This document shows, piece by piece, positions 1-64,000 of a stretch of 64,000 nt of DNA (position 1 is its first letter; every line of letters begins with the position of its first letter). Source of the DNA: an uncultured Arachnia sp. (GTDB lineage: Bacteria; Actinomycetota; Actinomycetes; Propionibacteriales; Propionibacteriaceae); assembly GCA_947499145.1 (NCBI GenBank), contig CANMNB010000012.1, positions 1 to 64,000 on the forward strand, written 5' to 3'. A program made the position numbers and the translations under genes. Under the pieces are notes generated by a model. It had not been told where the DNA came from. It was given only the letters and a program-made list of their open reading frames with translations, and searched no databases.

Positions 1-73
1 CCGTCTTCTCCTGCGCAGTCCAACGCCCCATCATCGCCTCCCCAGTGACTCACACTCAGGATGACAACTACGG

Positions 74-87
74 ACTGATCGATTTTC
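74..87. repeat. Short motif shared with the 26.4 kb intergenic region
   Basis: The 14 bases ACTGATCGATTTTC here are the exact reverse complement of positions 26381-26394, where the motif is part of a cluster of three related half-sites. It lies in non-coding DNA upstream of the SDR gene. Two exact copies in 64 kb of GC-rich DNA suggest a dispersed short repeat or a regulator site; its role is unknown. Confidence 0.3.
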
Positions 88-115
88 GGGAGGGCGGCCG
101 GTGGCCACAGAGATC

Positions 116-131
116 GGAAAGCGCTTGCCAA
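116..131. promoter_or_regulatory. LacI-family-type operator upstream of the SDR gene
   Basis: GGAAAGCGCTTGCCAA is a near-palindrome around a central CG step and resembles the classic LacI/GalR-family operator (TGGAAAGCGCTTTCCA-like). It lies about 20-30 bases before the SDR start. This suggests that the SDR/flavoprotein pair is controlled by a sugar-responsive repressor, whose gene is not in this window. Confidence 0.55.
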
Positions 132-151
132 ATCGCCGGGCGGCATGAAGA

Positions 152-922
152 ATGGCGGGCATGAATCGTGTCGCCGTCGTCACGGGTGGCAGTCGGGGTA
201 TTGGCCTCGGCGTCTCCCAGTCCCTCATCGCCCAGGGCTTCCGGGTCGCCGTCGTGGCCACCCGACCCGAACCCGAGGGCCTGGTAGAGAGCCTCGGCGG
301 GCCTGAGACGGCCTCCTACTTCCAGGGGCGGGTGGACGACGTCGACTCGCACGCCGGACTCGTGGCCGACATCGTGGACCAGCACGGACGCATCGACGTG
401 CTGGTCAACAACGCGGGAGTCGCACCCGAGGAGCGCCGCGACCTGCTGGAGGCCACACCGGAGAGCTACGACCGGGTGATGGGCATCAACCTGCGCGGCC
501 CGTACTTCCTCACCCAGGCCGTCGCGCGGCAGATGCTGGAGCAGGACGCCGGGGACCTGCCGGTCCGCGGCACGATCGTCAACGTCTCCTCCATCTCCGC
601 GACGACGGTGTCCATCAACCGCGGCGAGTACTGCCTCTCCAAGGCCGGAGTCTCGATGGCCACCCGGCTGTGGGCCGCCAGGCTCGCTCCCGAGGGCATC
701 CTCGTCTACGAGGTCCGTCCCGGCGTCATCGCCACCGACATGACCGCCGGCGTCCAGGAGCGCTACGACGCCCTCTTCGCGCAAGGGCTGGCGCCGATGC
801 CCCGCTGGGGGCAGCCGGCCGACGTCGGCGGCGCCGTCGCCGGCCTCGCCACAGGCCAGATGCCCTACTCCACCGGCGACGTGATCCACGTCGACGGCGG
901 CATGCACCTCCCCCGACTCTGA
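152..922 (+). CDS. SDR-family NAD(P)-dependent oxidoreductase
   Basis: Classical short-chain dehydrogenase/reductase of 256 residues, annotated by homology as 3-ketoacyl-ACP reductase-like. The Rossmann motif TGGSRGIG is at residues 11-18, NNAG at 86-89, and the catalytic Ser147, Tyr160 and Lys164 are all present. The inner ATG at 161 gives a product that begins closer to the first beta strand and is an equally good start. It is followed after 9 bases by a large flavoprotein gene, so the two probably form an operon. With the LacI-type operator upstream, a role in oxidising or reducing a sugar-derived alcohol/ketone is more likely than fatty-acid synthesis, but the substrate cannot be read from the sequence. 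Confidence 0.88.
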   Translation: MAGMNRVAVVTGGSRGIGLGVSQSLIAQGFRVAVVATRPEPEGLVESLGGPETASYFQGRVDDVDSHAGLVADIVDQHGRIDVLVNNAGVAPEERRDLLEATPESYDRVMGINLRGPYFLTQAVARQMLEQDAGDLPVRGTIVNVSSISATTVSINRGEYCLSKAGVSMATRLWAARLAPEGILVYEVRPGVIATDMTAGVQERYDALFAQGLAPMPRWGQPADVGGAVAGLATGQMPYSTGDVIHVDGGMHLPRL

Positions 923-931
923 GGACCCGAC

Positions 932-3058
932 ATGGCTGAGCCCACCCTCGACCACCTGACCATCGGCGACGAGCGCGTGCCCGTCGTCAGCACCACCAGC
1001 CTGGTCATCGGCACCGGCTCCGCCGGGTACTGCGCGGCGGAGCGGCTCGCCGGCTTCGGCGCCGGCGACGTCGTCATGGTGGCGGACAAGATCCGGGCCG
1101 GCGCGTCCCGCAACGCCGGTTCCGACAAGCAGACCTACTACAAGCTGACCCTCTCCGGCAGCGAGCCGGACTCGGTGCGCTCCATGGCCGAGACGCTGTT
1201 CAGCGGCGGGTCGATGGATGGCGACAACGCCCTGGCCGAGGCGGCGCTGAGTGCCCGCTGCTTCTACCACCTCATCGAGGCGGGCGTCCCGTTCCCCGCC
1301 AACCACTCCGGGGAGTTCGTGGGCTACAAGACCGACCACGACCCGCGCCAGCGCGCGACCTCCGTCGGCCCGTTCACCAGCAAATCCATGGTGGAGTCCC
1401 TGGAGTCGCGGGTACGCGGACAAGACATTCCGGTCATCGGCAACTGCCGCTTGGTCGACCTGCTCATCGACGACGGGGAGATCCGTGGCGCCCTCTTCCT
1501 GCGCACCGACGTGGGCGGGGCCAGGAACGCCCCGCAGGAGGAGGACCCGGTCGAGACGAACGTCGGCGAGGCCCCTGCACCCGAACCACAGGGGACACTC
1601 GTCGAGCGGCTGGCTCAGGAGACCTCGCGGTTCCTCCTCGTGCACGCCCGTAACGTCGTCCAGGCCACCGGCGGGCCGGCCGGCATGTACGCCGACTCCG
1701 TGTTCCCCCACGGCCAGTGGGGCGGAGCCGGGGCGGCACTGCGCAACGGCGCCCGTGGCCACAACCTGACGGAGTGGCAGTTCGGCATGGCGTCGATCAA
1801 GCCCCGCTGGAACGTGTCGGGCACCTACATGCAGGTGGTGCCGCGGTTCGTGTCCACCAACGTCGACGGCGGCGACGAGCGGGAGTTCCTCGCCGACGTC
1901 ATCTCCGACCCCAACCAACTGGCCAGCCTGGTGTTCCTCAAGGGCTACCAGTGGCCCTTCGACATCCGCAAGGCGCGGGACGGCTCCAGCCTCGTCGACC
2001 TGCTCGTCTACCGCGAGACGGTGATGCGCGGCCGCCGCGTCTTCCTCGACTTCCGCAGCAACCCCGTCGGGGACCTCGACGCCTCCAGCATCGACGAGCA
2101 GGCCAGGAACTACTTGGAGCGGGCAGGTGTCGCCGATCTCGCCGGGACGACGCCCATCCAGCGGCTGCGGCACATGAACGAGCCCTCCTACCAGTTCTAC
2201 CTGGGCCGCAATCCGGGCGTCGACCTGGAGCGCGACATGCTCGAGATCGCGGTCTGCGCCCAGCACAACAACGGCGGTATCGCCGTCGACGACTGGTGGC
2301 ACTCGGCCGTCGTGGAGGGGCTGTTCCCCGTCGGAGAGGCAGCGGGCGCCCACGGGGTCTACCGACCCGGAGGCGCCGCCCTCAACTCGGGACAGGTGGG
2401 AGCGACACGGGCAGCGCAGTACATCGCCGCCCACCGGAATGACTCCCCGATGGCGGAGGGTTTCGACGCGGTGGCGGGCCCTCGGGTACGAAGCGCGCTG
2501 GCACTCCTCGACGCGGCCGTGGCCCGGTTCCGCTCGGGCGCCGAGGACAACACGGGGTCGCTCATCACCGAGGTCACCAAGCTGATGAGCCGCAACGCCG
2601 GCCTGGTCAGGTCCCGGCAGTCCGTGATCGAGGCGCTGGAGCAGGTGACGCGGTGGCTCGCGGACTACGACGAGATGATCGTCGTCGACGACTCGTCACG
2701 TCGCAGCGTGAACCGGCTCTTCCTCGTCCACGACATCCTCACCAGCCAGTTCGTCTACCTGCACGCGATGAAGGACTACCTCGATCGGGGCGGCAACTCC
2801 CGCGGCTCGGTCCTCTACACCGACCCGTCGGGCGACCTGCCGTGGCCTGAGCAGGACCTTGGCCTGACCGAGGAATTCCGCTTCGTGCTCGACAGTGGCG
2901 CCCTCGACGGTGTGACCCAGGAGGTGGACTGGGACGGCACCGGCGAGCCGCAGTTCTCGTGGCGCGACGTGCGCCCGATTCCCAGCGACGACGACTTCTT
3001 CGAGAACGTCTGGCGCACCTTCCGTTCCGACCGCGGGGTGCCGGCCCGACGCTCCTGA
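932..3058 (+). CDS. FAD-binding oxidoreductase, succinate dehydrogenase/fumarate reductase flavoprotein-like
   Basis: A 708-residue flavoprotein. The dinucleotide-binding motif GTGSAG lies at about residues 27-32, and a C-terminal FAD-binding motif (GEAAGAHGVYRPGG) at about 468-481, as in the FRD/SDH/aspartate-oxidase superfamily. An acidic, proline-containing insertion at about residues 200-225 is unusual. There is no signal peptide, haem motif or Fe-S cysteine cluster, and no SdhB or SdhC partner, so this is not a respiratory succinate dehydrogenase subunit. GAGGAC precedes the ATG. Pairing with an SDR suggests a two-enzyme oxidation of a carbohydrate or related metabolite; the substrate is unknown. 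Confidence 0.8.
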   Translation: MAEPTLDHLTIGDERVPVVSTTSLVIGTGSAGYCAAERLAGFGAGDVVMVADKIRAGASRNAGSDKQTYYKLTLSGSEPDSVRSMAETLFSGGSMDGDNALAEAALSARCFYHLIEAGVPFPANHSGEFVGYKTDHDPRQRATSVGPFTSKSMVESLESRVRGQDIPVIGNCRLVDLLIDDGEIRGALFLRTDVGGARNAPQEEDPVETNVGEAPAPEPQGTLVERLAQETSRFLLVHARNVVQATGGPAGMYADSVFPHGQWGGAGAALRNGARGHNLTEWQFGMASIKPRWNVSGTYMQVVPRFVSTNVDGGDEREFLADVISDPNQLASLVFLKGYQWPFDIRKARDGSSLVDLLVYRETVMRGRRVFLDFRSNPVGDLDASSIDEQARNYLERAGVADLAGTTPIQRLRHMNEPSYQFYLGRNPGVDLERDMLEIAVCAQHNNGGIAVDDWWHSAVVEGLFPVGEAAGAHGVYRPGGAALNSGQVGATRAAQYIAAHRNDSPMAEGFDAVAGPRVRSALALLDAAVARFRSGAEDNTGSLITEVTKLMSRNAGLVRSRQSVIEALEQVTRWLADYDEMIVVDDSSRRSVNRLFLVHDILTSQFVYLHAMKDYLDRGGNSRGSVLYTDPSGDLPWPEQDLGLTEEFRFVLDSGALDGVTQEVDWDGTGEPQFSWRDVRPIPSDDDFFENVWRTFRSDRGVPARRS

Positions 3059-3198
3059 CCGGTGCGCTCCGGGAACTCCGAGTGCTGGCACCCTGCGGGG
3101 TTAGCATCGCGTGGTCCGGGCTCTCCTCGCTTCCGCGTGCCGGGCGAGGACGCCACCATGGCCGTCCGGTTGGGGCGGCCGGAAGGAGGTTCGGGGTG

Positions 3199-3621
3199 AT
3201 GAGCGGCAGCGGAAAAGACAGGCCCAGGTTGCTCTCCGGGGGCAACCCCCAGATCCCGAAGGGCGAGGGCAACGGCCCCGTCCAGCGCTACATCCAGGCC
3301 ATGCCGGGCTGGAAGCGGGAGGTGGGTCGCCAACTCGACGAGTTGGTCGTCCGGACCGTCCCGGAGGTCCACAAGGCCGTCAAGTGGAACCAACCTTTCT
3401 ACGGTCGAGTCCCCGGGAGCTGGTTCCTCTCCTTCAGGTGCTACACGCACTACGTTCAGGTTCAGTTCTTCCGTGGAACGTCCCTGTCCCCCATGCCCCC
3501 GAAGAAGTCGAAGCACGAGCACGTGCGGTACCTCGACATCCATGAGGACGACGGGGTCGACGAAGCGCAGCTGGAATCCTGGATCCGGCAGGCCAGCGAA
3601 CTCCCGGGCGAAGAGATGTAG
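3199..3621 (+). CDS. DUF1801 domain-containing protein
   Basis: A small soluble protein of 140 residues. The ATG at 3199 (or the adjoining GTG at 3196) is chosen because GAAGGAGG lies just upstream at 3182-3189; the frame is open further upstream but overlaps the flavoprotein gene. The sequence contains the VHKAVKWNQPFYG stretch typical of DUF1801/YdhG-like proteins, a small fold related to frataxin-type proteins with no settled function. It is convergent with the aldo-keto reductase gene, 12 bases away. A possible -10 element, TAGCAT, lies at about 3102. Confidence 0.8.
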   Translation: MSGSGKDRPRLLSGGNPQIPKGEGNGPVQRYIQAMPGWKREVGRQLDELVVRTVPEVHKAVKWNQPFYGRVPGSWFLSFRCYTHYVQVQFFRGTSLSPMPPKKSKHEHVRYLDIHEDDGVDEAQLESWIRQASELPGEEM

Positions 3622-3633
3622 GCGGGGGTGGAT

Positions 3634-4479
3634 TCAGCGGATCTGGCTGAACGAGAAGGTCCGCGGGTCCTGCCCGATCCGGTTGCCCGACTCGAGGGCA
3701 TCGAGCCGCGCTCGCTGCTCCGCGTCGAAGCTGATCGCCTCGAGGTCGGAGTTCTCCGCCATCCGCTGGGCCGAGACGGACTTCGGGATGATGATGTTGC
3801 CCCGGTCAAGGTGCCAGCGCAGGACCACCTGGGCGGGCGTGACGCCGAGGTCGGAAGCGATCTCCACCACCGCGTCAGTTCCCAGGTCAGCTCCCTGCCC
3901 CAGCGGCGAGTAGGCCTCGACGTGCACGTCGTTGGCTCGGCACCATTCGACAACCTTCGCCTGTTGGTAGGTCGGGTGGAGCTCAATCTGGTTCGCGTGG
4001 GGCATCAGGCCGCCGCGATCCCGGAGTTCCTCGAGGTGCTCCACGAGGAAGTTCGACACACCGATTGACCGGACCCGCTGGGCCTCGTAGAGGCTCTGGA
4101 GCTGCTCCCAGCTCTCCTGCCAGAGTCCTGCCACCGGGTTCGGCCAGTGGATGAGGTAGAGGTCGAGGAAGTCCAGGCCCAAGCGCTCGCACGACTCCTC
4201 ATAGGCCCGGAGCGCCGATGCCCGCCCTTGGTCACCGTTGCGCAGCTTGGAGGTGACGAACACCTCCTGGCGCGGCAGGCCGGACGCCCGCAGAGCGGCT
4301 CCGACCTCCTTCTCGTTGGCGTAGGCGGCAGCCGTGTCGATGTGCCGATAGCCGAGCTCGAGGGCCTGTTCCACCACGGACTGCGCGGATCCACTGTCGA
4401 CCTGGAAGACGCCCAGGCCGACCTGCGGCACCTGCACGCCATTGGCGAGGGTGATCCTGCGATTCAGGGATGATGTCAC
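3634..4479 (-). CDS. Aldo/keto reductase (2,5-diketo-D-gluconate reductase-like)
   Basis: A 281-residue NADPH-dependent carbonyl reductase of the AKR superfamily. The catalytic tetrad is intact: Asp48, Tyr53, Lys78 and His111 (numbering from the GTG at 4479). The frame is open to 4560, but a strong ribosome site (GGAGGAG, complement of 4486-4492) sits before the GTG at 4479, and that length fits the AKR5 family. It probably reduces small aldehydes and ketones; the physiological substrate cannot be told. It is transcribed alone, divergent from meaB. Confidence 0.88.
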   Translation of the reverse strand: MTSSLNRRITLANGVQVPQVGLGVFQVDSGSAQSVVEQALELGYRHIDTAAAYANEKEVGAALRASGLPRQEVFVTSKLRNGDQGRASALRAYEESCERLGLDFLDLYLIHWPNPVAGLWQESWEQLQSLYEAQRVRSIGVSNFLVEHLEELRDRGGLMPHANQIELHPTYQQAKVVEWCRANDVHVEAYSPLGQGADLGTDAVVEIASDLGVTPAQVVLRWHLDRGNIIIPKSVSAQRMAENSDLEAISFDAEQRARLDALESGNRIGQDPRTFSFSQIR

Positions 4480-4597
4480 GACACGCTCCTCCTCCCCCGG
4501 CGCGGCGCCAGCGGGGCGCACGGCCGGCTCCTTCGATGGCTGCGTCTGGCAAGCTACCACCCGCCTGCACCAGCAGGCTCACCGATAGGGTGGAACC

Positions 4598-5611
4598 GTG
4601 CGAAACCTGAGTGCTGAGCAACTGGCGGAGAAGATCGCCGAGGGATCGCGCGGCCACATCGCCCGCGCGATCACGCTCGTCGAGTCCACCAGACCCTCCC
4701 ACCGGGAGATCGCCCACGAGCTCCTGCGTCGTATCGCCCCATTCACCGGGAAGGCTTTCCGGGTCGGGATCTCCGGTGTCCCCGGGGCGGGCAAGTCGAC
4801 CTTCATCGACGCCATGGGGGTCAAGCTCATCGCGGAGCGTGGGCACAAGGTCGCGGTGCTGGCGGTGGACCCGTCGTCGACCCGTACGGGCGGCTCAATC
4901 CTGGGTGACCGCACGCGCATGGCCGACTTGGCCAACCGTCCGGAGGCCTTCGTGCGGCCGTCCCCGTCGGCCGGTCACCTGGGCGGCGTGGCGCGCGCCA
5001 CGCGAGAATCCATGCTGGTCCTGGAGGCCGCGGGCTACGACGTCGTACTGGTGGAAACCGTCGGCGTGGGACAGTCCGAGGTCGCGGTCGCGGGGATGGT
5101 GGACACCTTCCTCATGCTGCAAGTGGCACGGACCGGCGACATGCTCCAGGGCATCAAGCGCGGCATTCTGGAACTCGCCGACGTGATCGCGATCACGAAG
5201 GCCGACGGCGACAACGAGCAAGCCGCCCGTGTCGCCGCCCGCGAACTCTCCATCGCGATGAAGCTCATCACCTCGGACACCGAGAAGCGGCGGGCCCCGG
5301 TGCTGACCTGCAGTTCGTACACGGGGGCCGGGCTGGACGAGCTCTGGGAAGCGGTCCTGCAGCACCGCGCCGACCTCGAAGCCGACGGCCGCCTCACCGA
5401 CCGACGGCTCTCCCAGCAACGCGACTGGCTGTGGAACATGGTGCGCGAGGAGATCCTCGACTCCCTGCACACGTCGCCTCTCGTGCGCGAGGTGGCGGTC
5501 GACGTCGAGGCACGGGTGGCCGCTGAGGAGATCAGCGCGCTCGAGGGCTCCCACGAGATCCTGAAGGCCTACGCGCGGGCGGTCCCGGGATTCAGCTGGG
5601 CTGCTGGGTAA
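4598..5611 (+). CDS. meaB: Methylmalonyl-CoA mutase-associated GTPase MeaB
   Basis: G3E-type P-loop GTPase of 337 residues, the usual length for MeaB/ArgK. It is known to gate cofactor loading and protect methylmalonyl-CoA mutase, an adenosylcobalamin enzyme central to propionate metabolism. The Walker A motif GVPGAGKST is at residues 60-68; the LAVDPSST and VETVGVGQSE motifs of the family follow. The mutase genes are not in the window. TAGGGT at 4586-4591, six bases before the GTG, without a ribosome site, suggests a leaderless transcript. Confidence 0.93.
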   Translation: MRNLSAEQLAEKIAEGSRGHIARAITLVESTRPSHREIAHELLRRIAPFTGKAFRVGISGVPGAGKSTFIDAMGVKLIAERGHKVAVLAVDPSSTRTGGSILGDRTRMADLANRPEAFVRPSPSAGHLGGVARATRESMLVLEAAGYDVVLVETVGVGQSEVAVAGMVDTFLMLQVARTGDMLQGIKRGILELADVIAITKADGDNEQAARVAARELSIAMKLITSDTEKRRAPVLTCSSYTGAGLDELWEAVLQHRADLEADGRLTDRRLSQQRDWLWNMVREEILDSLHTSPLVREVAVDVEARVAAEEISALEGSHEILKAYARAVPGFSWAAG

Positions 5612-5658
5612 GCTGGGTCGGGACTGTCGACGAGCAAGCTACGAGCGAAGGAGGACGG

Positions 5659-6357
5659 ATGGGGGTGTTCGACCGCGCCGAGAAGCGCATCGGAGCCGCC
5701 GTGGACAAGGTCTTCGCGCGAGCATTCAAGGGCGACGTCCAGCCCGTGGAGATCGCCGCGGGCATCCAGCGCGAACTCGACGCCGAGGCCAAGCTCCTCA
5801 GCCGAGAACGTCGTCTCGTCCCGAACGACTTCACCGTCTACCTGTCGAGCCACGATTACAACCGTCTCTTCCCCTACTCCAAGACCCTCAACGCGGAGAT
5901 CGTCCCGGGCCTGCGGGAGCATGCGGCGGAGCGGGGCTACGTCTTCAACGGTCCCATCTCCATCGCCTATGTCCGCGACGGCTCCCTTCCCACAGGCCAG
6001 TTCAAGGTGGCGAGCGACGCGGTGTCACCGGAAGATCCCGCGCCCCTGTCCCGGAAGAAGCGGGCGCTCGTCCTGGAGGTGGCGGGCATCCGCCACCCGC
6101 TGCGGCCGCCCGGCCTCGTCATCGGGCGGGGCTCGGAGGCCGATCTTCGCATCAACGACCCGAGCATCTCCCGACGCCACGCACTCGTGACCGTCGGTGG
6201 CTCCGAGCGCGAACCCGAGGTCCGCATCGAGGACCTCGGCTCGACGAACGGCATCGTCGTCGACGGATCCAAGGTCCAGGAGGCCCCGCTCAAGGACGGC
6301 TCACGAATCGAGATCGGCAACACGAGGATGTTGGTGCACTCGCCGACGGAGAGCTGA
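5659..6357 (+). CDS. fhaA: FhaA, DUF3662 and FHA domain protein
   Basis: A 232-residue adaptor. Residues 1 to about 115 form the DUF3662 domain and about 135-225 a forkhead-associated domain with the phosphothreonine-binding motifs IGRGSEADLRI, SRRH and GSTNG. In mycobacteria FhaA binds the phosphorylated pseudokinase MviN and controls lipid II supply to the growing wall; that is family knowledge. It has a strong ribosome site (GAAGGAGG) and is first in the six-gene growth operon, coupled to fhaB by ATGA. The linker between the domains is short compared with mycobacterial FhaA. Confidence 0.92.
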   Translation: MGVFDRAEKRIGAAVDKVFARAFKGDVQPVEIAAGIQRELDAEAKLLSRERRLVPNDFTVYLSSHDYNRLFPYSKTLNAEIVPGLREHAAERGYVFNGPISIAYVRDGSLPTGQFKVASDAVSPEDPAPLSRKKRALVLEVAGIRHPLRPPGLVIGRGSEADLRINDPSISRRHALVTVGGSEREPEVRIEDLGSTNGIVVDGSKVQEAPLKDGSRIEIGNTRMLVHSPTES

Positions 6358-6815
6358 TGAGCGACCTGATCGTGGCGGTCATCAAGATCGTCTTCCTCGC
6401 GCTGCTGTGGTTGTTCATCGGATTCGTCGCCAACGTGGTGAAGCAGGACATGTTCGGCCGGCGCGTACCCGCCACCTCCCTGCGAACCCTGCCCGCTGAT
6501 CGCCCCTCCCGGAGACGCCGACGCAACCCCACCCGCTTCGCCGTCACCCAGGGACGGCAACAGGGCCTGTCCGTCCCGTTGGAACCCACTATCAACCTGG
6601 GCCGTGCCGCCGACAGCACCTTCCACCTGGACGATGACTACGCCTCCGCGAGACACGCCCAACTGGTCCAGCGCGACGCCAGCACCTGGGTCCTGCACGA
6701 CCTGGACTCCACGAACGGCACCTACGTCAACGGCCGCCGCGTTGACGAGCCAACCCCCATCACCGTCGGGGACGTCATCAGGATCGGCAAGACGATGATG
6801 CGTCTGGAGGTCTGA
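6357..6815 (+). CDS. fhaB: FhaB, membrane-anchored FHA domain protein
   Basis: A 152-residue protein with one N-terminal membrane segment (about residues 5-25), a basic linker, and a C-terminal FHA domain with LGRAADSTFHL, SARHAQL and DSTNGTYVNG. It is the usual substrate and adaptor of PknB-type kinases. The start overlaps the fhaA stop (ATGA), and pstP follows after 4 bases, so the three are co-translated. Confidence 0.92.
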   Translation: MSDLIVAVIKIVFLALLWLFIGFVANVVKQDMFGRRVPATSLRTLPADRPSRRRRRNPTRFAVTQGRQQGLSVPLEPTINLGRAADSTFHLDDDYASARHAQLVQRDASTWVLHDLDSTNGTYVNGRRVDEPTPITVGDVIRIGKTMMRLEV

Positions 6816-6819
6816 GACG

Positions 6820-8193
6820 ATGACGTTCTCCCTGCACTACGCCGCCCACTCCGAGGTCGGGCGCGTCCGGAAGAACAACCAGGATGCCGCGTATGCCTCG
6901 CCAACGATGCTGTTGGTCGCCGACGGCATGGGGGGAGCAGCTGCTGGGGACTTGGCCTCCGCCGTGGCCGCAACGGAGGCGGCGGCGAGTGACACATCGG
7001 TGCCAGCCGAGCGCATGCTCGACCACATGGCCGGCATCATCGCGCGCGCCAACGCGACGCTCCACGACCTCGTGACCGCCGATCCGCTGCTCGACGGCAT
7101 GGGGACCACGTTCTGCGGGGCGGCGTTCTCCGGCGAGCAGCTTGGGCTGGCACACATCGGCGACTCGCGGTGCTACCGCTGGCGCGCACATACGCTCACC
7201 CAACTCACCCACGACCACTCCTGGGTCCAGGCCCTCATCGACGAGGGCCGACTGACCCCGGAACAAGCGGCTGTCCATCCCCACCGGTCCCTGATCCTCA
7301 AGGTCTTGAACGGCCACTCGACGATGGAAGCGGACTACGAGGTCCTGGACGTCGAGGAGTCGGACCGCTACTTGTTCTGCTCCGACGGTTTGAGCGGGAT
7401 GCTGGACGACAGCGCCATCGCGGCTGCGTTGGCGGTCCCCGACCTCGACGAGGCCGTCGCGCGCTTGGCCAGGGAGGCGAACGACGCCGGCGGACATGAC
7501 AACATCACGCTCGTGTTGGCCGACGTGGTCGCGCAGGACGACGCGTTGGCCCTAGCCACTCCGCTGCTGGTGGGGTCTGCCGTCGAGCGACAGATACCGG
7601 ACGTCGAGGACCTGGCGGCCGAGTACGCAGCCTCCCTCTACCCACCGGTGGAGCCCCCGCAGGACGACCCGCGCGACCACGACGACACGGAGCAGGCACG
7701 GTATGCCCCGCTGGACCACCAGCCGCGACGCTGGCCCGGGGTGCTGGCGGCCGTGCTGGCCGTCGCCCTCCTGCTCGGCGGGGCGGGATGGTCCGTCGTG
7801 TCCTACGCACAGTCCCGCTACTTCATCGCCGAGACCGACGGCACGGTCGGCATCTACAACGGGCTGCCGGGCTCGCTGTTGGGGTGGGAGCTGAGTGAGC
7901 TGGTGGAGCTGACGGCCACACAGGTCGACGACCTCCCCAGCTTCTACCGCCGCGCAGTCACGAACACCATTGGGGTCGACTCGCTCACCGACGCCCACGA
8001 CACTGCGGATCGTCTTGCCAGGCTGGCTGACAACTGCATCCAGCTGCGGGCCGAGCGTGAGAACCGGCCCCCGCCCACCCCTTCGCCCACACCGACCCCG
8101 TCGGGACTCTCGACATCCCAGCCGAACTACCCCACCTATCTGGCACCGGTCACTCCCACCGGCGCCGAGGAAGCCGATCCCGAGGCCTGCTGA
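6820..8193 (+). CDS. pstP: PstP, membrane PP2C-type Ser/Thr protein phosphatase
   Basis: A 457-residue phosphatase that reverses PknB phosphorylation. The metal-binding PP2C motifs are visible: ADGMGGAAAGD near residue 39, GMGTTFCG, HIGDSRCYRW, CSDGLSGM and GGHDNITLVL. A transmembrane helix at about residues 305-325 separates the cytoplasmic catalytic domain from an extracytoplasmic domain ending in a proline/threonine-rich tail. The stop shares one base with the rodA start (TGATG). Confidence 0.94.
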   Translation: MTFSLHYAAHSEVGRVRKNNQDAAYASPTMLLVADGMGGAAAGDLASAVAATEAAASDTSVPAERMLDHMAGIIARANATLHDLVTADPLLDGMGTTFCGAAFSGEQLGLAHIGDSRCYRWRAHTLTQLTHDHSWVQALIDEGRLTPEQAAVHPHRSLILKVLNGHSTMEADYEVLDVEESDRYLFCSDGLSGMLDDSAIAAALAVPDLDEAVARLAREANDAGGHDNITLVLADVVAQDDALALATPLLVGSAVERQIPDVEDLAAEYAASLYPPVEPPQDDPRDHDDTEQARYAPLDHQPRRWPGVLAAVLAVALLLGGAGWSVVSYAQSRYFIAETDGTVGIYNGLPGSLLGWELSELVELTATQVDDLPSFYRRAVTNTIGVDSLTDAHDTADRLARLADNCIQLRAERENRPPPTPSPTPTPSGLSTSQPNYPTYLAPVTPTGAEEADPEAC

Positions 8194-9584
8194 TGTCCGT
8201 CCTGCAGCAGCCCGCGGCCACCGGCGAGGTGGTCATCCACCACCGACGACGCAACGTCGAGCTGTTCCTCATCCTCTTCGCCCAGACCTTCGGACTCGCT
8301 GGCTGGGTCATCACCACGCTGACCCTCAATGACGCCCTGCCGCCGGACCTGTGGCGCGTGGCCGGGATCTGGTTCGCGATGGGCATCGCCGCCCACGCCG
8401 TCGTCCGCTGGCGGATCCCCTGGGCGGATCCGCTCATACTTCCGTTGGTCTTCCTGCTCAACGGCCTGGGCCTGGCGATGATCCACCGGCTGGACCAGAT
8501 CCCTGACCCTCCTCGCACGGATTCCGCGACGCAGCTGTTGTGGACCGGGCTGGGCGTCGCTCTCTTCATCGGCGTCCTCGTGGTGCTGCGGGACCATCGC
8601 CGCCTCCAGCGTTACCCCTACCTGCTCTTCATCGCTGGCCTCGTCCTGCTGCTGCTCCCCCTGGTGCCCGGACTCGGGGTCTCCGCCGGCGGCGCCCAGA
8701 TCTGGATTCGGTTGTTCGGCTTCAGCTTCCAGCCGGCCGAGGTGGCCAAGCTGTTGCTGGCCGTGGCGTTCGCCGCCTACTTCTACGAGAAGCGCGACGT
8801 CCTCGCCCTCGCCGGAAAGCGGGTGATGGGCATCGACCTGCCCCGCGCTCGCGACCTCGGACCGATCGCCGTCATGTGGCTGGCGGCTTTGGCGGTCATG
8901 GTCTTCCAGAACGACCTCGGTACGGCGCTGCTGTTCTTCGGGTTGTTCACCGTCATGATCTACATCGCAACGGAGCGGGTGGCCTGGCCCATACTCGCCT
9001 CCCTGATGTTCGCCGTCGCCGGCTTCATGGCGTACCAGTTCACCCACCACGTCCCGCGACGCGTCAATGCCTGGCTCGACCCCTTCAGCGACTACGACGC
9101 GAACCTCCAGATCATCTCGGCCCAGTTCGGCTACGCCTGGGGCGGGCTGTTCGGTCGGGGCTGGGGCCTGGGTCGACCCGGACTCACGCCCCTGCCCAAG
9201 AGTGACTTCATTGCGGCAAGCCTGGCCGAGGAACTGGGAATGGTGGCGTTCCTGGCCCTCGTCATGGTCTATGCGCTGATCGCCGCACGAGGCATGAAGG
9301 CGGCCCTCACCTGCCCCGACGGCTTCGGGAAGCTCTTGGCGGGCGGGCTGTCCTTCGTCTTCGCCCTCCAGGTCTTCGCCATCCTCGGTGGCATCACGCG
9401 TCTGCTGCCGCTCACGGGCCTCACCACCCCGTTCATGTCCCAGGGCGGCTCCAGCCTCATCGCGAACTGGATCCTCGTGGCCCTCCTCCTGCTCATCTCG
9501 CACCGCGCCCGCATGCCCCAGGCCGCGACCGCGACGCCGCGTGAGCTCACCTTCGACGACACGACGGCGGTGGTGGAGCGATGA
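8193..9584 (+). CDS. rodA: RodA, SEDS-family peptidoglycan glycosyltransferase
   Basis: A 463-residue polytopic membrane protein of the FtsW/RodA/SpoVE family, which polymerises glycan strands from lipid II with a class B penicillin-binding protein. Family motifs include the GGAQIWI and QPAEVAKL region, QNDLGTALL, and a C-terminal SQGGSSLIANW loop. Many hydrophobic helices are evident. It overlaps pbpA by ATGA, as expected for a SEDS-bPBP pair. Confidence 0.94.
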   Translation: MSVLQQPAATGEVVIHHRRRNVELFLILFAQTFGLAGWVITTLTLNDALPPDLWRVAGIWFAMGIAAHAVVRWRIPWADPLILPLVFLLNGLGLAMIHRLDQIPDPPRTDSATQLLWTGLGVALFIGVLVVLRDHRRLQRYPYLLFIAGLVLLLLPLVPGLGVSAGGAQIWIRLFGFSFQPAEVAKLLLAVAFAAYFYEKRDVLALAGKRVMGIDLPRARDLGPIAVMWLAALAVMVFQNDLGTALLFFGLFTVMIYIATERVAWPILASLMFAVAGFMAYQFTHHVPRRVNAWLDPFSDYDANLQIISAQFGYAWGGLFGRGWGLGRPGLTPLPKSDFIAASLAEELGMVAFLALVMVYALIAARGMKAALTCPDGFGKLLAGGLSFVFALQVFAILGGITRLLPLTGLTTPFMSQGGSSLIANWILVALLLLISHRARMPQAATATPRELTFDDTTAVVER

Positions 9585-11011
9585 ACGGACCGCTGCGCAA
9601 GGTCAGCGGCTTCATCGCCCTCATGATGGCGGCCCTGTTGCTGAACATCACCTACATCTCTGTGTTCCGCACGGACGAGATGCTGGCCGAGCCGCGCAAC
9701 AGACGAGTGCGCGACGCGGAGTTCGCCCAGAACCGGGGCGCGATCCTGGTGGGCAACCAACCGATCGCCGTCACCACACGCTCCGACAACGGGCGCTTCC
9801 CCTTCGAGCGCAGCTACCCGCAGGGTCCCACGTGGTCCTCCGTCACCGGCTGGTACAGCTATGACTTCGCTCGCCAGGAACTCGAGAGCAGCTACAACGA
9901 GGAACTCGCGGGCACGCACCGGGAGCAGGCCTTCTCGCGCGTCATCGACGTCCTGACGGGGCGGCCGCTACAGGGCGCGAACATCTCGACGACCCTCAAC
10001 CCCGGCGCCCAGGCCGCCGCGGTTCGCGCCCTGGGGGATGCCCAGGGCGCCGCCATAGCCATGAATTACACAACCGGGGAGATCCTGGCCCTCGCCTCCA
10101 CCCCCACCTATGACCCCAACCGCCTGTCGACCACCGACCTGGGGTCCGAGCGCGAGGCCTGGCAGGCGTTGCTCAATGCCCCCGACGAGCCGTTGAAGAA
10201 CCGGGCAGTCCGTGAGGTATTCCCCCCTGGGTCCACCTTCAAGCTCGTCACCGCAGCGGCCGCTCTCGAGGCCGGGATGACACCGGACACCGAGCTCGAT
10301 GCCCCGCAGTCCCTCACCCTGCCCAACTCGTCTCACACGATGGGCAACTCGACCAACTGTGGCGGGACAACCGTCACACTCCGCCAGGCGCTGGAGACGT
10401 CCTGCAACACCGCCTTCGGATCCCTGGGAATGGACCTCGGCGCCGAAGCCCTGACGGGCATGGCCGAGGCCTTCGGGTTCAACACCGAGTCCCCGATCGA
10501 CCTGCCGTCCGTCGAGTCCCGCTTCCCCACGGAGCTCGACGAGGCCCAGACCGCACTCGCCTCCATCGGCCAGTTCGACGTGGCCGCGACCCCCCTGCAG
10601 ATGCTCATGGTCACTTCGGCGATCGCGAACGACGGCGCCCTCATGCGTCCCTATATCGTCTCGACGGTCTCCGGGCGCGACCTCAAGGTCATCTCGGCCC
10701 AGGAGCCCGAGGAACTCTCGCGCCCCCTGTCAGCGGCCAACGCCGAAGCCCTGCAGGACATGATGGTCTCGGTCGTCACCGACGGCACGGGCCGCCCGGC
10801 GCGGATCGACGGCGTCGAGGTGGGCGGGAAGACGGGGACGGCACAGTCCGCGCCCGACCGGCCGCCGTACGCCTGGTTCGTCGGGTACGCGGAGGACCCG
10901 AGCGTCGCCGTCGTGGCCTTCGTGCAGTCGTCAGAGACGGCGCGTGACGACATCTCCGGCGGCCGCGTCGCCGCCCCCATCTTCACCGCGATCGTGGAGG
11001 CGCTGCGATGA
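9581..11011 (+). CDS. pbpA: PbpA, class B penicillin-binding protein (transpeptidase)
   Basis: A 476-residue D,D-transpeptidase anchored by one N-terminal helix (about residues 11-29). All three active-site motifs are intact: Ser218-x-x-Lys221 in PPGSTFK, Ser274-Cys-Asn276, and Lys417-Thr-Gly419 in GGKTGT. It crosslinks peptidoglycan with RodA during cell growth. Confidence 0.94.
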   Translation: MNGPLRKVSGFIALMMAALLLNITYISVFRTDEMLAEPRNRRVRDAEFAQNRGAILVGNQPIAVTTRSDNGRFPFERSYPQGPTWSSVTGWYSYDFARQELESSYNEELAGTHREQAFSRVIDVLTGRPLQGANISTTLNPGAQAAAVRALGDAQGAAIAMNYTTGEILALASTPTYDPNRLSTTDLGSEREAWQALLNAPDEPLKNRAVREVFPPGSTFKLVTAAAALEAGMTPDTELDAPQSLTLPNSSHTMGNSTNCGGTTVTLRQALETSCNTAFGSLGMDLGAEALTGMAEAFGFNTESPIDLPSVESRFPTELDEAQTALASIGQFDVAATPLQMLMVTSAIANDGALMRPYIVSTVSGRDLKVISAQEPEELSRPLSAANAEALQDMMVSVVTDGTGRPARIDGVEVGGKTGTAQSAPDRPPYAWFVGYAEDPSVAVVAFVQSSETARDDISGGRVAAPIFTAIVEALR

Positions 11012-11090
11012 GCGCCCCGCGGTCGCGCTTTCAACGATTCCCGGGCCCATGGACAACAATGGAGCCGACACGACCGGAAGGAACCATGCG

Positions 11091-13265
11091 ATGACGGAGC
11101 GTGGGACACTGCTTGGCCAGCGCTACGAGCTCGACCAGATCATCGGCCGGGGCGGCATGGCCGAGGTCTGGCGCGCCCGTGACACCAGGCTGGGCCGCGA
11201 CGTCGCCATCAAACGCCTGCGCATCGACCTGGCCAGCGATCCCACCTTCCAGGAGCGTTTCCGCCGCGAGGCACAGTCCGCCGCCGGGCTCAACCACCCC
11301 AACATCGTGGCTGTCTACGACACCGGCGAGGAGCTCGACACCAAGTCCGACGTCTCCGTCCCCTACATCGTGATGGAACTGGTGGAGGGCGTCACGCTGC
11401 GCGAAGTGCTCCGCGATGGACGCAGAATCGTGCCGCAACGGGCGCTCGAGTTCACCACCGGGGTCCTCGAGGCGCTCGCCTACAGCCACCGCGCCGGGAT
11501 CATCCACCGGGACATCAAGCCCGCCAACGTCATGCTCACGCCCGGCGGCACGGTGAAGGTGATGGACTTCGGCATCGCCCGGGCCGTGGCGGACACCTCC
11601 GCCACCATGACCCAGACCGCCGCCGTCATCGGCACCGCCCAGTACCTCTCCCCCGAACAGGCCCGCGGGGAGCGAGTCGACAACCGCTCCGACATCTACG
11701 CCGTCGGGTGCCTGCTCTACGAACTCCTCGTCGGTCAGCCGCCGTTCAAGGGTGACTCCCCGGTGAGCGTCGCCTACCAACACGTGCGCGAGACTCCCGT
11801 CGCCCCGAGCCGACTCGATCCCGAAGTCACGTCCGACATGGACGCCATCACCCTCAAGGCGTTGGAGAAGGACCCCGCCGACCGCTACCAGGACGCCCGC
11901 GACATGCGCGCCGACATCCTGCGGGCGCTCGGCGGACACCCCGTCCAGGCGGCACTGCCCACCGCAACGGCCGCGACCGCCCTGCTGCCCCATGAGCAGC
12001 CCACGGCACCGCACGCAGCGGTCCCACCGATCACGCCCACTCCCTCACCGGACGAACTCGAGGCGAATGAGGAGGAACCCCGCAGCCGCAAGGGTCTCGT
12101 CGCATTGGCGGTCCTCGGCGCGGTGCTGCTCGTCGGCCTCATCGCCGGGGTATGGATGCTGCTCAATCCCCCGCCACCCGAGGTGGCCATGTCCGACGTC
12201 CCACGAGTGACGGGCATGACGGAAGCCGCCGCCCGGAACTCCATCCTCAACGAGGGGCTGGAGCCGGTCGTCCAGTACGAAGCAGGCACCAACCAGGACG
12301 TGGGCCAAGTCCTGAGACAGAACCCGGAGGGCGGACTGTCCGTACCCGAGGGCAGCAACGTGACCATCTGGGTCAGCCAGGGACCGGACCAGTTGACCAT
12401 CCCCGCGAACCTGGTGGGCATGACCGAGGAGGAAGCGTTGGCTGCGCTCGACGCCGCCGGCTTCGACCTCGCGAACGTCGATGTCCGCGACGCCGACCCG
12501 GCCGACGAACCGGTGGACGCCGAGGCAGGCACCGTGGTCGACTCCGAGCCCGCGGCAAACGCCGAGGTGTCACCGGACCGGGAGGTCGTGCTGCTGGTGG
12601 CGACGGGACGCTCGTTGGTTCCCGAGCTCAAGGGACTCGACGAGCAGGAGCTGCGCGAGGCGGTCGAGCGCGCCGGCTTCTCCCTGGAGAACCTGGAGGT
12701 CGACGAGGTCAACGCGAGCGGCGGCGAGAATCTCGTGACGTCGCAGACACCGGAGGCCGCAACCCCTCTCGATCGGACGGGCACCATCACCGTCACCATC
12801 ACGCGGCCGCTGACCGAGACCGAGGTCCCCACCCTGCGCGGCCTGACCGAGGACGAGGCGCGCCAGGCCGTGGCGGACGCCGGCTTCACCGCCGAACTCG
12901 ACGTGAGGACCGAGGAGACCAACGAACAGCCACCGAACCTCGTCTTCGACCAGGACCCGGCGCCCGGCGTCGTGCACGGACTCGGTGACCCGATCAGGGT
13001 GACGATCGCCATTCCGGAGGCCGCTCCCGAGCAGCTGCGCGTGCCGAACCTGACGGGGATGACCGAGGAGCGGGCCAACGAGGAGATCGGAACGGCCGGC
13101 TTCACCAGTCCCCTGCAGGTCACCTACGTGGAGACCAACGACGAGACCGCTGGCGAGGTCTTCGAGCAGGAACCGGCACCGGGCGAGATGCTCGAACCCG
13201 GAGACCCGATCCAAGTGAGCATCGCGGTACCGCTTCCCGAGGAATCCCCGACGGCGGAGGGGTAG
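11091..13265 (+). CDS. pknB: PknB, transmembrane Ser/Thr kinase with five PASTA domains
   Basis: A 724-residue sensor kinase. The ATG at 11091 follows GGAAGGA; the frame is open further upstream but overlaps pbpA. The kinase domain spans about residues 12-275 with Lys41, HRD at 139-141, DFG at 159-161 and an activation loop rich in Ser/Thr near 170-177. A membrane helix lies at about 335-357. I count five PASTA repeats from about 365 to the C-terminus; these bind muropeptides or lipid II in the family. It closes the operon. No pknA gene lies between pbpA and pknB, unlike in mycobacteria. Confidence 0.95.
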   Translation: MTERGTLLGQRYELDQIIGRGGMAEVWRARDTRLGRDVAIKRLRIDLASDPTFQERFRREAQSAAGLNHPNIVAVYDTGEELDTKSDVSVPYIVMELVEGVTLREVLRDGRRIVPQRALEFTTGVLEALAYSHRAGIIHRDIKPANVMLTPGGTVKVMDFGIARAVADTSATMTQTAAVIGTAQYLSPEQARGERVDNRSDIYAVGCLLYELLVGQPPFKGDSPVSVAYQHVRETPVAPSRLDPEVTSDMDAITLKALEKDPADRYQDARDMRADILRALGGHPVQAALPTATAATALLPHEQPTAPHAAVPPITPTPSPDELEANEEEPRSRKGLVALAVLGAVLLVGLIAGVWMLLNPPPPEVAMSDVPRVTGMTEAAARNSILNEGLEPVVQYEAGTNQDVGQVLRQNPEGGLSVPEGSNVTIWVSQGPDQLTIPANLVGMTEEEALAALDAAGFDLANVDVRDADPADEPVDAEAGTVVDSEPAANAEVSPDREVVLLVATGRSLVPELKGLDEQELREAVERAGFSLENLEVDEVNASGGENLVTSQTPEAATPLDRTGTITVTITRPLTETEVPTLRGLTEDEARQAVADAGFTAELDVRTEETNEQPPNLVFDQDPAPGVVHGLGDPIRVTIAIPEAAPEQLRVPNLTGMTEERANEEIGTAGFTSPLQVTYVETNDETAGEVFEQEPAPGEMLEPGDPIQVSIAVPLPEESPTAEG

Positions 13266-13268
13266 GCG

Positions 13269-13907
13269 TCAGCCCGCCTCAACCTCGATGAGTGGCGACA
13301 GCCGCTCTGCCCGCCGGGGGGCGTCAGCGTCGCCGCACTCGGCCAGCCAGTTGGCCAGCATCTGGTACCCGCCCTCCGTCAGGACCGATTCCGGGTGGAA
13401 CTGCACTGCCTCGAGCGGCCACTCCCGGTGGCGGGCCCCCATGATCACCCCGGACTCGGTCCGGGCAGTGACGACGAACTCTTCGGGGAGCGTGTCCTGG
13501 ACGATCGCGAGCGAGTGGTACCGCGTGGTCCGCACCGGCGACGGCAGGCCGGCGAACACGCCACCGCCCTCATGGAAGACCTCGGACACCTTGCCGTGCA
13601 GGAGCTCCGGCGCCCGGTCGACGACGGCACCGAGTGCGACACCCATGGCCTGAAGTCCGAGGCAGACTCCGAACATCGGGATCCGGCCGCCGAGGGTTCG
13701 GATCACGTCGATGCAGACACCTGCGTCCTCCGGGGTGCCGGGGCCGGGTGACAGCAGCACCCCGTCGAACCCCTCGTGCCAGCCCTCAGCGCTGAAACGC
13801 GCATCGTCGTTGCGCCAGACCTCCACCTCTGCGCCGATCTGGGCGAGGTACTGCACGAGGTTGTAGACGAACGAGTCGTAGTTGTCGATGACGAGGATCC
13901 GGGCCAC
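13269..13907 (-). CDS. trpG: Glutamine amidotransferase subunit of anthranilate or aminodeoxychorismate synthase
   Basis: A class I glutamine amidotransferase of 212 residues with the triad Cys82 (in GVCLGLQ), His171 and Glu173 (in QFHPES). It supplies ammonia to TrpE or PabB. The conserved position beside pknB matches trpG/pabA of other actinobacteria, where one protein may serve both tryptophan and folate pathways; no synthase partner is near, so I cannot choose between them. It starts with GTG at 13907 and is convergent with pknB, 3 bases apart. Confidence 0.9.
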   Translation of the reverse strand: MARILVIDNYDSFVYNLVQYLAQIGAEVEVWRNDDARFSAEGWHEGFDGVLLSPGPGTPEDAGVCIDVIRTLGGRIPMFGVCLGLQAMGVALGAVVDRAPELLHGKVSEVFHEGGGVFAGLPSPVRTTRYHSLAIVQDTLPEEFVVTARTESGVIMGARHREWPLEAVQFHPESVLTEGGYQMLANWLAECGDADAPRRAERLSPLIEVEAG

Positions 13908-14015
13908 CCCGCCATTGTGGCACCGAGCACCAGCGATCCCGCCCCCTGACCGTGGGGCTGCTGCCCAACTGGCATGCTGGTGCCGTCGGCTTCAACGCAG
14001 AAGGGTGTCGTCAGC

Positions 14016-14834
14016 ATGGGACGTCTCGTCGTACTCGGTTCCGCCAGCCAGGACCTCCACCTGGAGATGCCCCGGCACCCGCATACGGGCGAAACGGTGC
14101 TCTCCGGTGACATCGAGTACCGGTTCGGCGGCAAGGGCGGCAACCAGTCCGTGGCGGGCGCCAGGGCGGGTGTCGAGTGCGCGTTCGTCGGACGCCTGGG
14201 CGACGACGCCCCGGGGCGCGAGTACATCCGCCGGCTGGAGGCTTACGGCGTGGACACGTCCCACATCACCCTGGACGCGTCGGCGCCCACCGGGACGGCG
14301 ATCATCTACATCAACGACGAGCGCGACAACATGATCGTCGTGGCGCCCGGCGCGAACAGCCTCGTGGGCGAGCACGAACTGGGGGCGCTGGACGGCCTCT
14401 CAGCCGGCGACGTGCTGCTCATGCCCCTCGAGATCCCCCTCGACATCGTGGAGCGCGCAGCGGTAACCGCCAAGGGGCACGGGGCCACCGTGGTCATCAA
14501 CATGGCGCCGTACGCCGCGGTCTCCGCCCACACACTGGAGAACACCGACCTGGTCATCGTCAATGAGCACGAGGATGCCCTCATGCGCGAGGACGGGCTA
14601 CAACCGGCCGACGTCCTCGTGACGTTGGGCGCGGAGGGGTCGAGATGGGGCGACGTCGTCGTCCCAGCCGAGCGCGTTACACCCCTGGACACGACCGGAG
14701 CGGGCGACGCCTACTGCGGGACGCTCGCCGCCTGCCTGGCCCGGGGCGACTCTCGCCAAGAGGCGATGCAGGCCGCCACGCGAGCGGCGGCTGCCAACGT
14801 GCAGCACCACGGCGCGCAACCACCCCTGGGGTGA
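14016..14834 (+). CDS. PfkB-family carbohydrate kinase (ribokinase-like)
   Basis: A 272-residue sugar kinase. Near the N-terminus GGKGGNQSVA is PfkB signature 1, and close to the C-terminus TTGAGDAYCG is signature 2 with the catalytic Asp. The ATG at 14016 is chosen over the open frame from 13974 because MGRLVVLGSASQD begins the first strand directly. It sits alone between trpG and the DUF881 gene, so it appears to be an insertion into a conserved gene neighbourhood. Ribokinase is likely but other furanose kinases are possible. Confidence 0.85.
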   Translation: MGRLVVLGSASQDLHLEMPRHPHTGETVLSGDIEYRFGGKGGNQSVAGARAGVECAFVGRLGDDAPGREYIRRLEAYGVDTSHITLDASAPTGTAIIYINDERDNMIVVAPGANSLVGEHELGALDGLSAGDVLLMPLEIPLDIVERAAVTAKGHGATVVINMAPYAAVSAHTLENTDLVIVNEHEDALMREDGLQPADVLVTLGAEGSRWGDVVVPAERVTPLDTTGAGDAYCGTLAACLARGDSRQEAMQAATRAAAANVQHHGAQPPLG

Positions 14835-14855
14835 GGCCCGACGCCCGTCCGTGGT

Positions 14856-15569
14856 CTATCTGAGGACCTGTGCCTCGTCGATGCCGACCGAACCGGCAAA
14901 ACCGGGCATGCGGAGCGTGCCGACGCGCTCCTGGGAGTACCCCAGCCCGAATGCCTCGGCGTACTGGCGATAGACCTGGAGCGCCTCCGAGTCGGCCAGC
15001 GCGCGCTCCATGCGCCCCTGGTCGCCGATGGCATCGATGACATACGGGGGTGCGTACGGCACACCATGGAGGACGACGGAGTTCCCGACGCACTTGATCC
15101 CGGTGGTGGAGACGACCCGCTGGCCCTGGATGGTCATGGCTTCCGCTCCCGCGCTCCACAAGGCATTCACGACGGCCTGGATGTCCTGCTGGTGGACGAT
15201 GAGGGCGTCGTCGTCGATCCCGGCGGGCTTGACGTCGGCCGGGGCATCGGTCAGCACCACACGCATCCCCGGACCGGTCATCGCCACGGTGGAGGAGATG
15301 ACACCGGCCTGGGCCAGGTCCTCACCCAGAGCCGGGTCCGCCCCCTGAACGCGACGCAGGTCATCGATCTCCTGGCGCAGCGTCTCGGCCTCGGCGCGAA
15401 GGTCCTCGTTCCGCGTGCGCTGCGACAAGATGAGTTCGCGCATGTCAGCGCTGCGGTCCGCGCGGAGATCGGTGCCCCGGGAGGCCAGGGCGGAGACGGT
15501 CATCATGAACCCGGCGAGCACACAGACCACCACGGTCATGGTGCGCCCGGCCGGGCTCCGCTCTGCCAC
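14856..15569 (-). CDS. DUF881 domain-containing membrane protein
   Basis: A 237-residue protein with one N-terminal membrane helix (about residues 10-28), a coiled-coil stretch at about 40-75 rich in Glu, Arg and Leu, and an extracytoplasmic DUF881 domain. DUF881 genes are conserved beside crgA and trpG in actinobacteria and resemble Bacillus YlxW/YlxX division-cluster proteins; function is unknown, probably envelope or division related. It starts with GTG. Confidence 0.85.
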   Translation of the reverse strand: MAERSPAGRTMTVVVCVLAGFMMTVSALASRGTDLRADRSADMRELILSQRTRNEDLRAEAETLRQEIDDLRRVQGADPALGEDLAQAGVISSTVAMTGPGMRVVLTDAPADVKPAGIDDDALIVHQQDIQAVVNALWSAGAEAMTIQGQRVVSTTGIKCVGNSVVLHGVPYAPPYVIDAIGDQGRMERALADSEALQVYRQYAEAFGLGYSQERVGTLRMPGFAGSVGIDEAQVLR

Positions 15570-15675
15570 GGCACCAGCCTACGCGCGCCCGAGGACCCCA
15601 CCAGTGCAGCAGGATGCCCCGATCTCCAGCATCCTCGGATAATCTGTCGTCGAGACCCGAACCGAGAGGTGACAC

Positions 15676-15960
15676 GTGCCCGAGTCCAAGACGCGAGCGT
15701 CCGCGAAGCAGAAGCTCAAGCGCAAGCACGCCGCGGAGGCGGCCGAAGAGCGCGCCGACCGGCAACGGCTGACCGGCCCCCACCGGGACTGGGTTCCGTG
15801 GGTGGCGCTCCCCGTCGGTCTGCTCGGCGTGATCTGGATGGTCGTCTACAACCTCGCCGGCAGCGCGATCGGCTTCCTGCGCGTGCTGGGCGACTGGAAC
15901 GTCGTGATCGGTCTCGGCCTGATCATCGTCTCGTTCTCCCTCATGACCCTGTGGAAGTAG
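15676..15960 (+). CDS. crgA: Cell division protein CrgA
   Basis: A 94-residue protein with a basic, coiled N-terminal segment and two membrane helices (about residues 38-56 and 74-92), matching CrgA, which recruits or tunes divisome and PBP components at the septum. It is divergent from DUF881, and GAGGTGA precedes the GTG start. A -10-like GATAATCT lies at about 15637-15644. Confidence 0.92.
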   Translation: MPESKTRASAKQKLKRKHAAEAAEERADRQRLTGPHRDWVPWVALPVGLLGVIWMVVYNLAGSAIGFLRVLGDWNVVIGLGLIIVSFSLMTLWK

Positions 15961-16604
15961 GCGCGATCGAGGGGCGACGATTCGCCGCCGTCGTCCTCGA
16001 CTTCGACGGCACCCTGGTCGACTCCCACGCCGCCATGGTGCGCGCCTACACCCGATGGGCGGACGAGTTCAGCGTCGACCTGCGTGAGCTGCCCAAATAC
16101 CTCGGAATGCCCACCGGCGCCGTGACCCGCGCCCTGCTGCCTGCGGAGGTCTTCGACGTGGCCGCGGCGCGCATCGAGGAACTGGAGGTCACCGACACCG
16201 ACGGCGTCGTCCCACTCCCCGGCTCCCACGAGACGCTCGCCCTCCTCGGCCGGCGGTGCGCCATTGCCACCTCGTGCACCCGTCCCCTGCTCGAGTCGCG
16301 CATCCGTGCCGCCGGGCTCCCCGAGCCCCACGTGGTCGTCACCCGGGACGACGTGGCGGAGGGCAAGCCCGCGCCGGACTCCTTCCTCCGGGCGGCCGAA
16401 CGTCTCGGAGTCGCTCCCGATCGCGTCCTGGTGATCGAGGATGCCCCGGCGGGCGTGGCCGCCGCGCGCGCAGCCGGCTCCGCCGTGCTCGGCATCCTCA
16501 CGACCCGGACGGCCTCCGAGTTGGGCGCCGACGCGCATGCCCCGAACCTCGCCTCCGTGGCCTGGCACGTCGACGTGGATGGGATCTCGTTCACCGTGGT
16601 CTAG
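15951..16604 (+). CDS. HAD-superfamily hydrolase (sugar-phosphate phosphatase-like)
   Basis: A HAD-IA phosphatase of about 217 residues. Motif I DFDGTLVDS carries the nucleophile and acid Asp near residue 15, motif II is the TS of IATSCTR, motif III is the Lys of EGKPAPD, and motif IV is VIEDAPAG. The frame is open far upstream through DUF881 antisense sequence, so the GTG at 15951, overlapping the end of crgA, is the most plausible start, though no good ribosome site is seen. It resembles beta-phosphoglucomutase/DOG phosphatases. The nearby transaldolase fits a sugar-phosphate substrate. Confidence 0.8.
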   Translation: MEVGAIEGRRFAAVVLDFDGTLVDSHAAMVRAYTRWADEFSVDLRELPKYLGMPTGAVTRALLPAEVFDVAAARIEELEVTDTDGVVPLPGSHETLALLGRRCAIATSCTRPLLESRIRAAGLPEPHVVVTRDDVAEGKPAPDSFLRAAERLGVAPDRVLVIEDAPAGVAAARAAGSAVLGILTTRTASELGADAHAPNLASVAWHVDVDGISFTVV

Positions 16605-16650
16605 ACCCCTGTCCTCCTAGGATCGATCCGAACGCAATCGAGGAGGACTG

Positions 16651-17754
16651 ATGAGTGAACGACTGAAGCAACTGAGCGACGCCGGCGTCTCGATCTGGCT
16701 CGACGACCTGTCCCGCGACCGACTGCGCAGCGGCAACCTGCAGCGCATGATCGAGGAACGCCACGTGGTGGGAGTCACCACGAATCCGAGCATCTTCGCC
16801 AAGGCCCTGTCGCAGGGGGACGACTACTCCGCGCAGCTCAGGGAGTTGAAGGCGGGCGGCGCGTCGCTCCAGGAGGTGGTCACCACCCTCACCAGCGACG
16901 ACGTCCGCGAGGCGTGCGACCTGCTCGCGGGGACCTACCGGTCCTCCGGCGGATTCGACGGCCGAGTCTCGATCGAGGTCGACCCGCGTCTGGCCCACGA
17001 GACGGACACCACCGTCGACCAGGCGCGCCAGCTGCACGCGCTGGTCGACCGAGAGAACCTGCTGGTCAAGATCCCCGCCACCGACGCCGGCCTGCCAGCG
17101 ATCACCCAGACGATCGCTGCCGGCATCAGTGTCAACGTCACCCTGATCTTCTCGGTGGAGCGCTACACCCAGGTGCTCGAGGCGTGGCTGGCTGGCCTGG
17201 AGCAGGCCCACGCGGACGGCCGGGACCTGACCGGCGTCCACTCCGTCGCGTCCGTCTTCGTGTCCCGGACGGACACGGCTGTCGACACGCGGTTGGAGGA
17301 GATCGGCACCGAGGCGGCCTCGGAGTTGCGAGGGCAGGCGGCCATCGCCGTCGCACGGCTCTGCTTCGAGGCCTACGAGCAGGTCATGGCCACCGAGCGC
17401 TGGAAGCGGCTCGAGGCCGCTGGGGCCAATCCGCAGCGTCCGCTCTGGGCCTCGACGAGCACCAAGGATCCGAGCTACCGCGACACGATGTACGTCGAAC
17501 AGCTGGTCACCCGCGGCACGGTCAACACCATGCCCGAGGAGACGCTCCTGGCGTTCGCCGACCACGGCGAGGTCCACGGGGACACGGTTCGCGGGACCTA
17601 CGACGAGGCGCGGAACACGCTGGACGCCGTCGAGGCTGTCGGCGTCAACCTGGTGGATGTCTTCCGCCAGCTCGAGGCCGAGGGCGTGCAGAAGTTCATC
17701 ACGCCGTGGGAGGGCCTGCTCGAGACCATGAAGGAGCAGCTCGCTCAGGCCTGA
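16651..17754 (+). CDS. tal: Transaldolase
   Basis: A 367-residue pentose-phosphate enzyme that moves a dihydroxyacetone unit between sugar phosphates. The Schiff-base lysine is Lys140 in the VKIPAT motif, and the N-terminal GVTTNPSIF motif is present. Length fits the actinobacterial Tal class. It has a good ribosome site (GAGGAGGA) and a -10-like TAGGAT at about 16618-16623. lysS follows after 32 bases. Confidence 0.94.
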   Translation: MSERLKQLSDAGVSIWLDDLSRDRLRSGNLQRMIEERHVVGVTTNPSIFAKALSQGDDYSAQLRELKAGGASLQEVVTTLTSDDVREACDLLAGTYRSSGGFDGRVSIEVDPRLAHETDTTVDQARQLHALVDRENLLVKIPATDAGLPAITQTIAAGISVNVTLIFSVERYTQVLEAWLAGLEQAHADGRDLTGVHSVASVFVSRTDTAVDTRLEEIGTEAASELRGQAAIAVARLCFEAYEQVMATERWKRLEAAGANPQRPLWASTSTKDPSYRDTMYVEQLVTRGTVNTMPEETLLAFADHGEVHGDTVRGTYDEARNTLDAVEAVGVNLVDVFRQLEAEGVQKFITPWEGLLETMKEQLAQA

Positions 17755-17786
17755 GTTCCGGGGCGGGGCAGGTAGGATCAGCTTCC

Positions 17787-19295
17787 GTGACTGACCAGAG
17801 CCCCGCCCCCATCAGCGACTCCGAGCAGACCGCGATCCGCAAGGAGAAGCGGGAACGACTGCTGGCCGGCGGACACGAGCCCTACCCGGCGGATCTCAGG
17901 CGCAGCCACACGCTTGCCGAGGTACGCGACCAGTGGGGCGACCTCGAGGCCGGGGAGGAGACCGACGACGTGGTCTCCGTCGGCGGCAGGGTGGTGTTCA
18001 TCCGCAACACCGGCAAGCTGTGCTTCGCCACGTTGCAGGACGGCTTCACGGCCGACAACAACGGGGAGCGGCTCCAGGTGATGCTGTCGCTGGCGGAGGT
18101 GGGCGAGGAGCAACTGGCTGCATGGAAGGCCGACGTCGACCTGGGCGACCATGTCTTCGTCACGGGCCGGGTCATCGCGTCAAAGCGCGGCGAGCTGTCG
18201 GTGATGGCCAGCACGTGGCGAATGGCGAGCAAGGCACTGCGTCCCCTCCCCGTGCTCCACAAGGAGCTCTCGGAGGAAGCGCGGGTGCGCCGTCGGTACG
18301 TCGACTTGATCGCCCGCGACGAGGCACGCGCCATGGTCCGTACGCGCGCGGCAGTCACTCGCTCGATCCGCGAGACGCTGCACGACCGCGGGTACATCGA
18401 GGTCGAGACCCCGACGCTCCAGCTCATCCACGGTGGCGCTGCTGCCCGCCCCTTCACCACGCACCTCAACGCCTTCGACATCGACATGACACTCCGGATC
18501 GCTCTTGAACTCCACCTGAAGCGGACGATGGTCGGCGGTGCGGACCGGGTGTTCGAGATGGGCAGGATTTTCCGCAACGAGGGAATCGACTCCTCCCACT
18601 CCGCGGAGTTCACGATGCTCGAGGCCTACCAGAGCTGGGGGGACCAGGAGACCATCGCGCAACTCATCCAGGACATCATCGTTGCCGCCGCCGACGCCGT
18701 CGGATCCCGGCAGGTCGAGTCCGCCCACGGCACGATCAACCTCGACGGCGACTGGCCATGGATCCGATTCTTCGACGCCCTGTCGGAGGAACTCGGCCGG
18801 ACGATCACCGTCGACACCCCCGTGGCGGACCTCCACACAATGGCCGACGCTCGGGAGATCGAGTACGACCCGAAGTGGGACGCGGGGAAACTGGCGATGG
18901 AGCTGTTCGGCGATCTTGTCGAACCGCGGCTGATCCAGCCCACTTTCGTGTACGACTACCCGTCGATCGCCCAGCCGCTGGCGCGCCAGCACCGCAGCGA
19001 GCCGGGCAAGGTCGAGGCTTGGGACCTCATCATCGGAGGTATGGAACGCGGCACCGGGTTCACCGAGCTGATCGACCCGGTGGTACAGCGCAAGGTCCTG
19101 ACGGCGCAGTCGCTCAAGGCTGCGGCAGGCGACCCGGAGGCAATGCAGTTGGATGAGGACTTCCTCGAGGCGCTCGAGTACGGCGCCCCGCCGATGGGTG
19201 GGCTCGGACTGGGCGTGGACCGGTTGGTCATGCTCTTCACCGGCGCCGGCATCAGGGAGACGATCCTCTACCCGCTCCTGCGCCCCCAGCACTGA
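17787..19295 (+). CDS. lysS: Lysyl-tRNA synthetase, class II
   Basis: A 502-residue class II synthetase. The N-terminal OB-fold anticodon domain (about residues 60-160) contains GGRVVFIRNTGKLCFATLQD; motif 2 is FEMGRIFRNEGID and motif 3 is GLGLGVDRLVML. The frame is open upstream through the transaldolase gene, but the GTG at 17787 gives the usual length. TAGGAT at 17773-17778 lies eight bases before it with no ribosome site, suggesting a leaderless transcript. Confidence 0.94.
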   Translation: MTDQSPAPISDSEQTAIRKEKRERLLAGGHEPYPADLRRSHTLAEVRDQWGDLEAGEETDDVVSVGGRVVFIRNTGKLCFATLQDGFTADNNGERLQVMLSLAEVGEEQLAAWKADVDLGDHVFVTGRVIASKRGELSVMASTWRMASKALRPLPVLHKELSEEARVRRRYVDLIARDEARAMVRTRAAVTRSIRETLHDRGYIEVETPTLQLIHGGAAARPFTTHLNAFDIDMTLRIALELHLKRTMVGGADRVFEMGRIFRNEGIDSSHSAEFTMLEAYQSWGDQETIAQLIQDIIVAAADAVGSRQVESAHGTINLDGDWPWIRFFDALSEELGRTITVDTPVADLHTMADAREIEYDPKWDAGKLAMELFGDLVEPRLIQPTFVYDYPSIAQPLARQHRSEPGKVEAWDLIIGGMERGTGFTELIDPVVQRKVLTAQSLKAAAGDPEAMQLDEDFLEALEYGAPPMGGLGLGVDRLVMLFTGAGIRETILYPLLRPQH

Positions 19296-19374
19296 CCGGC
19301 GGCGACCTCTCGCGCTGCGGCACCGCGGGACTCGGAACGGGTCCCGGGATCCAAGCTGGCGCGCCGGGTGCGGT

Positions 19375-19446
19375 ACACAAATCTGCGCATGGGTAGCGAT
19401 CTTCCACATGTGCAGACATCGGCACCCATGGGAAGATCCGTGGCCC
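19375..19446. repeat. Upstream palindrome flanking the AbiEi/DUF559-like gene
   Basis: This 72-base element aligns without gaps to 20313-20384, with 56 of 72 positions identical by my count. Its centre is CACATGTG. It can be read as four related half-sites (consensus about ATCTGYNCATGG), two pointing right and two left of the centre. Between the two copies, positions 31:38 and 32:37 around the centre change together (C:G to T:A and A:T to C:G), so pairing is kept while sequence changes. This fits a hairpin, cruciform or dyad binding site under selection. Confidence 0.8.
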
Positions 19447-19511
19447 AACGGTTCTCCACAGAGCGGTGACGGGCTTGGTCATCGCACCTCCTTCACAACC
19501 ACAGTGACTGT

Positions 19512-20330
19512 GTGGCCACGTCCCCGCTCCTCTCCTACCAAGACCTCCTCGCCGACAGCGTGACCAGACGTCGCATCCGAACCCTGCTTGCCTCGGGCCA
19601 ACTGACGCGAGTCGCTCGCGGGTGGTACACCGTCGGGCAGCCTGACCCCGACGTCGTCACCGCCATCCGTGCTGGCGGAAGGCTCGGGTGCCTGAGCGGG
19701 TGTCGTCATCACGGTCTGTGGGTCCCACCACACGCGGGCGTGCACGTCGTTGGGGGCCGGGGCTGGAACCCTGCCTGGGCCCCGGGGCTGGTGCTGCACC
19801 CCGGCGCCTCGGCCCAGACCGGCCTCCCTGTATGGCCAGTGGCGGACTGTGTGGCACAAGTCGCGCACCGGCATGGCCTTGAACCTGGCCTCATCGTCGC
19901 CGAGTCCGCCGTCCATCTGGGAAGGCTGGGTCTCGACGACGCACGCGCAGCCCTCGCGCATACCCCTCGGTTGGATCGGGGCCAACTGGACTGGCTCGCG
20001 CCGGCGGAGTCCGGCAGCGAGACCCGGGTGAGGCTGTTCCTGCGGCAGAGTCGGGTGCCCGTTCGAGCGCAGCAGCTCGTTCCAGAGGTCGGTCGCGTCG
20101 ACCTCCTCGTCGGCGACTCGCTCATCATCGAGTGCGACAGCGCAGCCCATCATGGCGAAACCAACTACGAGGCGGACCGCCGCAGGGACCTGCGCGCCCG
20201 CAACCTCGGCTACGACACTCTCCGGCTCAGCTACCAACAGATCTGGAACGAGTGGAAGAGCACCACGGCGAGCCTGTACAGGATCATCCGGCAACGTCGA
20301 CACCTCAGAGGGCCACAGATCTGTACATAG
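19512..20330 (+). CDS. AbiEi-like winged-helix plus DUF559 (Vsr-like endonuclease fold) protein
   Basis: A 272-residue protein. The N-terminal third, with RIRTLLASGQLTRVARGWYT, resembles the winged-helix domain of AbiEi-type antitoxins and regulators. The C-terminal part (about residues 195-270) resembles the DUF559/Vsr-like PD-(D/E)XK nuclease fold: VDLLVGDSLIIECD gives the D...E-x-(C/K)-type core, then DRRRDLRARNLGYDTLRLSYQQI. No AbiEii partner is next to it. No good ribosome site precedes the GTG. It is bracketed by two related palindromes, and its last residues and stop codon are encoded inside the downstream one. Such proteins are common in actinobacteria but their biological role is not established. 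Confidence 0.75.
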   Translation: MATSPLLSYQDLLADSVTRRRIRTLLASGQLTRVARGWYTVGQPDPDVVTAIRAGGRLGCLSGCRHHGLWVPPHAGVHVVGGRGWNPAWAPGLVLHPGASAQTGLPVWPVADCVAQVAHRHGLEPGLIVAESAVHLGRLGLDDARAALAHTPRLDRGQLDWLAPAESGSETRVRLFLRQSRVPVRAQQLVPEVGRVDLLVGDSLIIECDSAAHHGETNYEADRRRDLRARNLGYDTLRLSYQQIWNEWKSTTASLYRIIRQRRHLRGPQICT

Positions 20331-20384
20331 GTGGTGATCTTGTCCATGGACAGACATCGGCACGCATGGGCAGATTTGTGGCCC
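20310..20384. repeat. Downstream palindrome flanking and overlapping the AbiEi/DUF559-like gene
   Basis: A 75-base dyad. The outer arms GGGCCACAGATCTG (20310-20323) and CAGATTTGTGGCCC (20371-20384) are complementary at 13 of 14 positions, with the other position a G:T pair. The centre is the perfect 12-base palindrome TGTCCATGGACA. Bases 20313-20384 match the upstream copy over its full 72 bases. The left arm is also coding: it specifies the final GPQICT and stop of the gene. Size, spacing and orientation suggest that gene and palindromes form one unit. Confidence 0.82.
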
Positions 20385-20482
20385 GCTGGAGTCACCCGAG
20401 TGTTGGGGGGAGGGTCTGCTGCCCGAGGCAGACGCCGCCCATGCCCACAGCTTCGGCATTACCGCCACGCTCGCAGCCTTGC

Positions 20483-20500
20483 TGAGTGAGCACTCACTCA
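20483..20500. promoter_or_regulatory. TetR-type operator
   Basis: TGAGTGAGCACTCACTCA is a perfect inverted repeat with 8-base arms and a 2-base centre. It lies 13 bases before the tetR start and overlaps or abuts a -10-like TAGACT (20502-20507). It is the likely autoregulatory site of the TetR protein and hence of the exporter genes. Confidence 0.8.
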
Positions 20501-20513
20501 CTAGACTTGCCCG

Positions 20514-21101
20514 GTGACCCGAGCCACCCCACTCCCCCCCGAGGAACGGCGAGCTGCCATCATCGCCGCCACCGTCCCACTCCTCCAGACCCAGGGGGAG
20601 ATGATCACCACCAAGCAGATCGCCCAAGCCGCCGGCGTGGCCGAGGGCACCCTCTTCAGGGTCTTCGACTCCCTCTCCGACATCCTCGACGCCACCGTCG
20701 CCGCCTACCTGTCCGTCGATCGCCTGGACGAACAGCTGGCGCACACCGAACTCGGAACCACCATCGAGGAGAAGACCCGCTCGGCGATCGCCTGGATCGA
20801 CGAGGACTTCGGCGCGATGCGAACGCTCTTTGCCGCCGCCCACCTCAACGGCGGCGCCCAGCCCCACGCATCGTCCTGCCTCCGCGACCAACTCGGCCTC
20901 CGCGCCCAGGCCGTCACCGAATGGTTGCAGGGCCAGTTCGCGCCGAACACCCATGAACTGGCTGTCGACGCCGCAACCTACGTCGAGTTGCTGCGCACCC
21001 TGGCGCTTGGGCATGCGAGCCGCTTCGGCACCCCGGTACTCGACATCGACCAACTCACCCGCTTCGCCCTCGACGGCGCACGTCGGAAGGACGCCGCATG
21101 A
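20514..21101 (+). CDS. TetR-family transcriptional regulator
   Basis: A 195-residue repressor. The N-terminal helix-turn-helix is typical (about residues 25-55: TTKQIAQAAGVAEGTLFRVF), followed by an all-helical ligand-binding domain. The gene overlaps the first exporter gene by ATGA, so regulator and transporter are one transcript, and a dyad operator lies directly upstream. It probably senses a substrate of the pump. The GTG start is six bases after TAGACT with no ribosome site: probably leaderless. Confidence 0.92.
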   Translation: MTRATPLPPEERRAAIIAATVPLLQTQGEMITTKQIAQAAGVAEGTLFRVFDSLSDILDATVAAYLSVDRLDEQLAHTELGTTIEEKTRSAIAWIDEDFGAMRTLFAAAHLNGGAQPHASSCLRDQLGLRAQAVTEWLQGQFAPNTHELAVDAATYVELLRTLALGHASRFGTPVLDIDQLTRFALDGARRKDAA

Positions 21102-22840
21102 TCGGCCGCCTCGCCCGCCTCATCAACCGGTTCATCCGCCCCTACTGGGGACTGCTCGGCATGGTCATCGCCCTCCAGACGGTGGCGACGATCATGTCGC
21201 TCTACCTGCCCACCCTCAACGCCCGCATCATCGACGAGGGCGTCGTCGTCGGCGACACCGACTACATCTGGTCGGCGGGTGGCCTGATGCTGCTGTTCGC
21301 CCTCGTCCAAGCGGCCGGGCAGATCGGAGCCGTCTACTTCGGAGCGCGGGCGGCGATGCTGTTCGGCCGGGACGTTCGGGCGGCCATCTTCGAGCGGGCC
21401 CTCGACTACTCCGCCCGCGAGCTCAACCACTTCGGCGCGCCGTCGCTCATCACCCGCACCACGAACGACGTGCAGCAGGTCCAGATGCTCGTGCTGATGA
21501 CCTGCATCATGCTGGTCAGCGCCCCGATCACCATGGTCGGCGGTGTGATCATGGCGCTGCGGGAGGACCCCGGCCTCAGCTGGATCATCGGCGTCGCGGT
21601 CCTCGTCCTGGCACTGGCCATCCTTGCGCTGGTGGTCCGCATGGGCCCGCTGTTCGAGAAAATGCAGAAGCGGATCGACAACCTGAACCGCGTGCTGCGC
21701 GAACAGATCACCGGCATCCGGGTGGTCCGCGCGTTCGTGCGGGAGGACCACGAGGCGGCCCGCTATGAGCGCGCGAACGCCGAGCTGGTCGACGTCGCCA
21801 CCCGCGTCGGGCGTCTCATGGCCGCCATGTTCCCGATCGTCGGGCTCGTGATGAACGTGTCCACCGTCGGGGTGATGTGGTTCGGCGGCCTGAGGGTCGA
21901 CTCCGGCGACATCCAGATCGGCCAGCTCACCGCCTTCATCTCCTACCTGATCCAGATCCTCATCTCCGTGATGATGACCACGATGCTCCTGGTGATGGCG
22001 CCGCGCGCCGCCGTCTGCGCCGACCGCATCATGGAGGTCCTCGAGACCGAGACCTCCGTGGTCCTGCCCGACCACCCCATCGCCCCGGCCGAGGAACACG
22101 GCCACGTCGAGTTCCGCGGGGTCAGCTTTGCCTACCCCGGCGCCGAGGAGCCCGTCCTGAAGTCCCTCGATCTGGAGCTCCGCCCCGGCACGACCACAGC
22201 CGTCATCGGCTCGACGGGCTCCGGCAAGACCACCCTCGTCGGACTCATCCCCCGCCTGTTCGACGCCACCGGCGGCTCCGTGCTCGTCGACGGCGTCGAC
22301 GTTAGGAACCTCGACCCGGAGGCACTGTGGTCCCGGGTTGGCCTGGTGCCGCAGAAGCCGTACCTGTTCACCGGAACCGTCGCAAGCAATCTGCGCTACG
22401 GCAACCCCGACGCGACCGACGAGCAGCTCTGGGCGGCACTCCGCGTCGCCCAGGCCGAGGACTTCGTCCGGGAACGCGACGGTGGGCTCGACTCCCCCAT
22501 CTCGCAGGGCGGCACCAACGTCTCCGGCGGCCAGCGGCAGCGCCTGGCCATCGCCCGTGCGCTCGTCACGGACGCCGAGGTCTACATCTTCGACGACTCG
22601 TTCTCGGCCCTCGACGTCACGACCGACGCCCGCCTCCGTGCAGCACTGGCCCCCACCATCCGGGAGAAGGCAGTGCTGACCGTCGCGCAGCGTGTCGCCA
22701 CGATCCGCGACGCCGACACCATCCTCGTGCTGGAGAACGGGGAGATCGTCGGCCGCGGCACCCATGACGAACTGCTCGCCACCTGCGAGACCTACCAGGA
22801 GATCGTCGAGTCCCAGCTGAGTGTGGAGGAGGCAGCATGA
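21098..22840 (+). CDS. Heterodimeric ABC exporter, subunit with degenerate ATPase site
   Basis: A 580-residue fusion of six membrane helices (about residues 1-310) and a nucleotide-binding domain (about 340-570). Walker A is GSTGSGKTTL and the signature is VSGGQRQRLA. The Walker B ends IFDDS, so the catalytic glutamate is replaced by Asp, as in the degenerate half of heterodimeric exporters such as TM287/288. Its partner, the next gene, has the canonical Glu. A drug or lipid efflux role is likely, given the TetR control; the substrate is unknown. Confidence 0.9.
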   Translation: MIGRLARLINRFIRPYWGLLGMVIALQTVATIMSLYLPTLNARIIDEGVVVGDTDYIWSAGGLMLLFALVQAAGQIGAVYFGARAAMLFGRDVRAAIFERALDYSARELNHFGAPSLITRTTNDVQQVQMLVLMTCIMLVSAPITMVGGVIMALREDPGLSWIIGVAVLVLALAILALVVRMGPLFEKMQKRIDNLNRVLREQITGIRVVRAFVREDHEAARYERANAELVDVATRVGRLMAAMFPIVGLVMNVSTVGVMWFGGLRVDSGDIQIGQLTAFISYLIQILISVMMTTMLLVMAPRAAVCADRIMEVLETETSVVLPDHPIAPAEEHGHVEFRGVSFAYPGAEEPVLKSLDLELRPGTTTAVIGSTGSGKTTLVGLIPRLFDATGGSVLVDGVDVRNLDPEALWSRVGLVPQKPYLFTGTVASNLRYGNPDATDEQLWAALRVAQAEDFVRERDGGLDSPISQGGTNVSGGQRQRLAIARALVTDAEVYIFDDSFSALDVTTDARLRAALAPTIREKAVLTVAQRVATIRDADTILVLENGEIVGRGTHDELLATCETYQEIVESQLSVEEAA

Positions 22841-24786
22841 GCGAGGAGAAGAAGGACACCGCAGCGCCTCCGGCGCCTCCGCCCCGACGCGGACCGGGAC
22901 ACGGCCCGCCGCTGCCCGGCGAGAAGGCCAACCACTTCCGGGCATCGCTGAAGCGACTCGTCGGGGCCCTGCGTCCCGAACGCCCCCGGATGCTGACAGC
23001 CATCCTCCTGGGGTTCTTCTCGGTGGCGCTGGCGGTGGTGGGGCCCAAGATCCTCGGCCGGGCCACGGACCTACTGCTCGCGGGGTTTGTCGGGAAGCAG
23101 ATGCCTGCCAGCGCCACGCGGGACCAGGTCATCGCCCAAGCCGAGCAGTCCGGAGAGGCTGACTTCGCCGACCTCCTGCGCCGGCTCGACTTCGTCCCGG
23201 GCGAGGGGGTCGACTTCGGCGCCGTCGCCTCCATCCTGCTCCTGGTCCTCGTGCTGTACGTCATCTCAGGAGTCATGTCCTACCTGCAGGGCTGGATCCT
23301 CAATGACGCCGTGCAGAAGTCGATCTACCGCATGCGCCAACTGGTCTCGGCGAAATTGGACCGGTTGCCACTGTCGTACTTCGACAAGCAGCCTCGCGGG
23401 GAGCTCCTCAGCCGGGTCACCAATGACATCGACAACGTCTCCCAAACCCTCCAGCAGACCCTGTCCCAGTTGCTGAACGCCCTCCTGATGGTGCTGGGCG
23501 TGATTGTCATGATGGTCTGGATCTCGCCAACGCTGGCCCTCGTGGCGCTCGCCAGCATCCCCGTCGCGATGGTGGTCGTCTCGGTCATCGGGAAGCGATC
23601 CCAGAAGCTGTTCGCGCAGAACTGGAAGTCCACCGGCGAACTCAACGCCCACATCGAGGAGGCCTACACCGGTCATTCCCTGGTCAAGGTGTTCGGCCGT
23701 CAGAAGGAGGTCCGTGAGGAGTTCCGTCGACGCAACCAGGAACTGTTCGAAGCAGGCTTCGGCGCCCAGTTCATCTCCGGCATCATCATGCCCGTGATGT
23801 TCCTCGTCGGGAACATCAACTACGTCATCATCGCCGTGCTGGGCGGGCTGCGTGTGGCGTCGGGGCAGATGAACATCGGGGACGTCCAGGCGTTCATCCA
23901 GTACTCGCGCCAGTTCACCCAGCCGCTGACGCAGGTGGCTTCCATGGCGAACCTGCTGCAGTCCGGCGTCGCCTCGGCGGAGCGTGTCTTCGAGTTGCTG
24001 GACGCTGACGAGATGACGTCGGAACCGACCGGCGACCTGGCTCCGCTGCGCGGGCACGTGCTGTTCGACGACGTCACATTCTCCTACACCGACGAACCGC
24101 TCATCCGTGAGCTGCACCTGGAGGCCCTGCCCGGCCAGACGGTGGCGATCGTGGGACCCACCGGGGCCGGCAAGACCACTCTCGTGAATCTCCTGATGCG
24201 GTTCTACGACCTGGACGACGGCCGGATCCTCCTGGACGGCGTCGACATCTCGTCCGTCCCTCGCGGGGAACTGCGCAGCCGCATGGGCATGGTCCTGCAG
24301 GACACCTGGCTCTTCGGCGGCACCATCCGGGAGAACATCGCCTACGGACGTCCCGCCGCCACTGAATCGGAGATCGTCGAGGCGGCCACCGCTGCGTTCG
24401 TCGACCGCTTCGTCCACGCGCTCCCGGACGGCTACGACACGGTCATCGACGAGGAGGGCTCCAACGTCTCCTCGGGCGAGAAACAGCTCATCACCATCGC
24501 CCGCGCCTTCCTGGCCGACCCCGGCCTGCTCATCCTGGACGAGGCGACGAGCTCGGTGGACACCCGCACCGAGCTCCTGCTCCAGCAGGCGATGTCGGCG
24601 CTGCGACACGGTCGGACGTCGTTCGTGATCGCCCACCGGCTGTCAACCATCCGGGACGCCGACGTGATCCTCGTGATGGAGGACGGGCGCATCGTCGAGC
24701 AGGGCACCCATGCGGCTCTGCTGGAGGCCGAGGGCGCGTACCACAGGCTCTACCAGTCCCAGTTCAACGCGGCCGTCACCACGTAG
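22837..24786 (+). CDS. Heterodimeric ABC exporter, catalytically complete subunit
   Basis: A 649-residue exporter half with a proline-rich cytoplasmic N-terminal extension (about residues 1-35), six membrane helices and an ATPase domain. Walker A is GPTGAGKTTL and Walker B LLILDEATSSVD has the catalytic Glu. The signature reads SSGEKQ, as in the partner class with a modified LSGGQ. It overlaps the previous gene by ATGA, which supports a fixed 1:1 complex. Confidence 0.9.
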   Translation: MSEEKKDTAAPPAPPPRRGPGHGPPLPGEKANHFRASLKRLVGALRPERPRMLTAILLGFFSVALAVVGPKILGRATDLLLAGFVGKQMPASATRDQVIAQAEQSGEADFADLLRRLDFVPGEGVDFGAVASILLLVLVLYVISGVMSYLQGWILNDAVQKSIYRMRQLVSAKLDRLPLSYFDKQPRGELLSRVTNDIDNVSQTLQQTLSQLLNALLMVLGVIVMMVWISPTLALVALASIPVAMVVVSVIGKRSQKLFAQNWKSTGELNAHIEEAYTGHSLVKVFGRQKEVREEFRRRNQELFEAGFGAQFISGIIMPVMFLVGNINYVIIAVLGGLRVASGQMNIGDVQAFIQYSRQFTQPLTQVASMANLLQSGVASAERVFELLDADEMTSEPTGDLAPLRGHVLFDDVTFSYTDEPLIRELHLEALPGQTVAIVGPTGAGKTTLVNLLMRFYDLDDGRILLDGVDISSVPRGELRSRMGMVLQDTWLFGGTIRENIAYGRPAATESEIVEAATAAFVDRFVHALPDGYDTVIDEEGSNVSSGEKQLITIARAFLADPGLLILDEATSSVDTRTELLLQQAMSALRHGRTSFVIAHRLSTIRDADVILVMEDGRIVEQGTHAALLEAEGAYHRLYQSQFNAAVTT

Positions 24787-24798
24787 AGTGGGACGACC

Positions 24799-26337
24799 AT
24801 GACACCAGACCAGCTGAACTTCGTCGTCCTGGCGGCGTGCGCGGTCCTGCTGGCCGGTGTCGCGGCGGTCCGGATCTCGTCGCGCAGCGGCATGCCTGGC
24901 CTGCTGCTCTACCTTGCCATCGGCCTGGTGATCGGTGAGGCCGGCCTGGGCCTCGAGTTCGACGACGGCCAGCTCGCCTACAACCTGGCCACGATCATGC
25001 TCGCGATCCTCCTGACCGACGGCGGGTTCACCACCAACTGGCGAGACCTGCGCCCCGTCGCAGCACGCTCAGGGCTCATGGCCTCCGTCGGGGTGCTGCT
25101 CTCCGTGGCCGTGGCGGCCACCCTGGCCATGCTGCTGCTCGGCATCGACCTGCGCACCGCCATCCTGCTGTCCGCAATGGTGTCCTCCACCGACGCCGCT
25201 GCGGTGTTCTCGGTCCTGCGGCGCCTGCCCATCAAGACCCGGGTCCGCACGACCCTCGAGGGCGAGTCCGGTTTCAACGACCCGCCAGCCATCATCATCG
25301 TGACCGTGGTGGTCTCCGATGCCTGGAACGAGGGGTCGATCATCGCGATGATCGGCACCGGCCTGTACCAGCTCGTCATCGGGATCCTGCTCGGCATGGT
25401 GATCGCACGACTCGGCCAGATCCTGCTCAGCCGCATCTCCCTGCCCGCCTCCGGCCTCTACCCCCTGGCCACGCTCGCCATCGCGATGACGGCGTTCGCC
25501 GTCGCGGGCATCGCCGGCGCGTCGGGGCTGCTGGCGGCCTATGCCGCCGGATTGTGGCTCGGGAACCAGGCACTGCCGCACCACCGGGCAACGGAGGGCT
25601 TCACCGAAGCCCTCGGCTGGCTGGCCCAGATCGGGCTGTTCGTCATGCTCGGCCTCCTGGCCTCCCCGTCGGAGCTGCCGGCCGCGGTCGTCCCCGCGCT
25701 CGTCATCGGTTCAGCGCTGACGTTCGTGGCCCGCCCTCTGTCGGTGTTCCTGTGCCTGACACCGTTCAAAGTGCCGTGGCGGGAACAGGTGTTCACCTCC
25801 TGGGCAGGCCTCCGTGGCGCGGTGCCCATCATGCTGGCCACCATCCCGCTCACCGTCGGGCTGCCCGACGCTCGCCACATGTTCCACGTCATCTTCCTGC
25901 TCGTGGTGACCTTCACGCTGCTGCAAGGGCCGACGCTGCCGCTCGCGGCGCGACTCACCCGGGTGACGCAGCCGCTCACCCCCAACGAGGTCCACTTCGA
26001 CTCCTCCCCCATGGAGGGCATCCATGCCTCGCTCGTCCAGTTCCAGGTGCCCGAACACAGCAAGTTGATCGGACTCCACGTCTCGGACCTCCGGCTCCCC
26101 CGCGGCGCGGTGATCTCGATGATCGTGCGCGGCCAGGACATCCTGATCCCCGACGGCGGCCGGCGACTTCGAGGCTCGGACAAGCTCCTCCTCGCCGTGC
26201 CGGCGCACCTCGTGGAACGCACACAGAACCGCCTGCTGCTGCTGTCCGAGCACGGCATGCTGGCCCGCTGGCTGGAGGGCGGCCGCAACCGACGCGCCCT
26301 CATCGGCGGTCGCACCCGGCAGGACCCCGAGGCCTGA
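24799..26337 (+). CDS. CPA1-type K+(Na+)/H+ antiporter with TrkA-C domain
   Basis: A 512-residue antiporter of the NhaP2/CvrA type. About 12-13 membrane helices span residues 5-390. The conserved helix region with SSTDAAAVFSVL and ESGFNDPPA carries the ion-binding acidic residues. A C-terminal RCK_C/TrkA-C domain (about 410-490) suggests ligand control of transport. Likely role is K+/H+ or Na+/H+ exchange for pH and osmotic balance. TAGAGT at 24784-24789 lies nine bases before the ATG, so it may have its own leaderless promoter. Confidence 0.88.
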   Translation: MTPDQLNFVVLAACAVLLAGVAAVRISSRSGMPGLLLYLAIGLVIGEAGLGLEFDDGQLAYNLATIMLAILLTDGGFTTNWRDLRPVAARSGLMASVGVLLSVAVAATLAMLLLGIDLRTAILLSAMVSSTDAAAVFSVLRRLPIKTRVRTTLEGESGFNDPPAIIIVTVVVSDAWNEGSIIAMIGTGLYQLVIGILLGMVIARLGQILLSRISLPASGLYPLATLAIAMTAFAVAGIAGASGLLAAYAAGLWLGNQALPHHRATEGFTEALGWLAQIGLFVMLGLLASPSELPAAVVPALVIGSALTFVARPLSVFLCLTPFKVPWREQVFTSWAGLRGAVPIMLATIPLTVGLPDARHMFHVIFLLVVTFTLLQGPTLPLAARLTRVTQPLTPNEVHFDSSPMEGIHASLVQFQVPEHSKLIGLHVSDLRLPRGAVISMIVRGQDILIPDGGRRLRGSDKLLLAVPAHLVERTQNRLLLLSEHGMLARWLEGGRNRRALIGGRTRQDPEA

Positions 26338-26380
26338 GCCCAGGCGTCGTCGCCACCGCCGTGGGGCCGACGCCCGCCAC

Positions 26381-26435
26381 GAAAATCGATCAGTGGTCGA
26401 TTCTCCCCCGTCCGCTCACGAGAATGCATCACTGA
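26381..26435. repeat. Cluster of three half-sites forming inverted repeats
   Basis: Three related half-sites are seen: GAAAATCGATCAGT (26381-26394), the inverted TCAGTGGTCGATTCTC (26390-26405), and GAGAATGCATCACTGA (26420-26435). The second and third form 16-base arms matching at 12 positions with a 14-base loop. The first is an exact inverted copy of 74-87. There is no T-run, so a terminator is unlikely; a regulator site or dispersed repeat fits better. The rest of the 174-base gap holds nothing recognised. Confidence 0.5.
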
Positions 26436-26511
26436 CCCCCCGATGTGTGCGACGGAGCCCGGCGCGGACCGCTCCGCTGGAATAATCGGCCGGAACGACG
26501 GAAGGACAGTC

Positions 26512-27681
26512 ATGGCCGAGAACCTCTGGACCACCGATCCCCGCGAGGCCCTGCGGGCCCACCCCGGCTTCACGCTGGCCAGCATGGACCGCCGCGCGAC
26601 GCCCGGCTGGGGAGGCGACAAGGCACAGGGCAAGGCCTTCATGGACTCACGCGCCTCGCTGCTGAGCGAACTCCAGGAACGGCTGTTCGCCGAGGGCCGG
26701 GTCGGGGGCAAGCGCTCGGTCCTGGTCGTCGTCCAGGGGCTCGACACCGCGGGGAAGGGCGGCATGGTGCGCCACGTCATGGGATACGTGGATCCGCAGG
26801 GGGTCTCGCTCGCCTCCTTCGGCGTGCCGACCGAGGAAGAGCGCCAGCACCACTACCTGTGGCGCATCGAGAACAAGCTCCCGACCCCAGGACGCATCGG
26901 CGTCTTCGATCGTTCCCACTACGAGGACGTCCTCGTCGTGCGGGTGGACGAACTCATCGAGGAGAGCGTCTGGTCCGAGCGCTACGACGAGATCAACGAG
27001 TGGGAGAAGCAACTGGTCGAGAGCGGGACCACCATCCTCAAGTTTGCACTGATGGTCTCCCACGAGGAGCAGGGCATCCGCCTCATGGAGCGTCTCGACC
27101 GGCCGGACAAGCGTTGGAAGTACTCCACCGGCGACCTCGACACTCGCGCGAAGTGGCATGCCTTCCAGGAGGCGTACCAGGCGGTCTTCGACCGCACCAG
27201 CACGGAGCACGCACCGTGGTACGTCCTCCCCGCGGATCGCAAGTGGTTCTCACGCCTGGCGCTCACCGAGATCCTGACCCGCACCCTGGTTGAGATGGAG
27301 ATCGGCTGGCCCAGTGTCAGGTGGAGCCCCGAGGTCCAGAGGCGCAACCTCGCCAAGTCCATGTCGACGGCGTCCTTGGTCGAGTCCTATGAGGACACCC
27401 CTGCGGTGGTCACCGAGGCCATGGAGGAGACCCTGGAGGTCCGCCGGGACTCGGCAGACCTGCTTGACGCCGACCCCGACGCCAGCGAGCAACGTATCGC
27501 TGCCCGACGGGCCGAGTGGCTGACCGATCTGGAGGAGACCCTGGCCCACAAGCGGGAACTCCTGGCCGCCCGCGACGACGCTCCCGCCCTGACCGCGGAC
27601 ATCCCGGGCATCGGCAGCAAGACGAAGAAGGCTGCCAAGTCGAAGAAGAGCAAGAAGGGCAAGAAGAAGAGCAAGAAATAG
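26512..27681 (+). CDS. ppk2: Polyphosphate kinase 2 family protein with lysine-rich tail
   Basis: A 389-residue protein. The PPK2 P-loop kinase domain covers about residues 40-280: Walker A-like GLDTAGKGG near residue 80, then FDRSHYEDVLV and the lid region near KRWKYSTGDLD. PPK2 enzymes move phosphate between polyphosphate and nucleotides. The start is set by GAAGGA at 26501-26506. Unlike typical PPK2 (about 280-300 residues), there is a charged C-terminal extension ending in a run of Lys, Ser and Gly from about residue 366, which could bind polyphosphate or nucleic acid. Confidence 0.9.
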   Translation: MAENLWTTDPREALRAHPGFTLASMDRRATPGWGGDKAQGKAFMDSRASLLSELQERLFAEGRVGGKRSVLVVVQGLDTAGKGGMVRHVMGYVDPQGVSLASFGVPTEEERQHHYLWRIENKLPTPGRIGVFDRSHYEDVLVVRVDELIEESVWSERYDEINEWEKQLVESGTTILKFALMVSHEEQGIRLMERLDRPDKRWKYSTGDLDTRAKWHAFQEAYQAVFDRTSTEHAPWYVLPADRKWFSRLALTEILTRTLVEMEIGWPSVRWSPEVQRRNLAKSMSTASLVESYEDTPAVVTEAMEETLEVRRDSADLLDADPDASEQRIAARRAEWLTDLEETLAHKRELLAARDDAPALTADIPGIGSKTKKAAKSKKSKKGKKKSKK

Positions 27682-27687
27682 CCGCGC

Positions 27688-28014
27688 TCAGCGCAGCTCC
27701 GCTTCGACGAGCCGCAGCGCCTCCGCCCGCACGTCGTCGGGGAGGCCACGGAGGTCCTCGACGATCTCCCGGGCCGCAACCACCGCCTGGGGATCAGCCG
27801 CGCGATAGTGCCAGGCCCGGTCCACCCGCTCCCGCGCCGCCAGCCCCTTCTTCGCGAGGCGGTCGAGGACGGTCATGACGGTGGTGTAGGCCAGGTCCCG
27901 ATCCTCGTTCAGCCTGGCGAGCACGTCAGCGACCGTGAGGGGACCCGTGGTGGCCCACAGGATCTCCATGATCGTCTGTTCCAGCTCGCCGCGTCGTGGC
28001 ATGGCAGTCATCAT
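27688..28014 (-). CDS. BlaI/MecI/CopY-family transcriptional repressor
   Basis: A 108-residue winged-helix repressor; VADVLARLNEDRDLAYTTVMTVL is the recognition region of the family. The second or third Met (start near 28002) is also a possible start. No BlaR1/MecR1 protease sensor is adjacent. It is divergent from cydA, and a dyad resembling BlaI-type operators lies in the 67-base gap, so control of the cyd operon and of itself is likely. Confidence 0.9.
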   Translation of the reverse strand: MMTAMPRRGELEQTIMEILWATTGPLTVADVLARLNEDRDLAYTTVMTVLDRLAKKGLAARERVDRAWHYRAADPQAVVAAREIVEDLRGLPDDVRAEALRLVEAELR

Positions 28015-28052
28015 AAGGGGCTTGGGGACGCACGGTTGTGTAAGAATTGAAC

Positions 28053-28073
28053 GCTACGACTCCAAGTAGTAGC
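28053..28073. promoter_or_regulatory. BlaI-like operator between the repressor gene and cydA
   Basis: GCTACGACT and AGTAGTAGC (8 of 9 complementary) are separated by CCA. The ACT-N3-AGT core with TAC/GTA flanks resembles BlaI/MecI-family operators. It ends 8 bases before the cydA ATG, so binding would block cydA expression. A -10-like TAAGAAT lies just upstream at about 28041. Confidence 0.7.
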
Positions 28074-28081
28074 TTCGATGC

Positions 28082-29569
28082 ATGGATCCGGTCACGCTGG
28101 CGCGGTGGCAGTTCGGCATCACCACCGTCTACCACTATCTCTTCGTCCCCATCACCATCGGGCTGTCGATGCTGGTGGCGGTGCTGCAGACCTTCTGGGT
28201 CCGCACCGGCAACGAGCGCTACCTGCAGCTGACCAAGTTCTACGGGAAGCTCTTCCTGATCAACTTCGCCCTCGGCGTCGTCACCGGCATCGTGCAGGAG
28301 TTCCAGTTCGGCATGAACTGGTCCGAGTACTCTCGCTTCGTCGGCGACGTGTTCGGCGCACCCCTCGCGCTCGAAGCACTCCTCGCGTTCTTCCTGGAGT
28401 CGACGTTCATCGGGTTGTGGATCTTCGGCTGGGACAAGCTGCCCAAGAAGCTGCACCTGGCCACGATCTACGCCGCAGCGTTCGGGACCATGCTCTCGGC
28501 CATCTTCATCCTGGCCGCAAACTCCTGGATGCAGAACCCTGTCGGAACCACCTTCCGCAACGGACGCGCGGAGCTCGACGGCGTCGAGGGTTTCCTCGAG
28601 GTCCTGACCAACCCGGTCTTCCTCGTGACGTTCCCGCACGTCATGGCGGGCGCCTACATGGTGGCCGGCGGCATCCTGGCCGGTGTCAGCGGCTGGCATC
28701 TGGCCAAGCTCCGCTCCGCCGGCGCGGAGACCGCCAGCGACGACGTGCGCTCGCACCGGTTCGCTGCCCGACTCGGCGCCTGGGTCCTGCTCGCGGCCTC
28801 GGTGGTCGTCGTCTTCACCGGTGACCTGCAGTCCAAGGTCATGATCGACGTCCAGCCGGTGAAAATGGCCGCCGCCGAGGGCCTGTACGAGACCGAGACC
28901 AACGCAGGCTTCTCCGTCCTGACCATCGGCAGCCTCGACGGGACCGAGGAGGTCTGGGCGCTGAAGGTCCCAGGCCTGTTGTCCGTCATGTCCGGCCACG
29001 AGACCATCCGTGGGATCGACGACCTCCGCGCGGACTACGACGAGCAGGGCTTCCTGCGCTTCGACGGCACGAAGAACCAGCTGCAGTCCGAGTACGCCGC
29101 CGAGCTGGAGGCCAACTACCCCGGCATCGACCCGATCCCCAACATCTTCCTCTCCTACTGGACGTTCCGCCTCATGATCACCTTGGGGATGATGGGCGCC
29201 GCCATCGCCGTGTTCCTGCTGTGGGTGACCCGCAAGGACCACCTGCCGCCGACGGCTCGGTGGTGGACCTGGCTCATGTTCGCCATCCCGCTCCTGCCCA
29301 CGTTCGGCAACTCGTTCGGCTGGATCTTCACCGAGATGGGTCGCCAGCCGTGGATCGTGGCCGGCGTGATGCCGACGACCGCAGGCATTTCGCCCACGAC
29401 GTCGGTCACCGACATCTGGATCTCGATGATCGTGTACACGCTGCTGTACGGCGCCCTGGCCGTCATCGAGGTGACGCTTTTCCTGAAGTACGCCCGCATG
29501 GACCTGCCCGACGTGACGCCGCCCGAGGTCCAGACCGACGACGACGCTCCCCTGTCGTTCGCCTACTGA
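28082..29569 (+). CDS. cydA: Cytochrome bd ubiquinol/menaquinol oxidase subunit I
   Basis: A 495-residue membrane subunit carrying the haems of the high-affinity terminal oxidase. His18 matches the haem b595 ligand, and His186 in FPHVMAG matches the haem b558 ligand; the GRQPW motif is present near residue 421. It is first of cydABDC. No strong ribosome site is seen, and the BlaI-like operator abuts the start, so expression is probably set by repression. Confidence 0.95.
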   Translation: MDPVTLARWQFGITTVYHYLFVPITIGLSMLVAVLQTFWVRTGNERYLQLTKFYGKLFLINFALGVVTGIVQEFQFGMNWSEYSRFVGDVFGAPLALEALLAFFLESTFIGLWIFGWDKLPKKLHLATIYAAAFGTMLSAIFILAANSWMQNPVGTTFRNGRAELDGVEGFLEVLTNPVFLVTFPHVMAGAYMVAGGILAGVSGWHLAKLRSAGAETASDDVRSHRFAARLGAWVLLAASVVVVFTGDLQSKVMIDVQPVKMAAAEGLYETETNAGFSVLTIGSLDGTEEVWALKVPGLLSVMSGHETIRGIDDLRADYDEQGFLRFDGTKNQLQSEYAAELEANYPGIDPIPNIFLSYWTFRLMITLGMMGAAIAVFLLWVTRKDHLPPTARWWTWLMFAIPLLPTFGNSFGWIFTEMGRQPWIVAGVMPTTAGISPTTSVTDIWISMIVYTLLYGALAVIEVTLFLKYARMDLPDVTPPEVQTDDDAPLSFAY

Positions 29570-29588
29570 GACGAAGAGAGAAGCCACG

Positions 29589-30653
29589 ATGATCCTCCTC
29601 GAAACCGTCGGCACGCTGCCGATCGTGTGGTTCGCCCTCATCGCCGTCCTGTGGATCGGGTTCTTCTTCCTGGAAGGCTTCGACTTCGGCGTCGGCATGT
29701 TGCTCCCCGTCCTCGGCCGGTCCGAGAAGGAGCGGCGCGTCATGATCAACACCATCGGTCCCGTCTGGGACGGCAACGAGGTGTGGCTCATCACCGCGGG
29801 CGGCGCCATGTTCGCGGCCTTCCCAGGCTGGTACGCGTCGCTCTTCTCTGCCCTCTACCTTCCTCTCCTGCTGGTGCTGGTCGGACTGATCCTGCGCGGC
29901 GTCGCCTTCGAGTACCGCGCCAAGAACACCGCCACACGCTGGCGCCAGATGCTGGACACCTTCGCCATCGTCGGGTCGTTCCTCCCCAGCCTCGTGTTCG
30001 GGGTGGGATTCGCCAACTTCATCATCGGGCTCGAGAACGACGGGCTTCTGTTCGACGGCACGTTCCTCGGCCTCTTCAGCCCGTTCGCCCTGCTGGGAGG
30101 GGTGCTCCTGGTGGTGGTCTTCCTGTACCACGGCTCCACCTTCCTCGCCCTGAAGACCAAGGGCGGCATCCACGAGCGCGCCGAGGGCTTCGCGGGGCGC
30201 ATCGGCTGGCCCGCCGTCGCTCTCCTGGCCATCTTCGTGGCCTGCCAGAACATCTTCTGGCCCGCCACCTCGGGATTCGGCGACTTCTCCCTCCTCGTCT
30301 GGATCATCGGGATCGTGTCCGTGCTGGCGCTCGCAGCGTCGGTGGCCATGACACGCCTGGGCCGTGACGGCTGGGGCTTCGTACTGGGCGGCGCCTCCAT
30401 CGTCACCCTCTTCGCCGGCATCTTCCTCAAGATGTACGGCAACCTCGGCTTCGCGCAGGATGAGGCGGTCGCCGCCACGGAGCGGCTCAACATCATCACT
30501 GCAGCGTCCTCGCCGACGACGCTGACCATCATGACCTGGGCGGCCGTCATCTTCGTGCCCCTCGTGCTCGCCTACCAGACCTGGACCTACTGGGTGTTCT
30601 CGAAGCGCATCAGCACCAGCAACATCCCCGACGACGTGCAGGCGGCGGTCTGA
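29589..30653 (+). CDS. cydB: Cytochrome bd oxidase subunit II
   Basis: A 354-residue polytopic membrane protein. It contains the family pattern WFALIAVLW, GFDFGVGML and the conserved WDGNEVWLI segment near residue 57. It pairs with CydA. It has an upstream purine-rich ribosome site (AGAGAGAAG) and lies 3 bases before cydD. Confidence 0.95.
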   Translation: MILLETVGTLPIVWFALIAVLWIGFFFLEGFDFGVGMLLPVLGRSEKERRVMINTIGPVWDGNEVWLITAGGAMFAAFPGWYASLFSALYLPLLLVLVGLILRGVAFEYRAKNTATRWRQMLDTFAIVGSFLPSLVFGVGFANFIIGLENDGLLFDGTFLGLFSPFALLGGVLLVVVFLYHGSTFLALKTKGGIHERAEGFAGRIGWPAVALLAIFVACQNIFWPATSGFGDFSLLVWIIGIVSVLALAASVAMTRLGRDGWGFVLGGASIVTLFAGIFLKMYGNLGFAQDEAVAATERLNIITAASSPTTLTIMTWAAVIFVPLVLAYQTWTYWVFSKRISTSNIPDDVQAAV

Positions 30654-30656
30654 CGC

Positions 30657-32291
30657 GTGACGGGACCCATCCACCCGAGGCTGCTCGCGAGGGCAGGGGC
30701 GACCAGGAAGTACCTGGTCGCCTCTGTGCTTGTGGGCATCGTCACCTCCGGCCTCCTGATCCTCCAGGCGTGGCTCCTCTCGCAGGGCATCACCCAGGTC
30801 GTGACCGCCGGCGCGCTGCCGCCGGACTGGGTCGGCCTCCTGCTGGGGCTCGCCGCGGTCTTCGCAGGGCGTGCTGCCCTCGGCTGGCTGTCGGAGGTCC
30901 TGGCCCACCGCTCCGCCGCGCGCGTGAAGTCCCAACTCCGTCGTGACCTGCTCAGCGCCCGACTGACGCGGCCGGTCGGAGGGACGACGTCGTCGGCCAC
31001 GCTGGTCCAGCTCGCGACGAAGGGCCTCGACGCGCTCGACGGGTACTTTTCCAAGTACCTGCCCCAGCTCGGCCTGGCCGCCACCGTTCCGCTCATCGTC
31101 GGCGGCGCGATCCTCCTCGCGGACTGGGGCTCGGCCCTCATCATCGCCTTCACCCTCCCCCTGATCCCGGTGTTCATGGCGCTCGTGGGCTGGACCACCG
31201 AGAAGGCCACAACCCGGAGCTATGCCGTCGCTGACAGGCTGGCGAACCACTTCGCCGACCTGATCGAGGGGCTGCCCACGTTGCAGGCCTTCGCCCGTGC
31301 ACGGGCACAGCGCCGAGGCGTCGAACTGGGTGAGGAGACGTACCGCGGCGCCACGATGAGGGTGCTGTCGGTGTCGTTCGTCTCGGCCCTCGTGCTGGAA
31401 CTGTTGGCCACCCTGTCAGTCGCGGTCGTGGCCGTCACGGTCGGCTTCCGCCTCGTCTACGGCCTGGTGCCGTTCGACGTCGCGCTCTTCGTCCTCATCC
31501 TCGCTCCGGAGGCTTTCCTGCCGGTGCGCCAAGTGGGCGTCCACTTCCACGACTCGGCCGACGGCGTGGCTGCGGCCGACGCCGCCTTCGCCGTCATCGA
31601 CGACGCCGCACCCGCGACGACGGGGGCCCCGGCTCCGTCCCTGACCGACCACCCGGTCATCCTCGACGGTGTCAGCTATCGGTGGCCCGGCGCGGGGACG
31701 GCGGCGGTCGCCGACCTCAACCTCACGCTCGCCCCCGGCGAGGTGGTGGCGGTGCGCGGCGCCTCCGGCGGCGGCAAGTCCACGGCCCTGGCGCTGCTGA
31801 TGGGGTTCCTCGCGCCGGACGAGGGACGTATCACGATCGGTGGCCGGGACTTGGCCGAGTTGGACCTCGACACCTGGCGACGGCAGCTCGCCTGGGTGGC
31901 GCAGGACCCGGGGATGCTCAACGGCTCGGTGGCCGACAACGTGCGGCTCGGGGATTCCTCGGCCTCGGACGATGCCGTCGACGCCGCACTACGGGAAGCG
32001 GGCGCCGACTTCCCCAGCTCCAAACCGGTCGGTGACGACGGGGAGGGGCTGTCCGCGGGAGAGCGGCGACGAGTCGCGCTGGCGCGGGCCCTGCTGCGGA
32101 TCCGCGCCGGAGCCCGGCTGCTCGTGCTCGACGAACCCACCGCCGGCCTGGACGCCTCCACCGAGGCGGCTGTCATCGGGGCGGTGCGCCGCACGGGCGC
32201 GGGCGCCGTCGTGGTCACTCACCGCCCGGCCGTGCTCGAGGCCGCCGACCGCGTGGTCCACCTCGCCCCCGCCCCGGTGGGTGAGCCGTGA
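30657..32291 (+). CDS. cydD: CydD, cysteine/glutathione ABC exporter subunit for cytochrome bd assembly
   Basis: A 544-residue membrane-ATPase fusion. Walker A is GASGGGKST, the signature is LSAGERRRVALA, and Walker B is LLVLDEPTAGLD. With CydC it forms the transporter needed for haem insertion into cytochrome bd. The start is GTG, 3 bases after cydB. The glycine-rich Walker A (SGGGKS) is a common variant in CydD. Confidence 0.93.
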   Translation: MTGPIHPRLLARAGATRKYLVASVLVGIVTSGLLILQAWLLSQGITQVVTAGALPPDWVGLLLGLAAVFAGRAALGWLSEVLAHRSAARVKSQLRRDLLSARLTRPVGGTTSSATLVQLATKGLDALDGYFSKYLPQLGLAATVPLIVGGAILLADWGSALIIAFTLPLIPVFMALVGWTTEKATTRSYAVADRLANHFADLIEGLPTLQAFARARAQRRGVELGEETYRGATMRVLSVSFVSALVLELLATLSVAVVAVTVGFRLVYGLVPFDVALFVLILAPEAFLPVRQVGVHFHDSADGVAAADAAFAVIDDAAPATTGAPAPSLTDHPVILDGVSYRWPGAGTAAVADLNLTLAPGEVVAVRGASGGGKSTALALLMGFLAPDEGRITIGGRDLAELDLDTWRRQLAWVAQDPGMLNGSVADNVRLGDSSASDDAVDAALREAGADFPSSKPVGDDGEGLSAGERRRVALARALLRIRAGARLLVLDEPTAGLDASTEAAVIGAVRRTGAGAVVVTHRPAVLEAADRVVHLAPAPVGEP

Positions 32292-33883
32292 GGCGCCCCG
32301 CGTCGTGGCGGCTGCTCGCGGAACTGGTCGCCGCCGTGCCGGGCGGCCGGAAGCGGTTCTCCCTGGCAGTACTGCTGGCCTCCCTCGCCTCCGGCGCCTC
32401 CGTCGCCCTCATGGGACTGTCGGCGTGGCTCATCAGCCGGGCTGCGGAAATGCCTCCGGTTCTCTACCTGCAGGCCGCCGCCGTCGGCGTCAGGTTCTTC
32501 GGGATCTCGAGAGGCGTCTTCCGCTACGTGGAACGCCTCGTGGGCCACGACGTCGCCCTGCGCCTGCAGTCCGCGCTGCGCATCCGCACCTACGACTCGC
32601 TCTCCGCCACCACGCTCGTCGGCCGACGTCGCGGCGACCTGCTCAGCCGCGTCGTCGCCGACGTGGCAGCCGTCCAGGACCTCGTGGTTCGGGTTGTCAT
32701 CCCGACGCTCGCAGCATCACTGGTGATCGTCGGCACCACAGTGATGCTCGGTCGATTCAGCTGGTCATCCGCGCTCGTCCTGCTGGGCTCAGCGGCGCTC
32801 GCCGGAGTGGTCGCGCCCGCTGTGGCCTCCCGCGCCTCCCGTGCCGTCGACCGGGCAGCCGTCCCCACCCGAGGACGGCTGGCCGACGGTGTCCGCGAGC
32901 TGGTGCGCACCTCCGACGACCTCGTGGCCTATTCCGCCGACGGTGTCGCACTCGACAGCCTCCTCGCCGTCGACGACGAACTGCGCCGGCAGGAGTCGCG
33001 GGCCGCCTGGGTGCGGGGACTCGGGACGGCGCTGCAGGTGGTCGCCGCCGGCATCGCCGTGCTCGCTGCGCTCGTGATCGGCGGTCAGGCCGTGGTGTCC
33101 GGTGACCTGGCCCCCCGCCTGCTGGCCGTGCTGGTCCTCACGCCGCTGGCCATGCACGAGGTGCTGGCCACCTTCAGCCAGGCCGCCCAGGTGCACACCC
33201 GAGCCGGCGCCGCGCTGGAGCGGCTCGCCGAGGTCATCGACGCCGAGCCCATCGGGTCCGGCGACGCTCGGCCGGGAACCGACGACGTCGCCGGCCTGGT
33301 CATCGACGCCGCCAGCGTCGGGTGGCCTGGCTCCGGACCCGTGGTGGAGCGCCTCAGCCTGCGGGTCGCCCCGGGTGAGCGTGTGGCGCTGGTGGGGCCG
33401 TCGGGCGTGGGCAAGACCACCGTCGCGGCGACGGTGATGGGCCTCATCCCACCGTTGGCAGGGACCATCCGCCGATCCGGCCAGGTCGGCTACCTGGCGC
33501 AGGACGCCCACATCTTCGCCACGTCCGTGGCCGAGAACGTGCGGATCGGGAACAAGGACGCCACTGATGCCGAGGTGGCGCGGGCCCTGGATCGGGCCGG
33601 CCTGCGCCTGGACCCCGAGCGGATCATCGGGGAGGCGGGGAGCACCCTCTCCGGTGGGGAGGTGCGCCGCCTCGCCCTGGCCCGGGTCCTGGCGGCGCCT
33701 CGAGACATCCTCGTCCTCGACGAGCCGACCGAACACCTCGACCAGGAGACGGCGGCACGGCTGATGGCCGATGTGTGGGCCTCCACGTCGGATCGTGCCG
33801 TGCTCGTAATCACCCACGATCCGGACGTCGTGGTGGCCTGCGACCGCGTCGTCGCTCTGGGCGACGCCACAGGCAGAAGCTAG
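32288..33883 (+). CDS. cydC: CydC, partner subunit of the CydDC ABC exporter
   Basis: A 531-residue membrane-ATPase fusion with Walker A GPSGVGKTT, signature LSGGEVRRLALA and Walker B ILVLDEPTEHLD. The GTG start overlaps the cydD stop, so the two subunits are translationally coupled. The operon order cydA-B-D-C is complete. Confidence 0.93.
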   Translation: MRRPASWRLLAELVAAVPGGRKRFSLAVLLASLASGASVALMGLSAWLISRAAEMPPVLYLQAAAVGVRFFGISRGVFRYVERLVGHDVALRLQSALRIRTYDSLSATTLVGRRRGDLLSRVVADVAAVQDLVVRVVIPTLAASLVIVGTTVMLGRFSWSSALVLLGSAALAGVVAPAVASRASRAVDRAAVPTRGRLADGVRELVRTSDDLVAYSADGVALDSLLAVDDELRRQESRAAWVRGLGTALQVVAAGIAVLAALVIGGQAVVSGDLAPRLLAVLVLTPLAMHEVLATFSQAAQVHTRAGAALERLAEVIDAEPIGSGDARPGTDDVAGLVIDAASVGWPGSGPVVERLSLRVAPGERVALVGPSGVGKTTVAATVMGLIPPLAGTIRRSGQVGYLAQDAHIFATSVAENVRIGNKDATDAEVARALDRAGLRLDPERIIGEAGSTLSGGEVRRLALARVLAAPRDILVLDEPTEHLDQETAARLMADVWASTSDRAVLVITHDPDVVVACDRVVALGDATGRS

Positions 33884-33893
33884 AGTGAGCGGC

Positions 33894-35201
33894 GTGACTG
33901 ACGCCCCCCGCGATGCTGCCGGCCCTCGGCACCTGACGGTCGCGCAGTTCACCGACAACTACGGGCCGGGCAGCAACGGACTGATGTACGCCGTCCAGCA
34001 ACTGGAGGGAAACCTGCTGGACGCGGGACACTCCGTGATCGTCGTCGCCCCGCGCGCCAAGGGCCCCAACCCGCACGCAGGCCGCGACGGCCGCACGGAG
34101 ATCCGGCTGCCCTCGGTGCGCGTCCCCAACATGCCCACTCGAGTGGCCAACGGCCGCCACTTCGAACGCACCATGGCACGGATCGCCGAACTCGCCCCGG
34201 ACGTCATCCACGTCCATGGCTTCGGGACGGTCGGCGTGCTGGGGGTCTGGGTCGCCAAACGTCTGGGGATCCCCCTGCTGATGACGTGGCACACCGACTT
34301 CGACGCCTACGCGGACCACTACGCCGCCGTCCTCCCGCTCCTGACAGGCGTGTTGAAGGCCTTCGGGAAGTTGACCCACGGCGAAGTCTTCAGCTCCGCG
34401 GACCTGCAGGTGGCCGCCATCCGCTACGAGGACCGGGGACGATCCACCGCATCGCTGCTGGGGCTGTGCCAGAAGATGCTCGAGTCCTCGGACCTGGTGA
34501 CCACCCCGTCACCGAAGACCGCGGACCGGTGTCGCGAGATCGCGCCCGGCGCGCACGTCATGGTGGTGCCCAACGGGGTCGACCCGCTTCCGTCGGGTCC
34601 GCCCCCGGTTGAGCGCGGACCCGGCCCCCTCGTCCTCTACGCCGGAAGGATCGCCCCAGAAAAGGGCATCCCCCTGCTGGTGGAAGCCTTCGAACTGGTC
34701 AGGGTCCAGCGCCCGGATACGCAACTCATGGTGGTCGGGGACTGGCAGCGCTACCCCCGCATCAGGCGCGTCCTGGCAGCCAGTGCAGCGACGGGAAACG
34801 TCATCCTCCCGGGGGAGCAGCCCCGGGAGAAGCTGGGCGCCTTCTACCAGATGGCCGACGTGTTCGCCTTCCCCAGCCAGACGGACACCCAGGCGCTGGT
34901 GCTGCACGAGGCGGCGCTGGCGGGCCTGCCCATCGTTTCCGTGGACCCCGCGCTGCGCCTGGTGCTGGAGCCGGGCACGAACGGGGAGTTGGCGCGACCC
35001 ACCGCCCCCTCGATGGCGGCGGGCCTGTTGCGCGTCATCTCCCGCCTCGAGGACCCCCAATGGCGCAACAACGCCGCGGAGACCTCGCGCCGTCTCGCGT
35101 CGCAGTGGTCCATCGCCTCACAGGCAGATGCCATGCTCGCGCTCTACGCCGAGGTGGCTGACAGCCGCCGCCTCGAGGGGCTCATCGGCGCCGGGCGCTA
35201 G
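33894..35201 (+). CDS. Family 4 glycosyltransferase
   Basis: A GT-B fold glycosyltransferase of about 435 residues. The N-terminal domain holds DVIHVHGFGTVGVLG and TWHTDFDAY; the C-terminal domain holds VLYAGRIAPEKGIPLLVEAF and the E-x7-E-type motif around LVLHEAALAG. It resembles the diacylglycerol glucosyltransferase/PimB-like branch, so a membrane glycolipid product is plausible. GTG at 33894 is preferred to GTG at 33885 because TAGAGT (33881-33886) lies exactly seven bases before it, like other leaderless starts here. It directly follows cydC. Confidence 0.85.
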   Translation: MTDAPRDAAGPRHLTVAQFTDNYGPGSNGLMYAVQQLEGNLLDAGHSVIVVAPRAKGPNPHAGRDGRTEIRLPSVRVPNMPTRVANGRHFERTMARIAELAPDVIHVHGFGTVGVLGVWVAKRLGIPLLMTWHTDFDAYADHYAAVLPLLTGVLKAFGKLTHGEVFSSADLQVAAIRYEDRGRSTASLLGLCQKMLESSDLVTTPSPKTADRCREIAPGAHVMVVPNGVDPLPSGPPPVERGPGPLVLYAGRIAPEKGIPLLVEAFELVRVQRPDTQLMVVGDWQRYPRIRRVLAASAATGNVILPGEQPREKLGAFYQMADVFAFPSQTDTQALVLHEAALAGLPIVSVDPALRLVLEPGTNGELARPTAPSMAAGLLRVISRLEDPQWRNNAAETSRRLASQWSIASQADAMLALYAEVADSRRLEGLIGAGR

Positions 35202-35243
35202 AACGGGCTCCACCAGCTGCCGCTTCGCCCTAGATTGGGGACC

Positions 35244-36257
35244 ATGAACCTTCCCGTGCCACGCACCCCCGACCCAGCCGAGGCTCCCCCTCTGCGCTGG
35301 GGCATCCTGGCCCCCGGCGGCATCGCCGCCACGTTCGTCGATGCCCTGCGCAAGCACACTCGGCAGGAGGTCGTCGCCGTCGGATCCCGTTCCGGCAAGC
35401 GCGCCGCCGCCTTCGCCGCTCGGTTCGACATCGCTCGCAGCTACGACGACTACGAGCAACTCGTCGCCGATCCCGGTGTCGACGCCATCTACGTGGCCTC
35501 ACCGCACAGCCATCACGCCGAACAGTCGCTGCTGGCGATCTCCGCCGGCAAGCACGTGCTCGTGGAGAAGGCCTTCACGCCCTCCACCGAGCAGGCCCAG
35601 CAGGTTGTCGACGCCGCGGCCACCGCGGGTGTCACGCTCATGGAGGCGATGTGGACACGCTTCCTGCCCCACATCGACATCGTTCGACAGCTGCTCGAGG
35701 ATGGTGCCCTCGGAGAGGTCGAAACCGTCATCGCCGACCATGGCCAGTGGTTCCCGAACGACCCAACCCATCGCCTCCACGACCCGGCCCTCGCCGGAGG
35801 CGCCATGTGGGACCTGGGGGTCTACCCCGTTTCCTTCGCGGCGTTCGTGCTGGGGCTTCCAGGCAGGGTGACGGCTGTCGGTTCTCGGACACCCCTGGGC
35901 GTCGACCGCCAGGCCTCGGTCGTCCTGGACGGCTTCCAACCGCAGCAGCATGCCAACGCGGTGATCAACACGACCCTCGCCGCTGTCACGCCGACGACAG
36001 CCAGCGTCTCGGGCAGCGAGGGCTTCGTTGACGTCCCCGGCGCCTTCTACTCCCCGCAGCGTGTGCGCTTCGTGCCGCGGCACCAGGAACCCGTGCTCTC
36101 GGATGAGCCCGTCATTCAGGGTCACGAAGGGCTGGCCTTCGAGGCGGCACACTTCGCCCAGCTCGTCGCCGACGACCGACGCGAGTCGCCGCTCCTCCCC
36201 TGGGCCGAGACCGTGGGGATCGTCTCTGTGATGGAGCAGGCCCTGGCGCAGATCTGA
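35244..36257 (+). CDS. Gfo/Idh/MocA-family oxidoreductase
   Basis: A 337-residue NAD(P)-dependent sugar or inositol dehydrogenase-like protein. The N-terminal Rossmann fold begins WGILAPGGIA, the conserved Glu-Lys motif is LVEKAFTP, and the C-terminal alpha/beta domain follows. It resembles the trans-dihydrodiol/D-xylose dehydrogenase group. The ATG at 35244 has TAGATT seven bases upstream and no ribosome site, suggesting a leaderless transcript; a TTG at 35235 is the alternative. The substrate is unknown. Confidence 0.87.
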   Translation: MNLPVPRTPDPAEAPPLRWGILAPGGIAATFVDALRKHTRQEVVAVGSRSGKRAAAFAARFDIARSYDDYEQLVADPGVDAIYVASPHSHHAEQSLLAISAGKHVLVEKAFTPSTEQAQQVVDAAATAGVTLMEAMWTRFLPHIDIVRQLLEDGALGEVETVIADHGQWFPNDPTHRLHDPALAGGAMWDLGVYPVSFAAFVLGLPGRVTAVGSRTPLGVDRQASVVLDGFQPQQHANAVINTTLAAVTPTTASVSGSEGFVDVPGAFYSPQRVRFVPRHQEPVLSDEPVIQGHEGLAFEAAHFAQLVADDRRESPLLPWAETVGIVSVMEQALAQI

Positions 36258-36268
36258 CCGGTGATACG

Positions 36269-36305
36269 CAGAAGCCCCGCCGACCTCAAGGTGGCGGGGC
36301 TTCTG
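36269..36305. terminator. Bidirectional intrinsic terminator
   Basis: A perfect 13-base-pair stem (CAGAAGCCCCGCC with GGCGGGGCTTCTG), 11-base loop, followed by TCTGT on the plus strand. It lies between the convergent Gfo/Idh gene and rpfB, 11 bases after the former's stop and 18 bases beyond the latter's end, so it can serve both. Confidence 0.92.
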
Positions 36306-36323
36306 TCTGTCAACGACCAGCGG

Positions 36324-37529
36324 TCAGGGCTTGCAGCTCCACGGCTGGAGGCCACGGATCGCGTAGAGCCGGTTGGCGACGGTGATCTGCTCGGCGCGGC
36401 TCGCCTGGTGCGGGTAGGCGGCGAAGTCCTGGCCGTCAACCGAGCGCCAGGTGGCGAGGTTGAACTGCAGGCCACCGTAGTAGCCGTTTCCGGTGTTGAT
36501 GCTCCAGTTGCCGGACGACTCGCACTGGGCGATCGAGTCCCACATGGAGGCCCGAGCGAGGTTGATGCCAACGCCGGAGGAGCTGCTCGTCGAGGTGCTG
36601 GAGCTCGATGCGCTGGAGCTCGAGGAGCTGCTGGATCCGGACGTGGAGCTGGTGGCCTTCTTCGGCTCGGGCTTGGCGGCAGGCTTGGGAGCCGGCTTCA
36701 CGTAAGTGCCGACGGAGGTGACCTGCGTGACGGGCTCCGTGGTGACCTCGGAGCCTGCGAGCTCCGAGGAGACGAGGGTGCCGTCCTCGTAGACCTCGGT
36801 CCAGGTCTCCTTCTTGACGCCCGGAACGCCCTTCGTGGTCACCTTGGAGGTGCCCTTATTGAGCTTGCTCGTCTTCACCGAAGTCTTCTTGAAGGGGATC
36901 TCGACGTCCTTGTCCACCTGCTTGACCTCGACGGCCACGAAGGAGACCTCCATGCCGTCGGTCAGCATCGTGTCGGCGGCCGGGGTGACCTTGTCGTCGG
37001 CGTCAGGAGTGGCGCCGACCTCCTTCAAGGCATCAGCAACGGTTCCGGCGACGCTCACCTGGGCGGGCTTGCCCGCGACGGTGATGGTGATGTCCTTCGG
37101 GGTGATGACTTCGAGTTCGAGGCCTTCGCGGGAGATGGAGGCAGAGCGCGAGGTAGAGAGCTTGGAGCCTTCCTCGTCGAGGCTCAGCAGAGCGAGTGCG
37201 TCATCGACGGTGCGGGCGGTGGTCCACACCGTGCGGTCCTCGCCGTCGACGGTCAGCTCCAGGGGGCGGCCATAGGAGACTGAGATCTCCATCTGGTCGG
37301 TGACCTCTGTCGAGGGGGCGGGCAGGACGACGTCGTGCGCACCGAGCTTGATCTCCTCGAGCGCCAGCACCTCCGCGACGGTGTCCTCGCGGACCGCGAT
37401 GGTCACGGGCTCTCCGTCGATGACGAGGGTGACGTCATTCTTGTGCAGGGCCGTGGCGACGCCTGCTGTCGCGGCGATCGCGATGGCGCTGACGGCCGAG
37501 GTGGCGGGGATCCAGAATTTGCGAGCCAT
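36324..37529 (-). CDS. rpfB: RpfB-type resuscitation-promoting factor
   Basis: A 401-residue secreted or membrane-anchored muralytic enzyme. N-terminal hydrophobic segment (about residues 7-26), then DUF348 (ubiquitin-like) repeats to about 190, a G5 domain (about 200-275), a long Ser/Thr-rich linker (about 290-325), and a lysozyme-like Rpf domain at the C-terminus with [19 protein letters not shown], in which the Glu before SSGNW is catalytic. In the family it cleaves peptidoglycan during resuscitation and division. The ATG at 37529 gives a normal signal sequence; an ATG at 37553 is less likely. A -10-like TACTCT (complement of 37603-37608) implies a leader of roughly 70 bases. Confidence 0.93.
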
Positions 37530-37649
37530 GTGTGGGGTTCTCCGGTATGTCATGCAGGCGCGAGCGCCTTATCAGATGTGGGGCCGAATGTCCGGCTCCA
37601 CCAGAGTAACCCTTTCCTGAGGGATTCCCAAACAAAGACTGAGAGTTTC

Positions 37650-39896
37650 TCAGGACGCTTCGGGCTGGGGCGCCTTCTCCCCCTTGAATCCCCGCAGTCG
37701 CAGGCTGTTCAGGACCACGAAGACGCTGGAGAAAGCCATCGCCGCGCCCGCGATCATCGGCGTCAGCATTCCCATGGCAGCGATCGGGATCGCTGCCACG
37801 TTGTAGAGGAACGCCCAGACCAGGTTGGACTTGATCGTGGAGTCTGTTGCTCGGGACAGGCGCACCGCGTCCACCACGGACAACAGGTCGTCGCGCATGA
37901 GCGTGATGTCGCTCGAGGCGATGGCGGCGTCCGTCCCCTTGCCCATCGCGATCCCGAGATCCGCGCCCGCCAATGCCGCGGCGTCGTTCACGCCGTCTCC
38001 GACCATGGCGACCTTGCGCCCCTCCGCCTGAAGCCCGGCGACCGCCAGCGCCTTCTCCTGGGGCAGGACGCCGGCGCGGACGTCGTCGATCCCGACGGAC
38101 GCAGCCACACGTCGTGCCGCTGCTTCGTTGTCGCCGGTGAGCAGGACGGGTGTGAGCCCGAGTTCACGCAACCGGGCGACGGCGCGAGCTGCCGACGGCT
38201 TGAGCTCATCACCCACCACGATCCGCCCGAGCAGCGTGGCGCCGCGCGCCACGTAGACATGGCTGCCGGTGGGGCCGTCTCCGTCCCAGCTCGGGTCGAC
38301 GGTGGAGCCGTCGGCCTCCACGAGTGAGCGTGAACCGACGGAGACCTCGTCAGGGGTGCCACCATCGTGGGACACCTGCGCCGTGATGCCGGCTCCCGGG
38401 ACGGCGCGGTGTGCCGCGGCGGTGGCCGCCGAACGGTGCCCGGCGGAGGCAGCGGCGTCGACGACGGCGCGCGCGATCGGGTGCTCGGAGCCCTCCTCCA
38501 CCGCGGCCGCGGTAGCCAGGAGCTCGCGCTCCGTGACCCCGTCCGCGGGACGAACCTCGAGGACCGACATGTGACCGGTGGTCAGGGTGCCGGTCTTGTC
38601 CAGCGCGATCGTGTCGATGGCGCGCGCCTTCTCCAAGGACTGCGCGCCCCGGATGATGGTGCCGAGTTCCGCACCCCGACCGGTGCCGACGAGCAGCGCC
38701 GACGGCGTGGCCAGCCCGAGGGCGCAGGGACAGGCGATGATGAGGACGGCGATGGCGGCCGTGAGGGCGAACGTGATGCCCGAGCCCAGGAGCCAGTGGA
38801 CAACGAACGTGGCGAGGGCGATCAGGATCACCGCGGGGACGAAGAACGTGGTGATGCGGTCGGCGATGCGCTGTGCCGCCGCCTTTCCCGTCTGCGCCTC
38901 CTCCACGAGCTTGGCGATCTGGGACAGCTGGGTGGCGGACCCCACAGCAGTCGCCCGCACGACGACCCGGCCAGTGGTGTTGAGGGAGCCGCCGACGACA
39001 TGGCTGCCGGGTCCCACCTCGACGGGTAGGGACTCGCCCGTGATGATGGAGGCGTCGACTGCGGAATGGCCCTCGACGAGCTCGCCGTCGGCCGGGAACT
39101 TCTGACCCGGGCGGACCACCAGCAGATCGGCCACGGCGAGTTCACCGACGGGGACGGTCTCCTCCGCACCGTCGCGCAGCACCGTCGCCTCCTTGGCCCC
39201 GACCTCGGCCAGTGCGCGGACGGCAGCCCCCGCCTCCTTCTTCGACCTCGCCTCGATCCAGCGCCCCAGCAGGAGGAACGCGATGATGGCGGCGGCCGCC
39301 TCGAAGTAGACGTTGCCCATCGGGTCCGAGTGACCGAGCGACAGGCTGAACTCGTGCGTGAGTCCGATGCGGCCGGCGTGCCCGAAAACCATCGCCACGA
39401 CCGACCAGCCATAGGCCGCCAGCGTGCCCATGGAGACCAGCGTGTCCATGGTGGTGGTGCCGTGACGCAGGTTGGTCCACGCTGCAGCATGGAACGAACG
39501 TCCTGCCCAGAACACGATGACGGTGGTCAGCACCAGGGCGACCCACTGCCAGGCCGGGAACTGCAGTGCCGGGACCATGGACACGAGGATGACCGGAACC
39601 CCGAGGCCGAATGCGAGTAGGACCCGCGGCTTCAGCACCTCCGCACGGTCCGTCGCGGGCGCCTCCGGCGCGGTCTCGCGGGCTCCGTAGCCCGCTTGCT
39701 CGACGACGGCAATCAACTCTGAGACAGGTATGGGCCGCTCCAGGTTCACCGTCGCCTTCTCGGTCGCATAGTTGACCGTGGCAACGACACCTCCCACCTT
39801 GTTGAGCTTCTTCTCAATGCGGTTGGCGCACGAGGCGCAGGTCATGCCCTCGATGTCGAGCTGGACGCCCTGGTTGGTTTGCGTGGTTGCGCTCAT
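37650..39896 (-). CDS. copA: Copper-translocating P1B-type ATPase
   Basis: A 748-residue heavy-metal pump. One N-terminal metal-binding domain has Cys20-x-x-Cys23 (GMTCASC); the membrane ion site is the CPC of ACPCALGLATPSA; phosphorylation occurs at DKTGTLT; the hinge GDGVNDAAALAGAD is intact. It exports Cu(I) from the cytoplasm. It is the last gene of csoR-copZ-copA. A small hairpin (37639-37653) overlaps the stop. Confidence 0.95.
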   Translation of the reverse strand: MSATTQTNQGVQLDIEGMTCASCANRIEKKLNKVGGVVATVNYATEKATVNLERPIPVSELIAVVEQAGYGARETAPEAPATDRAEVLKPRVLLAFGLGVPVILVSMVPALQFPAWQWVALVLTTVIVFWAGRSFHAAAWTNLRHGTTTMDTLVSMGTLAAYGWSVVAMVFGHAGRIGLTHEFSLSLGHSDPMGNVYFEAAAAIIAFLLLGRWIEARSKKEAGAAVRALAEVGAKEATVLRDGAEETVPVGELAVADLLVVRPGQKFPADGELVEGHSAVDASIITGESLPVEVGPGSHVVGGSLNTTGRVVVRATAVGSATQLSQIAKLVEEAQTGKAAAQRIADRITTFFVPAVILIALATFVVHWLLGSGITFALTAAIAVLIIACPCALGLATPSALLVGTGRGAELGTIIRGAQSLEKARAIDTIALDKTGTLTTGHMSVLEVRPADGVTERELLATAAAVEEGSEHPIARAVVDAAASAGHRSAATAAAHRAVPGAGITAQVSHDGGTPDEVSVGSRSLVEADGSTVDPSWDGDGPTGSHVYVARGATLLGRIVVGDELKPSAARAVARLRELGLTPVLLTGDNEAAARRVAASVGIDDVRAGVLPQEKALAVAGLQAEGRKVAMVGDGVNDAAALAGADLGIAMGKGTDAAIASSDITLMRDDLLSVVDAVRLSRATDSTIKSNLVWAFLYNVAAIPIAAMGMLTPMIAGAAMAFSSVFVVLNSLRLRGFKGEKAPQPEAS

Positions 39897-39945
39897 GACG
39901 GGCGACGGCCCTCCTGGATCTGGGATGTGTGGACGTCTCCGGCCG

Positions 39946-40155
39946 TCAGGCCTCGACGACCGAGTAGTTGCCCGCCTCCTTGACAGCCTCCACGATGGAG
40001 TCGAACGGGATGTGCTCCTCGGACTCCACCACCATGACGCCGGTCTCGTGCGAGACGTTCACGCCGGTCACGCCGTCGATCTCGGAGACTTCTTCCGTGA
40101 CATGGGCGGAGCAATTGCCGCAGGTCATTCCGGTGACGTTGTACTTGCTGATCAT
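39946..40155 (-). CDS. copZ: CopZ-type copper chaperone
   Basis: A 69-residue heavy-metal-associated domain protein with the metal-binding GMTCGNC (Cys12, Cys15). It would carry Cu(I) to CopA. It has a strong ribosome site (GAGGAGGAAG) and lies between csoR and copA. Confidence 0.93.
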   Translation of the reverse strand: MISKYNVTGMTCGNCSAHVTEEVSEIDGVTGVNVSHETGVMVVESEEHIPFDSIVEAVKEAGNYSVVEA

Positions 40156-40175
40156 TGGTCTTCCTCCTCTGGGAT

Positions 40176-40490
40176 CTATTTGGCCAGCCGCTTCACGGCC
40201 GCCATGACCTCGTCGAACTTCTCCTGGGCGGTCTCCCCGCCCTCGCGCACCGCCTCGGCGACGCAGTGTTCGAGGTGGTCCTTGAGAAGAGCCAGGTTGA
40301 CCGCCTTCAGGGCACTGGTGATGGCGGAGGTCTGCGTGAGCACGTCAATGCAGTACTCATCCGCTTCCACCATCCGCGCAACACCGCGGACCTGCCCCTC
40401 GATCAGCTTCAGACGCCGGAGGTACTCCTGCTTCTGGGGCGAGTACCCATGCGTGTGGCAGGCGTCTGGAGCGATCTCCTGTGTGGTCAT
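40176..40490 (-). CDS. csoR: CsoR-type copper-sensing repressor
   Basis: A 104-residue all-helical repressor with the Cu(I) ligands Cys47, His72 and Cys76 in the W-X-Y pattern that defines copper-type CsoR rather than FrmR or RcnR. The N-terminus carries a Cys-His-x-His stretch. AGGAGG precedes the ATG. It is first in its operon and has a dyad operator upstream, so it is autoregulated. Confidence 0.94.
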   Translation of the reverse strand: MTTQEIAPDACHTHGYSPQKQEYLRRLKLIEGQVRGVARMVEADEYCIDVLTQTSAITSALKAVNLALLKDHLEHCVAEAVREGGETAQEKFDEVMAAVKRLAK

Positions 40491-40513
40491 GTCCTGTTCC
40501 TCCTGAGGTCCAG

Positions 40514-40532
40514 CATACCCCCAGGGGGTATG
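40514..40532. promoter_or_regulatory. CsoR operator
   Basis: CATACCCCC and GGGGGTATG form a perfect inverted repeat around a single A. The G/C tract with flanking TA steps is characteristic of CsoR/RcnR-family operators. It lies 24 bases before the csoR start and so should control the whole copper operon. Confidence 0.9.
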
Positions 40533-40558
40533 TAATCAAGACGAGCGGAGGCCGCCAA

Positions 40559-40891
40559 CCATCCACAGCAGCGGATGCCGCCTGTGGACAACTGAGACTC
40601 CTCTGGAGATGCCCTCCGCCCCACCAGCCTCCCAGACGTCATCCCACGGCCTGGCGGCGGGGTAGAGATGGGTCTCCGAGCCCTAAACCCCCTAGTCAGG
40701 CGGGGGTCCTGGGAGACCCGCCCCACCGGAGCCCTGCGGTTTCCGATCCATGGATCGCGCTCTCCCCAAATCGTTTATAACGATTTGGTAACAACGCTAT
40801 GCCGACTTTTCCGAGACTGTCCACAGCCTCGCCCCACCCATGCGTGAGGTGCACGATTTCCTTCCACACTGTCCCCACAGGCTTGTCCACC
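40559..40891. other. DnaA-box-like cluster with AT-rich palindrome upstream of dnaB
   Basis: Within the 514-base non-coding gap (40491-41004) there are an exact actinobacterial-type DnaA box (TTGTCCACA on the minus strand, 40583-40591), two 8-of-9 matches (40817-40825, 40883-40891) and a 7-of-9 match (40559-40567). Between them lies the perfect palindrome with CCAAATCGT and ACGATTTGG arms around TTATA (40767-40789), the most AT-rich patch nearby. It may be a DnaA-responsive promoter region for dnaB or a secondary DnaA-binding locus. The canonical origin beside dnaA is not in the window. Confidence 0.5.
40670..40722. other. Overlapping alternative hairpins
   Basis: GGGTCTCC (40670-40677) can pair with GGAGACCC (40712-40719), while GGGTC at 40704-40708 can pair with GACCC at 40715-40719. 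The two pairings exclude each other, as in an attenuator-like RNA, but no U-run follows on either strand and no product is evident. The remainder of this intergenic stretch shows nothing else recognisable. Confidence 0.25.
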
Positions 40892-40954
40892 GGAGCGGAC
40901 TGTCAGGCCTGCTGCGTAGCGTTTGGGGTGGGCCAATAGCCCGTGGAAGTCCAC

Positions 40955-40960
40955 TAGGGT
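40955..40960 (+). promoter_or_regulatory. Candidate -10 element for dnaB
   Basis: TAGGGT matches the TANNNT actinobacterial -10 pattern used elsewhere in the window, 44 bases before the dnaB ATG, which has its own ribosome site (AAAGGAGGAG at about 40988-40997). No clear -35 element is seen. Confidence 0.4.
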
Positions 40961-41004
40961 AATGACCTTGTCGGCTTCGCCGGGCGCAAAGGAGGAGGTC
41001 GCTG

Positions 41005-42369
41005 ATGTTGGAGTCCCAAGCAGGCGGCCACGCCCTGGGAGAGCTGGATCGCACGCCGCCACAGGACCTGGCGGCTGAGCAGAGCGTGCTGGGCGCCATG
41101 ATGATGAGCAAGGACGCCATCTCCGACGCCGTCGAAGTGCTCCGCGGCGTCGACTTCTACCGCCCCAACCACGAGGCCATCTTTGAGGCCATCGTCAGCC
41201 TCTACGGGCGCGGCGAGCCAGCGGACCCGATCACGGTCGCCGCCGAGCTGGGCAAGACCGGAGAGCTGTCGAAGGTGGGAGGCGCGGTCTACCTGCACGA
41301 CCTCCTCGCCAGCGTCTCCATCGCCGCGAACGCGGTCTACTACGCCGAGCTCGTCCGGGAGAAGGCGGTCCTGCGCCGGCTCGTCAACGCATCCATCCGC
41401 ATCGCCCAGCTGGGATACCAGGGACAGGGCGAGGTCGAGAAGATCGTCGACGAGGCCCAGCAGACCCTGTTCGAGGTCACCGAGTCCAAGACCTCGGAGG
41501 ACTACAAGAGCCTCCACGAGTTGCTCGAGCCCACGTTCGACGAGATCGAGTCCATCCACAACTCCGGCGAGGGCCTCTCCGGGGTGCCCACGGGGTTCCA
41601 CGACCTCGACCGGATGACCAACGGGTTCCACCCCGGGCAGATGATCATCGTCGCTGCCCGCCCGGGTGCCGGCAAGTCCACCTTCGCGCTCGATATCTGC
41701 CGCAGCGCCGCCATCCACCATGACCTCTGCACCGCCTTCTTCTCCCTTGAGATGAGCCGTACTGAGATCGTCATGAAGGTCCTGAGCGCCGAGGCCTCGA
41801 TCCCGCTCGGCAAGATCCGCGGCAGCAGCGGCAAGCTCGACGAGTCCGACTGGCAACGCATCACCGACAAGTCCGTGCTGCTGGACTCCAAGCCGTTCTT
41901 CATCGACGACTCCCCCAACCTGACGATGATGGAGATCCGGGCCAAGGCCCGTCGCCTCAAGCAGCGCCACAACCTGCAGCTCGTGGCCATCGACTACATA
42001 CAGCTCATGAGCTCCGGCAAGAAGGTCGAGTCACGGCAGCTCGAGGTCTCGGAGTTCTCCCGCCAGATCAAGCTGCTCGCCAAGGAGCTCAACGTCCCGG
42101 TGATCGCCCTCAGCCAGCTCAGCCGAAACACCGAGCAGCGCAAGGACGCGGTACCCGCCCTGTCCGACCTCCGCGAGTCCGGCTCGCTGGAGCAGGACGC
42201 CGACATGGTCATCATGATCCACCGCCCGGAGATGTACACCACCAACCCCAGCGACGACGAGCGCGGCGTGGCCAACCTCTACATCCCCAAGCACCGCAAC
42301 GGAGAGACCGGGAAGATCGACGCCCTCTTCCAGGGCCACTACTCGCGCTTCACCAACCCGCCGTTCTGA
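41005..42369 (+). CDS. dnaB: Replicative DNA helicase DnaB
   Basis: A 454-residue hexameric helicase. The N-terminal primase-interacting domain covers about residues 10-115, and the RecA-like ATPase domain about 180-450 with Walker A ARPGAGKST. The length is that of an intein-free DnaB, and the common intein insertion sites are uninterrupted. It acts at the fork to unwind DNA. It usually lies after rplI in actinobacteria; here a copper operon and a non-coding region precede it instead. Confidence 0.95.
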   Translation: MLESQAGGHALGELDRTPPQDLAAEQSVLGAMMMSKDAISDAVEVLRGVDFYRPNHEAIFEAIVSLYGRGEPADPITVAAELGKTGELSKVGGAVYLHDLLASVSIAANAVYYAELVREKAVLRRLVNASIRIAQLGYQGQGEVEKIVDEAQQTLFEVTESKTSEDYKSLHELLEPTFDEIESIHNSGEGLSGVPTGFHDLDRMTNGFHPGQMIIVAARPGAGKSTFALDICRSAAIHHDLCTAFFSLEMSRTEIVMKVLSAEASIPLGKIRGSSGKLDESDWQRITDKSVLLDSKPFFIDDSPNLTMMEIRAKARRLKQRHNLQLVAIDYIQLMSSGKKVESRQLEVSEFSRQIKLLAKELNVPVIALSQLSRNTEQRKDAVPALSDLRESGSLEQDADMVIMIHRPEMYTTNPSDDERGVANLYIPKHRNGETGKIDALFQGHYSRFTNPPF

Positions 42370-42380
42370 CGGCCACACCG

Positions 42381-43124
42381 GTGCTCGACCTCCCCACGCT
42401 CTCGTGGCTCGCGCTCGCCGCTGCGGCCCTCCTCATCGGGGTTGCCAAGACCGCCCTGCCCGGCGCGGCCACCCTGTCCGTGGCGGTGTTCGCCGCCGTG
42501 CTGCCGGCACGCGAGTCGACGGCGGCCCTCCTGCTGCTCCTGATCACCGGGGACCTCGTCGCGATCTGGACCTACCGCAGGGACGCTGATGTCCGCACCC
42601 TCCTGACGCTGGTTCCGACCGTCCTCGTCGGTCTCGTCGTCGGCGCGGCGTTCCTGGCTTGGGCCAACGACGTCGTCATGCGCCGCACCATCGGCGCGAT
42701 CCTCCTCGTGCTCATCGCCAGCACCCTCCTCCTCATGCACAAGGGGTTGCTGAACCCCGACTCGACGCTGGCCGATCCTCGCGTCCGCGGCATCTATGGA
42801 GTGCTCGGGGGCTTCACGACCATGGCCGCCAACGCGGGCGGGCCGGTGATGACGCTGTACTTCCTCGCGGCGAAGTTCGAGGTGGTGCGATTCCTGGCGA
42901 CGCAGGCGTGGTTCTTCTTCGCCGTGAACGTCGCAAAACTCCCGTTCTCACTCGGGTTGGGCCTGCTGCGGCGTGAGACGCTGCCGGTGATCGGGTTGTT
43001 GGCGCCGCTGGTGCTGGCGGGAGCCTTCTTCGGTCGAGTCTGGGTCAGGCGGCTGGACAAGCGGGTCTTCGACCGTGTGGTGCTGGCGCTCACCGTGGTC
43101 TCCGCGGTCTACCTACTGCGGTGA
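42381..43124 (+). CDS. TauE/SafE-family permease (sulfite exporter-like)
   Basis: A 247-residue membrane protein with about 7-8 helices and the repeated TauE/SafE pattern, including LGGFTTMAANAGGPVMTLY in the second half. Members export sulfite, sulfoacetate or other organic anions; the substrate is unknown. It starts with GTG 11 bases after dnaB. Confidence 0.85.
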   Translation: MLDLPTLSWLALAAAALLIGVAKTALPGAATLSVAVFAAVLPARESTAALLLLLITGDLVAIWTYRRDADVRTLLTLVPTVLVGLVVGAAFLAWANDVVMRRTIGAILLVLIASTLLLMHKGLLNPDSTLADPRVRGIYGVLGGFTTMAANAGGPVMTLYFLAAKFEVVRFLATQAWFFFAVNVAKLPFSLGLGLLRRETLPVIGLLAPLVLAGAFFGRVWVRRLDKRVFDRVVLALTVVSAVYLLR

Positions 43125-43187
43125 CCTCGATGGCTGTGTGGCCACCCGTCGAGGCAGCGGTATCGCTCCAGCCAGCCCCTGCTCGAC

Positions 43188-43210
43188 GGTCTCATCAGGC
43201 GCTTGAGACC
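43188..43210. terminator. Weak hairpin between convergent genes
   Basis: GGTCTCA and TGAGACC form a perfect 7-base-pair stem with a 9-base loop overlapping the stop codon of the minus-strand nucleoside-hydrolase gene. There is no T-run, so termination would be weak or factor dependent. Confidence 0.35.
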
Positions 43211-44193
43211 TCCGACGAACGCCAGTCCGCAAACTCAGTCAGGCAAGCGACCAGGTCCTCAATCATCAAGCGGACATCGATGGCCGAGAACACGCGAATT
43301 TCCTTGCCGTCGAAGGCGAGTGGGTGACCGTCCTCACCCAGCCGAACAGCGGAACGCAGGGCTGACCGAGAGGAGGCAGGCGTGCTCTCGAAAATCGTCT
43401 GCAGTGACGTGAGGCTCACGAGGGGGCTGTCACCGATGACATAGGTGGCATGCCGGACGCCGAACGCCCCGGCAACCCACTGCTCCACACGCCTGAGTTC
43501 GTCGTAGAGGAACCGGCCCACATCGCCGAGCGGCCGTATCCGCGTACGAAGCTCGGCATCACTGATCAGGCACTGACGGTAGACGTCACGCGGCACCTGC
43601 CAGATCTCCGCCTCGGACTCGAAAAGGGCCTGGGCCGCAGGGATGTCGATGCCGAGGTTGTACTCCACCGGGTTGCCGGGAACCGGCTCCGTCGTGTCAG
43701 GGTACTCGGGCCCTCCGATCCACACGACGGTGAGTCGCGAAGCGATGTCCGGGGCACTCAACAATGCGCTGGCAATGTCGGTCAGGCCGCCACCGCACAC
43801 CACGTAGAGCGGCCGAGGGTCATCGGAGCGCGCCTCCCGGATGATGAGATCAACGCCGTCGCTGGAGACGGGAGTGGACCGGTCGGGCATCGACACTTCC
43901 GATCCCGTCACCAGCCGACCAGCCAGGTCCAGGTCCATGACCGAGGCCAGGCGCTCCACCTCTCGGCGCGCTTGGAGGGCGGTCTCCTTAACCTTCGTGA
44001 AGGGATCGTCCGGCCGCAGGTGTGACGCGACGATGCCCCGGATTTCGGCGCCCGGGTTCAGCAGGTGGTGGGCGAGTTGGACGAAGTCGTCCGGGTCTCC
44101 TGCGAAGTCATTGTCGATCACGACCCGTACGGACGGAGGTACTGGGCTGAGGTCGTCCTCAATCCAGGGGTGGGTGCCGATGGTCCAGGTCAT
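43195..44193 (-). CDS. Nucleoside hydrolase-fold protein
   Basis: A 332-residue protein with the N-terminal Asp cluster that binds Ca2+ and the furanose in inosine-uridine nucleoside hydrolases: Asp27, Asp29, Asp33, Asp35 and Asp36 in IDNDFAGDPDD. A two-residue insertion relative to the usual DTDPGxDD distinguishes it. There is no signal peptide. AAGGAG precedes the ATG at 44193. As the last gene of the transketolase/kinase/isomerase operon it may split a furanoside rather than a nucleoside; that is inference. Confidence 0.78.
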   Translation of the reverse strand: MTWTIGTHPWIEDDLSPVPPSVRVVIDNDFAGDPDDFVQLAHHLLNPGAEIRGIVASHLRPDDPFTKVKETALQARREVERLASVMDLDLAGRLVTGSEVSMPDRSTPVSSDGVDLIIREARSDDPRPLYVVCGGGLTDIASALLSAPDIASRLTVVWIGGPEYPDTTEPVPGNPVEYNLGIDIPAAQALFESEAEIWQVPRDVYRQCLISDAELRTRIRPLGDVGRFLYDELRRVEQWVAGAFGVRHATYVIGDSPLVSLTSLQTIFESTPASSRSALRSAVRLGEDGHPLAFDGKEIRVFSAIDVRLMIEDLVACLTEFADWRSSEVSSA

Positions 44194-44221
44194 GGGGTAC
44201 TCCTTGGGTTTTCGGGGTGTC

Positions 44222-45226
44222 TCATTGTTGGAGCAGCGCGGCCGCAGTGTGGTGGTCGGTGATGAGGACGTCGCACCAGCCACCGAGCAGGGCGCCGCGG
44301 ATGGCGGCAACCTTCCGCGGCCCACCCGCGACGGCGACCCTCCGGGGGATGGCCTTGAGGGTCGCGGCATCAATACCGAGAGTCCGGCCCACCAGGTCGG
44401 AGGCCACGGCCGTGCCCTCTGGGTCGAAGAAGTTGAGGCAGGCGTCCCCCACCGCACCCTTGGCGCGCAGGCTGTCCAGGTCGGCGCGGGGCAGTGTGTT
44501 CCCGGAGGAGACCAGGAGCGCGGAAGGCTCAACGCTGCCGATGCCCACGAGTGCCATGGTGAGGTCCTCCCACGAGTCCCGCACCGCGGCGATCTGGGGG
44601 TCCGACAGCAGCGAGTCGCGCACCTCCGGGCTGGAGACGACGCCGGGAGCCGGGAAGTACATCACGCTTGCCCCCGTGACCTGCGCGAGTCTCTCGGCCA
44701 GGCGGGTGGCCTGGACCTGGGCTGCCGGATCCCCCACACCGCCCAGTAGCTGCACGATGGACTCGGCAGACCGTGTCGGTCGGGGCGACATGGCGTCGAC
44801 TACCGCGAGCAGTGACGCGGACCACGACGACAGGCCCACCCGGTCGGTGGGCAACATGGTCGACTCGAGGTATCGGGCGCCGGCGGCACCCATGGCCGCC
44901 AGGATGCTGAACTCACTGTCGCCGTGCTGTTCGCTGACCCCTGCGACGACGACGTCGCGGAGCGCATAGCGATCCCTGACGGCCTCCTCGAGCTCCGAGA
45001 AGAACCCGGGCGGCTCGACCACGATCGTGCGCACAATGCCCGCGCCGACGCCCTCCTTGAGGAGCCGAGAGACCCGGGATTGGGACATGTTCAGCCGGCT
45101 CGCGATCTCAGGCTGACGCAGCCCCTGCTCGTGGTAGAGCCGAGCGACCTTGAGGATGAGAGGGAGGCGGTCGGACACATCGCGGGCTGGCACCCGACGA
45201 AAGCTAGCACGCGACGTGCCCGGCAC
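44222..45226 (-). CDS. SorC-family sugar-binding transcriptional regulator
   Basis: A 334-residue regulator. The N-terminal helix-turn-helix (about residues 38-60: QPEIASRLNMSQSRVSRLL) is followed by the SorC/DeoR-like phosphosugar-binding domain to the C-terminus. The GTG at 45226 is supported by GGAAG seven bases upstream; GTG at 45178 is possible. It lies inside the operon it probably controls, with a phosphorylated pathway intermediate as likely effector. Confidence 0.88.
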   Translation of the reverse strand: MPGTSRASFRRVPARDVSDRLPLILKVARLYHEQGLRQPEIASRLNMSQSRVSRLLKEGVGAGIVRTIVVEPPGFFSELEEAVRDRYALRDVVVAGVSEQHGDSEFSILAAMGAAGARYLESTMLPTDRVGLSSWSASLLAVVDAMSPRPTRSAESIVQLLGGVGDPAAQVQATRLAERLAQVTGASVMYFPAPGVVSSPEVRDSLLSDPQIAAVRDSWEDLTMALVGIGSVEPSALLVSSGNTLPRADLDSLRAKGAVGDACLNFFDPEGTAVASDLVGRTLGIDAATLKAIPRRVAVAGGPRKVAAIRGALLGGWCDVLITDHHTAAALLQQ

Positions 45227-45242
45227 TTGTGGACTTCCCGAC

Positions 45243-46217
45243 TCAGCCGTAGAGGGCCTGCTGGACCAGGCGGTTGGCAGCCACGGCGTCCTGCCGATCC
45301 TGCGCTTCGACGAGCGCGTCGACGTCGAGGCGGTCGAGGGCTGCGTCGACGCGCTTCAGGAACTCAATCGCCAGGTTGGCCGCGTCGACGGAGTCCTCAC
45401 GGAACGGGAACTGGTCGAGCTGCCAGACGCCCTCCCAGTTGTTGCGCCGCAGCACGTAGAAGAATTCCATGAGCTCGGTGGGGTGCACCGTGCCGGCGAT
45501 CATGTCGTCGTCCCAGCTGCGCAGGTTGTCGTTGACGTCCATCCCGAAGAGGCGGCCGTAGTCGATGGCGAGTTGGGCGGAGTCGGCCGGGGACTCGCCG
45601 CCGAAGAGCGCATGCCCGAAGTCGAGGAGGATGCCGATGTTGGGCAGCCCGATCTTCTCGAGGCCGAGCAGCGTGCGGGAGACGGAGTCGAAGGCCATGT
45701 GGACCCGGGGCTCGCGGGGCTTGTACTCCACCACGAACTTGAGGTCGGGGTTCTCGCTCGCGAGCTGCCCGAGTCCGTCGAGTGACAGCTGCCAGAGCTT
45801 CTTGTGGTCCACCTGGAACGGGTAGTCCCAACCGTCCTGCCCCGGCCAGAGCTTGACGTAATCCGCGCCGAAGTAGCGCACGACGTCGGCCGCCTCCGTG
45901 ATCAGGTCGTGGGCGAGTCGACGAACGCCCGGATCGGGGTTGGTGAACGCGCCCTTGGCGAAGACCCTCGTGTAGATCTCCGGCGTGATGCCGATCGCCC
46001 GCAGGCGCTGCGCCTCCAGCGCGTTCTTCACCTGCTCGTTGCTGAAGTCGCCACCGAAGAACGGGTAGTTGAGGTCGACCACGGACAGGTCATCCACCTG
46101 GCCGGCGAGCTCGATGGCGTCGAGGATGGAGCGGGGTTCGCCGTAACCGTCGGTCGCGTAGCGATCCACGTAGGTGGCGAAGTGCCAGATTCCGGCGCCG
46201 AACGTGAGGTTGGACAT
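45243..46217 (-). CDS. TIM-barrel sugar isomerase (xylose-isomerase-like); candidate D-apiose isomerase
   Basis: A 324-residue AP-endonuclease-2/xylose-isomerase-like TIM barrel. Metal and substrate residues are suggested by the Glu in [11 protein letters not shown], the Asp/His in [11 protein letters not shown] and the Asp in GMDVNDN. The ATG at 46217 has a good ribosome site (AAGGAGA); the longer open frame to 47126 runs antisense-like through the kinase gene. The next genes upstream encode an FGGY kinase and a split transketolase, the set seen in D-apiose catabolism, so apiose-to-apulose isomerisation is the leading hypothesis. Another ketose/aldose pair is possible. Confidence 0.8.
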
Positions 46218-46218
46218 G

Positions 46219-47616
46219 TCAATTCTCCTTGCGGGTGAGGTTGAGTGCCGAGGCCCAGGCTGATCGGGCGACGGCATTGTCGCGTTGGGGTCGGAAGGTG
46301 TCGGATTCCACGGCCGTGAACCCACCGCCCAGCGTATCGATGGCCAGTTGCGCAGCGCCGCGCGCGGACAATCCGGCGAGAGCGGGACGGTGGACGGTGC
46401 GCCCAGCCACGTCGGCCTGGAGTTGCATGAGGAAGTCGTCGGCGGCTGGGGCTCCGTCTGCGAGGATCGCCTCCACGGGCGCAGCTGCGGCAGCGGCCTC
46501 GACGACGTCGGTGATCTGATGGGCGATGGCCTCGATGGCTGCCCGTGCAAGGACGGCCGGGTCGGTGCCGAGGTCGAAACCGACGAGCACCGCGCGCGCT
46601 TCGGGATCCCAGTGCGGTGCTCCCAGACCGGCGACGGCGGGCACGAGCACCACTCCGTGGTCCTCCGGAACTCCGCGTGCCAGCGTCGTGAGTTCCTCGA
46701 CGCTGCGGCCCAGCAGCCGCGACAACCAGGCCACGGTGGCGCCGCTGGCCAGGATGTTGCCCTCGACTCCGATGGCGGTCCGGCCCCCGAGCCGCCACGC
46801 CAGGGTGCCGACGAGACCGTCGGGCACGTCAGCGGCTGAATCCACGAGTCCCATAACAGACGACCCGGTGCCGTAGGTGGCCTTGAGAGCCCCGGGAGCC
46901 CGGACGCCATGGCCGTACAACGCGGCGTGCGAATCCCCCAGCACGGCGAGCACGCGCCTTCCGGCCAGCCCACTGATCTCGTCGGTTGGCTCGTCCGAAT
47001 CCGCGACCCGGGGAAGCACAGCCGCCGGGATGTCGAAGAGTTCGCAGAGTTCCGCACTCCACTCCCCCGTGGACAGGTCCAGGAGCTGGGTCCGGGAGGC
47101 GTTGCCCGCCTCGATTCGATGCTCACCGGTCAGGCGTGTGACGAGCCACGAGTCGACGGTGCCGACGGCGAGCTCTCCACGCCGCGAGCGGTTGCGGTCG
47201 GGGTCCACTTGGTCGAGCAGCCACTGGAGCTTGAGCGCCGAGAACATGGGGTCGAGCGGGAGCCCACTGATCGCACGCACGCGGGGGGCGCTGTCAGCCA
47301 GTTCGGACACTCGGGCTGTCGTGCGCCGGTCCTGCCAGCCCAGCATGGGACCCACCGGCTCCCCGGTGGCCCGGTCCCACACCAGAGCCGATTCGCGCTG
47401 GGTGCTGAGAGCCACTGCCTCGACGTCGTGCTGGCCAGCCATCTCTTCCAGGACGCTTATCACGCCATCGAGGATCTCGACCGCGTCCTGCTCGACCCAT
47501 CCCGGACGGGGGTGCGCCTGTCCCAAAGGAGTCGAGACCGAGCCCATGGGCGTGCCAGCCGCGTCGAAGATCGTGGCCTTCGTCGAGCTGGTGCCCTGGT
47601 CGACGGCCAAGATCAC
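46219..47616 (-). CDS. FGGY-family carbohydrate kinase, glycerol-kinase-like; candidate apulose kinase
   Basis: A 465-residue kinase. It begins [17 protein letters not shown] (phosphate-binding loop 1), and has the glycerol-kinase-like stretches [10 protein letters not shown] and LGWQDRRT, then [11 protein letters not shown] in the second domain. GTG at 47616 overlaps the stop of the transketolase subunit gene (GTGA), fixing the start despite an open frame to 47679. Glycerol kinase itself is unlikely in this context; a ketopentose such as apulose or xylulose is the better guess. Confidence 0.85.
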
Positions 47617-48542
47617 AGCTGCGCCTTCGCCGTTGCCGCGATGTTGTCCGGAGTGAGGCCGAAGTGCTCCAGCAACCACTCAGTGCTGCCCGTGGGCGCG
47701 AAGTGGTCCAGACCAAGCGGGACGACCCGGGTGGTGACCCCCAGCATCGCGACTTGCTGCGCGACGGCTGCGCCGAGACCGCCGGCGATGTTGGCCTCCT
47801 CAGCGACAACGATGGCCCGCGTCTCCGTGGCTGCGGCGACGATTGCCTCCCGGTCCAACGGGGAGATCCAGCCGGCGTTCAGCACCCGCGCGGAGATGCC
47901 ATCCTCGGCCAGGAGATCTGCGGCGGCCAGAGTTCGCGACACCGTGGTGCCGAGTCCGATGAGAGTGACGTCCGAGCCTTCGCGGGCCACGGCGAAGCGG
48001 CCGCGCTCCCAGCCGTCGGTCTCCGTGGTGACGTCTGGGACCTTCGTCCGCCCGACCCGCATGTAGGTGGGCCGTGGCTGTGCGACCAGCGCCTCAATCG
48101 CCCGGCGCGTCTGGAGACGGTCGGCCGGCACGATGAGGTCGAGACCCGGGAGGGCGCGCATCCAGGAGAGGTCCTCCACCGAGTGGTGAGTGGGCCCCAG
48201 CTCGCCGTAGGCCATGCCCGGACTCATCGCACACAGGATGACATTGTGCTGCGAGTAGGCGACGTCGGCCTTGATCTGCTCCGTGGCACGCCCGCTGAGG
48301 AAGGGCCCTGCGGCGCAGACGAACGGGATGAGGCCCGTCGCCGCGAGGCCCGCGCCGACCCCGACCATGTTCTGCTCGGCGATTCCGACGTTGATGAGCC
48401 GGTCCGGGTAGGCGGCCTTGAAGCCGCCCATGTTGGACGATCCGACCGAGTCGTTGACCACGGCGACGATGCGCTCGTCCGTGGCCGCCAGTTCGATGAG
48501 GGTCTCGGCAAACGTCACTCGGTTGTCGTAGGTCTCGCTCAT
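47613..48542 (-). CDS. Transketolase C-terminal subunit (split transketolase); candidate AptB
   Basis: A 309-residue protein containing the pyrimidine-binding domain (VGIAEQNMVGVGAGLAATG, with the catalytic Glu that activates thiamine diphosphate) and the C-terminal domain. It must pair with the N-terminal subunit encoded immediately upstream (ATGA overlap). Split transketolases of this size occur in special sugar pathways, including apulose-4-phosphate transketolase AptAB. Confidence 0.87.
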   Translation of the reverse strand: MSETYDNRVTFAETLIELAATDERIVAVVNDSVGSSNMGGFKAAYPDRLINVGIAEQNMVGVGAGLAATGLIPFVCAAGPFLSGRATEQIKADVAYSQHNVILCAMSPGMAYGELGPTHHSVEDLSWMRALPGLDLIVPADRLQTRRAIEALVAQPRPTYMRVGRTKVPDVTTETDGWERGRFAVAREGSDVTLIGLGTTVSRTLAAADLLAEDGISARVLNAGWISPLDREAIVAAATETRAIVVAEEANIAGGLGAAVAQQVAMLGVTTRVVPLGLDHFAPTGSTEWLLEHFGLTPDNIAATAKAQL

Positions 48543-49438
48543 GCCAGCTCCTCCAGCGCCTGTGCGACCTGCTCGGCAGACGGCACCTTGTGGTGCCACT
48601 CCACGCGGTCCTCGATGAATGACACGCCCTTGCCCTTCGTGGTGTTGGCGATGACGGCGACCGGCTTGCCCGTGGTGGACGGGTCGAACGCCCCCAGCAG
48701 CTGGACGACGTCGTGACCGTCGACTTCCCTGACCTCGCACCCGAAGGCTCCGAGCCGGTCGGCGAGGGGATCCAGACCATTGGTCTCCTCGGTCCTGGCA
48801 CCCTGCTGGAGTCGGTTCCTGTCAACGACGACCGTCAGGTTCTCCAGCCCGAAGTGGCCCGCCGACATCAGGGCCTCCCAGTTGGACCCCTCCTGGAGCT
48901 CCCCGTCGCCTGTCACGACGAACACACGCCGGTCAACGCCCTGCAGACGCAGTCCGAGAGATTCGCCAACGGCGACGGGAAGGCCGTGGCCCAGCGGGCC
49001 GGTGTTGGTCTCCACGCCCGGGACCTTGTTCCGGTTCGGATGTCCATTGAGCGCGGAGCCGGGCGCCATGAACGAGTCCAACTCGGCTTCATCGAAGTAG
49101 CCGACGCGCGCCAGCGTGGAGTACAGCGCCGCCGCGCAGTGGCCCTTGGACAGAATGAAGCGGTCGCGCTCCAGGGCGTCGCCCTCCGCCGGGTCCAGGT
49201 CGAGCACGCCGAAGTACAGCGTGGCCAGGATGTCGGTGACACTGAGGTCACCACCGATGTGGCCGGCCCTCGCGGCATCGATGGTCGTCACGACCAGGCG
49301 GCGGATGAGCCGCGCCTCCTCAGCGATCAGCGCCGCTCTATCGGCGGCGTCCAGGCGGGAGGCCTGCTGGCGCAGACTCCGCCACTCGGCGACCCGCTCG
49401 TGGTTGGGTTGCAGCATTGTCATCATTTGCATATCCAT
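48539..49438 (-). CDS. Transketolase N-terminal subunit (split transketolase); candidate AptA
   Basis: A 299-residue protein with the thiamine-diphosphate and metal-binding motif (GDGELQEGSNWEA, then VVVDRNRLQ) near residues 155-195 and the LSKGHCAAALYS segment of the family. First gene of the operon. Several in-frame ATGs lie within the first seven codons and the ribosome site is poor, so the exact start is uncertain. With its partner it transfers a two-carbon unit between sugar phosphates. Confidence 0.87.
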   Translation of the reverse strand: MDMQMMTMLQPNHERVAEWRSLRQQASRLDAADRAALIAEEARLIRRLVVTTIDAARAGHIGGDLSVTDILATLYFGVLDLDPAEGDALERDRFILSKGHCAAALYSTLARVGYFDEAELDSFMAPGSALNGHPNRNKVPGVETNTGPLGHGLPVAVGESLGLRLQGVDRRVFVVTGDGELQEGSNWEALMSAGHFGLENLTVVVDRNRLQQGARTEETNGLDPLADRLGAFGCEVREVDGHDVVQLLGAFDPSTTGKPVAVIANTTKGKGVSFIEDRVEWHHKVPSAEQVAQALEELA

Positions 49439-49458
49439 TCATCTCTGAATTATCTACC

Positions 49459-49489
49459 ATACTACAGGCGACTGACCCCACCGTGTCAA
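49459..49489 (-). promoter_or_regulatory. Sigma70-like promoter of the transketolase-kinase-isomerase operon
   Basis: On the minus strand there is a perfect -35 TTGACA (complement of 49484-49489) and a -10 candidate TAGTAT (complement of 49459-49464; spacing 19) or TGTAGT (spacing 17). It sits in the short, unusually AT-rich 62-base gap after the DUF1593 gene and shows that the downstream genes can be expressed independently. The SorC-family regulator may act here. Confidence 0.65.
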
Positions 49490-49500
49490 TGGGGGGCGGA

Positions 49501-50958
49501 TCAATCGGCGCCCAGCACCTCGATCACCACGCGCTTGCACGTCGTGAGTGGCGGTGTGCCGGAGTCGGTCGCCTCGAAGATCACATGCAGCGTCTCCCCC
49601 GACGCGGCACCGTCAGGGATGGTGAACCCCACTACGTTGTTGCGAGCCTCCAACTCGAGCCCGACCGGCGACGTCCCGGCCTCGCGGTACTGCCACCAGC
49701 GGTACGTGAGCTGGTCCCCATCGGGATCAACGGCGCGAGCTGTGAGCTGCACCCTGGTGCCAGCGGGACGTTGCAGGTCCACGCCCTCCTCGATCACCAC
49801 GCGCGGATGGTGATTGGCGGCACCCGGGTCGTCGGTCACGGTCCAACGCAGCCGTGCCGCGAAGTCGTTCTGGAACATTCGCAGCCAGCGCGCCGCGGCC
49901 CAGTCGTCCCGGGGGGTCCCGTCCGGCCCGAGGTCCCTGACCCCCTGGTTGGTGGAGGATCGCGGGTCCTCCGGATCGGCGCGCTGACGGCCGCCCCAGC
50001 CTCCCCACGTCGGGTGTTCCCAGTTGCGCAGGCCGTTGGCGACGAGAAGTGCGAAGTTGGACGAGTCCCCCTCCGAGATGAAGCCGCCTGGGGCCTGGGG
50101 CGGCATCCAGACCCAGTAATCCATGTCCTTCAGTTGCTCCGCGGTGAGGTCGCTGAGTCCGAAGTAGTCCTCGTGATCGAACCCTGCTGCCATCTGGCGG
50201 CCGTCTCCCCAGACCCGGTATGCAGCACCCATGGGGCCGACGCTGCTGACGTTCTCCCGCATCCAGCCCGGCTCCAGGAGGTGCACGTCTGCCTCATCGG
50301 CGACGTTCCGAGCGAAGTACCCCCAGATGGTGGTGGCTACCTCACGGTTCTCGATGCCGGGCCACGTGGGCTTGATGTATTCGGTGAACGTCGTGTCCTG
50401 CTGCCCGAAGCTGGTGATCACGGCCTTGGCCTCGATCCGGGAACGAACCGCCTCCCAGTCCGGCGCGTCCCGGTACTGCTCCTCGATGGACTTCAGCGCC
50501 CGCGCGATCGTGTTGGGACCGCCCCACACCTGAAGGAAAATCTGGCCGGGCTCGTCGTCGAGCAGCGCCTCCCGGATCAGCTGGGAACCCGGCGTCTCCT
50601 CGCGCATGTCGCCGACATCGTCGACGTTGCCCCAGGCGACGATTCCGCGGAGGCGCTCAGGGCTCGGGTACGCGGGGTCGTGACGCACGAGGTTCTCATA
50701 GCACTCGGCGTAGGCGTCGATGGCCTCGTCGATGTGGAAGACGCTCCCCGGTTCGGGCCAGCGATGGGGCTCGACGCCGAGTTGGGGATTCCCTGCCCAG
50801 TGGTGCTGGCTGGAGCTGTAGACCAAGCCGCGGATGTCGATCTCGTTGCTGTACAGCAGAAGCCGCAGCATGGAGTTGAGGTCATCCAGTTCCGGATCGG
50901 TGGTGATGATCGTCCGCGGGGCCCTGGGCTCCTGGGGTGCGATGGGTCGTTCGGGCAT
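49501..50958 (-). CDS. DUF1593 nucleoside-hydrolase-like protein
   Basis: A 485-residue protein. The N-terminal domain (to about residue 330) has a nucleoside-hydrolase fold signature with Asp21, Asp25 and Asp26 in TTDPELDDLNSM; the C-terminal 90-100 residues form a beta-sandwich-like domain (RVVIEEGVDLQRPAGTRVQL and on). The frame is open to 51120, but the ATG at 50958 follows GTGGAGA. No signal peptide. DUF1593 proteins are found in polysaccharide-utilisation loci; catalysis is not established. Here it ends the glycosidase block, so a furanosidase role is plausible. Confidence 0.82.
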   Translation of the reverse strand: MPERPIAPQEPRAPRTIITTDPELDDLNSMLRLLLYSNEIDIRGLVYSSSQHHWAGNPQLGVEPHRWPEPGSVFHIDEAIDAYAECYENLVRHDPAYPSPERLRGIVAWGNVDDVGDMREETPGSQLIREALLDDEPGQIFLQVWGGPNTIARALKSIEEQYRDAPDWEAVRSRIEAKAVITSFGQQDTTFTEYIKPTWPGIENREVATTIWGYFARNVADEADVHLLEPGWMRENVSSVGPMGAAYRVWGDGRQMAAGFDHEDYFGLSDLTAEQLKDMDYWVWMPPQAPGGFISEGDSSNFALLVANGLRNWEHPTWGGWGGRQRADPEDPRSSTNQGVRDLGPDGTPRDDWAAARWLRMFQNDFAARLRWTVTDDPGAANHHPRVVIEEGVDLQRPAGTRVQLTARAVDPDGDQLTYRWWQYREAGTSPVGLELEARNNVVGFTIPDGAASGETLHVIFEATDSGTPPLTTCKRVVIEVLGAD

Positions 50959-50996
50959 CTGGTCTCCACTTCCTCGGTCCGGGCGGGTGCCGGTGT

Positions 50997-52118
50997 CTAG
51001 CGGGCGAACAATTCGTTGATGGCCCCGGCCGCACGCACAGCCCGGGCATCGCCCCCACCCGGCCACTGGCCACGCGGCAGGACGAACGCGAACGAGACTC
51101 CCGTGGACGGGTCCACGCACGCGACGGCTCCCATGGCGCCGTCGTGGCCGAAGGACCGTGGCCCTCCCCAGGAGAGCTGCGCGGAGGGCTTCTGGAAGAT
51201 GATCGCGTGGGCCCGGTCGTGCTGGCCGAGGACCTCGTCGTACCCTCGCACCTGCTGCTCCCCGATCTTGGCCACGGTGTCGGCTCCCAGAAGCGGAGCC
51301 TCGCCTTCCACGCCGGTCACAGCCACCGCCAGCAGACGTGCCAGACCGCGCGCCGTCCCGATCCCCGAAGCGGCCGGATGCCCGAAGCGCCAGCTGCGCT
51401 CGTCGTTGCCGAGGTCGAGGCCGGGTGCGGCCGGCGTGAACGCCAGTCGCCCCACCGGCGTGGGGGCTGGACGCTGTTCGGCATCCTGCGGTGGGATCAT
51501 GGGCAGGAGAGGCACCCGCCTCTTCTCTAGTCCGGGGGGCAAGCCGAGGTAGAAGTCGATCCCGTGGGGCTCCCGGATGTGCGCTTCGTAGTAGTCGTGC
51601 AGCGTGTGGCCCGTGACCCGGAAGATCAGCTCCGAAGCCAGGTTCCCGACGGTGAGGGCGTGATAGCCAAACGCCGAACCCGGCCGCCAGAAGGGCCGAG
51701 TCGCCGCAAGTCGATCGGCGCCGCGGTGGTGGTCCAGCAGCTCGTCCAATCGCAGCGGCGGCTCGGCCTGGGGCAGTCCGGCCTGGTGCGACAGGAGCTG
51801 TCGAACGGTCACCCGGTCCTTGTCACGGGCTGCGAACTCCGGCCAGTACGACGCGACCTTTTCGTCGAGGTCCAGTTCGCCGCGCTCAACGGCCAGTCCG
51901 ACGACGACCCCGATGACGTTCTTGGTGACGGAGTACGGCACCATCATCGTCTCCTCGGACACGTTCGGTCCCGCCCACGCATCGAGGATGACGCGGCCCT
52001 CGTGCCGAGCAGCCACTTGGAAGGAGTAGTCGGGATCGGCAGCGAGGTCACGCGCGAGCTCGGACACGATGGCGTGGAGGCGGTCATCGACGTGACCGTG
52101 CACGGCAGGGATGTCCAT
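50997..52118 (-). CDS. Serine hydrolase of the class C beta-lactamase/esterase (EstB) family
   Basis: A 373-residue protein with Ser63-x-x-Lys66 in YSVTK, a Tyr-containing segment (GYHALTVGNLASEL) and a C-terminal FGHDGAMG motif in place of the KTG triad. AAAGGA precedes the ATG at 52118. No signal peptide is seen, so it acts in the cytoplasm and is unlikely to be a resistance beta-lactamase. In this locus an esterase that removes acyl groups from imported glycosides would make sense; that is inference. Confidence 0.82.
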   Translation of the reverse strand: MDIPAVHGHVDDRLHAIVSELARDLAADPDYSFQVAARHEGRVILDAWAGPNVSEETMMVPYSVTKNVIGVVVGLAVERGELDLDEKVASYWPEFAARDKDRVTVRQLLSHQAGLPQAEPPLRLDELLDHHRGADRLAATRPFWRPGSAFGYHALTVGNLASELIFRVTGHTLHDYYEAHIREPHGIDFYLGLPPGLEKRRVPLLPMIPPQDAEQRPAPTPVGRLAFTPAAPGLDLGNDERSWRFGHPAASGIGTARGLARLLAVAVTGVEGEAPLLGADTVAKIGEQQVRGYDEVLGQHDRAHAIIFQKPSAQLSWGGPRSFGHDGAMGAVACVDPSTGVSFAFVLPRGQWPGGGDARAVRAAGAINELFAR

Positions 52119-52131
52119 CAAGGGGTTCCTT

Positions 52132-54915
52132 TCAGAGCTTCCTGAGCGCCTGGTCCACGGCGTTCAGCAGGGACGGTGGCGCGAAGAGGAAGGCGCCACG
52201 AAGTGGGCGACGTCGCCCCCAGACCACACGGTTCGTGAAGTCCACCGACAGGTGCGGCGCCTGCTTCCGCAGGACCCCGAGGACGGCTTCGAGCGCGGCC
52301 GGGTCATCGATGATGTCTGCAGCGGGTGAGTCCAGGTCGAGGGGTCGAGGCGGGACCAGGTCAGGTCGGTCGGCGAAGCTCCATGCGTGACTTCCGGATC
52401 CCACTGTGAATTCCGCGAGGCCCGGGAGACGGACCACCGCGTTCGTATTGGCCGGCACGACTGCCCGGACCTCGATAGTGCGCCCGACGCGCACCCAAGC
52501 AACCGACGCGTGTCCGTATGGCGTCTCCAGCCAGGCGTGCGCGTCGCCGAGGTTCCGCAGCGGGTGCGGGGCGATGCGCAGAGTCGCATATCCGGGCTCG
52601 GCGAGGTCAAGCCCGGCGACAACGCGGTGGAGCCAGTCAGCCACTGCACCCAACGCGTAGTGGTTGAACGACGTCATCTCGCCCGGGTTGATGGAGCCGT
52701 CGGGCAGCATCGAGTCCCAGCGCTCCCAGATCGTGGTGGCCCCCATGGTGACCGGGTACAACCACGACGGGCAGCCGGTCTGCAGAAGTAGCCGCTCCGC
52801 CTCGTCGAGATGTCCTGCGTCGGTGAGGGCGTCGGCCACCAGTGGCGTTCCGACGAAGCCCGTGGCGATGTGGTAGCCACCCTCCCGCACCAGCTCCGCG
52901 AGGCGGTCCCCCAGACGGCGACGGAGCTCCTCGTCAGCGACGAGATCGAATCGGAGCGCCAGTGCGTAGGCGGTGACCGCGTCGGAGACCATCAGGCCGG
53001 CCGGGGTCACGAAGGCCGCCTCGAACGCAGCTCGTGATCGTTCCGACTCCTGCGTGTAGCGCTCATGATCACGGTCGTGTCCGAGTACCCCGGCGGCATC
53101 GGCCAGAATGCGGGTCGAGAGCACCAGGTAGGCGCTGGCGACGATGTCCGCGGAGGTCTTGGCCGCGGCCGGGTTGTCCGGCGGGGCACTGGGGTCGAGC
53201 CAATCCCCGAGCTGCATGCGGCCACGCCAGAGACCCGTGCCCTCCGTGTCCTTGAGGACGGTGTCGACCCAGGCTTTCATCGACGGGTACGCCTCGTCCA
53301 ACACTCCGACGTCGCCGTAGCGTTCGTACAACGTCCAGGGCACGACCGTCGCCGCGTCACCCCAAGCTGCGGTGGGTTTGCTGAAGAGGCCCACCTGCCC
53401 CAGGACATTGGGTATGACGAGCGGGACGTTCGTGCCATCGGCGTGCTGGTCGGCGGCGAGGTCACGCAGCCAGTTGCGCAGGAACCCTCGCACGTCGAAC
53501 AGCCGGGTGGCGGTGGGCGCGAACACTTGGATGTCGCCGGTCCACCCAAGACGTTCGTCCCTCTGGGGGCAATCCGTCGGCACGGCGAGAAAGTTGCCGC
53601 GCATGCTCCAACGAACGTTGTCGTGCAGGCGCTGAACCAGGGGGTGGGACGTTTCGAAACCTCCGGTGGGGGGCATGTCGTTGTGGAGGACGACAGCAAC
53701 CACCGCCGCTGGATCGAACTCTCCCGGCCAGTTGTCGATCTGGGCATAGCGGAAGCCATGGAAGGTGAACTCGGGTTCCCAGCACTCCTCCCCGTCGCCC
53801 CTCAGCGTGTAGTCGTCGGTGGCCGCCGCCACACGCAACGGTCGGATGCCCAGTTCACCGTTCTCGAGCACCTCCGCGTGCCTCAGCCGTACGGTGTGCC
53901 CGGCGGGCCCGGACACCCGGATCCGAAGCCGCCCGACCAGGTTCTGGCCGAAGTCGAGCAGGGTGGCGCCGCTCGGCGAGGTGAGCACGTCTTGGACTCC
54001 CACCTCCTCGACGCGCCGTACCGGCGGCATGATGTGGGGCTCGGGGCGGGGGAACGGCGCATCGACGACGGCAGCCGACTGCCAGTCGCTGTCGTCGAAG
54101 CCCGGCGCATCCCAGCCCTCGTCCACGCGTCGGGCGTCGTAGCGCTCGCCGGCGTACAGGCCGCTGTCGACGATGGGACCGTCGCCCCGGGCGCGCCAGG
54201 TGTCGTCGCTGAGGACCACGGAGCTCGATCCATCGCGGTGTTCGAGATCCAGACGCATCGCGAAGGCGGGCTGCTCACCGAAGACCGGGCGGCCCTGACC
54301 GTGGAAGCCGTAGTGCTCCGTGTACCAACAACCGGCGAGCCTGACCCCTATGGCATTGCCGCCCTCCGCTATGAGAGCAGTCACATCCTCCGTCTCGTGG
54401 ACGAGTCGGTGGTGGTAGCTGGGCCAGCCGGGCGCAAGCACAGCATCGGACGTGGCCTGACCGTTCAGCGCCACCGTGGCGACACCCAGCGAGGTCCAGC
54501 GCAATGTGGCGCTCACCACGTCAGCGGCATCGAACTCCGTTCTGAGCTCCACCGGCTGCGCATGTCGTTCCGGATCCCCCAGCCCGATCAATCGCCCCCA
54601 GGTTGCGTCCTCGGGGAGTTCTGCGTTGGTGACCGTCAGCGTGTCACTCCACTCACTCACGGCGCCCGACGTGGCCGTGACCCGCACGCGAACCGTCGAC
54701 GTTTGACCGGGACCGAGGGGTTCGAATGGCCACGCGACGAGGTTGCTCTCGCGCCCGGCGACGTTCGCGACCGTGGCTCCGCATTCCAGCTCCGCCGACT
54801 GCTGGACCCAGTCCGGCCCAGCGGCCTCGACGACCCAACTGAGTCGTGGCGTGGCCGTACCCACGAACGGTGCGTCGTGACGCATCTCGACGGCGAGGCG
54901 GACACGCGTGCTCAC
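52132..54915 (-). CDS. GH78 alpha-L-rhamnosidase
   Basis: A 927-residue multidomain glycosidase. N-terminal beta-sandwich domains (about residues 1-330) precede the (alpha/alpha)6 catalytic barrel; the family motif DCPQRDERLGWTGD lies at about residues 447-460 and carries catalytic acid residues. A C-terminal beta domain completes the GH78 arrangement. It releases terminal L-rhamnose from glycosides. There is no signal peptide, so the substrate must be imported. The GTG start overlaps the GH43 stop. Confidence 0.92.
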   Translation of the reverse strand: MSTRVRLAVEMRHDAPFVGTATPRLSWVVEAAGPDWVQQSAELECGATVANVAGRESNLVAWPFEPLGPGQTSTVRVRVTATSGAVSEWSDTLTVTNAELPEDATWGRLIGLGDPERHAQPVELRTEFDAADVVSATLRWTSLGVATVALNGQATSDAVLAPGWPSYHHRLVHETEDVTALIAEGGNAIGVRLAGCWYTEHYGFHGQGRPVFGEQPAFAMRLDLEHRDGSSSVVLSDDTWRARGDGPIVDSGLYAGERYDARRVDEGWDAPGFDDSDWQSAAVVDAPFPRPEPHIMPPVRRVEEVGVQDVLTSPSGATLLDFGQNLVGRLRIRVSGPAGHTVRLRHAEVLENGELGIRPLRVAAATDDYTLRGDGEECWEPEFTFHGFRYAQIDNWPGEFDPAAVVAVVLHNDMPPTGGFETSHPLVQRLHDNVRWSMRGNFLAVPTDCPQRDERLGWTGDIQVFAPTATRLFDVRGFLRNWLRDLAADQHADGTNVPLVIPNVLGQVGLFSKPTAAWGDAATVVPWTLYERYGDVGVLDEAYPSMKAWVDTVLKDTEGTGLWRGRMQLGDWLDPSAPPDNPAAAKTSADIVASAYLVLSTRILADAAGVLGHDRDHERYTQESERSRAAFEAAFVTPAGLMVSDAVTAYALALRFDLVADEELRRRLGDRLAELVREGGYHIATGFVGTPLVADALTDAGHLDEAERLLLQTGCPSWLYPVTMGATTIWERWDSMLPDGSINPGEMTSFNHYALGAVADWLHRVVAGLDLAEPGYATLRIAPHPLRNLGDAHAWLETPYGHASVAWVRVGRTIEVRAVVPANTNAVVRLPGLAEFTVGSGSHAWSFADRPDLVPPRPLDLDSPAADIIDDPAALEAVLGVLRKQAPHLSVDFTNRVVWGRRRPLRGAFLFAPPSLLNAVDQALRKL

Positions 54916-56399
54916 GAGTTGTCCCCGCGATAGTCGATGCGGTCAAAGGCCACAGCACCCGAGACGGCGTACACGCCGAACACCCTGCCGGTGAAGGATC
55001 CGGCGACCTCGTTGGACAGGTAACGAGCGTCCACCTCCTCCATGACGGTGATCTCGCCGTCGGTTCCCAGGAACCCGAGGGACACCATGTCACTGGACAC
55101 GTGGCCCATCCCCTCCGAGCGTGGCGGAGCCGAGGAGAGCACCAAGGTGATCGGTGTCTCCGGCGCGGGAACAGATGACTCGCGGACGAACCCCGGGACC
55201 ACGGCCCTGGCGGTCACCCGACCGCCGCCCACCTCGACCTCGTAGTGGAAGTCCTCGTCGTAGCGGACCGCGAGCCCGCCGACGCCCTCCGAAGCATCGA
55301 CGACGGCACGGATCTCGCAGGTCTGGTGTTGCTGGCGATGGCCGACGAACACGGGACGGAACGCCGCCATGCCCTCCCCCTCGCCGGTGAGCGTGAGCCA
55401 GCCGGGCCTGGAATCCAGGTCAGCCAGCTGGTCCGGTCGGCGGCGGACACCGACCCACTCCGGGCCCAGCGGCCCGTCGAAGTCCTCCGACCACCCGAAG
55501 GAGGCCCGGGGGTTGAGCTCGACCGGATCGATCTCGAGCCAACCGTCGGCCGTCCAGCGAGCCGGCGAGATGAAGGTCTCGCGGCCCAGCGCAGAGAAGG
55601 AGCGCACCATGCCGCGGGGCCGGGTGCCGAGCATCACGACGTACCACTCCCCGTCATGGGCCTGGAACAGATCCCCGTGACCGGTGCACTGGACTGGGCG
55701 CGCGGTGCCGCGTGCGGTGACCAACGGATTGCTCGGGCAGGAGGTGAACGGACCCCGGGGCGAGTCGGAACGAGCGATCGAGATCGAGTGCCCGCGCTCT
55801 GTCCCGCCCTCGGCGACCATCAGGTACCAGGTGTCCTCCACGTGGTAGAGGTGTGGCGCCTCCGGAAACATGCCCCCGTCGCCGGACCAGAGGGACCGTT
55901 TGGGCTCGAGGACCTGACCGGTGGCGACGTCGACGAGGATCTGCTCGATACCGCGGTGCGTGCCGATGTCCGGGCCGGAGAGCACCAGGCCCGAGTACGT
56001 GACGTAGGCGTTGCCGTGCTCGTCCCAAGCGAGATCAGGATCGATGCCCTCCAGCTCCACGACCACACCGTCGCTCCAGTCCCCCGCCGGGTCGGTGGCC
56101 GTGAAGATGCAGGTGCCGCGGCCGGCGGTGTCGGTGACGATCAGGTGGAACAGACCGTCGTGGAAGCGGATGGTCGGCGCCCAGACGCCCAAGTTGGTGG
56201 GCGCGTTGACCACGCCCAGCTGTTCGTCGCGGACGGCGACGTTGGCGACATGCGTCCAGGTGACCAGATCACGCGAGTGATAGATGGGAAGCCCGGGGAG
56301 GTACTCGAAGGTCGAGGTGGCGAGGTAGTAGTCCTCACCCACCCTCACGATGCTCGGGTCCGGGTTGAAGCCGGGGATGAGGGGATTGGGCAGGGTCAC
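54912..56399 (-). CDS. GH43-family glycosidase (beta-xylosidase/alpha-L-arabinofuranosidase type)
   Basis: A 495-residue five-bladed beta-propeller enzyme plus a C-terminal beta-sandwich (about residues 310-490), the layout of intracellular GH43 xylosidases/arabinofuranosidases. Likely catalytic residues are Asp14 in FNPDPSIV, Asp120 in EGIDPDLAWD and Glu180 in MFPEAPHLY. No signal peptide. GTG start overlaps the GH3 stop; GH78 follows with overlap. Confidence 0.92.
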   Translation of the reverse strand: MTLPNPLIPGFNPDPSIVRVGEDYYLATSTFEYLPGLPIYHSRDLVTWTHVANVAVRDEQLGVVNAPTNLGVWAPTIRFHDGLFHLIVTDTAGRGTCIFTATDPAGDWSDGVVVELEGIDPDLAWDEHGNAYVTYSGLVLSGPDIGTHRGIEQILVDVATGQVLEPKRSLWSGDGGMFPEAPHLYHVEDTWYLMVAEGGTERGHSISIARSDSPRGPFTSCPSNPLVTARGTARPVQCTGHGDLFQAHDGEWYVVMLGTRPRGMVRSFSALGRETFISPARWTADGWLEIDPVELNPRASFGWSEDFDGPLGPEWVGVRRRPDQLADLDSRPGWLTLTGEGEGMAAFRPVFVGHRQQHQTCEIRAVVDASEGVGGLAVRYDEDFHYEVEVGGGRVTARAVVPGFVRESSVPAPETPITLVLSSAPPRSEGMGHVSSDMVSLGFLGTDGEITVMEEVDARYLSNEVAGSFTGRVFGVYAVSGAVAFDRIDYRGDNS

Positions 56400-58810
56400 G
56401 AGAGCTCGGCCTCCACAGCCAGGGGGGTGTCGATGACGGACGAGCCCACGTGCAGGGCGAAGGTTCCCGGCTCCAGATTCCAGCCGTCGGAGAAGTGCTC
56501 GAAGCGACGACGGGGGACGGCGATCTCCACAGTGGCTGATTTCCCGGCGGCCAGACGAACCGGTGAGAACCCGACCAGCCAGCGAACGGGGCGGTCCACT
56601 TCGCTGTCAGCGCGCGACGCGTAGACCTGGACGACGTGCTTGCCCGCGCGGTCCCCTGCGTTGGTGACGCTGACCCTGACCGTCGCGCCGTCGGCGCCCG
56701 TCTCGACGGCAGCATCGGCAAGCTCCCAGGACGTGTACCCCAAGCCGTGCCCGAACGCGAACGCCGGCTCGGTTCCGGCCTTCAGCCAGGCACGGTGCCC
56801 CATGTGGATTCCCTCGTCGTAACGCACTGAGCCTGCGCCGTCGGGAGTGCAGTTGAGCACCGGCACGTCCTCGAGGGTGGCCGGCCAGGTGGTGGGCAAG
56901 CGGCCACCGGGCTCGGTTGCGCCAAGGATCACGTCGGCAATGGCGTTGCCGAACTCCTGCCCGCCGAAATAGCCCAGCAGGACAGCCGCAACCTCACCAC
57001 GCCACGGCATGAGGACAGGAGAGCCGGAGTTGACCACGACGATGGTGCGCGGGTTGACGGCAGCGACGGCGCGGACCAGATCGTCCTGACGCCCGGGCAG
57101 ATCGAGGTTCTCACGGTCATAGCCCTCCGACTCCACCTTCGAGTTCGTCCCGACCACGACGACGGCCACCTCGGCCGCAGCCGCCGCTGCTGCGGCCTCG
57201 CGGATGAGCTCGTCCGGGTCGTGTGAAGCCGGGGCGGTTCCGAACGTGACGCCGATCGCACCGGCCACGGCAAATTTGGTGGAGGCGAGGTCGAACTCGA
57301 CTCGCAGGTCCACTGGCTGCCCCGCAGTGAAATGGACCGGACGCGTCTCCGAGGGCGGCGCGAGCAGCGCCGCGCCGAGATCGGTGCCGGTCACCACCGG
57401 CTGGTCCTCGAAGAGGAGCTCCCCGTCGACGAACACGCGGCCACGCATCGAGGTGGCGAAGCCGAGCTCGCGCTCCTCGGAGGTTTCGGGCGTGTACCGC
57501 ATGTCGAGGGCCAGGACGGCAGCCTGCTTGATGACGTCGACACCGCCACCGAACCACGTCAGCGAGGTCGCGAACCGGTCCTCTGTCATGAGTTCGGCGC
57601 CATCGGAGTCAAGGAAGGAGGCCACCAGGCCGGGGCCTCCCGTGCGGGGGTTGGTCAGCTGGTCCGGGCTGAGGGCCGCGACGCCCTCCTGCACGACCGC
57701 CCCGAGGGAATAGGTCACCTCGGCGTCCGGGAGCGCCGCGCGGAGCCCGTCGAGGGGGTTGACGACGCGCTCCGGTACGACGGTGGCACTGCCGCCGCCC
57801 TGGGTCCGGGCCTCGTCCGCGTTGTGCCCAATGACCGCCACCGTCCGGATCGTCTGGGCGTCCAGCGGGAGGATACCGTCGTTGGCGAGCAGGACCATCC
57901 CGTCGGCCGCCGCCCGACGCACGAAGGCGACGCCGTCCACCGTTGCCGCAGTCAACGGCTCGGATTCGCCGAGTGCACCCACACGCTCTGCGAGGATGAG
58001 GATGCGGGCCACGTGCCGGTCAATGGCCTCCTCGGACACCTCGCCGGCTTCGACGGCCTTGAGGAGCGCGTCCCCCCATACCCCGGGCGCCGGCATCTCG
58101 AGGTCCTGTTCGGCGTTGGCGGCATCGGTGCTGCGCACGGCTGTCCAGTCGCTGACGACGACCCCGTCCCAGCCCCAGTCGGTCCTGAGCGGGTGCTCGA
58201 GCAGGTCGTTCTCCGTCATCGTGATGCCGTTGACCGAGTTGTAGGCGCTCATGATCGACCACGTGTCCGCCTCGACTGCGCGCTCGAACGGCGCCAGGTA
58301 GACCTCGCGGAGGGTTCGCTCGTCGACGACGACGTCGACGGTGAAGCGGTCGGTCTCGAAGTCGTTGCCGACATAGTGCTTGGGGGTGGCGGCAACCCCG
58401 TTCCCCTGCAACCCCGTGACGTAGGCGGAAGCGAGCTCACCCGTCAGGACCGGGTCCTCGCTGAAGCATTCGAAGTGCCGGCCCCCGAGCGGGGAACGGT
58501 GCAGGTTGATGGTGGGACCGAGGACCCAGTCAACTCCCTTGCGTCTCGCCTCGAAGGCGGCAGCAACGCCGTACTCACGCGCGAGGTCGGTGTCCCAGGC
58601 AGAGGCGAGCGCGGTGGCCGAGGGCATGTTGAGCGACGGGGAACGCTCGTCCCACACAGGCCCGCGCACACCGGAGGGACCGTCCGACAACGTCATCTTC
58701 CGCAGCCCGATCTCCGGCAGCTCGATGGTGGTCCAGAAGTCCTCGCCGGTGAGGAGGCGGATCCTCGTGGGGAGGTCGAGTCGGTCGACGAGTGCGTCGA
58801 TGTCAGTCAT
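56396..58810 (-). CDS. GH3-family beta-glycosidase
   Basis: An 804-residue GH3 enzyme: (beta/alpha)8 domain, alpha/beta sandwich domain, an inserted PA14-like region (about residues 380-530) and a C-terminal fibronectin III-like domain. The catalytic nucleophile is Asp221 in VVSDW; the upstream KHYVGNDFETDR substrate-binding motif is intact. It probably cleaves terminal beta-glucosides or beta-xylosides. No signal peptide. First of three stop-start coupled glycosidase genes. Confidence 0.93.
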   Translation of the reverse strand: MTDIDALVDRLDLPTRIRLLTGEDFWTTIELPEIGLRKMTLSDGPSGVRGPVWDERSPSLNMPSATALASAWDTDLAREYGVAAAFEARRKGVDWVLGPTINLHRSPLGGRHFECFSEDPVLTGELASAYVTGLQGNGVAATPKHYVGNDFETDRFTVDVVVDERTLREVYLAPFERAVEADTWSIMSAYNSVNGITMTENDLLEHPLRTDWGWDGVVVSDWTAVRSTDAANAEQDLEMPAPGVWGDALLKAVEAGEVSEEAIDRHVARILILAERVGALGESEPLTAATVDGVAFVRRAAADGMVLLANDGILPLDAQTIRTVAVIGHNADEARTQGGGSATVVPERVVNPLDGLRAALPDAEVTYSLGAVVQEGVAALSPDQLTNPRTGGPGLVASFLDSDGAELMTEDRFATSLTWFGGGVDVIKQAAVLALDMRYTPETSEERELGFATSMRGRVFVDGELLFEDQPVVTGTDLGAALLAPPSETRPVHFTAGQPVDLRVEFDLASTKFAVAGAIGVTFGTAPASHDPDELIREAAAAAAAAEVAVVVVGTNSKVESEGYDRENLDLPGRQDDLVRAVAAVNPRTIVVVNSGSPVLMPWRGEVAAVLLGYFGGQEFGNAIADVILGATEPGGRLPTTWPATLEDVPVLNCTPDGAGSVRYDEGIHMGHRAWLKAGTEPAFAFGHGLGYTSWELADAAVETGADGATVRVSVTNAGDRAGKHVVQVYASRADSEVDRPVRWLVGFSPVRLAAGKSATVEIAVPRRRFEHFSDGWNLEPGTFALHVGSSVIDTPLAVEAELS

Positions 58811-58860
58811 GTCATGTCCGTTCAGGTGCTGGTGGGTGGCTGCTGCTGGGGTGGGAGGGA

Positions 58861-59736
58861 TCAGAGCGCGTCGAGTTCAAGGCCGGCGCCGGCCTGTTCA
58901 CGCATCTCGGCCTGGGAGGCCAGCATCCGCTGGCGCTGGGCGCGACGCTCCTCCTGACGATCCGGATCGGGAACCGGGGCGGCCATGAACAGTCGCTGCG
59001 TGTACGGGTGTTCCGGGGTCCTGGTGACCTCGTCCACCGGGCCGGACTCGACGATCTCGCCGCGGTACAGCACGGCGACGCGGTGGCTCACGTGGCGCAC
59101 CACGGCCAGGTCATGCGTCACGAAGAGAAGGGCGACGCCCGTCGCCTCCTGGATCTCCACGAACAGGTCCAGCACGCGCGCCTGGGTCGACAGGTCGAGC
59201 GCCGAGACGGCCTCGTCGGCCACGATCAACCGCGGGTCGAGTGCCAGTGCCCGGGCGATCGCGATCCGCTGCCTCTGTCCGCCCGAGAATTCCTTCGGGA
59301 GGCGGCCCCCGGCGTCGGAGGGCATGTGCACCCGATCCAGCAGGTCCTTGACCCGGGACCGGGCCACCTTGCCCTCGATCCCGTTGGCGGTCAGGGGCTC
59401 GGCCAGGATCTGTTCGATCGTCATCGAGGGGTTGAGGGACGAGTAGGGGTCCTGGAACACCACCTGGATGTCCTTGGCGAGCTTCCGGCGCTCACGCCGA
59501 CCCAAGTGCGAGATGTCCTGGCCATCGAAGTGGATCGAGCCACCGCTGACCGGGGCCAGACCCAGCACGGCACGGCCGAGCGTGGTCTTGCCGGAGCCGG
59601 ATTCGCCAACAAGGCCCACCGTCTCACCGGGCAGGATGTCCAGGGAGACGGACGTGAGGGCCTGGAAGGGCTTGCGTCCACCACCACCGGGGTAGATGAC
59701 ATCGAGGTCCGTGACCTCGAGCAGGGGCTGGCTCAT
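58861..59736 (-). CDS. ABC importer ATPase, OppF/DppF type
   Basis: A 291-residue ATP-binding protein with Walker A GESGSGKTTL, signature FSGGQRQRIAIARA, Walker B LIVADEAVSALD, and the OppF C-terminal tail (PEHPYTQRLFMAAP). It energises the peptide/opine-type importer with the fused permease-ATPase. AGGAGG precedes the ATG, and it overlaps the previous gene. Confidence 0.92.
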   Translation of the reverse strand: MSQPLLEVTDLDVIYPGGGGRKPFQALTSVSLDILPGETVGLVGESGSGKTTLGRAVLGLAPVSGGSIHFDGQDISHLGRRERRKLAKDIQVVFQDPYSSLNPSMTIEQILAEPLTANGIEGKVARSRVKDLLDRVHMPSDAGGRLPKEFSGGQRQRIAIARALALDPRLIVADEAVSALDLSTQARVLDLFVEIQEATGVALLFVTHDLAVVRHVSHRVAVLYRGEIVESGPVDEVTRTPEHPYTQRLFMAAPVPDPDRQEERRAQRQRMLASQAEMREQAGAGLELDAL

Positions 59737-61532
59737 GCGACGCCTCCTTGGATGAGCGGCGAGCGGACCGGACCATCCTCGTCGAGCATGGCGTCGAGGA
59801 GGGACTGGGTGTACGGGTGCTGAGGTGCCTTGAAGATCGCCCGCAAGGGACCGGTTTCCACGATGAGGCCCTCCTTCATGACGGAGACGCGGTCACAGAG
59901 ATCCGCGACGACGCCGAAGTTGTGGGTCACCAGGAGGACGGCCATGTGGAATTCGCTCTGGAGGTCGCGGATGAGGTCGAGCACCTCTGCCTGGATCGTC
60001 ACGTCCAGAGCCGTGGTCGGCTCGTCCGCGATGAGCAGGTCCGGGTCGGAGGACACAGCACCGGCGATGAGGACGCGTTGCGCCATGCCGCCGGACACCT
60101 GGTGCGGGTAGGCGTTGAACGTTCGCTCCGGATCAGGGATGCCGACGCGTGCCAGCAGCGCCAGCGCTCGCTCCTTGGCGGCCCGCTTGTCCAGACCCAT
60201 GGTCTTGCGAAGCGGCTCCGTGAGCTGGCTGCCGATGGTGAACATCGGGTCCAGGTTGCTCATCGGCTCCTGCGGGATGTACGCGATCTTCTTGCCCCGA
60301 ACGGCCGCTTGTGCGCGTGAACTGCCGGAGACGAGATCCGCCCCCTCGAAGCCGATGGACCCATCCAGGACCCGGCCTCCCGTGGGGAGCAAGCCGAGAA
60401 CCGCGAACGAGGTCTGTGTCTTGCCGGAGCCCGACTCGCCGATCAGGCCGTGGACCTCGCCCCGCCGAATCGTGAGGTCCACGCCGTGGACCACCTCGAC
60501 GACGCTGCCGTCGGGTTGGTCATATCCCACCCGAAGGTCCCGGACGTCGAGGAGTACCTCGCCGGTCCGCTCGGAGGCGCGGACGTCGTCGTCGTGCTGG
60601 ATCGCGGCGGGGGCGGCCGGTCGGTCCTGCGTGATCCGCCTGCGTCGCTTCCTGCCGGACGTGGCGGTGCGCTCCAGCGCGTCCCGCATGGCGTTGGCCA
60701 ACAGCGTCAACGCCACAGTGGTCACGCCGATGGCAAGGGAGGGCCAGAGCATGTTGATCGGCTTGCGGTACATCACGTCGAAGCCGTCCTTGAGCATCGA
60801 ACCCCAGGTGGGGGTCTGGGCGTCACCGATGCCCAGGAATTCGAGGCCGGACTGGATCGCGATGGCGATGGCCAGGATCATGGAGGACTGGATGATGATC
60901 GGGGCGCGGACCACCCCGAGGATGTGCCGGCTGATGATCCGGGCATCCGACAGTCCCGCGACCCTGGCGGCGTCAACGTACAGCTCCTCGCGCACGGCGC
61001 TGACGGAGGCGTACACGAGCCGGTAGAACGAGGGGCTCATGAGGAAACCGAAGATGACCATCGACCAGTACACCGAGGGCCCCACGACGGCACGGGCGGC
61101 CAAGAGCACGATGATGCCCGGCAGCGCCATGGTCATGGCCGTGACCCAGCTGAACACCGAGTCCAACCAGCCCTTGTAGTAGCCGGCGAGGAGACCGGCG
61201 GAGACGCCGACGACCAGTGCGACCACGAGCGCCACGAGTGCGGCGCCGATGGAGATCTGGGTGGCCGACAGCAGGCGGGAGAAGATGTCGCGGCCAGCGC
61301 CGTCGTACCCGAGCAGGGAGCCTTCACCCGGATCCGCCAGGATTCGGTAGGCGTCGGCGCGGTTGCCGTCCATGGGAGCGAGCAGGGGGCCGAATGCGGC
61401 GGCGAAGCCGATGAGCGCGATGACACCGAGTGCCAGTGCACCCACGGGGTTCCGGAGGACACGGCGCAGGAGGCCGGTGCGTTTGATGCCGGGTTCGACG
61501 GCCGGCACGTCGATGGTTGTTTCCTGGCTCAT
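59733..61532 (-). CDS. Fused ABC importer permease (DppC) and ATPase (OppD)
   Basis: A 599-residue natural fusion. Residues about 20-300 form a DppC/OppC-type permease with six helices and the inner-membrane signature; after an Arg-rich linker (about 295-325), residues about 335-599 form an OppD ATPase with Walker A GESGSGKTQTS, signature VSGGMAQRV and Walker B LLIADEPTTALD. This architecture fixes permease and ATPase in equal amounts. Such fusions occur in actinobacterial oligosaccharide and peptide importers. ATGA overlaps on both sides. Confidence 0.92.
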   Translation of the reverse strand: MSQETTIDVPAVEPGIKRTGLLRRVLRNPVGALALGVIALIGFAAAFGPLLAPMDGNRADAYRILADPGEGSLLGYDGAGRDIFSRLLSATQISIGAALVALVVALVVGVSAGLLAGYYKGWLDSVFSWVTAMTMALPGIIVLLAARAVVGPSVYWSMVIFGFLMSPSFYRLVYASVSAVREELYVDAARVAGLSDARIISRHILGVVRAPIIIQSSMILAIAIAIQSGLEFLGIGDAQTPTWGSMLKDGFDVMYRKPINMLWPSLAIGVTTVALTLLANAMRDALERTATSGRKRRRRITQDRPAAPAAIQHDDDVRASERTGEVLLDVRDLRVGYDQPDGSVVEVVHGVDLTIRRGEVHGLIGESGSGKTQTSFAVLGLLPTGGRVLDGSIGFEGADLVSGSSRAQAAVRGKKIAYIPQEPMSNLDPMFTIGSQLTEPLRKTMGLDKRAAKERALALLARVGIPDPERTFNAYPHQVSGGMAQRVLIAGAVSSDPDLLIADEPTTALDVTIQAEVLDLIRDLQSEFHMAVLLVTHNFGVVADLCDRVSVMKEGLIVETGPLRAIFKAPQHPYTQSLLDAMLDEDGPVRSPLIQGGVA

Positions 61533-62470
61533 CCGAGCCTCACCTTCGGATTCAGCAACCCCTGGGCGATGTCGATCAGGAGGTTGACGATGATGACGAT
61601 GATCGCGGTGGCGACCACGAGGCCCATGACGATCGGGATGTCGCCCTGTGTGGTGGCACCCACGGACAACTGCCCGAGACCCGGCATCTGGAAGACCTGC
61701 TCGACGATCACGGCACCACCGAGCATGCCGATGAACTGCACGTTGAGGACGGCAAGGGCCGGCCCCAGCGAGTTGCGGAGCACGTGCTTGAAGACGACGC
61801 TACGGGTGTCGAGACCTCGTGAGCGGAGGGTTCGCACATAGTCCTTCTGCAAGGCGTCGACGACGGAACCGCGAATCTGTTGGGCGACCGAGGACGAGCC
61901 CCCGATGGCCAGGGCCGTGATCGGCAGCGCCACGGAGCGCGCCCACCCCCCGAACCCATCGGAGATCCGTGAGTACCCGGTGGCGTTGAACCATCCGATC
62001 TCGATGGCGAACACAAGGACGAGCGCCACGGCGATGAGGAACCCGGGGACCGCCATGCCGAGCACGGTGAGGAACTGGATCGTGCGGTCGACCCACCCTC
62101 CCGCCAGCGCTGCGAGGACTCCCAGCACGACGGCCACCGTGGCGGTGATGATCGTGGCCCCGATGACCAGTGACAACGTCACCATCAAACGGTTGGTCAC
62201 CCCGTCGATGACGAGTTGACCGGAGAACCACGAGCGGCCCAGGTCACCTGTCACCGCGTTGGCCAACCAGGATCCGTATTGTTCCCAGATCGGCCGGTCG
62301 AGCCCCAGTTGGGCGGCCTTTGCAGCCACCTGCTCATGGGTGGCGGTCTGACCGACGAGGCGACGGGCGATGTCGCCACCGCCGAGGTACAGCAGGAGGA
62401 ACGCCAGGGTGGTGATGGCGAAGACCAGCACCACCCCGGCGACCACTCTGCGTGCGATGAATCGCAGCAT
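61529..62470 (-). CDS. ABC importer permease, DppB/OppB type
   Basis: A 313-residue permease with an N-terminal helix, a periplasmic loop with YGSWLANAVTGDLGRSWF, five further helices and the inner-membrane loop LRNSLGPALAVLNVQ. It forms the channel with the fused permease-ATPase. GGAGA precedes the ATG; it overlaps the next gene. Confidence 0.92.
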   Translation of the reverse strand: MLRFIARRVVAGVVLVFAITTLAFLLLYLGGGDIARRLVGQTATHEQVAAKAAQLGLDRPIWEQYGSWLANAVTGDLGRSWFSGQLVIDGVTNRLMVTLSLVIGATIITATVAVVLGVLAALAGGWVDRTIQFLTVLGMAVPGFLIAVALVLVFAIEIGWFNATGYSRISDGFGGWARSVALPITALAIGGSSSVAQQIRGSVVDALQKDYVRTLRSRGLDTRSVVFKHVLRNSLGPALAVLNVQFIGMLGGAVIVEQVFQMPGLGQLSVGATTQGDIPIVMGLVVATAIIVIIVNLLIDIAQGLLNPKVRLG

Positions 62471-62485
62471 GGCAGGGTCTCCGGA

Positions 62486-64000
62486 TCAGCCCGCGGGCTT
62501 GGTGTCGTAGAGGTTCGGGATGGTGTTGGTCGGCAGCATCTCGACGGTGGTGTCGGGATCCGTGGCGATGACGCCCTCGATGCGGTAGAAGGGGGCGAAC
62601 CACGCCTGCTCGACGATGTACGCGTTGAGCTCCTTGATGAGCTCCTCGCGGCGGGACTCATCGGCCGTGCGGTACTCCTCCAGGATGCCGGAGACCGTCT
62701 CGTCGGCGTACTTGTAAGGGTTGAAGACCGCACCCTCCGCGATCATGAACTGCGTGAGCTGCCAGTCGGGGTTCTGCTCCAGCGCCATGAAGGCCGCAGC
62801 GAACTTCGGGGCCAGCAGGTCGGCGATGAAGTTCTGACCCGGCTCGACGTAGTTGACGGTGATGTTGATCTCGGACAACGCCTGGGCGATCAACGCGTAC
62901 ACGGCGGAGCCCAGAATCGGTGAGCTCGGCATCTCTATCGAGAAGCCGCCCTCGTAGCCGGCTTCGGCCATCAGGCTCTTGGCCTTCTCGACGTCGAAGG
63001 GGTAGCGCTCGTCCAGTGCCGGGTCGTAGGCCACGGAGGTGGGCGGGAAGACCTGGGTGGTCACCGTCCCATAGCCCAGTGCGACGGCCTCCAGCATGGC
63101 CGCACGGTCGAACACGTGGTTGATGGCCTGGCGCACACGCACGTCGGCCAGCTCGGGAACCTGCGTGCCAGCGCGGTCCAGGAGCAGCAGGCCCTGGAAG
63201 TCCAGTTCGTTCTTGTTGAGCGTCCAGCCCGCGCCCTCTGCCTCGGGGAAGGTCTCGGCTGCGGACAGCTTGGCGTAGTTGATCTCCCCCGCACGCAGGG
63301 CGTTCAGCATGGCGGTGGTGTCGTTGAAGACGCGCATGACGATGGTGTCGTAGTGCTGGACGTCCGGGTTCCAGTAGCCGTCGCGCTTGACGAACGTGTA
63401 GCTGGTGTCGGTGACGGTGTTGGCCACGTCGAGGGTGTAGGGACCGGAGCCGACGGGGTTCGTCGGCAGGTCCTCGTTGTCGACAGCCGCCGGGCTGGCG
63501 ACGAGACCCGCCGTGCGCGTGAGGTAGTTGAGGAACGCCGGGTCCGGCGCAGTGAAGGTCACGACGACGGTGGTCTCGCCGTCCGCGGTGATGGTGTCGA
63601 CGTTGCGCATGTAGCCGGCGTCGGGACCCGTGCCGTCCTTGAACCTGTTCATGCTCAGCGCCACGGCCTCGGCGTTCAACGGCTCGCCGTCGGAGAAGGT
63701 GACGTCGTCGCGAAGCGTGAGGGTCAGCGTGGTCTGGGCCTCGTCGTACTCCCACTCGGTGGCGAGCCACGGGTCGATCGTGTTCTCCGGCGTCGCCACG
63801 AGGAGCGTGTCATACACGGCCTGGTAGTAGGGCAGCCGGTTGCCCCACTCGGCCACCGAGGGATCGAACGACATGGGAGCGGTGATGAGACCCATCACGA
63901 GCTCACCGCCACTGGTGCTGCCACTCCCCTGCGTCTCGCCGCCCGTCTCCGTCGCCGTGCCGTTGCCGCCCCCGGCGACGTCCTCGTCATCCGAACACGC
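62486..64000 (-). CDS. ABC importer substrate-binding lipoprotein, 5' end outside window
   Basis: 504 residues of a family 5 (oligopeptide/nickel/glycoside type) solute-binding protein, cut at the window edge. The first visible residues, Ala-Cys-Ser followed by an acidic and Gly/Thr/Ser-rich linker, look like a lipobox cleavage site, so the mature protein is a lipoprotein and only the signal peptide is missing. The domain runs from FDPSVAEWGNRLPYYQ to the C-terminus. It should deliver the glycoside to the permeases; family 5 proteins also bind oligosaccharides. Confidence 0.9.
   Translation of the reverse strand, partial: ACSDDEDVAGGGNGTATETGGETQGSGSTSGGELVMGLITAPMSFDPSVAEWGNRLPYYQAVYDTLLVATPENTIDPWLATEWEYDEAQTTLTLTLRDDVTFSDGEPLNAEAVALSMNRFKDGTGPDAGYMRNVDTITADGETTVVVTFTAPDPAFLNYLTRTAGLVASPAAVDNEDLPTNPVGSGPYTLDVANTVTDTSYTFVKRDGYWNPDVQHYDTIVMRVFNDTTAMLNALRAGEINYAKLSAAETFPEAEGAGWTLNKNELDFQGLLLLDRAGTQVPELADVRVRQAINHVFDRAAMLEAVALGYGTVTTQVFPPTSVAYDPALDERYPFDVEKAKSLMAEAGYEGGFSIEMPSSPILGSAVYALIAQALSEINITVNYVEPGQNFIADLLAPKFAAAFMALEQNPDWQLTQFMIAEGAVFNPYKYADETVSGILEEYRTADESRREELIKELNAYIVEQAWFAPFYRIEGVIATDPDTTVEMLPTNTIPNLYDTKPAG

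Follow-up and report, generated by a model that had tools for sequence, protein, structure and literature searches.

A predicted Vsr-fold nuclease gene bracketed by dispersed cognate palindromes: a probable REPtron-like system with a non-HUH enzyme

The closest described system is the REPtron, in which a RAYT gene is flanked by palindromes whose abundance is tied to the cognate gene (PMC3686654; also the passages on REPtrons and RAYTs in PMC3733652). The portions of this literature drawn on here also describe REPINs (PMC3116915) and report that TnpA-REP and REP sequences co-evolve (PMC8266576). Measured against those portions, the locus analyzed here, which lies in a window of 64,000 nucleotides from an uncultured Arachnia sp., resembles a REPtron in that a single gene is flanked by palindromes, the dispersed cognates are mostly intergenic, their abundance follows the gene, and enzyme and palindrome co-evolve. 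It is unlike a REPtron in that its enzyme joins a predicted Vsr/EDxHD-fold nuclease to an AbiEi-like part, as opposed to the HUH tyrosine transposase; in that its palindromes are mostly single, about 55–90 bp long and without a conserved GTAG end tag; and in that about 4–15 copies were found per genome compared with tens to a thousand, a low number that counts against the likeness. Since the enzyme is not an HUH transposase, we do not call the locus a REPtron, but it may work like one: it is probably one of a REPtron-like system composed of a nuclease and its cognate palindromes. The first-pass annotation came close with a REP- or MITE-like element carrying a Vsr-like nuclease, as a gene of predicted Vsr/EDxHD fold is indeed bracketed by palindromes that also occur dispersed without it. 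The features of the locus are given in Table 1.

Table 1. Features of the locus, in positions of the 64,000-nucleotide window.
Feature	Position	Strand	Remark
Palindrome copy 1	19376..19446	+	Upstream of the gene; started at 19375 in the first-pass annotation
Open reading frame, 272 aa, GTG start	19512..20330	+	AbiEi-like N-terminal part and predicted Vsr/EDxHD-fold nuclease
Winged-helix part, residues 5–40	19524..19631	+	AbiEi_4
Nuclease domain, residues 166–264	20007..20303	+	Invariant S167, E170, D197, E207, D209, H214, D222, R225
Palindrome copy 2	20314..20384	+	Downstream; shares the last 17 bases of the reading frame

The direct neighbors of the gene encode a lysine--tRNA ligase and a TetR-type regulator; the lysS–tetR interval is rearranged among the 39 genomes of the genus sample (Tessaracoccus, the genus being inferred), which makes it unusable for the empty-site comparison proposed in the first-pass annotation. 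Within the encoded protein, an AbiEi structural match spans residues 2–163, and the AbiEi-like part and Vsr-fold nuclease jointly span residues 2–264 according to Pfam, PADLOC, PHROGs and a confident protein model. The N-terminal part is a winged helix of the kind found in the antitoxin of AbiE type IV toxin-antitoxin systems. The C-terminal part has a predicted catalytic fold of the Vsr type and conserved acidic and histidine residues, as in the EDxHD/Vsr superfamily, with six of these residues (E170, D197, E207, D209, H214, and D222) invariant across 74 sequences. The window protein scores above the cut-off for PF04480 (DUF559; 23.2 vs. 20.6 bits) and below that for PF18741 (REase_MTES_1575; 29.2 vs. 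38.2 bits). Most members in the genus match these families (17 and 20 of 22, respectively, at E ≤ 0.1), the names of which carry no association with palindromes. The protein contains these two parts rather than the HUH Y1 tyrosine transposase of TnpA-REP/RAYT systems; no HUH protein was among the protein-comparison matches listed, which by itself excludes nothing.

Other described systems also differ from this arrangement. Unlike the genes of I-Bth0305I and related EDxHD homing endonucleases and Vsr, the gene lies between palindromes rather than in an intron or intein, its product is fused to an AbiEi-like part, and no methylase is encoded by the two neighbors tested. A homing endonuclease gene is located in or next to the site that its product cleaves and is copied into empty alleles; here palindromes bracket the gene, and both cleavage and gene copying are putative. 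Unlike the AbiEi antitoxin, the protein contains a nuclease domain, and the AbiEii nucleotidyltransferase toxin is absent from both directly adjacent genes.

The palindromes surround this single gene as direct, ungapped copies, as had been proposed from a first reading, with 56 of 71 bases identical (79%; BLAST E = 7e-12). Each is imperfect, being complementary at 20 of 33 opposed bases, and folds modestly as a single strand (z = −1.8 and −2.8). Four further copies were found at E < 1e-6 in the same assembly (G000; 2.88 Mb, 26 contigs), none of them overlapping a predicted gene. The four half-sites once read in each copy were not borne out, given that ungapped repetition between the outer and inner halves of an arm was no greater than chance across 19 palindromes (best match of 12: mean 6.37 vs. 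6.08 when shuffled). Two compensatory pairs near the center, C:G to T:A and A:T to C:G, can be read directly between the window copies, but the conserved structure deduced from them finds better support elsewhere. Among the six copies of this family in its own genome, 75.3% of cells are paired, compared to 26–48% in slid controls; this level was reached by 488 of 500 shuffles and the two pairs changed on both sides by 499 of 500. Because covariation is thus no higher than in shuffles, conservation of structure cannot be claimed from the window family alone.

Arm covariation is evident in the best-sampled family, the sister type of genomes G028 and G030 (L012 type). Its 25 palindromes, 11 from G030 and 14 from G028, form an ungapped alignment of 72 nt, and 89.1% of cells are paired (slid controls, 24–47%), with changes on both sides at 14 of 34 pairs and in 83 cells. 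None of 500 shuffles reached the observed values for paired cells, both-side cells, or covariation score; the remaining two of five measures fell within the shuffle range (both-side pairs, 392/500; pair types, 177/500). For the G011 type, represented by 12 copies in G011 and a single copy in G028, 82.1% of cells are paired and the 14 double-changed pairs were reached by only 2 of 500 shuffles, while paired cells and covariation score were reached by 60 and 54, respectively. The ends of the palindromes vary by type (CTGCA, CACA, or CTCAC), and no GTAG or CGTC end tag was found: GTAG is internal in type A4, and neither A5 nor the window type conserves it.

Homologues of the gene (E ≤ 1e-10) are present in 21 of the 39 genomes, with up to four matches per genome. 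The 30 loci examined comprise L001, L002, and 28 more, as three of 33 matches lacked a locus. By manual tally, repeats or palindromes that match each other flank the gene both upstream and downstream at 24 of these loci, the counterpart of the cognate palindromes that flank a RAYT gene. Palindrome scores ranged from 15 to 34.6 at 23 of the 30 loci, with those of L036 and L038 located away from the gene, against a background of at most 14.4 in 90 random sequences drawn from a Markov-1 model at the length of a locus. At one locus (L034), a clear palindrome stands to one side of the gene only, and five (L025, L026, L036, L037, and L038) have either none or different repeats in their place. The lack of palindromes at L025 counts against our preferred reading, given that its orthologues L033 and L039 carry them. 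The sequence of the palindromes varies among gene lineages, yet the upstream and downstream copies of one locus are alike. Across 19 loci, palindrome similarity correlated with protein similarity (Mantel rho = 0.41, p = 5e-4), the coefficient being 0.43 for the winged helix and 0.26 for the nuclease. The second homologue in the window's genome, L002, is 36% identical and is bracketed by a different palindrome.

Several loci show additional peculiarities. The palindrome is doubled on one side of the gene in L015, L020, and L021, together with neighboring sequence in the first two, and a GC-rich short-period tandem array adjoins the palindrome at L021:2431-2652 (G015) that is missing or different in the orthologous L020. 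In the homologue of G010 and G015, a TGA at residue 265 is the natural stop. The L035 homologue (G015:C1:71830-72629) yields two overlapping partial matches and looks broken, as these lie in different frames. A further type of about 75 bp (GCACAACTGTGGCC...) is present in two copies on each side of this gene (L035:862-1093 and 2124-2379) and also at L173:1738-1821 and 3695-3785, L207, and L250; it is dispersed in G010 and G015, with about nine similar places in G010. Beside the palindrome at L173:1908-1962 (G015:C1, ~504.3 kb) lies a short sequence with more than 20 matches in G010, some of them clustered, that is another repeat family of these two genomes.

Copies without the gene exist alongside those that bracket it, and they are dispersed in the same genomes. 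This was found for the window type and for four types searched throughout the genus, each of which is dispersed where its own gene lineage is present and nearly absent elsewhere. Counting the one to three places at the gene itself, the L012 type occurs in 2 of 39 genomes, both carrying this lineage of the gene (12 places in G030, 15 in G028); the L021 type likewise in 2 of 39 (seven places in G010 and six in G015); and the L013 type at 13 places in G011 and at a single place in each of G028, G030, and G010. The L002 type occurs at 14 or more places in G000, 12 of them besides the gene-flanking pair, and elsewhere as at least three matches of 35–36 bp, one each in 3 of the 38 other genomes; in most genomes these counts rest on 23 first-look candidates. 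Given that the window and L002 types are both dispersed there, the window's genome holds two gene-palindrome pairs, and a separate dispersed set belongs to each. Among 39 dispersed copies, 35 do not touch a predicted gene, in line with the intergenic dispersal of REP sequences around a REPtron. The other four overlap a predicted gene, three partly (L184, L193, and L299) and one (L303) wholly inside an open frame of 1332 codons, which counts against the reading. Using genes predicted by a simple GC-position heuristic, 19 copies lie between convergent, 15 between tandem, and four between divergent genes, with one at an edge.

This distribution bears on the possibility that the gene encodes a stand-alone autoregulator of the AbiEi type, with the flanking palindromes as its operators and the dispersed copies as its regulon. 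The N-terminal fold is AbiEi-like, one palindrome is usually directly upstream of the reading frame, and the part of the source drawn on here reports that inverted repeats in their own promoters are bound both by Rv2827c and by the S. agalactiae AbiEi antitoxin (PMC7319586), which by analogy suggests that the AbiEi part may bind inverted repeats here too. Operators would not, however, call for a similar palindrome downstream of the gene, nor for six invariant nuclease residues, and an orthologous site without a palindrome exists. Furthermore, the dispersed copies are ill-suited to act as operators, as they are most often between convergent genes and seldom between divergent ones. We therefore consider this explanation unlikely. 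The self-regulating AbiEi module with operators suggested by the first-pass annotation accounts for the bracketing but not for the placement of the dispersed copies, and no AbiEii neighbor accompanies the gene.

The same intergenic positions, often at convergent gene ends, would also suit hairpins useful to the host as RNA, i.e., bidirectional terminators or mRNA-stability hairpins beside which the gene lies by chance, and some copies do form strong hairpins (e.g., L007; z = −6.3). Nevertheless, none of the 39 dispersed copies has a T-tract (five or more T among the 8 nt that follow either arm), no terminator-like site was found within 19200-20600, and no Rfam family reached threshold in the pieces searched, where only hairpin-like microRNA models appeared below it. 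On these grounds we rejected intrinsic terminators and known RNA families. Chance residence of the gene also fits poorly with the finding that palindrome type tracks the resident gene, and we give the RNA explanation very little credence.

Comparison of the same sites between species further distinguishes the palindromes from their surroundings. At two orthologous sites, the palindrome is of the type specific to the genome it occupies. The gene pair around the L190 palindrome of G028 holds a G011-type palindrome in G011 (L305), whereas in G031 (L248) the same pair is separated by 21 bp only and contains no palindrome; the flanks of G011 and G031 are 78 and 85% identical. Likewise, G011 carries its own type (L297) at the L176 site of G030, with flanks of 81 and 88%. 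The in-register identities of 0.61 (L297/L176) and 0.57 (L305/L190) compare with 80–88% in the flanks and with means of 0.55–0.56 for any two copies across the two genomes and 0.79–0.81 within a genome. G030 and G028, in contrast, share the same type (0.81) at the L178/L191 site. Between G011 and G028/G030, palindromes thus diverge faster than their flanks; no such difference was seen in the comparison of G010 with G015. At the single clean presence/absence site, L305 and L190 against L248, there was no clear target-site duplication of the kind that, with terminal inverted repeats, marks a MITE of a DDE transposon. The comparison at L177 was not clean: the sequence of G028 diverges right next to the palindrome, and G011 shows no difference in length. 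The second of two G010/G015 sites compared for emptiness is a repeat-rich region.

In following the type of their genome, the dispersed palindromes evolve in concert, together with the resident gene. The simplest cause we can offer is that sequence is copied between sites. Alternatively, the palindromes and a protein of changing specificity may have drifted jointly and gradually: identity between types is 0.55, compared to 0.25 for random palindromes, and this common skeleton means that co-evolution could have proceeded gradually without copying between sites.

The gene itself behaves differently from the palindromes. Flanking DNA is shared around the genes of seven sets of loci from different species; for example, L012 and L014 are alike on both flanks and L013 on one (approximately 80–84% where aligned). 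The gene therefore appears to be inherited largely at a fixed site, with the palindromes dispersing around the genome. This counts against a composite mobile unit, in which palindrome, gene, and palindrome would move together as a transposon and dispersed palindromes would be relics left after gene loss. Such a unit would explain why the same element stands at both ends and why a genome may contain several paralogues (up to four matches) of differing types. It would not explain the shared flanks, nor why the L012 type occupies 12–15 places when one gene of that lineage is seen per genome, and we regard it as highly improbable. The second flank, which adjoins the gene in G028 and G030, is some 5 kb away from L013 in G011 and next to another G011-type palindrome (L295 and L013, at 212.9 and 217.8 kb of G011:C22), and palindromes may mark points of rearrangement.

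We propose the following mechanism for the REPtron-like system. A largely vertically inherited gene would encode a protein that combines an AbiEi-like part for DNA binding with a domain of the Vsr/EDxHD homing-endonuclease type; two palindromes of the type it recognizes would bracket the gene, with gene-less ones occupying mostly intergenic sites. The winged helix would bind its own palindrome, and the protein would nick or cut it or the cruciform it can form. Repair would then copy palindrome sequence from one copy to another and occasionally into a new site. Such a cycle, in which we infer that the protein acts as mobilizer through binding, cutting, and copying of the palindrome, would account for the single type shared by the copies of a genome, the shift of this type with the resident gene, and the joint change of both arms.

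The findings suggest an undescribed kind of self-spreading DNA that is REP-like in its working but uses an enzyme unrelated to RAYT. Among the literature matches listed, which leave subscription papers mostly outside their scope, titles and abstract openings contained no description of an association between this gene and palindromes. If the proposal is correct, a large family now annotated as antitoxin or unknown nuclease is the engine of a palindrome-based mobile element, REP-like populations arose with an enzyme other than the HUH transposase, and annotations such as "DUF559" and "AbiEi family antitoxin domain-containing protein" have so far concealed the class. The matched enzyme-substrate pairs at each gene offer material for tests of co-evolution between a nuclease and long palindromes, and the site-by-site species comparisons provide a case of concerted evolution in dispersed repeats.

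The association extends beyond the genus. One scan with the genus alignment recovered 243 relatives, and the analysis used the best 80 named loci among them; all are actinobacterial except L142, which is titled Acidobacteriaceae. Palindromes scoring at least 18 were present on one or both sides at 40 of the 80 loci, compared to 5 of 280 control window pairs drawn from the same loci (Fisher p = 3e-25), and those scoring at least 14 at 65 loci, compared to 21 controls. Repeats between the upstream and downstream sequences were detected at 35 of 79 loci vs. 6 of 280 controls at E ≤ 1e-5, at 25 vs. 5 at E ≤ 1e-8, and at 45 vs. 36 at the looser E ≤ 1e-3. A palindrome score of at least 16 or a repeat at E ≤ 1e-5 marked 62 of 80 loci and 14 of 280 controls. 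With a slightly longer upstream stretch, and ten genus loci left out, 53 of 70 loci were positive. Two observations count against the association, namely the 18 of 80 loci that lack this combined signal and the strong repeats at five of the 280 control pairs. When the arms of 43 of the best palindromes were set side by side, the sequences were very different but the palindrome was retained. On balance, we lean toward the view that these palindromes are a widespread actinobacterial form of mobile DNA whose spread and genome-wide concerted turnover are driven by the AbiEi-like/homing-endonuclease-fold protein, and which arose independently of RAYT and REPIN but is convergent with them.

Dispersal outside the genus could be followed in Tsukamurella tyrosinosolvens, where repeats bracket two of the three homologues. 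One of these has a 73-bp palindrome with four more full-length copies (74–78%) in the same strain, none of which falls under an annotated gene and three of which lie between convergent genes; a comparison with 72,556 plasmid-labelled records gave no match to this type from any other strain. The second type matched only itself, with no dispersed copy, which counts against the reading. The records concerned (NZ_LR134454, LR134459, LR134461, LR134465, LR134466, and LR134468) are labelled as plasmids of T. tyrosinosolvens NCTC13231, though several carry serS, pheA, rpsO, hemB, and the like, and resemble pieces of the chromosome. A distant homologue (32%) is also encoded at MT839994.1:3329-4135, in an unannotated 4.9-kb record filed as phage.
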